Origin: Medicago truncatula
Lineage: Eukaryota; Streptophyta; Magnoliopsida; Fabales; Fabaceae
Direction: 5' to 3'
DNA: 64,000 nucleotides
Assembly: GCF_003473485.1 (NCBI RefSeq)
Contig: NC_053042.1
Span: forward strand, 1,438,501 to 1,502,500
A program made the translations under genes and the position numbers. Below the pieces are notes generated by a model. That model saw nothing but the letters and a program-made list of their open reading frames with translations, ran no database searches and was not told the origin of the DNA. Within the stretch, counting starts at the first letter, position 1, and each line of letters opens with the position of its first letter. Of this stretch, positions 1 through 64,000 are shown piece by piece.

Positions 1-269
1 ATTTAGAAATCACGATGAATTAGGTCCTTTTTAATTTTCAAGATGATTTAATTATATTATTTTTTCATTGTACAAGATTTATTTAATTTAATTAATAATT
101 TATATACAACATCGATTCAATATCTTATAATTTCTATTTATCATAATGATAAATAAATCAATTTTGATAAAGATGATATAATAAAATATCTTTTATCTCT
201 GTATCTTTTTATATTTATTTAATTCAATATATATTTCTTTTTTTTTTTGTCTAAAAAATATTATTTAAT

Positions 270-970
270 TTGAATAAATAATCACTTTCATCTCTGACTC
301 TGCACCTTGTTGTCACAAAGGTCCATGACTTATGACTAAATATAAAGTAGTTTCTGAATATGCACTTATGTTATCACTTTAGTCCCTGACGTTAAATAAT
401 TTTGTTAACTGATGATGTTGTTTTATGCCGACAAAGAGGTGTCACATGGACTAAAGTGAAAGTAGAAAATTATCACTTTGGTCCTTGAACCGAAAATTAA
501 TATCCTTGAAAATCAATATCCATGAACCGAAAATAAATATGTCCAAACTCGTCCCAACGAAGTGTTACTCTTCGACAAGAACTGGGTCATTTCCTTAATG
601 AAGTTGTTATGTGGCTGAGGAGGACTTGTTTTTCAGTCCCTAACTGTGCATATTTACTACCAGTTAGGTCCCTGGCAGTATACACTTATTGTCACTAAGG
701 TCTCTGACAGTAAACACTTACAGGCACAGAGTAGGCCTGCCTATGATCCTATTTTATGTCAATTTATCAATTATAGCAATATGAAGAATTTTTTCAAGCT
801 TTCAGGTTTTGGTTATGAATCACATTTTCCCAAAATTCTGTATTTTTATATCTTAAATTCCTTCATTGTCTTTTCTTTTTATTCTCAATGTTAACTTCAA
901 ATTATGTCATTTCATTTTTTATGAAAGATTATTAGCTTTATGAATACATATTCAACTAAAATTCAATTGA
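270..970. other. Insertion specific to duplication copy 1, no gene
   Basis: This stretch is absent from the matching place in copy 2. It contains several degenerate phrases of the type tcactttagtccctgac (near 374, 470 and 630), typical of the subterminal regions of plant DNA transposons. No convincing coding frame or paired ends were found. It is probably a decayed element. Confidence 0.35.
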
Positions 971-1062
971 TTATTTACAAACATTATCCTAGTATATTTA
1001 TCCAAGAGTCGAATGTATAAATATTAAATATATTAAATTCTTTCAATTTAAGAATAAGATAC

Positions 1063-1144
1063 GTCCCCATAAGCTTAACTCAGTTGGTAAGGACAATGCA
1101 TAATATATGCAAAGTTCGAAGTTCGAATTCCGGACACCACAAAA
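1063..1144 (+). mobile_element. tRNA-derived SINE with target-site duplication
   Basis: The element has an A-box-like taactcagttggta and a B-box-like gttcgaattcc, and ends in cggacaccac plus an A-run. It is flanked by a perfect 13-bp direct repeat, aagaataagatac, at 1050-1062 and 1145-1157. A related copy lies at 47147. The tRNA-like head and A tail explain the resemblance to a tRNA; it is not a functional tRNA gene. Confidence 0.8.
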
Positions 1145-1210
1145 AAGAATAAGATACATAAAAAAAAAAAAGAGATAAAAACCGCAAATTTAAGGTGCTA
1201 AGTATGAGTA

Positions 1211-1374
1211 ATGTTAACCGATACCCCCGGGGCACTGGTTAAGAATTTAAATGTAGTAATTTTTACATTGGAACTTGTGTTGTCAACTCTTCAAAAACAT
1301 AAAAAGTTTTATTTTCATTTTAAAACTTTCTTTTTTTAGTTTCCTTAACCAATGCACCAGGGCATTGGTTAACA
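1211..1374. mobile_element. MITE with gttaacc...ggttaac ends
   Basis: The left end (atgttaaccgatacccc, then ggggcactggttaag) is the inverted complement of the right end (cttaaccaatgcaccag, then ggcattggttaacat). The core is AT-rich and has no frame. The same family occurs nested at 4153-4489, and a single end lies near 38215. This copy sits at the junction of the two tandem duplication copies. Confidence 0.65.
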
Positions 1375-1639
1375 TGACCTATAAGTATTTAGAAATCACG
1401 ATCAATTAGATTGTAACAAAAAAAACGATGAATTAGATCCTTACGATTTAATTAATTTTATTAATAATTCATTTATAATATTGATTTAATATATTTTTTA
1501 AAATATTAATTTAATTAAGTTAATTAATTAATTTGATTTATTAATTAATATTAATTTAATATTATTTAATATCTTATAATTTCTATTTATGATAATTATG
1601 AATAAATCAATATTTGATAAAGATGATATAATAAAATAT

Positions 1640-1925
1640 TCAAGAAACTCATTTGAGTTGGTTTGGTGGTATTGACTTACTCCTTTCGGTCACTATTATA
1701 AGCAAAAGTTCACTTTTTAGATTCATTTAAATAAATAATGTATCTAGTCTATACATAGACCGCATACATCATTTATTGAATGAATCTAAAAAGATAATTT
1801 TTGCTTATAATAGTGACCGGAGGGAGTCGATCATATAAGCGTGCTCCTCCTCAAAGTTTCAAGTTCAAATCTCCTCGATGCTAATTGGGTGGACTAATTT
1901 AATTTCTTGAAAATCAAAAGTCAGA
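1640..1925 (+). mobile_element. Second SINE family, split by a MITE
   Basis: The halves ttgagttggtttggtggtat (before 1679) and gtgctcctcctcaaagtttc...caagttcaaatctcc (after 1827) together resemble the complete minus-strand element at 38285-38395. That element also has a ggtattgactta head and a ctcctcctcaaagtttt middle. The MITE at 1679-1827 lies exactly between the halves. Confidence 0.5.
1679..1827. mobile_element. MITE, near-perfect palindrome
   Basis: Two arms of about 70 bp pair along almost their whole length: the left arm begins ctcctttcggtcactatta, and the right arm read backwards begins ctccctccggtcactatta. The element is a hairpin from end to end and has no frame. It has inserted into a SINE. 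Confidence 0.75.
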
Positions 1926-2510
1926 TCATTTTTTTTTGTTACAAAAAGTCAAATCATTTGCTTCCAGATCCTTTTATTTTTATTTAATTTAATATATATT
2001 TTTTTTTTGTCTAAAAATATTTAATTTTTCACATCAGTAGTCAAATTAGTCTTTGAGATATTTTTTATACTTTAAAGTAATATTTTTCCAAGAGTCAAAT
2101 GCATGAATATAAAAAAATTCTTTTAATTTAAAATAAGATAAAAACGGCAAATTTAGACAAGGATAATTGAACATAATCCCCTAAAACGTTGCTGTTATCC
2201 TTTCATGCCATTAAAAGTTGTAGATAAGGATTCACAATTTCATTCCATTTTCCCTCACAATAATTAATTATTAATCGTAATTAACTATTAAAACGTGAAT
2301 TTTTGTCACCATCGTTTCCACGTCAGTGTAAACTTCTTATTTCTCCGCCGGCGAAAAAAAAACATTATCATTTCTCATTTTCTCTCTCAAAAAAAAAAAA
2401 AAACATCATAGGTAGCGTGAAACTCGTTCGGTTCCTCGTACTCTCTTTCTCTCTGTCTGTGTCTTTGTTCTTCGTGAATTCCTTTGTTTGTGTTTTTTGT
2501 TCTCATTTTT

Positions 2511-3579
2511 ATGGATGTGATGGTGGGACCCACTTTCTCCATCGACGTTCCATCATCACCGCCGTTCGCCGGAGCGGGGAACCGTCCGTCTGGGAACGTG
2601 TTTTTCTCCGGTGACTCACCGGAGAGTTCTTCATCGATCGGAACACCGGATGATAGTGACATCGAAAACGATAATGTTTCACCGAAGAGAAACCGTGATG
2701 AAGATGATGATGATGAAGTTCAGAGCAAGTTTAAGGGTTTGAATTCTCTTGATTCCTTAGAAGACTCTCTTCCCATCAAGTTAGTTCCTCTTTTTCTTAA
2801 TTTCTTGATTAATTTGTTAATTTTCCTTAATTATCTGTTTTCTCTTTCAATCTGAAATGGTGATTTTTTTAATTTTTTTCTAATTGAATTTTTTGTGTTG
2901 CATGGGTTTTGATATGCTTTTTTACTTTACTTTCAATCTTATGTATTTGATTTGTGTTTTTAATTTTGAATTTCTTTTAGGTTTTTATGTGTGTGTTTTT
3001 TCTGTTTTGGTTTGATGATTGATTATTAGGTTTTTTATTTGTTAAATTTGTGTGGATGATTATGAATTTTCTGATAAGGGTTAGTGATTTTTTTAATATA
3101 AGCGAATCAGGAAGGGATTATCGAATCATTTTATAGGAAAATCAAAGTCATTTTCGGATCTATCTCAAGTGACAACTGTGACTGAACTAAAGAAGCAAGA
3201 GAATCCATTCAACAAGAGGAGAAGGCTTTTAATTGCATCAAAGTTATCAAGGAAATCTTTTTATTCTTGTTTCAATCCAAAATCAATGCCTCTTTTGTCT
3301 GTGAATGAGGATGATGATGAAGATCAAGGAGGAGAGAAAGAAGTCACAACAAAAGGATCACCATCATCTTCATCTTCTTCAATGGAGGAAAAGAAGAATC
3401 CACAAGAAGAAGTGATGATGAGACAGTTTAATAATAGAATGCCTCAATCTTATGCTAATCATATGAGGCTTAGATTAGGCAGCTTTAAGTCTAGGAGCTT
3501 TTCTCTTGCAGATCTACAAGAACATGATGAGGTGGAGGAAGATGATGATGAGGACAATGATGAACAACATTTGGATTAA
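2511..3579 (+). CDS. OXS3-like (OXIDATIVE STRESS 3 family) nuclear protein
   Basis: Two exons, 2511-2779 and 3111-3579, give a protein of about 245 residues. The intron has a gt (2780) and a cag (3108-3110), and the frame is kept across it. The N-terminal part is rich in Ser, Pro and acidic residues (an [12 protein letters not shown] stretch). The second exon opens with [18 protein letters not shown] followed by ENPFNKRRR, which is the conserved core of the plant OXS3 family. The tail is strongly acidic ([11 protein letters not shown]). Members of this family are nuclear and are linked to tolerance of oxidative and heavy-metal stress; no enzymatic activity can be read from the sequence. An in-frame TTG upstream (2484) was ignored because the ATG at 2511 is the first good start. 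The family call is fairly sure; the exact orthologue is not. Confidence 0.82.
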
Positions 3580-4152
3580 AAGTACAAGTCTGGGTGTAAT
3601 TAGTACTGAACTTTTAATTTCATTTTTTGTATAGATGGAGCTTTTAACTTTTTTTATTTTTGTTCGTATCATAGAGGGATCTTTTACTTTTTAAGGATAT
3701 AAAAAAGTAGGCATGTTCTATGGTGATGATGGTTTCGTTTGTGAAAATAGTTCGATACTTTAATGGTGACTAATGTTGGCATTTGGAAGTGGAAGTTTAC
3801 GACCCTTGTAACGCCGAAGATAATGATTTGATCGGTGTCAATTTGATAAAAGCAAAAGAGAACAAAAAGATGTGCTTCAAAATGTAATTCATAATTGTTT
3901 TCACTACTTGTTAACCTTTTAACCGTTCGATTCGAGGGAGATGTTGATTGCCAATGAAAGTTTTGAGCAATTTTCGAGTGGTGGATTAAGATATACTGCA
4001 CTATAATTTGTCTATAAAGTGCATGTCTGAATGACACATTCATGACATCTTGTTAATCATATTATGTAGTTGAATTAATCAGATACTATGTAGACACTAT
4101 GTAGGTGTACAAGAGGTGGATGTCTATGCATCACATAAAAATATAAAGGTCT

Positions 4153-4489
4153 TGTTAACCGGTGCCCCCGGGGCATTAGTTAAGGTTTAAAAGTAGAAAA
4201 GTCAAATTTTGATTTAAAAACTACACTTTTTAACTATCAAAAAGTAGAATACACAATTTTTAAGACAATATTTCTTGGGAAATGTTAACAAGTGCCCTTG
4301 AGATACTTGTTAAGAAGTTTAAAAAGGAAATTTTATCTTAGGAATGATGTATTCAACACATTGAAAGTTTAAAAAGTAATTTATCTACATAAAACTTGTA
4401 AATTACTTCTATATTTGAATCTTTAACTAGTGCCTTAAGGACATTGGTTAACAAATACTTTAACAAGTGCCTGAGGCACTCATTAACAT
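4153..4489. mobile_element. MITE (gttaacc family), outer copy
   Basis: The left end gttaaccggtgcccccgggg is matched in inverted orientation by the right end gtgcctgaggcactcattaac. A second member of the same family (4282-4453) sits inside it, giving a nested pair. Confidence 0.55.
4282..4453. mobile_element. MITE (gttaacc family), inner nested copy
   Basis: The ends atgttaacaagtgcccttg and ccttaaggacattggttaac are inverted repeats of each other and of the family ends at 1211-1374. The copy lies wholly inside the outer MITE. Confidence 0.5.
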
Positions 4490-7400
4490 TTTCCAAATAT
4501 AAAATGCATAAATTGTTGAACAATCTTATTAGAATACCACGGGCTGCTAGTTGCATCCTTGGTCAAAGGGGAACAAGAATCGAATTTGAAGTGTGTAGCA
4601 TTGTTGTCCTAACGCATTTCATTTGTGTTTGGTTTTGTTGTGGTTTGTTTCTAACTTGACTTCCAACTCATTCTCCTATTGGTTTTGGCTATAACTGGAT
4701 GACGTGGGTCATGCTAAGTTGCTAACTTTTCATGAATCCCATTCACATAAAAACACCTATAATAGAATACTGTCCATTCAAATTCATGCAATTATAGCTG
4801 TGGGCCATTGATCTATTATATCCTCTATCATAAAGTGTATGAAATTATTGGTCCTTATATCGACTGTGTATCTGAAACAATTGATATAAAAAATCCAATT
4901 TGCCAATTCAATCATGCTTTGTTGCTAATATAATATGATTCGCCAATTATGCATCAAACATTATCTAAGAGTAACTTATTTAAATGGTTGGAAATTAAAT
5001 GAGAGCTGTCGGTCTAACATTGACTAGCAAAGATGTGATTGTATAATACCTTAATGAAGATATATTTCGCATACCTTTTGGAAGTTTTATTAATCAATTG
5101 CTGCTTTGGATGCTCTCTTAGACTCACCATCAGATTACACCATCTGCGGAAATTAGGAAGGATTTCTAATTTTGTACCATGACTCCATGAGTACTAAATT
5201 TAACATCGAGAAATTCTTATAAGATTTCCTCAACATTTTTTTTATAAATAATTAAGATTGAATTAGATATGTATAATTGATTCGCACTAGACGTCAATCA
5301 ATTATGCATATTTATCTTCTTAAGTTTCCTAAATATCCAGTTACCTTTTTTTTAAGTTTTTTTTTTTTTGAAGGAACCTTTTTTTTAAGTTTGTTTTCAC
5401 TTGAACTTTTTTACGCAATATTATTTTCATTTATTTACCAAAATGTGATGGTAATGTTGTTTTTACTTGAACTTGGTTTGTTTTTTACTCCCTCTTCGAC
5501 ATATTTTCACCTTTCGGGTGACGAAGGGAGCAACGAGAGAGGTGATAAGAAATTGATAGCCAATGGAGTCAAAGTTTGATTTCGTGGTTAAGGTGCTGTG
5601 GAGGAGTTAAGGATTTGGGAGACCAGTGCAGTGGTGAGAGGTTTTGTTTTGAGGAAATTATTCAGTCAAAGAGGTTGTAGAAAATGTTTAACGCCGCTGA
5701 TGGGTACCTTATTTCTGGCCTCAAAATAGAGATTAGGAAACACAGAAAATCCAAATATTTGTTGACTGAACAAAATATACACATAAATTTAAAGGTATCA
5801 ACTCTCACCACCACATAACTAGTCTAAACTTATACAAAAAATGTATTGTTTTCCTTGATCAAGTACAAAGAGCATTTTCCCTCATCTAAATTTTTATCAT
5901 ATGAAATAAACAAGAGATATCATTTTGACACACAAAATTGATGTTGTATTTGACATCCGAATAAAATACACTATAAGTTACTGCGTTTTTCTTCATTTGA
6001 GATAAGAGAAAATAACGAGTTATAGGTCCACTACTCTGAGAAATTGCTCTTTGAGCCTCTACTTGCTCACAGACCCCTCAAAATTCAAAAATCACCATTT
6101 ACATATCTATCAGATGGGATCAGAAGATATCTTTTGGTCGCTAGGTATTGAAAGATATGCTACAATCTATTACAGAATAACACCAGAACATGAACCTCAT
6201 TTTGATATATGTGACACTTGATTTAAAATATCAAAACATTGATTTCTTTACATCCAAACAATGCGTGTGCCGTTTAATCCCTAGAAAGGATCATAAGACA
6301 CCAGATACGCACAAGACATTCTTGGATTGGACAATGGTGGATGATCATATCTTTTCTCCATATGATGATCATAGTCAGACGCGCTTGTTAAAGGACATAT
6401 GTTGGTTCTCTAGGTGTATCAGGTGAGGTCATCGTATGATTTTTCTCATTTGTTTGAGTGCGTGCTCAGACAATATGGTCATGTTTAGAACATCCCTACA
6501 CAAAAATATTGTCTAATCATGTCCACATTGCCTAAGCAGGCGCTCTAGCAATCGAAATGTTTATCATATATGATTTTATTTTCATTTTGTTAATGAACAT
6601 AAAATATTGTCATCATTAGTCTATGTGCCATTGTGTATGAAATGGTACACCAAAACTGTTTACAAAGTTGAATTATGTCTATGTTTTCATGCAAAAAATG
6701 AATTATGTCAATGTGCCAAATTTTAATTTTGTCAAAACCAGTTCAACCCAATAAAAAATTATCGTCTGGTTGCATCAAAAATCATCTTTCGATGTATATG
6801 TCTTAGGGTTCATAAGCATTGGAAGTTTTGATGTACCTGAAAGTTGCATACCATTGAAAGATCCCTTATAATCCATGTTTTTTTCTTTTCTTTTTTATAT
6901 CCATAAGAAATTATCTTTGATGTGATCGATTTAAAACAAGGGCATTTTTGCGGAGACCGTGAGCAACTAAGAGAGCCTATCGAGCAATTCCCAGTACTCT
7001 ATTTTCGGTACTCTCCCGCCCAAATCAAACATGATCCCCAGTTCCATCTAGAAACCCAACCCAATTTCAAAATGAACGTAACATATATTTGGTTTCAATT
7101 TTGGAAGGTAAAAAATATTTCTAATGATGTATTAGGGTGCATGATAATTTAAAGAATAATTGATTCTATTCGAAGTTGGAATTTGTAACTTTTAACTTTT
7201 ACAATCGATTTAAACTTAAATTTATCATTAAATCTCCTTTTACATAATCAACTCATTTTTACCCGAAATCAATTTTCATTGATTAGTTTATTCAAAATCA
7301 ATTGACTGAAGAGACAAACATATAGACAAAAACTGAGGTAATAATATTTTTGGTTCTTGAAGATTCAATGAATAATCTTTAATGTATAGAAATTTCAAAA

Positions 7401-7601
7401 TAATTCATGATTCTTCGAAATAGTCTTTGATATTAAAATAATCCTTCATACCGGAACTAAGACAATAAGTAAATATAATTCCAAATTGACTATTACATGT
7501 TGGAGATAGAGTACATATTACAGATTGCAGATAGAGTGAGATTTTGTGTAATCGAGTTCAATGGCGAATGGATAGAATAGAATAACCTTCATCATAAAAA
7601 A

Positions 7602-10600
7602 ATGCTTCTAACTCACGCTTTCTCTTCAATCCATTCTTCATACATTCCCATTTCTTCGTGTTCTTCATCTTCTCCAATACGACGTCGTTTATTTACCACT
7701 CCTCGCAAAACGAATCTGAAACACCTCACTTCACGAATAGTTCAACTAAGTCGCCGAAAACAGCTTCGCCAGATTCTGAATGAAATTGAAGTTGCAAAGA
7801 AACGTTTTGGAAAATTGAACACGATTGTGAAGAATGCGGTTATGGAAGCTTGTGTTCGTTGCGGTGATATTGATTCAGCTCTTAACATTTTTGATGAGAT
7901 GAAGAATCCTGATGCTTGTGGTGTTGATACTGTCACCTATGCCACGCTTTTGAAGGTATTAAGATACTTTTTTTTTTTTTTTTTACAAAATTAAGTATTC
8001 TGATTATAGAAATTATTCAACAATTGAATGATTAATGGGGTATGTTTAGATAGAGTAGATTTTTCATTTTAAAAAGGGAAATATACAGATTATTTATTAT
8101 GAAATGAAATGGAGAAATGATTAAAGTGTAATTTTTTTTTTTGTGATGATAATGTGCTATTGAAACTAATTTTACTGATAAGTGCTGTGGTGTGAGATTA
8201 TATGTTGTGAGCATGACAATGTTGTAATGGGTTAGTGGATAGGACAATATAGGATTAGGAAAGACTTTGGGTCTGTTTGGCAAGACATATTTTTGAGCTT
8301 ATAGCTTATAAGCTCATAGTCATATGAATATGACTAAAAAAGCTCCGTTTGATAACCACCATTTATTCACGAGCTTATAGCTTATTTTTATTAATTTATA
8401 GCGTTTTTTGATAAGCTAATTCAAGTAGCTTGTAGCTTCAAGCTTATCATTTTTTATCCTAATTTTACCCATGTTACTCTAATTGAAAAAAATTAAACAT
8501 TCATTAAATATATCTTTTTTATGTCATTTCACATTTATAAGCTAGTTTAACCGCTAATTTTATCAAAACACTACAAACTAAATCACCTAGCTCATCTTCT
8601 ATCAGCTATAAGCTAGCTTATAAGGCTATCAGCTCATCCAGTAGAAGCTAGCTTATGAGCTATCCTCTATTTTTTTACCAAACAAAGCCTTTATTGCATG
8701 AATAGTCGGGCTAACATAAGCAAGTATTGAGGAAAAGTGGTCAAACCTCGTCTTAGATGGGTTCGACATGCTCAAAGAAAACTGATTCTGTAAATTAATT
8801 TTGGCTAAAAGTGAGTTTAATGTAACGTGATTTATGTATGTTTGAATACATTCATGTAAAAGTGAGTTGAATAGTCAGTTCAAGGCTAAAAAACAATTGT
8901 AAAGGGAAAGCTCCAAATTTTGGCTTAAGTTAGAATCAATTCTACCCAAAAACATTCAAACATGTCAAAATCAAATTTATACTTTCCTCTAAACACAGAA
9001 ACAAGCATACAATAAGTAAATCAAGTGAATGGTTGTACAGTAGGTAGAGTTACAGAGAAACCAGGGAAAATTGTAGGCTAATCATTAATAAAGATTTGGA
9101 TTAAATAGTCTATCGTTATTCATGATTTATGTTAGGATATGCTAATGTTGTTTGATTCATGTAGCTAGCTCAATCTAGTGGACTAAGATTTTATTTTTGG
9201 GTCATTGAAAGGAAATATTAACAGATAACCTCGAAACTTTCAATCACCCATTATTAATCATTATAATCATTTTATAAATTTCATAATTAAAATGAAAAAT
9301 ATTAACAGTCCCTTTCCTTTAGCTATAAGTTCCTCCATCCAGACATACACTAATAGTCTTACAGATTACTTTTTATCTAATAATAATTCATTCTGCTATG
9401 GTTTTTAATTATATGTTCTATTTAAGCTTGATTGGATTTTATTTAAATTTATAAAGGGTTTAGGCAAGGCACATAGATTTGATGAAGCTTTTAGATTGCT
9501 TGAATCTGTCGAAAATGGTACTGCCGTGGGAAATCCAAAGTTGTCAGCACCATTGGTCTTTGGTTTACTAAATGCCTTAGCAGAAGCAGGTGAGTTGGAC
9601 ATTTCAGTCTCCCTGATGCCTATCCCTGTCAAATCTTTGCTCTTTGTCTCATCATCTATTGTATTAAATGTTTTTCATTTCTGGGAATTTCTTGCCTTGC
9701 TAAGTGTACATTACTTTTTATTTTGTTATGATATTTTTTTTTCCTGATCAATTTTTGTTTTTGCATTGCATGGTCAGACATGTAAAAATGTATATGGTAG
9801 CTGAAGATATAGGAAGTTCTTGTGCGATTGATATTTTGTTTGTTTTCAATGTTCAAGGTGTTAGATGTATGTTCTGGTTTAGTCTATGATAAAATTCATT
9901 AAAAAGTCATGTTGACTGGTGATGTTTTACTTGCAATGCTGTAGTGCAGGAGACCTGCGTCGTGCAAATGGCCTCCTTGCCTGTTATGGTTCTGTGCTTC
10001 GTGAAGGCGAACATTTTTCAGTCTCAGTATACAACCTTCTAATAAAGGTTTACTTCTGAACCTTAGGGAGAAAATTTCATTATGAATAGAATATTTCAGT
10101 ATTAGAGATTGGAAATATTTGTTGAACCGAGCAATAATTTGAATGGTTATTTTTTTTTTCCCACTAATTTAGGGGCATATAAACTCAGGCTGTCCTCATA
10201 CTGCAATAAACATGCTCAATGAAATTTTACATCAAGGAATAATGCCTGACAGGCTCACATATAACACACTAATTTTAGCATGTGTTCAGAGTGAAAAGTT
10301 GGATGTTGCCATGCAATTATTTGGGGAAATGAAGGTAATAACTTTTATTTGAAATATAACTTTAATAGTTTTGTGCTAGATAAATCTGGACCTTCTAAAT
10401 TCCAACCTTTTATATTATAGGAAAAAGCGCAGGAATTCATCCATGATGATCTGTTTCCAGATATCGTTACATACACAACATTGCTCAAGGTCAGATTTCT
10501 TAAATTTACTCACTTGTAATATTAGTTTGTTGTAGTACGAAACCATTAAAATTTAAATCAAGTTTTGTTTTATTCTGTAGAACGTTTTGGTTGTTGGTGC

Positions 10601-13511
10601 CTAGAGTTATGTTCACTCATTTCAGTTTTCTTGAAATTGCTTTTATTTTATTGATTATTTATGTTCTCATAGTTAAGCAGTCATGTATGAAAATGCCATG
10701 CCTTCAACATTTATTTTAAACAAATTTAGTTATGGCCTTTATTATAATTCTATCAGGGGTTTAGGAGAGATTTGTGGCAGCATCTCTCAGTTTTTCTCTT
10801 TATTTGCAGGGTTTGGGGCAGGCAAAGGATCTCGTTTCAGTTATGCAAATAGTGCTGGAGATGAAATCATGTTCTCAGTTATACATTGACAGAACTGCTT
10901 ACACTGCAATAGTTGATGCTTTACTAAAATGTGGCTCAGTTAAGGGTATGCTTTCATTTGATTCCGGTTTTCTTTAGTTGCTTGGAGATAGTTTCAGGAA
11001 TAATTAAAAGGATAAATGTTTATGGTAGTTGGAATGAGATATTCTACCTTTTTTTGGATGGGTGGAGTAAGATATTCCTAACAAGTACTAATAATCAAAA
11101 TATGTCTGAGATTAAGGAGTTCTTCTTATACCTGTCTCTTGAATTGAAGGGTGAAACATTGATATACTGCTGATTTGCATTTTACATTCTTCTAAGTCGA
11201 GTGAAGATTATGAATGTTGTATTTTATGATAAATTTCACCAATTATTTAGTTAGAAATGGATAATAGTTTAACTTTTGGCCGTGTTTACTTAAAGGTTAT
11301 GTCTTATAAGGACTAATAAAACTTTCAGTTAAGTGGCCAGTTGAACCACGTAGCAAGTTAAAACTTTAAATTTGTGGGTGTGGCACAAAAAGAACTATAC
11401 TCAATTAAACATAGTAAAGGAATGGAAATCTACTGTTTTGAGTTTCAATTACTAGTTCATTTTCTAATGAAGCTTGAATAGATACTATTAGTATTCTTCT
11501 TTAATAATCACTCTATTAGTGCATTCAGACAATCCTTTTGTTTCATTAACTAATTGATGAATTTGTATTTTGTTCGTCATATAATTTAATTATCTTGGGG
11601 TATATAGGTGCTCTGTGTATTTTTGGAGAAATACAGAAACAGGTTGGTTGGAATCCAGAGTTGAGACCGAAGCCTCATCTCTATCTTTCCATGATGCGTG
11701 CCTTTGCTTTTAGAGGAGATTATGATCTGGTTAAAAATTTGCATAAGCGGATTTTGCCAGATACTTCAGGAACAATCTTACCGGTTTCCCAAGAAGAAGC
11801 TGACCACCTTCTAATGGAAGCAGCCCTGAATGCTGGCCAGGTATTATTAATATTTATGTTTCTAATTTTCAACATTTTGATTGGGACAAGGAAGTTAATA
11901 ATTCACTTGTTCTTGACATTTTATGCATTTTTTTTTTTTATGCCAGGTTGATGTCGCTACTAAAACTCTTATGTATATTGTTTCAAGATGGAAGGGCATA
12001 TCCTGGACGAGTCATGGAGGCATGGTGTGTAGTTAGTTTTTCATGAATGTTGTTTTATATACATCCATTTAGTAGACTTTTAAGTATTAGCATTGATTTA
12101 TATATCTGGTTCGTTTCTTATCACATTAATTTATGGGATCAACTGGTACTTCAGTTTATATTTTTGGTGTCCTGTTAACAATGCAAAGATTCCTTTGCAG
12201 AGATTAGGTTCTTAGCTTGATTTTGTTTTGACTTGGTGTTTCTTTTATAAGTATAATATTACTGTGGATTACATTTAATACAGTTGCCAAATATTGTTTG
12301 GTAGTAAGTTTCTGAACAAGCTGTTAGGCATTTAATTGTTTTATTTCCCTCCTAAAATGCTAAGGTTGGCAGCAAGTCAGGTTTTTAATCATTTGCCTGT
12401 GCTTCTGTAATTTAGGTTGCTTCTCGTATTGAGGCCTTGTCAGGATTCTCAGCATCTTTATTCAATCCTTTCTTACTTCCCCAGGTACTTAACATATATT
12501 CACTGACATCCTTTTCACTAGGTGGCATTGAGCTATATTAAGCTAAATAACAAGTATGCTCTATTTGTTTGTAAATGCATTTTAACCTAGTTTGTCTAAA
12601 ACTACTGTCTTGCAGGCTTTCATGCTTTTATTTATATATTCATAATTCACAGACCCTCTGACTCAGCATTTGGCTGTTTTTTCTGCATTGCACTGCATTA
12701 AATTTTTGGTAGTTTCTTCTTTCTTCTTTGAGAATTTATATATAGTCTTATTATGCAACCTCGTGGTTTAGGTTTCACCTTCTGAACCGATTGAGGGCTT
12801 CATGATGCCATTTAAAGCAACACGGCCCCTACTAGGTACCATAAAGCTGAAGGATGTGGTATCACGTTTCTTCAATGATGCAGTAGTTCCTATTGTAGAT
12901 GAGTGGGGAAGCTGTACAGGGCTTTTGCACCGCAAAGACTGCACTCAGGTATGTTTTGCAAGATTACCGTTTGATGAAATAGCATTCTACTATAAAGATA
13001 TGCATTCTATAGTCTTTAAGTCAGACATGGAGAGAAGCTAATACTAATGCATGTACTTTCTGTCTTGGGCTATTAAAGACCCGTTTGTTCATCCTTTGTC
13101 AAAGAAATCAACATTTTTTTAATTACAAAAATGTTTTAACATAATATAGAACAATACATAGACATCGATACAAATTAAAAAATAATTCTTCATTTGACGT
13201 GTTGTCAATTTCTGATTCGGCCTCTAACTATCTAATACTATGATGAATTCATTCTGCAGTTGGATGCTCCGCTTTCAACAATGATGAGAAGCCCTCCTCC
13301 CAGTGTTGCAGCTTCAACATCTGTTGGTCATGTAATTGATTTAATTTTGGAGAAGGGTTACCCAATGGTTATCATTTTAAATTGCACCGACTCGTATGCT
13401 ACTTCATACGGCTGTAGAGCAGTTGGAGTTTTTACATTAGAACAACTGAATAGGCTCATCAAACCTGTATCTGAAGTGAAAGAGACAGACCTTTCACTCT
13501 GCAGAAAATAG
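7602..13511 (+). CDS. CBSPPR1: CBSPPR1-type protein: PPR repeats plus C-terminal CBS domain
   Basis: Eleven exons with consistent frames: 7602-7955, 9457-9589, 9950-10047, 10173-10334, 10421-10489, 10810-10945, 11608-11840, 11947-12024, 12416-12484, 12772-12948 and 13260-13511. They encode about 586 residues, close to Arabidopsis At5g10690 (about 580). The N-terminus is rich in Ser and Arg and poor in acid, consistent with an organelle transit peptide. Helical PPR-type repeats follow (for example VNPDACGVDTVTYATLLKGL-like and PDRLTYNTLILACVQ). From about residue 445 a CBS module begins (PLLGTIKLKDVVSRFF, VVPIVDEWGSCTGLLHRKD, then a second half with GYPMVIIL). PPR proteins bind organellar RNA; CBS domains usually bind adenosyl ligands, so ligand-tuned RNA binding is a reasonable inference but unproven. 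Intron 1 contains a MITE. All junctions are GT..AG by eye. Confidence 0.88.
8269..8690. mobile_element. hAT-like MITE in intron 1 of CBSPPR1
   Basis: The left end gggtctgtttggcaa matches, in inverted form, the right end ttaccaaacaaagcct. The body is full of inverted copies of agcttatagcttataagct. A related element lies at 25042-25307, also in an intron. No clear 8-bp target duplication was seen. Confidence 0.55.
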
Positions 13512-14921
13512 TAATATAACATGTTTAGTTGGTACCAAAATGTAGAATTTTATTTTTAGTGGTATTAGAAAATGCATTAGCTCAAAAACCAATAGTTTCC
13601 GCTTTCCATGGTGTTGAAAAAAAACATTTCTAGTGCACTGCATTTCAACATAATTGTCACTTAATGTTTCGCCCCGAGTGCCTTGCCGAGGAGTTGATGC
13701 AAATATTTTTATCAAATGATTTAAGGGATTTCATGTATGCAGCAAAATCCATTCTTGAATAGGCAAAAAGGTGTTGAGTTCTTTACAAATCAAATTCTTG
13801 CTCTAAGGACAAGAGTCTACTAGAAAAGGGCAAGTTTATTGCCTAATCGAGCCAAAAGTAGCTCAAGACAAGAAGCTCCTCGTAGCTGCGCAAGCTAAGG
13901 AATTGTCAAAAGAGGTTGAACTATTTGATGAAGATTTTGAGGATGTGAGTTGTCCTATAGAAGAAGGGAAGACGAAGGAAGAATCAACCGTTTTATAAGG
14001 AGTCCCAATAGACTACTAAGAATCAGATTGTTTGCTGTGATAGAAGAAGTCTGCGTGCATAAAGGGTATCTATCCCCTGCTCAAGAAGGGACACAAAAGT
14101 TTCTGACTCAGAAATAAATGACTGTAATGTGGGAGAATTTAGAATTTTGGACCTTTTATCTTTTGATAGTGAAGATGAAGTAACAAGAAGTTAACTTCTT
14201 TCGTCTCATGGCAAATGGTTAGGAACAAGAAGGGAAGGTAAATTTTTCTTATCTAATTAAACTTCACCTAGGAAAAAGTTGTTGTAAACTTTTAAATAAT
14301 TATGAAAAAGTTTAATAGAAGGCTTTTCAATAAATGAGATGTACAAACTAAAACAAATCTATACCAAAAGGTATAGGTTAAAAATTTCATAAGTGTTAGA
14401 AAATAAAATCAATATGTTCTTAGTCAAGAGTATCAATCATAATCGTCAAATAATATCAGCTAATATCTTCTTGGTGAATCAAACACAAGCTTTGCATTAC
14501 TGCAGTTTGTGAAGAACAAAAGGAAGAGAGCTGTCAAATTGTCAAAAGACTGAATAATTTACGTAGTTTACAATGGTATAGCACTCATACATCAGAATAA
14601 ATTCTTCAACTCTTTTGTTTTGTTCTTGTTTTTTCTTTCTTCCTACTCCTGAGATTTTGTCTTCTGAATTGAGAAAGTTAGAAGGAAAAATGAGGAGCTA
14701 TAATCATTTCTTGGAAAATCAGGAGTTGAAATTATAATTGCAATTGCAATAGCATACACACACATATATATAACAAAGAATTTGTTTAAATCTCAAAAGT
14801 TGATTTTTCAATCATGAGTATAACTCTCACTTCTCTCACACTGTTCCCTTTAATTCCAAAATGAGTGTCAGCAAAGTATAGTCTCACATAAAATAATACA
14901 AGTGTGGCATGCATGCATGGT
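13512..14921. other. Intergenic region between convergent genes
   Basis: It holds the 3' ends of CBSPPR1 and of the calmodulin-binding gene on the opposite strand. The stretch 13720-14230 has codon-like character (KELSKEVELFDEDFEDVS in one frame), but it is broken by stops and I do not recognise it. It may be a decayed retroelement fragment. Confidence 0.3.
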
Positions 14922-16370
14922 TCATTTGATTTGATGATCAATGACAGTTTGAAATGCTCCAGCCAATGCAAGAACCTTGTTCTTCCTCCCCAATAGCTTG
15001 CTTGCAGTTTCCTCAATCATACCATTAGATACTTGAGATAAATCATTCTTCCCTTTTACTGCTAATTGTTGTTGCTTTGGTTGTGCTACCTCAATCTTAG
15101 CTTCTTCAACTTCTTCACTAACCCCTCCTTCAACAGCTTCCTTCTCTTCACCTCCATGTTCCTCTTCATTGTTGTTCTCACTTTTTTGATCTTCTATTAC
15201 TTTCCCACTTTCATTTTCTTCCTTTTCATTCACAGCAACTTCGCTTTCAACCTCAAAATGATCAACTTCTTCTCTCTGATTCCCACTTTCAATTTCTACC
15301 TTTTCATTACCAGAAACTTCGATTTCAACCTTGGAACGATCAACATCTTCTGTCTGATTCTCACTTTGATTTTCTTCCTTTTCAATCACAGAAACTTCAC
15401 TTTCAACCTCGGAACGATCAACTTCTTCTATCTGATTCTCACTTTCATTTTCTTCCTTTTCAATTACAGAAACTTCGCTTTCAACCTCCGAATGATCAAC
15501 TTCTTCTGTCTGATTCTCATTATTGTTTTCTTTCTCTTCATGCTCAAGTTCATGTTCCTCTTCTTGTGACTCCTTTTCTTCTACTTCTTGGTCTGAAACC
15601 GTAGAAATGACTTTCTCATCATCAGCTTGATTCTGAGACATGTCAGAATCCTCAAGAATTTGATCATGTTCATGCTGTTGTGGTAATTCAGAGTTGACAT
15701 CAGTTGAAATCTCATGACATACATATTCTTCATTCTCCACTTTTATCACTTCAACTTCTTGGTTTGTAACCTCTTTAACATCTTCAGTTTCAACACTTGA
15801 TGAATCAGAATATGTAATCACAGCTTTGATCTTTGCAGGAATATCAGAAGCATGATCATTAGCTACCTTCTTAGAGGTTTTAGAAGTAGAATTGTTTCTA
15901 CTAAAAGCACTCTTATTTATAACCTTTTTCCCAACTAGCTTAGTTTTTGCATCACTTGGTGTCTTATTTGAAATAGGTTTTGAAGTGTTGGTACTTTTAA
16001 CTGGAACATTGGAAGATCTATTATTTAGTGTAGCAGATCTTTCTCTAGGGCCAGGAGAAACAAGGGTTTTGTGAAGTCTTGAAAAAGAGGTTTCTTTTTG
16101 TTTTGTTGCTGTTAAATTTGAAGATGAAAGTGATTTGTCTAATGATCTTCTTCTTAATGGAGAAGGCTTAATTGGAGTCTCAGTTTTGAGTTGTTTGAAA
16201 CTTGTTGTAGGTTTTAGATAGTTTGGGATGTTTTTCTCTGATGAGGTGGTTGAGTTACTCTTGTTTGTTGTGGATGGTTTTGTGGTCCTTTTGGTGGTTG
16301 TGATAGAAGGTGCTGTCTTCTTCCTCTCATTCCCAACAAGTGTACTACTTTCTTTAGTTTTTGTTGCCAT
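14922..16370 (-). CDS. Plant calmodulin-binding-domain protein, single exon
   Basis: One open frame encodes 482 residues. Residues 1-180 are basic and rich in Ser, Thr and Lys, with an SPLRRRSLDKS-like segment. The middle (about 195-425) is highly acidic and includes four 26-residue tandem repeats (286-389). The C-terminus (about 452-477) reads IEETASKLLGRKNKVLALAG followed by AFQTVI. This is the signature helix of the plant calmodulin-binding domain family (Pfam CaM_binding type). Binding of Ca2+/calmodulin by this basic amphipathic helix is the expected role; the rest looks disordered. The start ATG at 16368-16370 is the first in frame. Family membership is well supported; the cellular process is unknown. 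Confidence 0.82.
   Translation of the reverse strand: MATKTKESSTLVGNERKKTAPSITTTKRTTKPSTTNKSNSTTSSEKNIPNYLKPTTSFKQLKTETPIKPSPLRRRSLDKSLSSSNLTATKQKETSFSRLHKTLVSPGPRERSATLNNRSSNVPVKSTNTSKPISNKTPSDAKTKLVGKKVINKSAFSRNNSTSKTSKKVANDHASDIPAKIKAVITYSDSSSVETEDVKEVTNQEVEVIKVENEEYVCHEISTDVNSELPQQHEHDQILEDSDMSQNQADDEKVISTVSDQEVEEKESQEEEHELEHEEKENNNENQTEEVDHSEVESEVSVIEKEENESENQIEEVDRSEVESEVSVIEKEENQSENQTEDVDRSKVEIEVSGNEKVEIESGNQREEVDHFEVESEVAVNEKEENESGKVIEDQKSENNNEEEHGGEEKEAVEGGVSEEVEEAKIEVAQPKQQQLAVKGKNDLSQVSNGMIEETASKLLGRKNKVLALAGAFQTVIDHQIK
15204..15515 (-). repeat. Four 78-bp coding tandem repeats
   Basis: Residues 286-311, 312-337, 338-363 and 364-389 of the calmodulin-binding protein are diverged copies of a 26-residue unit. 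Its core is EEVDxSEVESEVSV followed by EKEENES. The unit is a multiple of three, so copy-number changes keep the frame. Confidence 0.85.
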
Positions 16371-19300
16371 ATATAATTAGGTATTTAAGCTATAAGAAAT
16401 TCTTGATAGAATCTGCACACTGCAAAAAAAAAAAAAAAAGTACTTAAGATTAACCATCTGAATTAACTCTTTAGAATTGAGCAAATCACTTTAATGCTTT
16501 GTTTAATATGCACAAATATATTAGTTTTCTACCCTTGGATCAAAAAAGTACTTAAAGATTAACCATCTGAATTAACTCTTGCATCATGCACAAGTTTGTT
16601 TTCTACCCTTGGATCGATATGTCATGCCATATCTCATTTGATCTAATAGTGAAAACAAAATGCCAAAAACAAACTTATGTGCAAGATCTATCTCATTTTA
16701 TACACTATAGAGTTGACGTACGTTACTTTAAAGCTAAACGTGCAACCTTCGATAAGAAAATCAATAATCAATTATTGATGAGAAGATGAGAAAATCAAGG
16801 ATTGATAGTTTTTGTATATAAATATTAAATCATGCATGGATATATACTCAATAACATTGAGACTAATTTCCTTTACAATAATTTCTTGGAGGAAACATCC
16901 AATATTGTGTTAGATACTCGATTTCAAAAGATAGCTATGTTGTTTCTTTCAAAATTTAGTAGGTTTGCATATTGAATCAATTGACATTGAGAAATAAAAA
17001 AAATTTACTTATATTTGTGAATGGCATTCAAGAAATACATTTAGAAGAACTGATTTTGCTTGAATAGGGAATTTATAATCAACTTTTTGAAGTATACAAA
17101 TATAAAATTTTAAAATACAAGCATCTTGTGTGTGACACTCCTAGTTTTGATTTACAACAAAATTTTAAAATAATACTCTTTTAAAAAAATAAAAAAAAAC
17201 TTTTTAATAAAAGAGGACCTAAACCTAAAGGAGAAAAATTAGATAGAAATGAAACAAGTACTAACTGACTGACAAAAAAAAAAAAAACCGTCTAATGTAG
17301 CGAAGAGCACTAACTCAGGTAAAAATAATTTAACTTACAGAAAATTTAACTTGGCAAAAATGAATCATTTTAAACGATCATTAATGTCATTGATCACATT
17401 ATCAAATCCCCACAAATTTAGAGCCAAAGTTAATAATTCCCTCTTTTACTTTATTTCTTCTCATATATGACCCACATGTCCTTATTAGTTCTTGAAAATA
17501 AGTGGTGATGAATATGTATGTAACCAAAAGAGAAAAAGAAATTGCTATGAATGGTTTGTTGAAAAGAAAAGGCTAAACTATACCAACTCCATGAAAAAAC
17601 AAAAGAAAGCATCCCAAAGGTACACTTTGAGGAATGTAAGCTCAAGAGGGTGTGATATTATAGGAAAAATCCAAATCCAGATTCATCACAAATTTGTGTC
17701 TGAATGAGTTGTAAGGAAAAAGTAAAATTAAAAAGTACACCTCAAGTGCTTGTCAAATGATTATGATCTTAACCTTTTAAGTGTACTTTAATTTTATAAA
17801 CAAAAAATTATGTTCCTTTGTATTTTTAAAAGGAATAAAGGAACATGCTACAAATAAAAATAAAAAGCAAGCTACATTTACATGAAAAAGAAAAGAAAAA
17901 CAAATAGTTTGATAACATACCTGGATAAAATAAAGCTAATGGAAGAGTGAATTTGTGGGAACAAAGCAAATGAAATTGCTTAAGAAGGAGAAAATATGAG
18001 TTGATTGGAAGAGAAAATACAGCAATTGTAGGCTAAGAAATTTAACAAAAACATCAAAAAAGGAAATCACAAATCATGCACAACTCAAAGGAGCTGTACT
18101 GCAGGCATGAAATCACAAATTAAATTAAATGATTTGTTTACATTTTTATCAAACTATAGCTGTGAATAACACCGAGACATTTGGGAGAATATGGGAAGCA
18201 TAGTTGACCTTTTCTCTTTCAGTTCTACACGTAATAATTATTTTAATTTTCTATAAATAACATATAATATATATTTCTTAAAAAAGAAAATTTTTATGGA
18301 TTCATCATAGGTCACATGCATTAATGATTCTTTCTTCTTTTTTTTTTTAATGAAATTTAATGATATGTTATCCCGTTGTGTATTTTTTTTACACTACAAA
18401 TAGAAAACTATATTCAAAACATTGTCAAAAATTAAATGCATATGTGTCTCCGTCAAAATTTAAACTTTAATTCACTACATTAATATGGTAGTTGATCTTC
18501 TAAAAAAACAAATGTGATAGTCGAGTTTCTTCTATTAGATATAATCGTTGTTGTTTATTATTTATGTCATTTTATTCGTATCATGACACAAGACACCCTA
18601 CATTTTTAAATTCATTAGATATTTTTCAAAAACAAAATTCATTAAATAACGTGACAATATCTTAAACTTTGTATTAAAAAATAAACTTTTAATTAGAGAA
18701 TTCAATTTTTATCTTCAAATCACTAGAATCAAACCATAGAGATTCACCCTGATCTCACGTCATGGTGAGCACAACTGCACAACACAATCAATCCATGAAA
18801 ATGAATACAACAAAGTCATCGAGAGAGATTTGGCTAAGTCATTGATAAATATTGCTAAAACTAGATAAAGTAATTGATAAAGTGCAACAAGTTGACCAAC
18901 ACATTTGGCGCAACAACAGTGTTAGTTGACTAGAATATCTAGTACGTGGGGTTGACATTGACATAGAGTATCTAGAAGACATTGCACTCTATGGTGACAT
19001 ATGGCAAACCTTGCCAAATCCATCAAGGATTAGAATAGTACTAGTACTTGATAAATTATTGAATGTGAGTAACATACATGATGAAAATTGATTTTGTTGT
19101 AAATAATGTGAATATCATTGCTTATAGATTTTTAAGAGAGACATAAATAAAAAAAATCATTCAAGTTGGAAGTATGTATGTTAAAATAGTTTTTCATTAA
19201 TATGATTGAAAAAACATAAACACCATGAGTTATGTTTTTTTCATTTTCAATATAAAAATCATTTTTAAAAAAATGATATTAAGAAACCCAAGAGTACTTG

Positions 19301-19833
19301 AATTTGAATCATAATAGATATTTTTCAATTTAATCAGAAGTGATGAGCTTGAATTCAATTTAAAGGTAGTGTTAAATATCTTAAGGAGAAAAATTTGTCG
19401 CCTATTGTGATCTTATCTAGCTTAAAAGATTATTCTTGTAGTTGTGTGAGAGAGATATTTAATAAAAAAAAGTATTTAGGAAAAGCACAAACATAACTAA
19501 AAAATTAAAAATAATTTCTAAAATTTTCAAAACAAACGGGCCATATTCAACACAAGTAAAGTAACTCATGTGAAGTATGAGGGAGAAAATCTTACATAGA
19601 CACAAATACAAATAAAAAATTGTTAGGCACATATACATAAATTGATAAAATTAAAAGAAAAAATAATTGAATGATATGACTTAACTTTTTCTCATTTATT
19701 TTTCTCCATTTATGTGAATATGCCCAAACATTTTTCATTTGTATTTGTACCTATATAAGACTTTCTTAGCATGAGTTACCCTTATAAAAGTATATATACT
19801 ATTTTAGACTTTGGATTATGATGTTAACAAATA

Positions 19834-20128
19834 CTACCTCCGTCCTTAAATATAAGACCCTTTTGAGAATTTTTTTTGTCTCTTATTATAAGACCCCTTT
19901 GTTATTTCCAAGTGCATTAATTAATTTTTCACCATCATACCCCTATTTATTTTGTATATTTTTCTTCAATCAACATTAAATACTATATTGAAAACATAAA
20001 TTAACTCTCTCTCTTAAGGATAAAATTGTAAAACCAATAGTAATTACCAACAAATTTATTATCACTATCAATTTTCTTAATTTCCGTTATTTTTTTTTAA
20101 ATGATCCTATAATTAGGGACGGAGGTAG
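19834..20128. mobile_element. Stowaway-type MITE with TA target duplication
   Basis: The terminal inverted repeats ctacctccgtcc and ggacggaggtag are each flanked by TA (19832-19833 and 20129-20130). The arms continue with ttaaatataagaccc. Stowaway/mariner-type MITEs duplicate TA. Confidence 0.75.
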
Positions 20129-20294
20129 TAGTATTGTTATATGATCCATTTGTGATGACTATGGTAGTAGTAGGCCCCATGTCGGGACAAAAATGAGGTA
20201 ATTCAACAATATACTTTTTCAGGTTTTAGTTAGTGTTTAGCTTTATTTTCTGACTTAATTTAACGGCTACATCCTGCTGCAATGCAAAGTACTA

Positions 20295-20567
20295 CTCCCT
20301 CCGATCCTTTTTAAGTGTTATTTTTTGAGAAATTTTTGTTCTTATTTAACTGTCATTTTCAAAGGTCAATGCAACAATAAATGTTGTTTTACCAACATTA
20401 TCCTTAGTTATTTATTGCAAAGAGAGAAATATATGAAATAAGATATTAAATGACTAATGCTATTATAGTAAAAGTAAAAATTATTGTATAAGAAAAAGTA
20501 ACATTTATAGTGTATCTTAGTTTGTGTAAAATGTCAAAAAATGATAATTAAAAAGGAACGAGGTAGT
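20295..20567. mobile_element. MITE, ctccctccg family, copy A
   Basis: It begins ctccctccgatcctttttaa and ends ttaaaaaggaacgaggtag. The internal sequence is shared with copies B (20834-21293) and C (21899-22174), including ccaacattatccttagttat. Confidence 0.65.
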
Positions 20568-20833
20568 AGTAGATTATAGAAGAGGATACAGTTACATGGA
20601 ATTAAGGGCCACTTCTTTTTTTCAAGGGCAAAGAATATTAAGGCCACTTGACTCAATGTGTGTGAAGTAATGATTAATTAATGTTAAAAGCACTTTATCT
20701 TTTAATCAAACTACGTTAATATTCCATACGTGGGCTAGGCCTAGGACTAAAGACGGTACCATCAACGTTTCTGACTTTCTGTTTATCTTTTTCTTTTCTT
20801 ACATATATGCGGTAAAAGTTAAATACTACAATA

Positions 20834-21293
20834 CTACCTCCCTTCCTTTTTAAGTATCAGTTTTAGAGAAATTTTTTGTTTCTATTCAACTGTCACTTTC
20901 AAAGTTCAATGCAATAATAAAGGTTGGTTTACCAACATTCAGTAGCGGAGCCAGGAATTTTATAGAGCCTGGGCAAAAAATTTACCGCAAAACGTTACTT
21001 CCTTCCTACGAATAATTTCACATTTTCTGCAGATAGATTCACATTTCCTACGGATATATCTTTCCTGCGGAACCTAAATCCTTGGCAAAATCTGCAGGAA
21101 AAACTAAAAATTCTAGTAATGGTAGGGCTTGCTACAAAGAAAGTTGGAGCTGAAATATATGAAATAAGATATTAAATGACTAAGGCTATTATAGTAAAAG
21201 TATAAATTATTGTATAAGAAAAAATAACATTTATTAGGTATCTTAGTTTGTGTAAAATGTCAAAAAATGACAGTTAAAAAGGAACAGATGTAG
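20834..21293. mobile_element. MITE, ctccctccg family, copy B with internal insertion
   Basis: It matches copies A and C at both ends, but about 200 bp (around 20940-21150, starting agtagcggagccagga) interrupts it after ccaacatt. The inserted block is itself repeat-like. Confidence 0.6.
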
Positions 21294-21458
21294 TATATGA
21301 TAAATAAAAATATATTCATTGATATATTTACATTTTTGTTTTTTAAGAGATTTATTAAGTCTATAATAACATCGTTCAGCTCACAATATTGATATCTATA
21401 AATTGAACACCTTCTTTTATGTTTGAACTCGAGATTTCACAAGTGTAAAAATATTATT

Positions 21459-21740
21459 CCCCCGTTTTGAAATGAGTGTCACTTTAGCAAAAAAAAATGT
21501 TTTAAAATGAATGTCACTTTACATTTCTAATACAACTTAAATTTTTTTCTTGCAACTTTACCCTCAATAAATACTCAAACTTTTCTCTCACACAATTTCC
21601 AATTCAACTTTAAGTTTGTCCTTTTCTTATAAAGTAAAGGGCAGTTTAGTAAAAGTGTTATATCTAATAATTATTTCATTCAATTTCTTAATATATGTGT
21701 CAACACCTAAAACCACACTCATTTTAAAACGGAGGGAGGA
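21459..21740. mobile_element. MITE, gttttgaaatgagtgtcac family, forward copy
   Basis: The ends cccgttttgaaatgagtgtc and actcattttaaaacggaggg are inverted repeats. The whole element recurs in inverted orientation at 23083-23343. Confidence 0.65.
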
Positions 21741-21898
21741 CGTTTTAGAAGGAAAATTGTCATTTTCTAGCTATGAACAACACATGTCCGCAAATTTGCA
21801 AAAAATATTGGTAAAATCCAAGCTTGAAACCATTTGGGTCTGAACATTTATTTGCCTTCATTGAAAACATTGCTTCTTTGAACCAATACAAAGAAATA

Positions 21899-22174
21899 CT
21901 CCCTCCGTTCTTTTCTAAGTGTCACTTTTGGAGAAAATTTTTGTTCCTATTTAACTGTCACTTTTAAAGTTCATTGCAACATTAAATGTTGTTTTACCAA
22001 TATTGTCCTTAGTTATTTATTGCGGAGAGAGAAATATACAAAATGAGATATTAAATGAATAAGGTCATTATAGTAAAAGTATAGCTTATTGCATCAAAAG
22101 TAGTATCATTTGTAGATTGTCTTAGTTTGTGTAAAATATCAAAATGTGACAATTAAAAAGGAACGAAGGTAGTA
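21899..22174. mobile_element. MITE, ctccctccg family, copy C
   Basis: It runs from ctccctccgttcttttctaa to ttaaaaaggaacgaaggtag and has the same interior as copy A, without the insertion seen in copy B. Confidence 0.65.
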
Positions 22175-22779
22175 GGGGATAACAATACCTTATTATCTTT
22201 TGTGCTGTGAATAAAACCAAGTCCATATGAGTTGTCCATCTCGGCTTATAGCATAGTGCAACATAGGATCATGTCTCATGCACGACCTCCTGAGATATCA
22301 CGCCTCACACTCGACGTACAACACAAAGCAATACCTTATGCATCATCTCAAAAACCAACTCGTTCTGACATCTGGATAAGTCAAACACAAAAGTGTTTCA
22401 CCAACATAGGCACCAACAAACTATCACACGGTTGATGAGTTGTTCCCGCAAACAAGAAGCTCATTCAGATCGGATAGGCGCCCTGTCTATCTCATAATTG
22501 ATTGCTCTAAACAGACAAGCCTGAAATTGTAAGAGACTGAACCAAATCGTAAGAGTAAGAATATCAACAATATGAAGTGTATCATCATATTGCATCAATA
22601 TAACTATGCGCCACCAAGTATGATCACTTCACGCTTTACTCGCTATTGCTAGCACACGTATTTATTGGGCATCAAAGTGTCTTTTTCTACTTCCTAACAC
22701 CTATATTTATTTTTGTTACAAAGCTAATGGGAAAACAAAAAACAAAACACAAACAGAAAAAGAAAAAGCTACTACGAAG

Positions 22780-22920
22780 CTAACTACTCCCGAAGGTAAA
22801 AGGTGTCAGCGTAACGACATCAGTTTTAAGAAGGTCAATGAGACCAGTTGGGGGGGAGTCATGAAGAACAAGACCATCATCAGATGAAGTTCCAAACTTC
22901 GCCATGAAATCTACGCAATT
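22780..22920 (-). pseudogene. LINE (L1-type) C-terminal fragment
   Basis: A minus-strand frame ending at a stop (22780-22782) reads NCVDFMAKFGTSSDDGLVLH followed by DSPPTGLIDLL. This resembles the C-terminal RNase H region of plant L1 elements (NxxADxxAK...SPPxxLxxLL). No upstream reverse transcriptase is visible, so it is a 5'-truncated remnant. Confidence 0.6.
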
Positions 22921-23082
22921 AAGTGATCAGATAAAAATATGTGATCGTAATCGCTATTAAGTTTAATTGAAAATGAATAGAGTAATTTACTATTGAAATA
23001 TAATTTATTATCGTGGTAAAAAAATATTGTAAAGAAAACATATATAAATTTCCGGGTCAAATACTCCGGTGAAAATATTATA

Positions 23083-23343
23083 CTCCCTCCATTTTAAAAT
23101 GAGTGTCGTTTTAGGTGTTGGCACACAGATTAAGAAATTTAATGAAATAATAATTAGATATAACACTTTTACTAAACTGCACTTTACTTTATAAGAAAAA
23201 GACAAACTTAAAGTTGCATTGGAAATTGTGTGTGAGAAAAGTTGGAAGAAAAAAATTAAAGTTGTATTAGAAATGTAAAGTGACATTCATTTTGAAACAT
23301 TTTTTTTTGCTAAAGTGACACGCATTTTGAAACGGATGGAGTA
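23083..23343. mobile_element. MITE, gttttgaaatgagtgtcac family, inverted copy
   Basis: It begins ctccctccattttaaaatga and ends gcattttgaaacggatggag. Its interior is the reverse complement of the copy at 21459-21740. Confidence 0.65.
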
Positions 23344-23483
23344 CTTTTTTTTAAACTCGCTTTCTAGTCATATAATCGACTAATTCAGGAGACCATTCTC
23401 ATCATCCACTAATTGTGGACCCAATAAAAAAAAACGTAAAGTGTGGAGAAGCGAGAAATTGTTAGTTGATTCTACGTCCTAAC

Positions 23484-24010
23484 TAGGGATGTCAATGGGG
23501 CGGACATAGCGATGACGAAAAATACTTCTTCGCTCCCCACCCTATCACTCAAATTGTCCTTCCATCCCCGTCCTCGTCCCTATTCCTGCCACATGGAGCT
23601 TTGTCCTCCCTGTTCCCATCCCCAGGAATCCCCATAGTCCCCGCGAAGCCCCGTCACCATGAAAAAAATACCAAGTTTATATAATTTTAATCAAATAGTT
23701 GGTAAAAATAATTGCAGTTTAACGATAAAACAAATATAATATTAAGACTTTGTTGTAAACATCACTTAAAATATTTGTATATATAAAAATTAAATATAAT
23801 TTTTTGAATTACTAGTCCCACGAGGCAATTTCCTTTAGTGGAATCTTATCCACTCATCTTTTTTTACCAATTGTAATTAATTTCTAAAGAAATAACAAAG
23901 AGCGGATATAGACATTGTACTCTCTCATGTGAATAGTTTTATAGGAGAGGTTCTATTCCTCAATCCCGCGCTACTCTCGCGGGAATTTCTCACTCACCGA
24001 ATTCTCACGG
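23484..24010. mobile_element. Possible hAT-type element remnant
   Basis: The stretch starts tagggatgtcaatggggcgg, a phrase often found at the ends of plant hAT-like repeats, and is unusually GC-rich up to 23650. The other end was not defined; the right limit is a guess at a second GC-rich patch (cccgcgctactctcgcggg). Confidence 0.3.
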
Positions 24011-24262
24011 AGAAAATTCTCTGCACGCATATCTTCAAATAAAGCAATATACTCCTGAGGATCATCGTTTAATGTATATTATCATCGTAGTCTCAACATA
24101 TCAAATATTCTTACGTCTAAGATATATGTAAAATAATAATTTATCAAAAGAAAAGAAAAAGATGTGTTGATACAATGGGTTACGAATGTGATTTGGGCCC
24201 TCAGCTTTGTTTCAATCAATCCACGTTTTAATTCACACTTTCATTCTTCTCCTTTCATTCTC

Positions 24263-24269
24263 TATAAAT
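24263..24269 (+). promoter_or_regulatory. Putative TATA box of the RING gene
   Basis: TATAAAT lies about 35 bp upstream of a pyrimidine-rich leader (ctcactctcttcttctttca) that looks like a transcript start. The leader exon would end at 24382 (tctcaag then gtactc). The leader intron would end at the cag at 26393-26395, shortly before the start codon. Confidence 0.4.
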
Positions 24270-25041
24270 TCATTCCACTTTTTCTCAACTCACTCTCTTC
24301 TTCTTTCACACTCCACCAACAATCTCTCCTCTGTTTAAGGCGGAGAACAATAACTAACCACCACCACCACCACCATCTCAAGGTACTCGCCGCCACAATC
24401 GAGTTTCTTTCTTCTCATCAAGCTATCGAGTTTTTTTAATATCTCTTTCTGCAATCCTTTAATCAATTGCGTTAGAATCGATTCTGATTACATATGTACT
24501 ACTACGATGATCAATTTATGCATGTTGATCATACCCTCATATTGAAACCATCGATTATTGGAAAAACCTTATTGAAGTTTTGTTTTTGTTTGTTTCCAGC
24601 TATCGATTTTTATGCTAAAGGTTTCGTTTTTATTTTATGATCATTTTGTTTTTATCCCTTAATCGATGGGAATAAAAAAAAGCCTTTTTTTGTTTGTTTG
24701 TTATTGTTGTTGTTACTGTTATTTCAGTTTTGAGCTGTTTTCTGATGTGATCATTGTATTTATATGATCATATATGTGTTGCTTTTTGTTGTTTGCATCA
24801 TCATGTTTTTTGTGGCTGTTCATAATCATCATCATCTTCTTATCATGGCATGCGTTAGTTTCTTATTCTTTCTCGTTTTCTTCGTTGGGATTGTTCCAGC
24901 TGAATATTAGTAATGCAATCGAGTATATTGGTCTGTTACAAGTACTAGCAATCCAATTAACGGGCGTTTGGAAGGGTGGAAGGGTTTATTAGGGCTTATC
25001 TTACGATATTTGCACTTGTACTCTTGTTTGTTATGATATGT

Positions 25042-25307
25042 GCCCTGTTTGGATAAACAGCTTATTGCGGCTTATAGCATAAGCACATATGTATAAGCTA
25101 TTTCTATAGTAAAAGATAAAATAGAGTTCAATTGTTTTTTTATAAGCTATAAATTGTTTTCATAAACTATCTTGGAGAACTTATGAAAGTAAGCTAAGTA
25201 TGTCTTATGAACAATGTCATACGCTATTTTCATAAGTTCTTCCAAACAGTCTCACAAAATTTATGTCGGTGGATAAGCTCAAATAAGCCAATCCAAAGTT
25301 CAAACAC
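25042..25307. mobile_element. hAT-like MITE in the leader intron of the RING gene
   Basis: The left end gccctgtttggataaacagc is mirrored by the right end ccaatccaaagttcaaacac. The interior contains many inverted ataagct phrases, as in the element at 8269-8690. Confidence 0.45.
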
Positions 25308-26419
25308 AATGATATATCATAAGTTGTTTTGAATTTAGACAGCGTTTACTTTCATTCCCTCTTTGATTTTAGAAATAGCTCATATATGATATATGCTTGT
25401 TGAAAATGCGCTTAAATAAGTTTTATTAGCTTATGATGATATTATGATGTCTATATATAGCTATTGTTGGATTTAATGTAATCAGGCTGCATTGTACTTT
25501 TTGTGATTGAATAAGATTGTGATGATTCAGAGGATGTAAACAAGGATTACTCTGTTTAAGAACTACATATATTACGCATAATGCAGATAATGCTAGACTC
25601 CATTAACTTCTTCTTTAATATCATCTTCATATGAAAGAAAATTCTGGTAGTCTTCCTTTCGAGTTGAGAATTGCAGTATAAATATGTAAGCGCGATCATG
25701 GCTGTTGGTACAAGGATTTCATTGGATTGTTCTAGTTTCCGATATCTTCATAAATTTGTGCTTTAAACTTTGGAAACTGGTTGCATGATTTCTGTCAGGT
25801 TGTTAGGAAAATGCAGAAAGTCAATTTAGTGTCAACCTTTTGACTGTTTAGTGAAAGCTTTTCAGTTTGCTGATTTTCTTAACATTTTGATGATTTGAGT
25901 TTATAATTTATTTTATCATGTGTATTATTAAACCAAATGTGTTTTTCCATGTTTTCTGTTTTCTAACCTTGGTGTCATAATTATTTAATAAAAGAGCTTT
26001 GGTATATCTCAATTTCCCTACTTCATAAGAAGCCCTCTTGGATGAAAGGGGAAATAATTTGTGAATTAACTTGGAATTTATAAATTCTTGCAACACTATT
26101 GTATTTCGCTTGATTTTGTAGTGAAATTATCTCTAAATGCTATTTGAGGTGGGTTGTTATTTCTTGTATTACGTAGTTCAGTACAATTAACAAGGAAGGA
26201 AACTACCGCAAGCCCATCAAATGAGCATGTTATAATTTCTGTTATGGTTATGGACACTATTTTAATGCGTTATCTTCAATTGTTTTATTTTTTCTTTTTC
26301 AAACTACTATTGTAATCCGATTTATTTTGCCAAATTTCTTTATTTGTCCCCTTTTAGTTTAATCTCAGTAATTGATTATGCTTGATGTAATGCAGATTTG
26401 AAGGTAATAATAACAATTG

Positions 26420-28497
26420 ATGGATGAACGTTCCAGCAAAAGAGGCATTAATGGTAATTCCAGAGATACTTCCAATACCAGAGATACCGCCAATACCAGA
26501 GATCGAAACGATCAAACTCGCAGACGAGCGGGTTGCAGTAGTACAGCCAACCCTCCTAAGGTTGCTCAAGTCAGATATGTTGAAAAAGGTAAATCGTTAA
26601 GGCCATCAGGACAGTCAGCTTCAAGTGGCAAGGAGGTAATTGGTAGTTCCCGTAGAACAGCTGCTAACCCAGCAAAACCACTTACAAAGCCTGAGAGAAC
26701 ATTAACTTCAAGCAGGCTTCAAGCTGAAAAGGAAGGGACAAAGTCTACTAAAGGGATTTTGATGGAAGTAGGAAAATCTAGCGGAGTATCAAATTTAAGA
26801 TCTCAAAGGAATTTTAATCAAAGACCTGTATTGCGTCAACGAGAAAACGGAAGCATTGGTCCGGTGACACAAGCTGCTTCTAGCAAGTATGGATTGAGGA
26901 ACCTCAGATGCAACACTGTATCTGATGTCATCCCTTCTTGCTCATCATCAGATTCTACCGTTAATACAAGGAAGACTACTTTGATAAAAAGGAGAAATTC
27001 TGAAGGGGAAAGTAGCTCCACTGGTAAAGGGAAGAAGATGACTGCGCCCTCATCGGAAGGATTGAATTTTGGCTCCAGAAAGGGCATATCTATATCTGAT
27101 ACAAGAGGATCTAGAAATATTCCTCCTCACAGGGACAATAGCAGAGCATCAGTTAGAACTGTAAGATCAGTTAGTGGTTATGCCAGGGGGAGATTTTCTA
27201 GTCAAGGAAACGAAAACCCCAGGGTGACCAATGAGTCCCCTGTCGTATCCCCTATTTCGCCTCATTCTATTGATCTTAATTCTCCTGTCACTGAGGAGTT
27301 ATATGATATGATGCCTAATTCTCCTGAAGAATATGACATCCCACATTCTCTAATAATTCAGGATGGCTCTCGGCGCTACGATGTGGATGATATGTCAGAG
27401 GTAACTTTTGATGTAAAAACATGCAAGTGCATATTTATTATTTTGATTTTTAATGAGCTTAATATGTAAGTACTATTTATAATTGCATGTAGGTATTATT
27501 GGCACTTGAGAGACTTGAACAAGATGAAGAGTTAACTCAAGAGGTAATTGTAGATAAAAAAAAAAGTTAACTTGACTTAATTTGCTAGTTATTTAGTTAT
27601 TTCATTTTAATCTTTGCAGCAAATTCATTTACTAGAGACCAACTTGTATCTTAGTGAACTTAACATCTATGATCGTCATAGAGACATGCGGTTGGATATT
27701 GACAGCATGTCATATGAGGTATGTTAATGTTGTAAGTTGCAGAATCAGTCTGTTACATCCTTTTTTCTTATCGAAGTTATTAGGGTACATATACAGGGTT
27801 TATGGGTTTGGATAAAAATGTTAGTAAGCATGCATGTTTTTAAAAGCAATATTGGTATATGACTTGGGCCCAGTTGCTTTTTAATGGTAGAATGGTAAAT
27901 TAGAGGTTGAAGAAGTAACTGTGTTGAGAGAGTTGACTTGAAAGGGATTACTATTTACTATCCTTGAGGATATGTGATACTTTGAATTAATTTTTTTTGG
28001 ATTTTCGTTTAAATTTTATGTTTATCTATTTCCATCTCAGAATATTTATATTATACTTATTAATTACAGGAACTCTTAGCTCTCGAAGAGAGGATGGGTA
28101 CCGTGAGCACCGCTCTGACAGAAGAAGCACTTTCAGATAGTCTTAAAAGAAGTATCTATCAGTCTGAGCCTTCAGATGATGCTGCTGACTATGTTAATGA
28201 GGAAAAGGATGATACCAAATGCTGCATTTGCCAGGTATAGCCATCTCATCTCATCAGTGCTCTAATGTTATATAGCCAATGATTAGCTATGTGTTACTAG
28301 GATCCAGCATGTCGAATTTGATTTAGATAAATTTACATAATTTGCAGGAAGAATATGTTGATGGAGATGAAGTTGGAAGACTGCAATGCGTGCATAAATT
28401 TCATGTGCTTTGTATAGAGGACTGGTTGAGGCTGAAGAACTGGTGCCCTTTTTGTAAAGAGTCGGCATCACTGTCCAATTCATCTTCATCTCCTTAA
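26420..28497 (+). CDS. RING-H2 E3 ubiquitin ligase, HIP1/MBR1-like
   Basis: Five coding exons with kept frames: 26420-27400, 27493-27543, 27620-27718, 28070-28234 and 28348-28497. They encode about 481 residues. The first 330 residues are basic, Ser/Arg-rich and apparently disordered. A conserved block (DIDSMSYEELLALEERMGTV) precedes the RING. The RING-H2 ligands are C428, C431, C446, H448, H451, C454, C465 and C468 (CxxC...CxHxxHxxC...CPFC). The WLRLKNWCPFC context is typical of the HIP1/MBR1/RHG1A group. The expected role is E2-dependent ubiquitin transfer; the substrate is unknown. The start ATG at 26420 follows a probable leader intron. An in-frame TTG just before it was not used. Confidence 0.87.
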
Positions 28498-30744
28498 TTG
28501 CATTGTTCTTTTCCTTTTGTACAAAATTCTTCCTTTACTTTTTTTTTTCCCCTCTGCACAAAATACAGTTGCTTCTCGCCTCTTCTGATTGGTCCTACGT
28601 GCATAACAGATGACTTCATCCCATCTAATAATGTGATAAACCGTGGTTTGATGGACTTTGGTGGGATCTAGATTCTCTACAGTCACACAAACATGCATTC
28701 ACTACAGTCGCCAAATTGGAATTGTTGGATGTATATTAGACGGCTAACATTCTGACTTTCAAATTAAATTTAAAAAATGAACTCAAAATGTGAGCCATCT
28801 AATGGTTTCGATCAATAACTGTGTCTTTTTGTGGCAGTAGAGAATCTGTTTCCAATTTTTGATTAGGGATTCATTGTTTTATTGTGGATGGAAGTAGTCT
28901 CGGCTCATTGTTTTTTACTGAAAAACAAAAAAAATCAAGTGATTTGCATGACTTTGTTTTTCTATGACTGTAGATTATTATTATTACTTTTGGAGTTAGG
29001 AATTGATTATTTTCTTGCTGATGAAATAGTCTTGTCTCATTATTTTTTTTACTGAAAATGATTATCAAATCAATCGATTAGCATAAACTTTTAAGTTTTT
29101 CATTATTAAAAAAGTTGGTTTTATAAATACCAACAAAAGATACATTGAGATGGGTACACATAACTATCAGACGGATGAATGTCATTCCTGTTGTGTAAGT
29201 TGAAGGTGTTTGACTCCTGGTACAGCAGCAAGTGTCCCAAAGGGGTATCTACTTGATTCCAAGACACTTTGATTTGAATGAGTAACAAATCAAATTAGTC
29301 TTTTAAATGCAGTGTTAATCACAAATCAAATTAGTCTTTTCAAATGCAGTGTTAATCACAATAGTCCTGCACTAATTGAAATTATAGATGTACTTGAATG
29401 TTTATTTTGCTGGTTAAGATAGTTCAGGTCACGTGTAGTAGTTACACAAGTTCAAGGGAGCAATGTCAAAATAGTACTGTTGTTGACAAAGTTAAATGCC
29501 ATGACTATAATTAGCCACTTCCAATCTTTGATGTGAAATTATACATCAAGCAGTTACTTGATATGTTCAAAATTAGATGGTGAAGTCTAAGGCATTGTAT
29601 GTTCCAAAGAGATTCAAATCCCACTTTGCAACAAGCCCCACTTTGTATCATTGTACAGTCCTATTTACTTCCAATGGGGACAACAATTGGTGGAACATCA
29701 ACAAATAAGTTGCATATTCCACCTTTCATGGCTTGCTGTCAGCGTGTACCCTTTCCAGCTTGGTTATTATAGAATGTAAGAAAGTTATGGTTCTGAAATA
29801 CATGATAAATATGCAAATTGTATCAAAGTCTATTTATTGAGTTATTCATCATATTATCCATGCGCCAAGCTCAATAGTGGATCGAGAAAAAAAAAATCTA
29901 AGTTTTACGTTGAAAAGAAATAAGGCGTGAAAATAATTAATGCATAACGTATGACACTTCTTATCTAACAAACCGATTATGTAAATGAGTTAAACTCAAT
30001 TTAAAATAAAAAAAATAATTGTGAGCTTGATTTGGAAAATAGTTGAATTGAGTGGTTGTTGGTGATGAGGACTAAAAGGAGAGAAGAGGTAGTTCAAGGT
30101 CATAAAAGACATATTTTGACTTTTGAGAAAGCAATATCTCCTGCGTGGTGCATATATTCTAAGAGAACAATTGACACATCTTTTAATTTAAACACAAGAC
30201 AAGAAAAGCACATTTGTAGGCAGGCACATGAATCAAGCTTTGGGAAGTTGTGCAACCAATTCTGCAACTAACTAACAAAACCTGTTTCCCAACAAACAGA
30301 CTATGTCAACGTGGAATCTAATCTATCAAGCTTACGTCATATATTTGTGACCAATCAGAATGAGAAAAGAGAAAAAAAAAATATCAAAAAGTATATCTCT
30401 TAATTTTCAAGTAGCAAATATATCACACACTCATATAACCAGCTTCCACCATGAGTACTCCTTCAAAACTTCTATTCCTTACTTAAAGAACCTTCAAAAC
30501 TTCAATTTTAATTCCATTTAAATAGTTGTAACAATTCACCATCTTTAACTTTCACCCCTTTTATATGCTGCAGCTCCAACATATTCAGCTTTTGTATATA
30601 TCATCAATCAGAAAACTCAGCATCCACGGCTTTAAGAATTATCTCCATATCTCTCTGTAAATTGCAGAGTTGCTTTTGTTGTACGTTGTAACCACAGTAA
30701 AAAAAACCAATACAAATGGTAAAATCAAGGTTAAAAAGTCAAAA
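28498..30744. other. Intergenic region between RING gene and ADA1 duplication arm
   Basis: It contains the 3' end of the RING gene, a short diverged direct repeat (about 28880-28960 and 29010-29085, sharing tctcattgttttttactga-like sequence), and the 36-bp tandem repeat at 29285. No convincing gene was seen. Confidence 0.4.
29285..29357. repeat. Two-copy 36/37-bp tandem repeat
   Basis: The unit beginning acaaatcaaattagtctttt and ending atgcagtgttaatc occurs twice back to back. The second copy has one extra base. Confidence 0.85.
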
Positions 30745-33700
30745 CAGACATGAAACTATTGTCTGAAAGAGCCTCGTGATTGATCGATGATTGCTTGATC
30801 TTTTCTTTGTATAATGACTCTATGTAACAAGTCCAAAATATCAGGCTACTGTTATAAGTAACTTACCAGTTCACCATATTCACAGGAATACTGTTGTTTT
30901 ACATATCTTAAGATTTATGTCAGAATCAAACAGTATATACTTGTAGGAACCAAATTGGATATAGGCATCAAAAGTCCCCACCAAGTTGTCATATTAAAAT
31001 TTCCACAATTAATCTTACTCTTGTTTTAAAGCAGTGAACTTTTTCCTGATATCAGATACCACAAATTATAAACCAAATGAAATCTGAAAAAGTAAGATAT
31101 TGCAATACTCATTGATGTTGAAATATAAAAAGTACAGCATATAATCAGAAATTAATTTATTGTCACCAAAAGTGATATGAACTGAAAAAGACATGTAACT
31201 TACAGATCTACATGATGAATAAAGTAGAAAATAAAAATCTAATTCAGATATTGGTCAAAGTTGGCACCACAAAGTTCAACTATAACACTGAAATCATCAA
31301 GGAAACTTAATAGATCTTGACATGTTATTAATATTGAATTTCAATCAATCGTCGCAATCTAAAATTACATACAAAGCAACCCTTCAGATCTTATACATGT
31401 CACAGTTCCTTGACCCCATTCCTGCAAAACTTTTTCCAAGTCTCCTAATTGGTTGTAAAGCAATCAAAAGTTATCAGATCTTTTACAATCGCAAATACAA
31501 CCAGTATCAATGCTAAACATACAACAGTGCAACCACTCCTGGGCTTCATATCATAACTCCCTTGGTTGCAGTCAAATATATTGCCGGTCCATCCTAGGTC
31601 CTCCACATGGCAGAGATAAAACATTTTGAAGCTCGAAGCCAGCATTTGATCCTGGAAGGGCTAAAAATCCCTATTCGGGAGTCTTCTGGTTCATCATGGC
31701 AATATAAACAGTGCAAAGTACAGCAATAATCACCACAACTATCGCCGAGCTATCAGAACCAGAAGAACCTGACCCAACATTTGCTCAAGTAAACGTAAGA
31801 AAAAAAAAATCTTTATTGATGTGTTATTCTTCAAAGGATTGCATAGAAATTTTCTCCAACTGTAGTGGCCAATCTTCTCCAAGTTGCTGTGGATTTAGCT
31901 CCATCGCAACTTTAAAATCATGCAAAGATACTGAAAACTGGGGTCTGTGTTCAAGCTGAGGTTCAGCCATCCTACCAGTATTATGCACATGTAAATGATT
32001 ATTTGGCAACATGCCATTTATGAGCTTCTCCTGAACCTGCTGCTTTGAGATAGGGAGCTTTGTCGGCTCATTTGTAGATCTAGTTCCCACTAAATCAACA
32101 CTAGACTTGATCAACCGTTTCAAGTATACATCCAACACGCTATTCAACACAGTTGCACATTCTGGAGAAACACCTACAAGACCCTGTACCATTGCAATCT
32201 GCTCCATGCGCCTTCTTAACGTATCTGTATCAGATAACCTACCACTATCACAACAACTAACAAAATCACCCGTGCTATTCGCCGGCAATGCTTTGCGGGC
32301 CCCACCCACACTTGCAGAGCAGTAAGGGATCCCAAGTGGTGCTATTAGAGGATTTCTGTTAAAACCGAGGCGGTTTAGTTGCTCCACCTCCTCTCCATCT
32401 TCCACAGTCGATATTTGAGTCAGCCCATTGACATGTGTTCTTGGTTTTTCGGCTAATCCCAGAATAGCATCCCCCATAGCATTCTTAGGTAGCCCAGCAA
32501 CTTCTTGAAGATGCTGTGTTCGTCGCTGATAATCACACGGAGTAAGAGTTCCATTCTCCATGTCAACCTTACTACCACTGTCTTCTGAAGCCATGGAATG
32601 ATGAGCAACTGAATCAACTTTCCCATTTGGTCCAAGGGGACTCGGTCTATCTTTAAGCTTCCGATCACGTATTCCAGACCGTAACATACGCGGGGACACC
32701 GGCAAAACCCCATTTGACCAAACAGAAACATTATGATTTTGGAAGTTTCCATTAGCAACACTCTGTTCATGTCCATCTTCCACACCAGGAGAGAAATTAG
32801 TAACCCGTGCTCCTGATTTTGAAGGACCCGATGGCTGAACTAGTGGCGGAGTCTTGGCTTGACAGGCATTCTTGAAAATCGACTTTATAAAATAATTGTG
32901 CAACGGAAGATTCTCCCTACCGAGAACCCGAAAACATAACTTATCAAACTCATTCTTACTCAACTTATGACTCAAAAACCTATTCAGGTAATAAAAGTAC
33001 CGCTTCGACTTCTCCACTCCAATCCTCTTTACAATCTGTACTTTTAACTCAACCAAATTGATTCTTGAGCTCTGTTGAGGTAACATTTCTCAACAAACAG
33101 ATTCATACACCATCCAACAATATCAGAAAACAACCCACCCACCACCAGTTACCTCAATTTGAGCCAAATTACAGTAATATCTATCTTCACACATCATTTA
33201 AAGAACCAATTTTGAACATGAATTAAGTTACCCTTTTGCCCAAAATTCACAAATCAACAAACAAAAAATGCAAAACCAAATCTCAATTTTCCCAAAACCC
33301 TAGAGATCAAACCACTGAAAAATCACACTGACCCAGAAGCCCAAATTACTTAAATCAAACCCAATTCAACAAAGTTTACGGTAAATCAAAACCCTAAGTT
33401 CGAAAAACCAAACAAAAGGGTCTGAAAAACCATGCTTGCGCTAATTACATCACTTGCACCAATCTGAAAAACCTCATTGCTTCATGAAACCCCAAAAGCT
33501 TCAAACTTTGAATAATGAAAAGATCACTGAATTCAACAAAATAGAGCAAACAAAAACATACATATATTAAAAAGAAAATCAAATTTTTAAGAAAAATAAA
33601 AATAAGAGAACTTTGAAAATTCAATGAAATGAAGAAGAAAAAAATGAAGAGTTAGAAGTATACATTGATTGAAGTATGAAGAGGGTGAAGTTGAAGAATT

Positions 33701-33925
33701 TGCATAGAAATCTGGAAACTCAGTTTGGTCTTTGCTTCTTCATGAGTAAGCTCGATCTCTACTAACAGTGTTCTTCTTCTTTGTTTCTTCTTTTTCTTTT
33801 TTCTTTTTTAGTTTTAATTTTTTTATTTTGTTTATATATTTATTTATTATATTTATTGACTCTTAAATCTTCCCCTCCTTTTTATTGAAAAATTTTCAGT
33901 TTTCCCTCTTTCTCTTTTATGTAGT
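30745..33925 (-). repeat. Inverted duplication arm A (contains ADA1 copy A)
   Basis: Read on the minus strand, this arm matches arm B (41350-44830) along its length. Matches run from the promoter side (gagaaagagggaaaactgaaa near 33900 and 41365), through the leader, coding sequence and 3' region, to cctgatattttggacttgtt in A against tctgatattttgaacctgtt in B. The match fades beyond about 30745 and 33925. Confidence 0.75.
31824..33086 (-). CDS. ADA1: SAGA complex subunit ADA1 homologue, copy A
   Basis: One coding exon encodes 420 residues. The N-terminus (about 8-75: INLVELKVQIVKRIG, then KSKRYFYYLNRFLSHKLSK, then FDKLCFRVLG) is the SAGA-Tad1 domain of transcriptional coactivator Hfi1/ADA1. 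A C-terminal helical block (about 285-335: DTLRRRMEQIAMVQGL, then VLNSVLDVYLKRLIKSS) is also conserved between the copies and fits the histone-fold region. ADA1 helps assemble the SAGA histone acetyltransferase coactivator in the nucleus. The upstream minus strand probably carries a leader intron whose acceptor lies just before the ATG (ttgttgag then aaATG), as in copy B. The first 80 residues match copy B at 69 positions. Confidence 0.87.
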   Translation of the reverse strand: MLPQQSSRINLVELKVQIVKRIGVEKSKRYFYYLNRFLSHKLSKNEFDKLCFRVLGRENLPLHNYFIKSIFKNACQAKTPPLVQPSGPSKSGARVTNFSPGVEDGHEQSVANGNFQNHNVSVWSNGVLPVSPRMLRSGIRDRKLKDRPSPLGPNGKVDSVAHHSMASEDSGSKVDMENGTLTPCDYQRRTQHLQEVAGLPKNAMGDAILGLAEKPRTHVNGLTQISTVEDGEEVEQLNRLGFNRNPLIAPLGIPYCSASVGGARKALPANSTGDFVSCCDSGRLSDTDTLRRRMEQIAMVQGLVGVSPECATVLNSVLDVYLKRLIKSSVDLVGTRSTNEPTKLPISKQQVQEKLINGMLPNNHLHVHNTGRMAEPQLEHRPQFSVSLHDFKVAMELNPQQLGEDWPLQLEKISMQSFEE

Positions 33926-34216
33926 TTGACAAATTCGCCAACTTTGTCTTTTTTATTTTACTGAGGATGTAAAATAGTTTTACTTTAAATAGGAAACAAT
34001 TATATTTTTTTTTGACAAACTAAATAGGAACCAATTACACCGTAAATCTATACTACTATAGATTTATAACGATGTTTTAAAAAGAGTGTTAATTGATAGA
34101 GTTTTTCTAATTATACCTTGTTTAGTTATGATTATACTTTAAAATGATAAATTATTCTTCCATAAAATTTAATTTTTAAACTCTTCCTTCTTTCTTGGTT
34201 ACACCCCAAACACTTA

Positions 34217-34522
34217 TTCAGTTCAAGCAGGTCATATAAACTCAATCTAAGTAGGTTATGTAAACTGAGTTTAAATGTACATCTAAAAGTTCAACCTTGT
34301 TCAATGATTCTATGTAATCTCAATTTAAGTATGTACATGTAAACTTAGTTTAAGTAGGTCATGTAAACTAAGTTTAAGTGTACATACTTAAACTTAGTTT
34401 AAGTATGTAATGCAAACTCGGTTTAAGTAGGTTATGTAAACTAAATTTAAGTAGGTTATGTAAACTAAGTTTAAGTAGGTTGTGTAAACTAAGTTTACAT
34501 GAACCTACTTAAACTGAATTTA
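34217..34522. repeat. Minisatellite, about 24-bp unit
   Basis: Imperfect copies of aagtaggttatgtaaactaa followed by gttt are repeated through this stretch, some in inverted orientation (acatgaacctacttaaact). The unit contains the near-palindrome aaacttagttt. It lies about 450 bp upstream of the promoter side of ADA1 copy A. Confidence 0.8.
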
Positions 34523-35871
34523 AGTTAACCTCAACAATGTAAAATTGAAGTCGTCGTACAGTGCAGTTGAACAAAAAGAAGAAAATTGAAACTAACATTA
34601 TTGAAAAAGAAGAAGAAATTCATTTACTTATATGCAATCGAGTATGGATGAAATATGTTTTGATTCATTCTTTAATCTTTCATAGAGATTGATTGAACAT
34701 TAGGTTTATTGAATAACTAATGTATCTGATCTATATATAGGTCGGATATATTAATTATTTAATGAACTTAAAAAATGAGATGGTCTCCAATGTATGTTAG
34801 ATTGGTCTCCAATAGAAGGAAATGAGATGGAGAGTGAGTAACTGGTAGGGGGTGGAGGTAGAAGCATGCAAATTAAGTCCAAAATAGCTTAATCTTGCAT
34901 AGTGAAGAAGTTGTCCTCAATTGCCCTTTGGACCTTTTTCTCTCTCCTCTTTGTGTCACATTTGGTCCTTTAACTAACAAAGAAATAGTGGGAAAAAGCG
35001 AGGTGTTCTATGTGCTCTTAGAATAAGGTTGTCATACATTGAACCATTATAAGATGTTCAGTTTGTTGTCTCACAAGTTACTATAACAATTTGTGCCGCA
35101 TTTTCTGTGGCAAATTTCTCATATTTTTCTAATTGAATTTACAACTACTGACAATCAACAAACCACACATAATTTAAAAAACAACTAATACCTCACAATA
35201 GTCCTTGAATTTTGAAAAATCGGCCAATTTCGTCCCTGAATTTTGCAGACGTCCATCAAATCAGTCCCTCCGTCCAAAATGTCCGTTAACAGTGATGATG
35301 TGTCAGCCACGTGTACAAGGACTAAACTGATGGAAATTGTCAAAATTCGATATTTAACATTTCAGTCTCTTTTTCCTATGTTTCCAATTATACCCCTCTA
35401 TTACCATTCACTTTCATCCTCACATTTTCACTCAGAAGCATCAAACAAGTCCCTAACCTTTCACCTTCCCGCCTAAACTGTCACCCTCTTCACTTCACCA
35501 AAATCATCATCATCACCGGCGATCATCCTTGCAAAAGATTCGGTTTTGAAGTCAGATTTTGTGGTTTGTCAAGGTATAGCCATTCAACTTTGTTTTCCAT
35601 TCACTCTTGTTCGTTTGTCCCTGTTTTGTGTCCGTTTTTTTTGTGATTTTTGGTTTTAGTTTTAGCCATTATTTTTCAACTTTTAACTTCATATCATGTT
35701 TCGTTGCTGTTTGTCTGTGATTGTTGTGTGTTTGATTGCGTTTTTGAACGAAATCACGTCCTGATTTAAACAAATTATAAAAAGGGTTTGTTGAGGTTCG
35801 TATTAAAGTCTGATTTGCATTATTTATGTTGTTTTGCTTTTGATTTTGACGATGTTGGCATAATTCGCAGG

Positions 35872-36045
35872 ATGGAAGACTCTATTACGGTAATTTTGCA
35901 TCACGGTGGTTGTTTAGAGCGAGATGAGTACCGGAGGCTACAATACGTCGATGGTGAGTTTTGTGTTTGGGAGAAAATGGATGTTGATCAGTTATGCTTG
36001 TGGGACATTGAGAAGATGGCGAAACGTTGCAGAGGATTACATTGA
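35872..36045 (+). pseudogene. PB1-like domain fragment of a MULE transposase
   Basis: A 57-residue frame follows a possible splice acceptor (attcgcag, then ATG). It reads MEDSITVILHHGGCLERDEY and later YVDGEFCVWEKMDVDQLCLW. The HHGG, Y(V)DG and aromatic WD-type positions resemble the N-terminal PB1-like domain of plant Mutator-family transposases. The frame stops after this domain, with no catalytic part, so it is a truncated fragment. Confidence 0.5.
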
Positions 36046-36182
36046 TCTCTGTTATGATAATTCAAGGACCAATTTGATGGTATTTTCATTAATTTGAGGA
36101 TCGAAATGATGGATATGATTATAATTCAAGGACCAATGTGATTGAATTTTTTTTGACATCAAATAACCATTGTTAAACAAAC

Positions 36183-36359
36183 CTTATGCAGAGGGCAAGC
36201 ATAGAAAGGCCTTCCTGGGTTATTGACAGTGTTTGCTCTTCTTACAACACAAATTCTAGGACACCAACATTGAAGCTCTCTCACATCATCATTGTACATA
36301 GAGCTTGAAGATGAATACCGGTTGTTGTAGTTGTTTTTGCCCATCCGCGCACCACCCAT
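36183..36359 (-). pseudogene. GRF-type zinc-finger fragment
   Basis: The minus-strand frame contains ELQCWCPRICVVRRANTVNN and then PGRPFYACPLHK, the first half of a GRF zinc finger (CxC, NPGRxFYxC). It ends at a plausible splice donor (aag then gtttgt). The second half, which normally holds the last cysteine and FxW, is not found beyond the donor. It was probably captured by the Mutator-like element. Confidence 0.65.
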
Positions 36360-38284
36360 CAATTCTAAACACTGAATCTACAAGTGGGGAAGAAATTTCG
36401 AATTTAATCAAAAAAATTAGGGTTCTAAGTTTTTTGAATTGGGGAAGAAATTTTACATCAATTTATGGAAGAAATTTTGGGGATTTTGAACTCTATGTAA
36501 GGAATTATAACATTAGGGTTCCAAATTTATATATTTGGGGAAGAAATAGTCCTTAATGAGGAAGTGGAGAAAGAGCCGTTACTCACAAAGAAGGAAAAGA
36601 GCCGTTGCCAATTTTCTGAAAATCCATCAATTTGGTCCTTGGAATTTTGTGTAAATCCATCAATTTCGTCCTTCAAAATTTTGTGTAAATCAATCAGTTT
36701 GGTCCCTGCTTGCGTGGCATCTGACGTGGTAAGCTTTGTCAGAGGTTAACGTGACACGTCACCTCCGTTAACAGACCAAATTAACGGAGGGACTAATTTG
36801 ATTGACATTTTGTAAATTCAGGGACTAATTTGATATTTTGAAAAATTCAGGGACAAAATTGGCCGATTTTTCAAAATTTAAGGACTATTTTGAGGTATTA
36901 GTCTTTAAAAAACACTAAATTACTACTTTTACTTCTAAAACAACATAATATACTAATTACCAAAATAACTCTACATAACAAATTCAAAACTAAAGGGGGC
37001 ACTAAATCAAGCTTAGTAGTGGTAAATAACACACCTTTTCAGGCATTATCAACGGTGTCAGTGGTTGTTAAGAAGACTATGAAGCTTTTAGTGAAAGAAA
37101 GGCTTATGGAGGAAAATTATGAATATGCATGATGTCTGGAGACACATTAGTTCATTCCATTTTCGAAAAACTTTTGTTTCTTTGTTTGTGTCTTTTATGT
37201 TAAAATCATGCAATATTAAACCTTTCTTTTAAATGATTTTATTTAAAATGTTTTCAAAATATTTTATGAAGTGCTTTGTGATCATTTTCACTTATTTATA
37301 CTTTTATGTGGCATCACTATTCAATGATATTTTGAATAGTGACTTAAAAACTCTTCATCAATCATTTTAATACACTCTAACTCTAAGTTGGGACGACAAC
37401 ATGGGTCAACCCACCCCGTTTAGACTCGATTCGCTATCAGCCCACCAAAACAGGGAGGGTGGGGCAGGCCAACTTAAGGCGGTGGGCTCAAACCCACACC
37501 CCACCCCGCAAAGAGGCAGATTAGCGTGTTGGTCCATCTAACAACTTTTTTTCAAGTTCCTATTTTTTGTGATAAATGTTTTTAAAAAACAAGTTTAAAT
37601 ATGTTTTTAGTCCTTGAAAAATCACGAGTTTTCAAGTTTAGTCTCTATAAAATTTTTAAGTAATTTTAATCCTCCATAATATTGTAGTTTTTAAGAATAG
37701 TCCATGTTTTTAATACTTTTTTTTTTTTTTTTACAGAAAATGGATATTTTTAGTCCTTCATAATAGTCCCTATGATTTTTTTTTTTTTTGAGAAAAGTCT
37801 CTATGAAATATAAATAGCGACTAAAAGTGAATGGATTTTTTTTAGAGACTAAACTTAAAAGCCTATAATTTTGTTTGGGCTACAAACTTAATTAACCCAA
37901 AAAATAATATAATATTGTTATAAAAAGCAATTTTTATTTTCTCATAATCATTTTATTCCCATTCTAATCTCGTTTAAAGAGAAAAACAATTGTCTAATAA
38001 TGAATTGTTCAATGGTTTCGTGCCTTAAAGAATTGTCCAATTATTTTTAGGGGAAAAGTCTTACAAATTGGGTCACTTACAATTTATTAGTATAATAAAA
38101 GTTAAATAAATATATTTTAACGAGCATGCAAGCCACGACCCGCTTTTTCAGGGGTTAAATGGGGCAGGCAAATCTGGATGGTTAAAGACTAAATCATTTA
38201 TGTAAAATGCTAATGAGTGCCGCAAGGGCACTGTTTAAGAATAAATATAGTTAATGACTTTTTTATTTTTATTTTTAAGAAACT

Positions 38285-38395
38285 AAATTAACTCACTTAA
38301 ATTGACATAAGGGGAATCGACCCTAAAACTTTGAGGAGGAGCATATTTTCAGATCTTAAGTCAATACCACTTAACCAACCCTAGCGGGTTTTAGT
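38285..38395 (-). mobile_element. tRNA-related SINE, uninterrupted copy
   Basis: On the minus strand it reads gggttggttaagtggtattg, then ctcctcctcaaagttttagg and gtcgattcccc. These are an A-box-like and a B-box-like stretch in SINE order. It is the same family as the split copy at 1640-1925. Confidence 0.55.
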
Positions 38396-38652
38396 TAATG
38401 ACTTATTAAATTTCAATGATCTATATTATTGAGCCTTTACTTCGATCTATTTGATGTTTTAGTTTTTATTTTCTACAATAATACTTCTTATCGTCGCTTC
38501 TAAAGTTCTTTGAAGAGAATTGTGGATGATTAAATTATCTTAGAGAAATAAATCGATAAAAGGATAAGAATTAGAAGACTAAACTAGAAGTTCATCAATT
38601 CTTGAAATTAAGTTTAGGAGCACATCTTAAAAGCTGAATATGGTTTAGATTA

Positions 38653-38831
38653 ATGCTATCAAGACTCTCTTTTCACCATTGTCTCTAACACTCACTCATT
38701 TATTGACTTAAATCAAGGTAGGTCTCAAACTTTAGAAACGAGTCTCACTTAAAGTGGTGAAACTATATTGATGAATCAAATGAGAGAGCGAGTGTTAGAG
38801 ATAGTGTTAAAAAAGTGTGTTTATACTATCA
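38653..38831. mobile_element. MITE, aacactcac family
   Basis: The left arm (actctcttttcaccattgtc, then tctaacactcactcat) pairs with the right arm (atgagagagcgagtgttaga, then gatagtgtt). A relative lies at 61075-61262. Confidence 0.55.
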
Positions 38832-41671
38832 CAACATCTTTTAACTAACAATGATACAAATAGAAATTTGTTAAACATCAATGACCTATATTTTCGATGT
38901 TTTGTACTAATATGTTTTGAGTGTGAAGGTAAAGATCATGAGAAATTCAAATTTATTTTTTTTGGTAAATTTGGATAACTTTGCTAAGGGAATAATAATA
39001 TGATGAAATTGTTTGTTGTATTATGGACAAGTCCTATAAGATTGTACAAGGACCCATGTGGTCTTACACACAATTGTTCAAAGTGTACTTTATTGTTAAT
39101 GAGTGTTGAATTTAATAATTTTGTTATAATATTAACCATTTTGAACTATCAAATAGAACAAAAAGGTTTTTGATTGATTTTTTTTTTTTTATCACAGAAT
39201 AGTGACAGTAAAAATTAACTTAAAATTTATAACATGAGAGAAGTATCAGCAATGAATTTTTCAAAGATTCTAACTCTTAGATATTAATCTGATCTTAGTT
39301 ATTGAATTTCTTCACTGAATTGTTGCCGGATTTTCTCCAATGATATAGTCCTAATTTGCTTAGTGACAAAACGTTTAATCTTAGTTTAACCATAACCTCT
39401 TTGCAAATTTTAAAACAAGATCAAGCGAATACAAATAGAAACTTTAACCGATTTCATGCAAGGTCGTTTCTAAGAATTCAATGGCCTATAAAGAACCTAC
39501 AATTTAGGTCATAAATAATGAGTGTATAAAAAAAAAAAAAAATTCAAAATGGAATGATTGAATTCTTTATTGTTTTTTACGATTTACTTTTTTATGTTAT
39601 AAAATGTTAACATTATTATTTGTTATTACTTTTTTTTTTTTTTTTACAGAATTTGATACACATTCATTAAAAAAAAAACAAAATAATTCATGACAATCAT
39701 CTTCATATTCAACAAAAAAACCTAGAAAACTCATTCAAAAATCCATAAAAGATCAAATTTCTCTAAATCACAAACACCAATCCACAATCTCATTTCTCTT
39801 TGATGACATTGAATTCCTTGAATCTGATTTAAATCAACATCATACTCATAATTCGTTGAATATTCTCTTAATCAAATTGCTCCTTGGAGATTTGAGGTTA
39901 ATTCGTTGGTGCGTGAGTTTAACAAAAGTCTCTTCGTTTCAATTGTGCAATGATTCATTTAGGTCTTGTAATGATTTACTTAGATATGTTAAACATGCTT
40001 CCTACATCCATCTATTTCCCCAAATAAACAACCTTTCATTCCGATTTTTTTTGTTCCTTCCTTTTAAACATCTAGTTCTATTTTATCTTGCTCATTTTCA
40101 ACGCATATAAATGTTTGGTGGGTTGTGGTTGTGTGTCAGGAAGAGTTTTTTGGGTTTTGCGATGAAGAAATGACTTCTTGGGATGAAGATTTGAGTTTAT
40201 TTCAATGAAGATATGTGTTTTGTTGTGCGAAAAAAGATAACATCGTTAACATTTTATACCATACAAGATCAAATTAGGGGAAAAAAGATAATTCAAGGAT
40301 TAAAGAATTACCTGAAATTAAGTTAAGGGGCCACAAATATAATTTAAAGAAGTTAGAAATTATGAATAAGAGGAGGACAATGCATAGCCGAACATAAAAT
40401 AATTGAATTGAAATTGATTAAAAAGATATCATCATTTTCCAAATTCAGAAATTATTTTTCCATTGCAATGAACTCTGGTGGCATAACAAACTATTATTGG
40501 ACAGTTAAGTATATGAAAATGTAACCATTTTTACAACAATAAAAAATCTGTTTATAATTAGGCCTTAACATTGAAATGCTAAGCCAATGTATTGGCATGT
40601 ACCTAATTTATAATTAACTAACCAAATAGGGTTTGTCACTTATATATATACATGTAGCATGCATGTGTCTTGTTGGATATGATTCCCAAATAACCGTTAT
40701 TGGCAACTATCATTGAACAAAGTATATTGTACTCGCCTTGGGTTTATGGCTTCAAACTAAATAACTTTCGCATAAGTGATTGTACGTACAATCCACCCTT
40801 CTTGTTCACATTTCCAACTCTTCTTTGGTACATTCATTGACTTTGTACAATCCACTCTTAGCTAATTTTTGCATGACTCTCTTACATCAAACAAACTAGT
40901 TTTCCCAGTTTGAATTACAATTTCACAACAACATGATTGAATGTTCTCAAGCTTAAGTGCTTGTGTCTCTTGAGATAGCATTAATACAACTCAACATTAT
41001 CTGACAAGCGCGGCCCGATATGTAATATTATCTGACAAACGCGACACAATAAACAATATTGATCCTGGTCATACAAAAAGGATCACGATTCGTGAATCGA
41101 TACCTTATATAAACACTCTTAACAAAAACATGATACATTAAACTACGACATAAACATCGTAAACATCAAATTGAGATTCATCTGATAATCGATTAAATGA
41201 CACAAATTTATATGAAGCAACCGAAGAATATTAAAGATTGCAATGATTGTATTATTAAACATAAATAATATACATTCAACTCAACATTGTAAATTAATTT
41301 TACTAGAAAAATATAACACACAATTATCCAATTCAATTGAACAAATTACAGAAAATAAAAAGAGAAAGAGGGAAAACTGAAATATTTTAGTAAGAAAGAG
41401 AAGACCTATGAAAAATAAAATTGTAATAAAAAAAACAAAAAATAAGAAACAAAAGAAAGGAACAAGAAAGAAACACTCTTAGCAGAGATCGAGCTTATTA
41501 TACACGAAGAAGCAGAGACCAAAATTTTCATACAAAAATTTCACAGAAAATAAAAATTAAATAAAAAAAGAAAATAGAGAGAGAGAAAAAAATCGAAGAA
41601 GCTTCGAAGATTCGAAATCAGCAAGTGAAGAAGTTCGAGATTTCAATTCAATTTTTCTGAACTTCGCCAAG

Positions 41672-42344
41672 GTTAGTGTTCAATTCAATGTATAGTTTAT
41701 ACTCTTCAATTTTGCTTCATTTCATTGAAATTGCATAATTTCGTAATTTCCCCTTTTTTCTGAAGAAAAAAAAAAGATTTTTTTTTTCTGATTTTTTTTT
41801 TTGCTAAATTTTGTTGAATTCAGTGATCTCGGAATTATTCAAAGTTTGGAGCTTTTGGGGTTTCACGAAGCAATGAGGTTTTTGAAATTGGTGCAAGTGA
41901 TGTAATGTTCGCTGAAACGCAAGCTTAGATTTTTTGAAGCTTTGGTTTGATTTTTCGAACTTAGGGTTTTGATTTGGTGTGTAATTTGTTGAATTGGCTT
42001 TGAATTAAGGGGTTTTGTGATCTGGGTTAGTGTGATTTTTTTGGGGTTTGATTTTTAGGGTTTTGTGGTTTGGGGGAAATTGAGATTTGGTGTTGCATTG
42101 TGTTTGAAATTGGGGCATAAGGGTGGCTTTATTCATGTTCAAAATTGGTTCTTTAGGTTGGGTTACTGTTATTAGAATGATTTGTGTGTATTTTGGTAGT
42201 TTGTATTTGCAGAGTTTATGGTGGTTGATTTGTTTTCAGTCATGTAGGAGAGGGTAATTTTTGGGTTATTTGGAAGTGTAATTGGAATAAATTGAGGTTT
42301 TTGGTGTGTGGGTTGTTTTTTGATTTTGTTGGAATTTGTATGAG
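41672..42344 (+). other. Putative leader intron of ADA1 copy B
   Basis: A donor (ttcgccaag then gttagt) and an acceptor (tttgtatgag then aaATG) frame a T-rich sequence between the purine-rich leader (41560-41671) and the start codon. Copy A has the same kind of acceptor two bases before its ATG. Not confirmed by transcripts. Confidence 0.45.
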
Positions 42345-42346
42345 AA

Positions 42347-43609
42347 ATGCAACCCCAACAGAGCTCGAGAATTGATTTGGGCGAGTTGAAAGTACAGATT
42401 GTAAAGAAGATTGGACCGGATAAGTCGAAGCGATACTTTTATTACCTTAACAGGTTTTTGAGTCAGAAGTTGAGTAAGAGTGAGTTTGATAAGTTATGTT
42501 TTCGGGTACTCGGGAGGGAGAATCTTCCGTTACACAATCATTTTATAAAGTCGATTTTGAAGAATGCCTTGCAAGCCAAGACCCCACCGACAGTTCATCC
42601 ATCGGATTCGTCCAAATCAGGAGCACGTGTTACTAATTTGTCGCCTGGTGGAGAAGATGGGCATGAACAGAGTGCTGCCAGCTTTCAAAATCACAACGCT
42701 TCCATTTGGACCAATGGAGTTTTGCCTGTGTCCCCACGCAAGTTACGGTCTGGAATGCGTGATCGCAAGCTTAAAGACAGACCGAGTCCACTTGGACCAA
42801 ATGGTAAAGTTGATTCTGTTGCTCATCAATATACAGCGACAGAAGACAGTGGTAGTAAGGTTGACATGGAGAATGGAACTCTTACTCCATGTGATTATCA
42901 GCGACCAACTCAGCATCTTCAAGTAGTTTCTGAGCTACCTGAGATTGTTATGGGTGATGGTATGCAGGGAATTTCAGAAAATCAAAGAATACGTGGCAAA
43001 GGGCTGACTGAAAGATCAACCGTGGAAGATGGAGAGGAGGCCGAGCAATTAAACCGCCTCAATTTCGCCAGAAATCCATTGATAGCACCACTGGGGATTC
43101 CTTACTGCTCTGCAAGTGTGGGTGGGGCCCGGAAAGCATTGCCGGTGAATAGCGCTGGTGATTTTGTTAGTTGTAGTGACAGTGGTAGATTATCTGATAC
43201 AGATACGCTGAGAAGACGCATGGAGCAGATTGCAATGGTACAGGGTCTTGGAGGTGTTTCTCCAGAATGTGCAAGTGTGTTGAATAGCGTGTTGGATGTA
43301 TACTTGAAACGATTGATCAAGTCTAGTGTTGATTTAGTGGGAGCTAGATCTGCAAATGAGCCGACAACAACAAAGTTCCCAGTCTCAAAGCCGCAAATTC
43401 CGGGGAAACTCATCAATGGCATGTTGCCAAATCATCATTTACATGTGCAGAGTGCTGGTAGGTTGGCTGAATCTGAACCCGAACACAGATCTCAGTTCTC
43501 GGTATCTTTGCATGATTTTAAAGTTGCGATGGAGCTAAATCCAAAGCAACTTGGAGAAGATTGGCCACTGCAATCGGAGAAAATTTCGATGCAATCTTTT
43601 GAGAAATAA
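42347..43609 (+). CDS. ADA1: SAGA complex subunit ADA1 homologue, copy B
   Basis: One coding exon encodes 420 residues, the same length as copy A although the two carry compensating 2-residue indels (around 110 and around 345). The SAGA-Tad1 region (IDLGELKVQIVKKIG, then KRYFYYLNRFLSQKLSK) and the C-terminal block (DTLRRRMEQIAMVQGL, then VLDVYLKRLIKSS) are intact. The frame is undamaged and the differences from copy A look tolerated, so both copies are probably functional. Role as for copy A: a structural subunit of the nuclear SAGA coactivator. Arabidopsis also has two ADA1 genes, but here the two copies are close neighbours in opposite orientation. Confidence 0.87.
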   Translation: MQPQQSSRIDLGELKVQIVKKIGPDKSKRYFYYLNRFLSQKLSKSEFDKLCFRVLGRENLPLHNHFIKSILKNALQAKTPPTVHPSDSSKSGARVTNLSPGGEDGHEQSAASFQNHNASIWTNGVLPVSPRKLRSGMRDRKLKDRPSPLGPNGKVDSVAHQYTATEDSGSKVDMENGTLTPCDYQRPTQHLQVVSELPEIVMGDGMQGISENQRIRGKGLTERSTVEDGEEAEQLNRLNFARNPLIAPLGIPYCSASVGGARKALPVNSAGDFVSCSDSGRLSDTDTLRRRMEQIAMVQGLGGVSPECASVLNSVLDVYLKRLIKSSVDLVGARSANEPTTTKFPVSKPQIPGKLINGMLPNHHLHVQSAGRLAESEPEHRSQFSVSLHDFKVAMELNPKQLGEDWPLQSEKISMQSFEK

Positions 43610-44537
43610 CAGATCAGTTAAGATTTTTTTTTCTTTTTCATAAGCAAAGATGGATCTGGATCTGATGGCTCACCAGTACTTGATGATTATCTGTGTACTT
43701 GACTCTGATCTTATTATGAGGACGAACCAGATGACTCCCAAACGGGAATTTCTAGCCCTTCCAGGATCAAATGCTGGTTTCGAGCTTTCAAATGTTTTAC
43801 ATCCGCGATATGCAGATCATGGATGTAACCGATATATATTTAACTGCAACCAAGGGTATTATCAAATGAAGCCCAGGATTGGTTGCACTGTTGTATGTTA
43901 GCATTGATATTGGCTGTATTGTTGCTATTGCAAAAGATCTCAAGGCTTTTGTTTGCATTACTGCCAATGACCAGACATAGAAAAAGTTTTGCAGGGATAC
44001 TATTGTGTAGCTGGGATCAAGGGACTGTGACATGTATAAGAGCTGAAGGGTTGCTCTGTATGTAATTTTAGAATATGATGATTAATTGAAATTCGATATT
44101 AATAACAAGTCAAGATCTATTGAATCCTTGATGATATTGATATCAGTTTTATGGTTGAATTCCATGGCCCCAAGTTAGAACAATATCTGTAGTTTTTTTT
44201 TTTACTTTATTCATAATGTAGATCTGTAAGTTAATGTCTCTTCTAGTTCAAATAGCTTTGGTGACAATAAATGAATTTCTTGTCATATATTGTACCATTA
44301 AATTTTGGTATCAATTTAATATACAATATGCAGTCTTTATTTTTTTGTTTCTGGTAAGTGAATATTGTGATATCTTACTGTTTGAGATTTCGTTAGTTTT
44401 ATCACTTGTGGCGTCTGTTATCAGGGAAAAAAATTACTGCTTTTGGAATTATGGCAAGAGTAAGTACTTTTGAAACTTTTGATTTGATGCCTATATTCAA
44501 TTCCATTAACTAATTAGAAAATATCATGCACACACAC

Positions 44538-44664
44538 CTGATATGTATCAAGCCAGAGAATGAGGTAAACAGTTATTTTTGAAATTTTGACCATTTGTAC
44601 CATCAATGTAATATTGAATGTTCAGTAATAGCTTCTTTCACTCTCTGGCTTGATATGCTTTCAG
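44538..44664 (+). ncRNA. Candidate hairpin (miRNA-precursor-like or small foldback)
   Basis: The left arm ctgatatgtatcaagccaga pairs with the right arm tctggcttgatatgctttcag. The perfect core is 14 bp (tatcaagccagaga against tctctggcttgata), and weaker pairing on both sides extends it to about 40 bp. The loop is about 45 bases. It lies about 0.9 kb downstream of ADA1 copy B and within sequence absent from arm A. It matches no miRNA that I recall, so function is open. Confidence 0.35.
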
Positions 44665-47146
44665 TAAGTATATATTGTTGACTCAGAATTCAAGATATAG
44701 TAAAAAAACACAGTATTGTTGAGAATATGGCTAACAAGTTAGTAATACAGTAGTAGTCTGATATTTTGAACCTGTTGCTGAGAGTCATTATGCAATCATC
44801 AACCAATCAATCATGAGGTTTTGTGAGACATTCATTTATCTGTTATAAGTTGATCACTGAAAGGTTTTAACATATTTGCTTTTAGTAAGGTTCCAAAATA
44901 TGCTATACTGTAGTATAATTGCATAAAACATAGCGAGAGACATTAAAATAAGAACTGCTATGTGCAATGCTTGCATGCTATTTATAAAGTTATAAAAATG
45001 AAACATTATTTTGATATTTTGATTATTTCTTTCACAAATTTTGAAAATATGAAATATAGGGAAAGCAAGCTGACTGAACCATTGTCTGAACATTCAGATT
45101 TCACATTGTACCTGCAAGGACATGGTCTGAACCAAATGTTGAATATATTCATTTTAATAGTATATACTTCCAAGGCCATGTCCGTATCTGAGTGGCTTTT
45201 ATGCTGACATCTTTCAGCAGGCACATCCAATTTTAGGTATCAAATAGAAGTTTTGATTGAAGGCATGAGCATGAGACTACTTTATTGGAGCAAAGAACTA
45301 GTTTAGTGCAGTAACTGCTGCAATAGTCAAAAGTTCTTCTGCTGCTGCTGCCATCTAATATCTATGGAAGATTGAGACAATAAGAAAAGTGGCTATTCTT
45401 TGCAAATGTTTAGAAAGTTCAGAAGTCTGAAATTTTTCTGCAAATGTGCTAAATTTGGTACTTTGATATACTATTGATTACTGAATTAATTGAAATGTTT
45501 AAATATTAAAAAGGCTACAAAGGACACTGTTCAAAGTACTAGCTGATTAGTGGTACAACTTTGTGATTATTACTACTGATTACTTACATATGTGATATGT
45601 GTAGCATTATCAAATTCATGGATATTAAGAACGAATAGGCTGAAAGAGCAAGGAGAAAAAAATTTGATTTTTTTTTTTATTTGAGCAGCACTTTTAATTA
45701 ATTCATCTCATGAATTAAGACTCACCTAATTTGACTCTCGATTCATTTAAATTCTATTGAATTTGATCCAGTTAAAGTTGAACTTTTTTTTTTTTGAAAG
45801 GAAGTTGAACTCATTTGTTGACAATTAAATGTGTAAAAAAACATACATAATAATTAGAAACAGTGTAGTATGGTAATGATCTTCTAACACACAGGAATTA
45901 ATTAAATAAATAATAATTACTACAATCACAATGTTTTAAGTCCACATGCAAGCTTCTCTCAATGGTGTCTCATATAAGCATGCTACGTAAGAAATCCTAT
46001 TTCTTTTGGGTAGATTGACATAATGACTGTAGTTATTGAAAACTTACACATGATAAATTAGGGTTCGAATCCCTTTTATATATTATTATCTATAACATCA
46101 GTGTCAAAACAGACACTAACTTATACTCTTGTTGGTAAAAAACGATAAAATGGTAAAAACAATTAAGTGAGTGATAAGATTGAAAGAAAAAAAATGTTTA
46201 TCAAAGCACAATATTTTTTTTATATAAGGTCAAAATAAGGTTCTTTTATTGTTGTTTGTATTCATTTTAATGAGATTTATCTAATATTTTTATTGATGAT
46301 TTAAATAAAATGATAAAATAGTTTAAATGAATGGTAAAGATGGAAGAAAATATTCAACTAAAAATGCTATATCATCTTTATATATTGTTAATATATATTG
46401 TTATAGGTTCAATCCATTATCTTTTTGTGTTTTGTTTCTTCCTATTTTTAAGAGAATGGTTACATGTTTTATTAAATCAACTTGTTATTTTAATAATGAG
46501 TGGAGGGTAAAATCGACCAATAAAAGTCCAACCTCGAAAAATGATTTATTCCCTTTATATTTTCTTGACCAATAAAAATCAATCCATTATACCCTTATTT
46601 TAATCCATCAATAGATTTCTATTTTCTTGCACATATATTCTCTTTTCAATAAATTTAATAAGTTATTTTTCTCTCACAACAAACAGTTGTTAGTTTCTCT
46701 CTCTCTCCAACAAATTCCTTTTTATTTTGCACACAATTTAACTCTATTTCATAACAAACAAACAATAGTCAATAGTCTAAATATTGTATACATCATTTTT
46801 AATAATTATAAAAGCAAAATAAAATTTATTCTAACTTTTTTAATAATTGTTCTATTAACAATATTATTCATCTTATTTATAGAATATAATTTTTCATTGA
46901 CTATTATTATTGGTAACAAAAAACAAACTTTGTTAAAAAAACTTTGTTTAAAAAAAACAAACTTGAGTTTTCTAAATGGATAATTTTAATTAGTTTTATT
47001 GAAAAAGAGTATAATTGATAAATTATACAATTAATTATTTAAACGATAGTTAAATAGAATCAGTAAATCTATAATCAAACGACAATTAAAAATTAATGGA
47101 GATGATACTTAGGTAAATCTATTCTACTTAGATGATGGTTAGAATG

Positions 47147-47244
47147 TCCTCGTAAGTTTAACTCAGTTGATATGGACAATGCATAAAATATGTGAGGTCT
47201 AGGATTCAAATCCTGACCACCACAAAAAAAAAAAAAAAAAAAAA
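47147..47244 (+). mobile_element. tRNA-derived SINE with perfect 16-bp target duplication
   Basis: The element reads tcctcgtaagtttaactcag, then gattcaaatcctgaccacca and a run of about 20 A. It is flanked by gatgatggttagaatg at 47131-47146 and 47245-47260. The perfect duplication and long A tail suggest a recent insertion. It is related to the SINE at 1063-1144. Confidence 0.85.
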
Positions 47245-47623
47245 GATGATGGTTAGAATGGTACTGTCAGTATACTTCCTCTCCATGGTCCAATTACTTT
47301 GAGCCTTTGATTTAACAAAAATGACAACTTGTTTTGTTTGGTACATGTTATCAACGAAAAACTTATCAATTTTAATATAGAACATATTTTTTTAATAAAG
47401 AATGAACGTATTATTTTTCTATTGCTATTTTTTCTTAAATAAATGTAGTGTGACAATTTTTTAGGTATATACTTTAGTGATAGTACGATTGTTGCTGCGA
47501 TGATATAATTTAAGGGATTTTTAAAATTATTTTTAATATTATTTATTTGTTATTTAAATTATTGTAAAAAAACTTTATTGATAACTATGATATGTATCTC
47601 CCCTCAAAAACTATATGATATCT

Positions 47624-48378
47624 AGGGCTGAGTATCTAAATCAAGACCCAACTTTGATTGTGTCTTGTCTCGGTTTCAACGCATCTTAGGTTAGTCGGTT
47701 TGACGGATCCTACATGTGGGTTCAGTCGGTTGTGCGTCTCAACAAGGAAAAATAAAAGAGAAACAAGGAAGAGGGAGCAATGAAATAGTAGACATGAAAA
47801 ACACACCCCCACTAAAAACAACAAAAATACAATAAAAAACAAATCTCTCCTAGAAAAGAGAAGATAAGAGAACGATATTTATAGTTTTTTGTTACCATAG
47901 AAGTATGAAGAGAGAAGAAAACGAGTTGATATGGGTTTGAGAGAGTAGAAGATCAATTGAGATTAGAGATTTGGGTGATTGGGTGACTTCATGAGTTGAG
48001 AAAGAGAGAAGAGAACCAAAAAGAGATGATGGAGTGGAGTTGGTTGTTGTGATTGTGAGTGATTTAGGCTTGGATTTGAATTTGAGAGAAAAGAATTTAA
48101 TGAGTTATTAGACGGGTGTGGGTTTAATGAGTGATTTAGGGTTTGATATAAAAACTATTGTTTTAATTCAATAAAACGGTCGGTTTGTCATATATATGGT
48201 CGGGTGTGGCTTTTTGTGGGTTGTGAATTTTAAATCCAGGCCCGACCATTGCAACCCACATAGACCCAAATTTGCTCATTTTCCCACCCGAGATCCGTTT
48301 TAACTAGCCTCGTATAACCCGTAGTTTACTTGAATTCTTCAGTTTTTGGGCCGTTTCGGATAACATGCTCAACCCTAA
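47624..48378. mobile_element. hAT-like element, 755 bp
   Basis: The ends agggctgag and ctcaaccct are inverted repeats with one mismatch. Flanking tgatatct occurs at 47616-47623 and 48379-48386, an 8-bp target duplication as made by hAT transposons. The interior has no coding frame worth naming. Confidence 0.65.
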
Positions 48379-48420
48379 TGATATCTATCTCCCCTAAAAA
48401 AACTATATGATATCTATATA

Positions 48421-50107
48421 TTTTATATAGGCTTAAATGTAGTTTTACCCCTTCTATTTTTACTTAAATTAGATTTGAAATCCTATTTTAATCTCAATAT
48501 TTTACCCCATATTTTATATTTTTCAGGATTTTTCCCCAACCACATTTGAGCTCATTTTCGCTGATATGACACTGCTGATGTGAAATATATTATATTATTT
48601 TATTATGCACCTAATTTTTCTTTACTAATGTTGATTTTATTTATTTTTTAAAATTAAAATACTTTGCATGATAAAAAAAATACATGAAAGTTTGAAATAA
48701 AAAATAAATAAAAATCACTAAAATTGTTTACAAGAACATAAAATTACTTGTAAAATAATTAAAATGCTGGAAAAAAAATCAGGAAAAAACACAAGAAATA
48801 ACCTGAAAATATTCAGGAAAAACCAAAAAAATAAGGAAAAAAAAAACCTAGAAAAGTGCATAAAAATGAAGAAAACTAGAAAATCAATAATAAAAGACAA
48901 AAAAATAAAGCAGAAAAATGCAACATAAAAAATTATAGAAAATACCAGAGAAACAAGAAAATTCGAAATACAATGTGCTTGTGCACTTTGTGCAAAAAAA
49001 AAACAAAATGAAACTCATCCTCATCTTTTCTTCACTTGTAAGTATTGTAAGATTGTTTGGAAAGATGCAATTCAATGTAGTAACATGAACATTAATACTA
49101 GTAATTGGCAGGAAGTGATGCAATATATGCAAAGTCAATGCAAGGAACAACACTACACATCAATTGATTAGAATTATGTTGAGTGTAACCCAATATATGA
49201 TTTGGAAAGAAAGGAATGCCAACATATTTCAGGAAATTCATTAGTCAGCTCAGGAGCTTCTTCGCCAAATCAAAGAGATGTCTACATTGAAAAGTAATCA
49301 GATGATGAGCCTAGTGTTAAGATTGTGAGGTTGTGACCTTTTCTTGGACTTGTACGAGCCTAACTCTTGTTTCTATGTTGTTGTGGTTGTAATACCTGTT
49401 TTTGGTTAATGAAGGTTATCCCCACTTACCAACAAGAAAAATACCAAAAAAATAATAATATTATAAATACATGGAAAAATGACCATATAACTATAATTAT
49501 TTGGATAATCAATATAGTTATATTTTTATCTTGAAAAAAAAAAGTCGTTGAAATATAAAAATATAACTATGGTAATAAATATCCAAATATTTACATGCGA
49601 ATGCTGGTTTCTCGTTGTATTTATAATGGTGCTTTATTGTAGTATTTTTCTTGTTTTTCTAGTATTTTTTCTATACTTTTATACTTTTATACTTTTTTCT
49701 GCTTATTTTTGTTTTTTTCTTTATAATCTATTTTCTTTATTGATTTTATGGTTTTTTATTTCTGTTTGCTTATTGATTTTTTCTGTTTTATACTAGTTTT
49801 CTTGTTTTTGATTTTTTCAGCATTTTACTCTTTTTCACAAGTAATTTTCTGTTATTTTAAACTACTTTGCTGATTTTTTATTTTGAATTTTTATGTGTTT
49901 TTTTATTATGCAAAATATTTTTAATTTTAAAAATAAATAATATTCCTATCACCAAATACAAATTAGGTGGATAATGAAATGATATAATTTATTCCACATC
50001 AAGGAAAATGAGCTTAAATGATGCACGTGCGCGTATGTGGAGGTGTGGGTAATTCAAATTAAGCCAAAATAAAGGCGGTAAAATTGTAGTCAAGCCTTAT
50101 ATAAAAA
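48421..50107. mobile_element. Element with inverted repeats of about 0.5 kb (foldback/MULE-like)
   Basis: The left end (ttttatataggcttaaatgt, then agttttacccc) pairs with the right end (ttttaccgcc...aagccttatataaaaa read backwards). Matching continues for some 500 bp, through gagctcattttc, taaaattacttgtaaaat and agaaaaatcaataa-like blocks. The middle (about 48975-49600) holds a LINE fragment. No clear target duplication was found. Confidence 0.6.
49140..49450 (+). pseudogene. LINE 3'-end fragment
   Basis: One frame reads QLIRIMLSVTQYMIWKERNA and then NIFQEIH before a stop at 49248. The WKERNxxIF motif is typical of the zinc-binding/RNase H tail of plant L1-type elements. The 3' side reads ggttaatgaaggttatcccc and ends in an A-rich stretch. 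It is 5'-truncated and lies in the loop of the long inverted-repeat element. Confidence 0.6.
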
Positions 50108-51012
50108 TGAAGGATGCTAAGTTTCATATTTTGCCATTACCAATGCATTGGCTTGCCATATTCAATTTATAATCACAAATTCAATCAATATACATACTAA
50201 TTGCATTAAGATCAGACTCCCGTCTATTTGCTATATCGATGAACGAAAATTCTAAATCTCTAATACACACACTTTCTCTCACTTCTCTTCTTCATTGTTT
50301 AACCTCTTCAAAAATTGTTGTCTATGAAAACACCACTTATTTTTGTTGTCTGTCAACTTCTTTTTATATCTTTAACCTTCACCATCTATTTTATTTTATT
50401 CTAAGCCTCTATTTAATTTTATTTATTTTGGCGGTCTTTCACTTCTCCATCTTTCTCTTTAAATTTCAATTGCAGTTTGAAAAAAGGCACACACTATAAT
50501 CTTTAAAAAAAATTCTTGTTTCTTTTTACATGAACAAGAGGCTTGCCACGAGAGGGAAATTCTTGTTTCTTTTTTTGGTTCAATTTATTTGATGAAATTT
50601 AATAAAAATTGTTGCGCATTTCAAAAAAAAATGGATAGAAAGGAAAATGGATCTCAATGAAAAGAAATAACATGAGATGCTGAGTTTAGAAATTCTTTAT
50701 AAACATGTGTAATAGTATTTAAGGTACCAAGTATGTGCAACTGTGAATTATATTGGCTGAAAATCAATTTTACTACTAATCTAAGGTACATTGATGCAAT
50801 GAAATTACCGAGTGTGATATTAAGAGTGGGTTAAATTGGGTATTTTGTATATGAAATAGAATTTAAGAGTGGGTTTGACTGCTTCACTTCACATCACGTA
50901 TGCCCTAACATAACAGAAAACCCTATATTCAAGCCTCTATCTTTCAAATTCATTCTCATCCTTCATTGAACTTTTTCACTCATTCTATGACTCTCTACCC
51001 TTCAATCCCCTC

Positions 51013-51020
51013 TATTTAAA
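51013..51020 (+). promoter_or_regulatory. Possible TATA box of the H+-ATPase gene
   Basis: TATTTAAA occurs 56 bp upstream of the start codon, which would imply a leader of about 25-30 bases. This is short, so an upstream start is also possible. Confidence 0.3.
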
Positions 51021-51075
51021 CAACTCTAATAATTCACATTATTTGGTGTCTCATTCTTCAGCTCGATCTCCCACC

Positions 51076-54000
51076 ATGGGTAGCATCAACCTTGAGCAGA
51101 TGAAAAACGAGGATGTCAATTTGGTATAATACTTCTCTTCTCTCCATCTCTCTCCTTTTTTTGTTTGTTCATGTTTATGCCTCAAAAAATATTGGTCATG
51201 TTATTTATTACGTCGATATTTCCATCAAATCAAATATTATTAATGTTTAATTTCATAGAGATCAGTATATATGAAAAATTTACAATCATGAATGATTTTT
51301 TTTTGTTAATAAATCATGAATGATGCTTTAAATATGCCGTCACATGCCGTTTTCTTTCTTTGTCGTCACCGATGATCAAACTATATGAAAGTCATACTAA
51401 AAACTCTTGTTAGGGTTTATATTTGTTTGTTTGTTTTTTAATTGGTAGCGTTAAGAACTCTTGGTTTATATTTGTTTGTTTGTTTTTTAATTGGCGGTGG
51501 TTACATAAGATTTTAGGTTTTGGTTGTTTTACATATGCATGAAAAGTTATTTATATGTCAATTATCACTCTTTCATAAAAAGGTGAAGTACCCGTTCCGG
51601 GTACTTATCCATACCACGTACGGGTGGAGGTTCGTGAGACATTTCATTTTGGTTTATCATTTTATTGTGAATGAAAATTATGGTTTTCTCTTATATAACT
51701 AACTATAATATTTAGCTTTGTAAAAAATAGCTGACTTATGATTTAGCTCTTTCATATTATATTGTATAACAAAACTCATGATTTTGAAGGGTTTTTACTA
51801 GCTATATAATATAATCTATGAGACAGAAGAAACCTTGTTGATTTTGTTGTTTGTTATTAGGAACGGGTTCCAATAGAAGAAGTGTTTGATCATCTAAAAT
51901 GTTCAAGACAAGGTCTGACATCAGAGGAAGGAGCCAGCAGGCTTCAAGTCTTTGGACCAAACAAACTGGAAGAGAAAAGTGAGAACAAGTTTTTGAAGTT
52001 TTTAGGTTTTATGTGGAACCCTTTGTCATGGGTTATGGAAGCTGCTGCTATTATGGCCATTGCTTTGGCTAATGGTGATGGAAGGCCTCCTGATTGGCAA
52101 GACTTTGTCGGAATCATTGCTCTCTTGGTCATCAACTCCACCATCAGTTTCATTGAAGAAAACAATGCCGGCAACGCTGCCGCTGCTCTCATGGCTGGTT
52201 TAGCTCCCAAGGCTAAGGTTTGTTTGAAAATTTTACTTCTCTTTACTAACTCATATCATTGCAAATAAATCACAGTTCTCTTATTTATTTATTTATTTAA
52301 TATTAGAAATATCGTTACTACTTTATATTAAGAAAACACAATTTTCTTATCCACGTTGTGTTATGTGGTAGCGTACGTCTCTATATATCTTTTACTTGTT
52401 TAAAAATACAATATCGTGTTGTTATCATGTTCCATTTGCTCGTATATAAGCTATGTTTGACCTTAACTTATTTTTGACTTATCTTCATAAAAGGAAGAAG
52501 TTACACAATATTGTATTTTTAAAATGATCTTAATTAAAAACAAGAAATTATCGTTTATGCAGTGTTGTTAAACAACACTATTACATTGCAAAATTTGAAC
52601 AAATTGCTATCGTCCCATGAAATATTGCGTCACGGAATTTTAATAGTGGCTATAACAATGTTGCATCGTGGAATTTCAATAAACCATTATTTTCCGCGAT
52701 TCACAATTGACAACATTGTTTTTATCTATAGAACATAGATATAATTTATAAACAACTTTTCAAAAGTAACTGATAGAGGTTTTTTAAATCAAATAAAAGA
52801 CATTTGATAATTTTATCTATTTCATTGTTAATGAACTCAAATTTTATCATTCTATCAACAAGAATAAAATCTTTTAAACTAAATAATAACAATAATCAAC
52901 AAATAAGTTTTTTGTACTCCTATTTTTAGTTTTAATTTTACTCTTTAAAGTAGCGTTTAATGCCAAAAACTTATATATGCATGTGTGAAACTGTTTTATT
53001 ATTAACACTTGTTCAACTTTTGTGGCCACCAAAAATTTTAGGTACTAAGAGATGGCAAATGGAGTGAACAAGATGCTGCAATTTTAGTACCAGGAGACAT
53101 AATCAGCATTAAGTTAGGAGACATCATCCCAGCTGATGCGCGTCTTCTTGAGGGCGATGCTTTAAGCGTTGATCAGTCTGCTTTGACAGGAGAATCACTT
53201 CCTGTGACAAAGTATGCCACACAAGAAGTGTTTTCAGGATCAACTGTCAAGAAGGGTGAGATTGAAGCAATTGTGTATGCAACTGGTGTCCACACCTTTT
53301 TCGGCAAAGCAGCTCATTTGGTTGATAGTACTAACCAAGTTGGACACTTTCAACAAGTGCTTACAGCAATTGGAAATTTCTGTATTTGTTCAATTGCTGT
53401 TGGAATACTCATTGAGATTATTGTGATGTATCCGATACAACACCGCAAGTATAGAGATGGAATCGACAATCTTTTGGTGCTTTTGATAGGTGGAATTCCA
53501 ATTGCAATGCCAACTGTTTTGTCTGTCACTATGGCTATTGGTTCTCATAGGCTTTCACAGCAAGGTGCAATTACAAAAAGAATGACAGCTATTGAGGAAA
53601 TGGCTGGAATGGATGTTCTTTGCAGTGATAAAACTGGAACTCTCACTTTGAATAAGCTTAGTGTTGATACAAACTTGATTGAGGTGTTTTCTAGGGGTAT
53701 GGATAAGGACTTTGTGATACTTCTGGCTGCAAGAGCTTCTAGGGTTGAAAATCAGGATGCTATAGATACTGCCATTGTTGGAATGCTTCCTGATCCACTA
53801 GAGGTAAAACATGTCAAATTAAAATCAAAATAAATCTCTTTCGAAATGCTGATTTACTCAATCTCTTTCTTTGGACTAGAAAGCAAAATATAAAGATTTT
53901 TTTTTTTATTGAATTTGGAATGTTGATTGATCAGGCTAGAGCTGGTATCAATGAGGTGCATTTTCTACCATTCAATCCTGTAGACAAGAGGACTGCTCTT

Positions 54001-57000
54001 ACCTATATTGATTCTGATGGAAATTGGCATCGATCTAGCAAAGGGGCTCCTGAACAGGTAGATATGAGTTTCAACTTGTTATGTGTTTTCTTTATCAATA
54101 GGAATTGAATTCCAAGGTTTACAACACTCACACACTATGAGCATCAACCACTTACGCTAGACCCTGGTGTTATCTTTGTTATGTTTAATAAGATGACTAA
54201 CTAAGACATGATGTTATGTTATTTCAGATATTGGAGCTTTGTAACTGCAAAGAGAATGTGAGTAAAAGGGCTCATGCGGTGATTGATAGGTTTGCTGAAC
54301 GTGGACTTCGATCGTTAGGTGTTGCTTATCAGGTAAGTAAAGATGATATCAGCTATTTTTTTTTTCTTTCCGACTTGAACGAATTCCCTTGTTTTATTTT
54401 TGCTTGTATTGTATGATTTGTGTAAACAGGAAGTACCTGAGAGAACAAAAGATAGTCCTGGTGCACCATGGCAATTTGTTGGTTTGTTACCATTGTTTGA
54501 TCCTCCTAGACATGATAGTGCTGAAACGATTAGAAGAGCTCTTGAACTTGGTGTGAATGTCAAGATGATTACTGGTAAAACACGAGACCATACTTTACTA
54601 TATTACATTGTTCTAAATTGCAGTTTGTAACTGCAATTGTGATTGCAATATAAAGTTTTAGAGGTCTCCACAAACGTAATTCAGCGAAAATGTAACTGGG
54701 GCCACCAACTTTAATTTAGAACCATTTGTAGCTCATACCATAGATCAAAGTTTATAGCTTTGAAGTTTGAAATTAATCGCGGATTCTGTTTTTCTCTAGG
54801 GGATCAGCTGGCCATTGGTAAAGAAACAGGTAGAAGGCTTGGAATGGGAACAAATATGTATCCATCATCTGCCCTGCTTGGTCAAGACAGGGATGCTTCT
54901 ACTTTAGATGTTCCTATTGACGAGTTGATTGAGAAGGCTGACGGATTTGCCGGAGTATTTCCAGGTATGTTTTTTTTAATGTTAATTTTTTGTTTTGGCA
55001 GGAATTTTGATTGTCGAATTGCTCCATCCCTTAGATAGATTCCCTGTCAAAACCAAAAATCAAAGGCGACAATCATTTATATATTTATCATATTTAAGTT
55101 GTTTTGGACACGGACACTTCTCAGACACACTTTGGACACCTTTTAATGATGTCCAATTAAAAAGTGTTTAACCCCTTTTCTCTTTGTATGAAATTGCAGA
55201 ACACAAATATGAAATTGTCAAGAGGCTTCAAGAGAGGAAGCATATTTGTGGAATGACTGGAGATGGTGTAAATGACGCCCCGGCGCTAAAGAAAGCAGAT
55301 ATTGGAATTGCTGTTGCTGATGCTACAGATGCTGCTAGAAGTGCTTCTGATATTGTCCTCACTGAACCTGGTCTCAGTGTCATTATCAGTGCTGTGCTCA
55401 CCAGCAGGTCCATTTTCCAGAGAATGAAGAATTATACCGTAAGTTTCCATGCGTATCTAATTCAATCTTTTGACTTTACTTAATTTTTTTTAGTGTTCTA
55501 ATGACAAAATGTTTGGTTGTGAACAGATTTATGCTGTGTCAATCACCATCCGTATCGTGGTATGTGTTGAAGTTGGCTTTAGAAAATAATGTTACATTTA
55601 TTTTTATGTACTTGAACATTTAAATCATTGGTTTTTTTTAATTTATTATTTTGGCAGTTTGGTTTCATGTTAATTGCTTTGATTTGGAAATTTGATTTTG
55701 CACCATTCATGGTTTTGATCATTGCAATACTGAATGATGGTAAGATAACATTATCACGATTCACGACTTTCATTTTATTTTAATATTATTAACTAATGTA
55801 AAATATTTAACTCAATTTCCTAACACTGCCATATACACATGTAGGTACCATTATGACAATATCAAAGGATAGAGTTAAACCATCTCCACTACCTGATAGC
55901 TGGAAACTAAAGGAAATATTTGCTACTGGTATTGTGCTTGGCAGTTACATGGCCCTAATGACAGTCATATTTTTCTGGGCCATGCATGATTCTGACTTTT
56001 TCTCGGTAAATTAAATTTATATATGTTTATATTTTTTCATTTAAATATCATCACCAACTAGGAGAAATACTAAGCACTATAAGCTTTAAACATGTTGCAG
56101 GACAAGTTTGGTGTGAGGTCTTTGAGAAATAATCCTGCTGAGATGATGGCAGCTCTATACCTGCAAGTCAGTATAATAAGCCAAGCGCTAATTTTTGTAA
56201 CTAGGTCTCGCAATTGGTCTTTCGCCGATAGACCTGGTCTTCTCCTACTAGGCGCTTTTGTCCTCGCTCAGCTGGTAAGCTTGAACCTTTATTCTTCAAA
56301 TAACTAGTTTTTTAAAAATAATAACTGCATAAAATTTTATCACTTCTATTATTTTTATTGAGAAAAGCGGACGAACACACACTGACGTGCCCTTCTGTCC
56401 GCCAATACTCCCTAAGATATATGCTATTAATCCTGAGCACTCCTTTTCTTTCTGTTGTGGTAACAATAGTTTGTTTTGTAACTTGACAGGTTGCAACAGT
56501 CATAGCCGTGTATGCAGATTGGGAATTTGCAAGAATTAAGGGAATGGGATGGGGTTGGGCCGGCGTAATCTGGTTGTACAGTCTGGTGACCTACATCCCT
56601 CTTGATTTACTGAAAATCGCAATCCGTTATATTCTGAGTGGAAAGGCATGGAACAATATCTTGGAAAACAAGGTAGGTTATTTTCTTTTTCACTTTATCA
56701 TTTCGTCACATTGTTGATAAGGACAAGCCTTTGTGCAACTGTAAGGTTGTCGACTTATGTTCAAATATTGGAAATAACCTATCTGTTTGCAGGGATAAGG
56801 CCGCGTACATATCTACCTTGTCCATACTCCGCTTGCTGATAGCCTCGTGCACTTGCATTTTTTTTCCTTTTATCTAATTGTTTCATATTTTCTCGTTACA
56901 GACTGCCTTCACATCAAAGAAAGACTATGGTAGAGAAAATAGGGAAGCACAATGGGCATCAGCGCAAAGATCACGCCATGGTCTTCAGCCTCCTACCTCC

Positions 57001-57407
57001 AACACTATCAATGAGTATAGTAGCTATGAGGAGCTTTCAGAGATTGCAGAGCAAGCCAAGAAACGTGCTGAAATGGCAAGGTAAGCCAATTGAATGGTTG
57101 AAAAAGATTTCAGAAGTGGAAATTATTGTTGAAGAGTAATGAATTATGCGGCATAAACACTGACGAGTGAAAGTGTGTCTGTGTCCTACACCGACAAATA
57201 ATTACAATCAATCACTTTTATTTATTTTTTAAAATTATTATCAGAGTCTACGTGTTAGTGTCGTATGTAATGTTTATTTGCGACTGATTCAATGTATGGA
57301 CGTGTTTCAGGCTTATGGAGCGGAATACTCTTAAGGGTCGTGTTGAGTCGGTAGTGAAGCTGAAGGGCCTCGACATTGACACACTTAATACTAATTATTC
57401 AATTTAG
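51076..57407 (+). CDS. Plasma-membrane H+-ATPase (P3A type)
   Basis: Fifteen exons with kept frames: 51076-51123, 51861-52217, 53042-53803, 53935-54057, 54228-54332, 54430-54574, 54800-54964, 55200-55438, 55527-55559, 55658-55739, 55845-56005, 56101-56274, 56490-56672, 56902-57080 and 57311-57407. They encode 950 residues, the normal family length. The enzyme pumps protons out of the cell using ATP. Visible: TGES (184-187, dephosphorylation), D331 in SDKTGT (phosphorylated Asp), [20 protein letters not shown] (hinge), R657 in membrane segment 5 and D686 in AILNDG of segment 6 (proton carrier). The C-terminal autoinhibitory region is present ([18 protein letters not shown], then [18 protein letters not shown]). 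It ends NTNYSI, so the penultimate residue is Ser949 where Thr is usual, and AQRS replaces the usual AQRT. Nothing is broken; the gene looks functional. Confidence 0.95.
52560..52730. repeat. Small inverted-repeat remnant in H+-ATPase intron 2
   Basis: The stretch begins cagtgttgttaaacaacact and ends cacaattgacaacattg. It contains repeated phrases of the type atcgtggaatttcaat. It looks like a decayed MITE; the boundaries are approximate. Confidence 0.3.
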
Positions 57408-59319
57408 GCAAAGGCTGCACAATCTTGAAGAATTGGTTCAATATTTTTCTCAGGAAAAATATTAATAATGACGAAGAAAGACTCAGAGACCTAAGCTATT
57501 TTATTGGTTTTTTCTCTTTCTCATCTAAGCTTAGATAAGATATTAGTATCTAACAAGAATTTTGATTCTTTTTTTATTTTGAATACATAGTTTGTTATTT
57601 TTTGTTACTTTTTCTAATAGGTGTTAGTTACTTTTTCTAATAGGTGTTAGCTTTTCGTTTTTATATTGAAAATTAATAGGATCAAGTTGTTAACATAAGA
57701 TCTTTACATTTTAGATTTTCTATATCAAACCTTGTTTTTTCATGTCTTTCCATCCCTTTTCTTTCTCTCTTAGATAATTACTCAACATATTTCTTTATTT
57801 TCTTCTAGCATCTTTACTATTTTTTTGTCACAACAATACAGAATGGGACAGTGATGTTGACGAATTCACGCATTAAGGATAACGTTGTTGAACAACAGAC
57901 ATATTTCAAAACATTTTTTAAAAAATAAAAAATACTGAACATGAAATAAAAACGGTTCAATCTCGACCTAACAATCTCGATTATCCTAAATGCATAAAAC
58001 CACAATATTCCACATGCAAATTTTGTTTGGACAGAAATGCATGTAATATGTTAGCATCTAATGCTGGCATCTATTTAGTTTCAAAATGTTTTTGAACAAA
58101 AAGTAATAAATATGGGATTCTATAATCCTTTCCTGAAGGTGGAATCCATGTTGGTACATCAATGAAAATATTGGAGCTAACTAATAGGTACCCCAACTAA
58201 TAAATGAGCAACCTCGTTTGTTTATCTTCGATTAAACTCAACTAAAAAGTTAATAAAATGAGAAACAAAGCTACAATTAACGATCCATCTTGAGCTCAAA
58301 TGCTCTTTTGGTCTGTCGAAATTTGGGAGGGGTCACAATAACACATAACCAAATTCCTTAACATCAAGCCCTTTTTGGTTCAATTCCCTTTACTGCTCCA
58401 TACAATCATCGAGCTGATAGAACAGAAACGGAGGCAGTAGCATTAGATGTAGAATAACAAGTTGAGGTAGAGTGGCCTTCACGAGACCTAAGATTTGTTT
58501 CTACAAACATAGACATAGTTGGTTTCAGGTGCTCCACTAATCTCCTGGTCTCATTCCAGTTGATGCTTGATCACTAACATTTTCTTCACTTGTTCTCCAT
58601 TATAGTCATCAGGGTCCAAGACCTTGTCCACGAGCACCAAACGCATGCCTCTCTCATGCAGTTTCCATGTCTGTTTAGCGAAAGTCAAAGATCATATGAT
58701 ACAATATTAGTAAATACTCATTCTGGTCATTTTTGTAAGAGAAATTTTAAGTTTGTTTGTGGTCTCTTCTTATGACTCACAATTTAATCCCATATATATG
58801 AATACAACTGAGTGTTATTGGTTGAATACGGATAAATCAGTTTTCTTAATTAATATGAAATCATATTCCACTAATATTTTCTTTGTCCGGAGAGATGCGA
58901 AATTGTAACATTTTTCCTCTGCCTGTTGTTCTAAGTTTTAAAACAAAACAAACTCGCTATGTTTATTTTATCCCAAACTACAAACAAACTTTACAAAAAT
59001 TCATATCTTAGCTATTTTCTCTTAGCTTTTGGATGCAAAGATATCACCAGTTCAACTAAAAATATCAGTTTCCACAGCTGCAATGGTTTAATTTGTATCC
59101 CAATGGAAGTGACAAATATGTGTTTCAAGTATATTATATTACATTCTGTGATTGTGGTTGAGACATACAACTGGTGCATTAAATCTTGGGAGACAAATTT
59201 GTCCTAGTTTAGATTTTCAAAATGATGTTGTAGCCATTACAAATGGATATCCAATTGTTTAGAAAGAATATAGAAAGCACAAACAATAGTAGCTTGTGCA
59301 AATGTATGTGAAACAATAA
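57408..59319. other. Intergenic region after the H+-ATPase gene
   Basis: It contains the 3' untranslated region and AT-rich sequence. The stretch 58390-58680 is of higher complexity; on the minus strand it reads RLVLVDKVLDPDDYNGEQVK in one frame, soon broken by stops. I take this as a retroelement-like remnant and do not assign it. Confidence 0.3.
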
Positions 59320-59330
59320 GTCCCACATCG
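59320..59330 (+). promoter_or_regulatory. Upstream sequence element (USE) of the U1 snRNA gene
   Basis: The sequence GTCCCACATCG is an exact match to the plant snRNA USE consensus RTCCCACATCG. It ends 34 bp before the TATA box; that spacing is the one used by RNA polymerase II snRNA genes in plants. Confidence 0.92.
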
Positions 59331-59364
59331 ACAATATCAAACAGAGCGGTGAGGAAAGTGGGAT

Positions 59365-59372
59365 ATATAAAG
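59365..59372 (+). promoter_or_regulatory. TATA box of the U1 snRNA gene
   Basis: TATATAAA lies about 30 bp upstream of the RNA start at 59396, at the expected distance from the USE. Confidence 0.9.
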
Positions 59373-59395
59373 AAAGGGTATGGCATTGGATTAAA

Positions 59396-59553
59396 TACTT
59401 ACCTGGATGGGGTCAATGGGTGATCAAGAAGGCCCATGGCCTAGAAAGGTGACTTCCATTGCACTTAGGAGGGGTGCCTTTCTAAGGTCTACCCAAGTGG
59501 TGGAGCCTACATCATAATTTGTTGCTGTGGGGGCCTGCGTTCGCGCGGCCCCC
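59396..59553 (+). ncRNA. U1: U1 spliceosomal snRNA
   Basis: The RNA begins ATACTTACCTG, the segment that pairs with 5' splice sites. Loop I carries GATCAAGAAGG (U1-70K site) and loop II carries ATTGCAC (U1A site). A stem is formed by tagaaagg and cctttcta, a perfect pair even though these bases differ from the Arabidopsis U1 that I remember, which suggests compensatory change. An Sm-type site (AATTTGTTG) is followed by the terminal stem-loop ggggcctgcgttcgcgcggc. The length is about 158 bases, normal for plant U1. With intact promoter elements and a 3' box it is probably a transcribed gene. Confidence 0.95.
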
Positions 59554-59555
59554 TT

Positions 59556-59569
59556 CAATCTTAGTTTAA
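59556..59569 (+). terminator. Plant snRNA 3'-end box
   Basis: CAATCTTAGTTTAA fits the plant snRNA 3'-end signal CA-N(3-10)-AGTNNAA and follows directly after the terminal stem of U1. Confidence 0.85.
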
Positions 59570-60470
59570 ATATTTTGAAGTTGGAATTTTGGTGCCTTTT
59601 TGGGCTACGCTTAGGAGGGGTGCAACCCTCAGCCTACTACGTTGTTATCTAATTGTAAATTGATTATAATTTGCCTTTGATTTGATATTTCTATAGTCAA
59701 TTTTCTCAACTGCACAACAGTTCGCAATTTCAGTTCAAAACTGAACTATTCATTTGTTTCTTTTTTAATGTAGCAATTTCATTTCTAGTTTCGATTAGAC
59801 AATGAAATTTTTTGTCAAACTTTGGCAATAAATTGTTAAGGAGGCACCAATATTTGAAACTTTTTTTGAAGGAGCCAGCATTGGAAACTTGGGACGGTTT
59901 TAAAACTTAATGCTAAGGTTTTTTTAGTTGGTTACAAATTCTAGTGGAATAAATCATCAAAATAGTCTCCAACTGTCCTGAACACAACTAGTTAGTGAAA
60001 ATACCACATGAGTACTAATAACATTAATTAACAAACAATCTGAAACACTTCTTTGTGTAGAAACTTAAACCATTGGAAGAAGGCGCCGTCTCCGGTACGC
60101 GATGGCCATGGGTCACGTACTGTGCGAGATAAGCTTTTTATTTTGTTTACCTGCATGTGTAGGTTTTGTACAGTGTTACTACCTATTGCAGAGGGTTAAT
60201 TTATTACAGAAATTATTATTCCAAACTTACATTACCACCAAAATTACAAGGGCAATTTCGATAATCTTGTTTTTGAGATTCAGGCTTTATGCTCTTGATC
60301 TGTTATGCTTAAAAAAATCCCAACTTGCACACTACTCAGTCTTTCAATCCAAGCCAGCATTGGAAACTTAGTGTTAATATACATACTAATGATTGATTTA
60401 AACTACAACAATATAGGAAGGTGAGGATAAACAAGTTTGCATAAAAAATCTGAATGAGAATCTAAATAAG

Positions 60471-60514
60471 AACAATGAATGAAAATTCTACCAGAGATTG
60501 CAAAGGACCAAAAA
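60471..60514. repeat. Direct repeat, copy 1 (second copy at 63868)
   Basis: The phrase aacaatgaatgaaaattcta, then ccagagattgcaaagga recurs at 63868-63911 with three substitutions. The nearby caaacctaaatcttaaaat also recurs at 63967-63985. Confidence 0.7.
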
Positions 60515-61074
60515 TATTTCAAACCTAAATCTTTTTTTTTTGAACAAGTTCAAACCTAAATCTTAAAATTAAACTTTAGGTTTTTTCAAAAAAAAAAAAA
60601 TTAAACTTTAGGTGAAACACATCAATTAGGTCATACACAGAAGTTTAAGTGATGGCAGAGGAAGAAAAACTCAATTTCTACAAAAATTCTACATCCCTTC
60701 CACAACAAAAATAATATATGATTATCAAAAGGAAGAAAAATTAGTCTTACAGTACTAAAAATTACTTCATGTTTCTGATATAGTAGATGATCTTTTTGAT
60801 TTGATGAATGAATTGGGTTATTTGACTATTTTTTATATAGCAGAATTTTATTTGTCAAATAAGACTGCGGAATTTTGCTGATGCGGAATTGTGTACCAAA
60901 TACCATTCGGCAGAATTTTTGTTAATGCAGAATCTTTCTTTGTATTTACCAAGAGTTTGAGCATTGAAAATAATGTACTTCTGCTGTTATGTATAATAAC
61001 AATGAAGAAAATTACACTCCAATGGCAATAAACGAAGAGTTTGCTCTCAATTACATATAACCATGGCAAAGCAA

Positions 61075-61262
61075 TGCTAGGGACACTCTCATTTCAACAC
61101 TCTCTAACACTCACTCTCTTATTGGATTAAACTAGTGTATGTTTCATCACTTTAAGTGGAACCTATTTCCAATGTGTGAGACCCACCTTGATTTAAACAA
61201 ATAATGAGGTGAGTGTTTGAGAGTGTTGACAAGAGAGTGTTGACAAGAGAGTGTTGCTAGCA
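61075..61262. mobile_element. MITE, aacactcac family
   Basis: The left arm (tgctagggacactctcattt, then caacactctctaacactcac) pairs with the right arm (gtgagtgtttgagagtgttg...gagagtgttgctag). The right arm has gained tandem copies of gacaagagagtgtt. It is related to 38653-38831. Confidence 0.65.
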
Positions 61263-61611
61263 CTACTCAACCATGGTATATAACTTATATCAAACCAATA
61301 TCACAATACAAACTATCACAACACAGAATACAATCCCAATGAACATCATTACAATATAAAATAGAACTTGATTGCAATATAATGTTGTGAATCAAATCAT
61401 AAATTTAAAATAGAAATTACAATTGTTTTTGCAAACTACATTACTTATACTATCTACAAGTATGACTATTCTAGTTGAAATGTATTTCTTCTTCACTTTG
61501 TTTGCTACTTTAAAATAGTAATCAAACTCAAAATGTCCTATCCCATTGTGCTTCTTCTCCCACTTTGCTTCTTTAGTGTACTACCAATAGCAAGTTCATA
61601 TTACAAACACA

Positions 61612-61905
61612 TCAGCTGCAGAATTTGCAAAATTTGTATGTACAACCACTGCAAAAAAAATCTTCATAAAGATTAATTAGATCATTAGTTAAAATCAAGA
61701 CCGGGTTATTAATAAAATAAAATAAATTGAAATTCAAAATCAGATCCAATATCCCACAACTCTCCAGAAATCGCAAAGAAAAAGAATAGAGATCAAAATC
61801 AGATTCAAAATCATTCAGAACATTCAAAACCCATCCTGCATCGTTCACAATGGCCGCCGATTCACTATCGTCAGAAACTAGATGAACTAGATGTGGCATA
61901 TTCAA
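61612..61905 (-). other. Unrecognised open frame, 97 codons
   Basis: The frame reads MNMPHLVHLVSDDSESAAIV at its start, is acidic and hydrophobic in turns, and ends in a Cys-rich tail (CSGCTYKFCKFCS). A possible splice acceptor (ttttttgcag) interrupts the tail, so the true exon may end earlier. I know no family that it fits; it may be non-coding. Confidence 0.15.
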
Positions 61906-62295
61906 ACCAATGACATCCTCTTACCAAGAACCAGAACAAGGATCATCATACAGAATGAATTGATGAGCTAATCTTAAAAAAATGTTAGAAAATCGTATAC
62001 AAGAAAAGATTCAGAAAGGGGTCGATAAAGTGAGTGGTTGAATTTAAGAGGTCAGAGAATCGTCAGCGTCGTTGAATTAGTGATGGTGGTTTTCAGCATG
62101 GAAGAGTGATGCAGGGAGGAAAGTTGAGAGTATAAGGGTTTCAATGGAGAGAAAGAGAAACATGTTAGTGAGAGGAAAGTGAAAAGAGTGAGTCACTAAA
62201 ATGAAATCATCTCATTTAATCCAAGGGTCATTATTTCACCCTCTCATTATAAATGTCCTCACATTTGATACATCCAATATATATATATATATATA

Positions 62296-62419
62296 GGGTT
62301 TTGCTAGAAGCCACCCATGAATGTGTCTTTTAGCAACCCACACCTCAAGGTGTGATTTCCACTTTTTAGTTATAGCTTTTCTAAAAGACACCTTCATAAA
62401 AGGTGTCTTCTAGCAAAAC

Positions 62420-62420
<1 letters not shown>
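62296..62420. mobile_element. Small MITE inserted in a TA microsatellite
   Basis: The ends agggttttgctagaagccac and gtgtcttctagcaaaaccc are inverted repeats, with an inner inverted pair around aaaagacacctt and aaggtgt. (TA)n lies on both sides, fitting a TA-targeting element. Confidence 0.6.

Positions 62421-62482
<62 letters not shown>
62421..62482. repeat. TA microsatellite, about 31 units
   Basis: An uninterrupted run of alternating T and A directly follows the MITE and directly precedes the 3' end of snoRNA copy 1. Confidence 0.95.
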
Positions 62483-62484
<2 letters not shown>

Positions 62485-62575
62485 CAATGGAATCAGAGAA
62501 CTTTGAAGGCATGTATGAAACAAGAGATCTACATCAGTTTCAGACAAAAATTTGCTTCATCATTTTGCTTTGCTG
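62483..62575 (-). ncRNA. Box C/D snoRNA, copy 1
   Basis: On the minus strand: 5' stem agcaaagcaa, box C ATGATGA (62557-62563), box D' CTGA (62540-62543), box D CTGA (62493-62496), 3' stem ttccattgct. The 13 bases before box D (ccttcaaagttct) are complementary to agaactttgaagg, which I recall as a conserved part of plant 25S rRNA. By the box D + 5 rule the methylated base would be the C of AGAAC. Its 3' stem matches less well than that of copy 3. Confidence 0.75.
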
Positions 62576-63202
62576 ATTGAAAACTTTGCAGGCACCTAAT
62601 AGTGTGCGTTAATGCAACTTGATCGCCCAACTTAGTCCTCAAGAAAAAATGGAAGTATATTTTCATAAATTAAGGGACCAAGTTGTGTTAACTTACATAA
62701 GTTATGACTAAATTGATCAGTTTTAACTTGTACATGGTGCAAGACCAACTTAATTGTGCGTGTTAGACAAAGCCTTGTAAAGAATATCCCTCACTAGAAA
62801 AGTAGGATTATAATCCCAAATGTCAAGCCCAGTTTTACTTCACTTGTCATAAATACAAATAAAGCATGATAAAACTAGAGCAAATTTTTTGCTGCACCAT
62901 GCTCGTGTAATCTGACAGATTAATGCAACATCAGACTAAGAAATTTGGTGCCTACATTCATTTTTAAAACAACTCGATCCTTTACTTTATCTTACATATT
63001 AGAACCCAAACCTTGCATAATACATCAAATTCAAATCAACTTGGTAAATGATATGTGAAAATAACTAAATTCTAACCAATAATAACAAGGATGAAACCTT
63101 TGATTAGTTAAACATGTAAACATAATTAATCTTTCCCAAAAAGCTCAAGCAGTTCATAAAAGAACTCAAAAAGTGGTAAATTACAGTTGCTAATAGAAAA
63201 CC

Positions 63203-63290
63203 AGCAAAGCAATCAGAGAACTTTGAAGACCATTTCAATAAGGAATCCACATGATATTCAGATCTTAAAACCTCATAATTTTGCTCTGCT
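63203..63290 (-). ncRNA. Box C/D snoRNA, copy 2 (degenerate box C)
   Basis: On the minus strand: 5' stem agcagagcaaa, box C-like ATTATGA (63273-63279), D' CTGA (63258-63261), box D CTGA (63213-63216), 3' stem ttgctttgct. The guide cttcaaagttct next to box D is kept although the rest has diverged from copies 1 and 3. The imperfect box C makes it a possible pseudogene. Confidence 0.6.
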
Positions 63291-63452
63291 TTCAACAAAA
63301 AACAAAAGACACGACACGACGCATTTTATAAAGACTTAACATCAACTAAAATAACAGGTATACATATTAGATCAAGACAATGTCACAAACCAATATAACT
63401 ATAAAAACAAAACGAGCTGAAAATTTACGTAAAAAAAATAAAATAGAAATTA

Positions 63453-63473
63453 AAACCCTAAAACTATATAAAG
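63453..63473. promoter_or_regulatory. Telo-box and TATA-like motif between snoRNA copies 2 and 3
   Basis: AAACCCTAA (63453-63461) is followed by TATATAAAG (63465-63473). Telo-boxes are common in promoters of plant snoRNA and ribosomal protein genes. The TATA reads best on the plus strand, opposite to the snoRNAs, so its role is uncertain. Confidence 0.3.
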
Positions 63474-63521
63474 GGGGACACAAATAAAAGGTTGAATGAA
63501 ACAATCAAAATATATAAAACT

Positions 63522-63617
63522 AAGCAAAGCTATCAGAGAACTTTGAAGGTATGTATGAAACAAGAGATCCACATCAATTTCAGACAAAAAAAATTACTTC
63601 ATCATTTAGCTTTGCTA
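63522..63617 (-). ncRNA. Box C/D snoRNA, copy 3
   Basis: On the minus strand: 5' stem gcaaagcta (63607-63615), box C ATGATGA (63599-63605), D' CTGA (63580-63583), guide ccttcaaagttct, box D CTGA (63533-63536), 3' stem tagctttgc (63524-63532). The terminal stem is a perfect 9-bp pair. All parts of a box C/D snoRNA are in order with usual spacing and size (about 96 bases). This is the best of the three copies and the most likely to be functional as a 2'-O-methylation guide for 25S rRNA. Confidence 0.82.
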
Positions 63618-63867
63618 GTTGAAATGAAAAATTCATTTATCTGCAAAATCCATTGTACTATATGACATATTCACCGAGATAATTTGGCAATTTTTTTATA
63701 AAATAAATAATAATATGCATAATGGGTTATAAAAAAAACTCAGATCTACACCCAAAAGCATGAAATTAAATTGCCATGACTAAATATTGCACCTATAAAA
63801 CCTTCTCGTAATTTCCTTGACATTAAACTTTAAGATGCAAGGGGCTACGTGGTGCATCATGATTGAA

Positions 63868-63911
63868 AACAATGAATGAAAATACTACCAGAGGTTGCAA
63901 AGGATCAAAAA
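63868..63911. repeat. Direct repeat, copy 2
   Basis: It matches 60471-60514 with three substitutions. The right edge of the window cuts off what follows, so the extent of the duplication cannot be judged. Confidence 0.7.
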
Positions 63912-64000
63912 CAACTATGGGAATGGTTTCACAGGTCTATACAAAAAAAAAAAAAAAAAAAAAAATCAAACCTAAATCTTAAAATCAGAGTTTAGAGTAG

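Follow-up and report, generated by a model that had tools for sequence, protein, structure and literature searches.

Copies of the box C/D snoRNA snoR160 in a partly decayed tandem array of Medicago truncatula, with a guide predicted for a known 25S rRNA methylation site

In Arabidopsis, C1479 of 25S rRNA is a methylated residue mapped by RiboMeth-seq, and SnoR147 is assigned as its guide in Table 1 of PMC8053127. PMC11542601 places this residue in helix 47 of domain III and lists a counterpart, Cm1480, for tomato and tobacco, with the human and yeast columns empty. C1447, A1459 and G1460 of Arabidopsis 25S rRNA are guided by U24. In rice, snoR147a is described as lying together with snoR44 and snoR17. 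The box C/D snoRNA snoR160 is held in Rfam as RF00203, with a curated gathering score of 42 bits. The same name is used in PMC7464842 for a putative H/ACA RNA aimed at U2855, and this different RNA was the only one found in the literature under the name snoR160. Amongst the matches listed for literature on Medicago snoRNA clusters, none was noticed that concerns the array described below, which is weak evidence.

In the current study, a stretch of 64,000 nucleotides of M. truncatula (C1:1438501-1502500, hereafter the window) was compared in full with Rfam. RF00203 scores above its cut-off three times, and the only other match above an Rfam cut-off is a U1 snRNA gene. The genomic copies of RF00203 sort by sequence, as assigned by eye, into types A, B and C, and the window holds one of each. 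The features are given below, with E-values for the whole 64 kb.

62483..62569, minus strand: snoR160 copy, type C (copy 1 of the initial annotation), RF00203 57.9 bits, E 1.7e-07
62497..62508, minus strand: D-side guide CTTCAAAGTTCT of copy C, with box D CTGA at 62493-62496
62557..62563, minus strand: box C ATGATGA of copy C
63208..63285, minus strand: snoR160 copy, type B (copy 2 of the initial annotation), RF00203 72.8 bits, E 4.2e-11
63217..63228, minus strand: D-side guide of copy B, with box D CTGA at 63213-63216
63273..63279, minus strand: mutated box C ATTATGA of copy B
63528..63611, minus strand: snoR160 copy, type A (copy 3 of the initial annotation), RF00203 61.1 bits, E 2.8e-08
63537..63548, minus strand: D-side guide of copy A, with box D CTGA at 63533-63536
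63599..63605, minus strand: box C ATGATGA of copy A
62483..64000, minus strand: portion of the array inside the window, continuing beyond the window end to about C1:1509840

The initial annotation, made from the letters of the window alone, had described three minus-strand units with boxes C, D' and D, terminal stems and a 12-nt D-side guide, and had placed them in the box C/D class. These elements are all present, each unit exceeds the RF00203 cut-off, and the Rfam comparison assigns the units to snoR160. The perfect stem noted for copy 3 was found as a terminal stem of 10 bp in the type A copy, the boxes of which are intact. The damage noted in box C of copy 2 is also real; the window copy reads ATTATGA, and ATGATGA is present in the other three genomic copies of type B. 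By kink-turn rules, this G-to-T change presumably affects a base of a sheared G-A pair, and protein binding should suffer. The type C copy has a terminal stem with two mismatches, and a TA repeat adjoins its 3' side. Guide and box D together (16 nt) show no difference amongst the three window copies. The further statement that everything else has drifted holds for the middle copy only; copies 1 and 3 (types C and A) have in common an ungapped stretch of 81 nt with 89% identity.

In the TA repeat just behind copy C there is a MITE-like element (window approximately 62296-62421) with inverted ends GGGTTTTGCTAGAAGACACC / GGTGGCTTCTAGCAAAACCC, at which a match to MIR5267 scores 44.2, below the cut-off of 87. 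An inverted repeat at 61060-61277, with arms of 59-64 nt that are 75% complementary, looks like another MITE. The U1 snRNA gene (59395-59555, plus strand) is a full-length Rfam match of 149.9 bits. Upstream of it are TATATAA, near 59364, and GTCCCACATCG, a plant USE-like element at 59320-59330.

A genome search covering the 430-Mb assembly in 42 contigs, in which counts for large families are lower bounds, recovered at least 14 matches to RF00203, every one above the cut-off. Twelve scoring copies lie on C1, from 1500983 to 1509840, on one strand and within 8.9 kb; C5 carries two, one of type A and one of type B. The description of a three-copy group is thus accurate for the window and otherwise an effect of its edge, since the window ends inside the array and only three of the 12 copies could be seen. 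Along the array the types follow one another mostly as A, B, C, the succession being interrupted at decayed copies. In what follows, L009 denotes the C1 stretch (L009 position + 61500 = window position) and L011 the C5 stretch. The unit at L009 8708 looks recombinant, having a C-like interior followed downstream by A-like sequence. A model derived from the 14 copies identified two decayed copies, L009 5204-5289 (35.0 bits) and L009 7352-7411 (32.6 bits); a possible third, at approximately L009 6210-6290, was recognized by eye and from the end of a B-unit remnant in an alignment, and was not reported by the model. Amongst 41 rows of the model search, 19 with E <1e-4 were counted, namely the 14 copies, the three window copies a second time and the two decayed copies. 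The next-best match, window 5021-5107 on the plus strand (21.2 bits, E 0.035), was set aside as chance. In the 30 kb scanned here, no Rfam family other than snoR160 was found at gathering scores.

Self-comparison reveals long stretches common to the units. The 30 longest measure 226-1493 nt and are 83-93% identical, spacers included, and shorter ones fall to 69%. The array thus grew by block duplication, in agreement with the local duplication proposed in the initial annotation. The window units terminate a longer series of neighbouring copies, part intact and part decaying.

The target of the guide was read from a 25S-like fragment in a chimeric IMG/VR contig, L013, where it reads CTTGGTGGTAGTAGCAAATATTCAAATGAGAACTTTGAAGGCCGAAG. 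The fragment was found with a pattern of 30 letters and is presumably of fungal 25S type. L013 gave no Rfam match at gathering score. A scan of viral contigs in IMG/VR returned two records, L012 and L013, both with the 30 letters of the 25S-like piece; in the part of L013 that was read, the piece is flanked by unlike sequences, and the contig is probably an assembly chimera. With this fragment, from another organism and taken as 25S, all 14 copies form 13-16 contiguous pairs when G-U is allowed: 13 or 14 in type A, 14 in type C and 16, with G-U, in type B. The guide pairs with AGAACUUUGAAG, so that the fifth base before box D (D+5) stands opposite the C of AGAAC. The U24-guided C1447, A1459 and G1460 fall on matching letters of the fragment (C at 0, A at +12, G at +13); counted from C1447, the predicted C is at +32 and hence at 1479. 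As the C at 0 is near the edge of the 25S-like piece, this register depends on three letters and on the U24 pairing, and both the naming of the fragment as 25S and its register are provisional. The initial annotation knew of no methylation site at the predicted C and suggested an undescribed or lineage-specific guide. Neither is supported: by the count from the U24 sites, the residue is Arabidopsis 25S C1479, a mapped Cm, and the family is that held in Rfam as snoR160, with the target Cm also listed for tomato and tobacco. As judged from pairing and register, the guide very probably directs one already mapped 25S mark, the equivalent of Cm1479.

The target letters occur in a legume RNA, AAUGAGAACUUUGAAGGCCGAA, a small RNA of soybean that PMC4498749 lists as a microRNA. 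This RNA would most simply be a 25S fragment. Soybean-miR-4 and miR-64, in Table 1 of the same paper, are made of letters of the 25S-like fragment and may therefore be rRNA pieces, not microRNAs. In the M. truncatula assembly, a 19-mer of the presumed target had 0 exact matches. Of the 34 contigs C9-C42, 20 were read over their first 10 kb, and motifs revealed no rDNA there; further scans for 25S were likewise negative.

We hold with good confidence that the window units are three of 14 copies of known snoR160, guiding the equivalent of 25S C1479 and belonging to a tandem-duplicated array, and we infer transcription, processing and methylation in this plant along the following lines. Each working copy would be released from a longer transcript and would fold into the usual snoRNP by means of the terminal stem together with boxes C and D. 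The D-side guide CUUCAAAGUUCU would pair with AGAACUUUGAAGGC of 25S rRNA, over 13-16 contiguous pairs according to type, and fibrillarin would methylate the C that faces the D+5 base, the counterpart of Arabidopsis 25S C1479. The array grew as a block with types A, B and C was duplicated in tandem; some copies are kept, and others lack box C, box D or more extensive portions.

Thirteen of the 14 copies have the same 12-nt guide; the C5 B copy has a single change, which retains a G-U pair. Comparison between types, from which gapped cells were dropped together with any column where the reference A copy has a gap, reveals guide differences in 10/768 comparisons, compared with 10/448 for box C, 10/256 for box D', 26/256 for box D, 261/1536 for the terminal stem and 1262/3168 for unassigned positions. 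For the window copies alone the values are 0/36 in the guide and 59/148 at unassigned positions. The guide is fixed though the types differ at 40% of unassigned positions, so recent duplication alone is not enough; at the level of sequence comparison, this constancy supports selection on the guide, as the initial annotation had proposed. Box D is less constant than the guide owing to altered letters in three copies (ATGA, CTAA and CCGA), which counts against a strong reading of selection. Gene conversion or recent duplication amongst neighbours could also keep a guide constant, and both the high identity of the 30 longest shared stretches, spacers included, and the recombinant appearance of the unit at L009 8708 are of the kind that such processes would leave. 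Conversion would nevertheless have to stop at the edges of the guide each time to yield the between-type counts given above, and the guide is in upper case, that is, strongly conserved, in the Rfam RF00203 consensus; this explanation of the constancy is very improbable. Scarcely credible is the proposal that the units are orphan snoRNAs guiding some other RNA, with a coincidental match to 25S. The pairing is known here from the L013 fragment and not from the source plant's own 25S, which leaves room for such a proposal, but within 5.4 kb of rRNA a 12-mer would match exactly by plain chance with a probability of about 3e-4, and the D+5 base coincides with a mapped Cm.

How many copies work is a separate matter, and a largely dead array, in which all the work falls to one or two copies, on C1 or on C5, and the three in the window are relics or weakly expressed, is a real possibility, held at somewhat less than even confidence and compatible with the assignment to snoR160 and its 25S target. 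Five of the 14 copies, including one window copy, are altered in box C, box D or the guide, and the two decayed copies are additional to these. Box C (RUGAUGA) and box D (CUGA) are both intact in 10 of the 14, including A and C in the window and excluding B. In folding against shuffles, the window copies gave z -2.82 for A, z -1.9 for B and z 0.31 for C, the last no better than shuffles. With the box C mutation in B and the weak stem of C, perhaps only the A copy works in the window. Against a largely dead array, nine of the 14 copies retain both boxes and the full guide, and the guide is nearly constant across strongly diverged types. Over the 14 copies, the terminal stem is paired in 134/140 cells (95.7%), compared with 29-56% when slid by 1-3 columns; the percentage is not exceptional, being reached by 118/500 shuffles. 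Covariation was rejected as proof of the stem, with one two-sided change in one cell and the same reached by 143/500 shuffles; the stem varies too little for any such claim. The D'-side spacers of A and C are rich in U, and the spacers are unlike between types, so that no common second guide is seen, as judged by eye.

Two further segments of the block were considered as candidate RNAs. A hairpin of H/ACA-like layout lies between the B and C copies (window approximately 62890-62952, minus strand; L011 4605-4672). The C5 copy folds better than shuffles (z -3.82); its foot measures 6 bp, its pocket is two-sided and its ACA, as counted by eye, lies 15 nt below the upper stem. The window copy reads AGCA. 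Upstream of the A copies, a segment that is well kept in the four compared (window approximately 63710-63868, minus strand; L011 5410-5569) includes a leader hairpin with z -3.1 against shuffles in the C5 copy. Conservation is higher in this hairpin (0.92-0.98) than in the stretch behind (0.62-0.88); the B-C candidate is kept no better than the stretch around it. In the consensus folds, none of the 36 pairs of the leader (four copies) and none of the 49 pairs of the B-C spacer (five copies) has a two-sided change that keeps the pair. The longer C5 segments (z -2.24 and -1.2) are not outstanding amongst 32 neighbouring 160-nt L011 windows (z -7.59 to 2.04). It is unlikely that the block is a mixed polycistron in which the three snoR160 types are joined by an undescribed RNA of H/ACA type, located between B and C, and that the plant keeps an unusually high dose of one guide for one plant-listed helix 47 methylation. 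No clear plant snoRNA promoter was found: telo-box and site II matches are few, scattered and inconsistently placed on C1, and there is no match in 10 kb at C5. A sigma-70-type promoter scan was set aside as not applicable to a plant.

The feature is real and largely ordinary, a known snoRNA family with very probably a known site. The analysis supplies the family assignment that the initial annotation had missed, and ties the guide to a 25S mark listed for Arabidopsis, tomato and tobacco in PMC11542601, with its human and yeast columns empty. The 12-copy array in mixed decay is a fair natural case of the birth and death of guide RNAs, with a fixed guide in otherwise changing copies, and raises no new question on its own.

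Amongst the described systems, the snoR160 of PMC7464842 is like the present units in name only and is not the RF00203 family. The rice snoR147a cluster differs in its composition, snoR160 being the only family recovered at Rfam gathering scores in the 30 kb scanned here. As to RF00203 itself, all 14 copies match the model over its full length and have the same boxes and the same 3' guide. They differ in degree, with the C1 B copies scoring highest (81.6, 78.6 and 72.8 bits) and the A and C copies, at 47.9-64.7 bits, diverging more on the D' side. With Arabidopsis SnoR147 the units have the same predicted target base, D+5 being 25S C1479 on the L013 count. Set side by side by this target base alone, snoR160 and SnoR147 are likely to be one family under two names.
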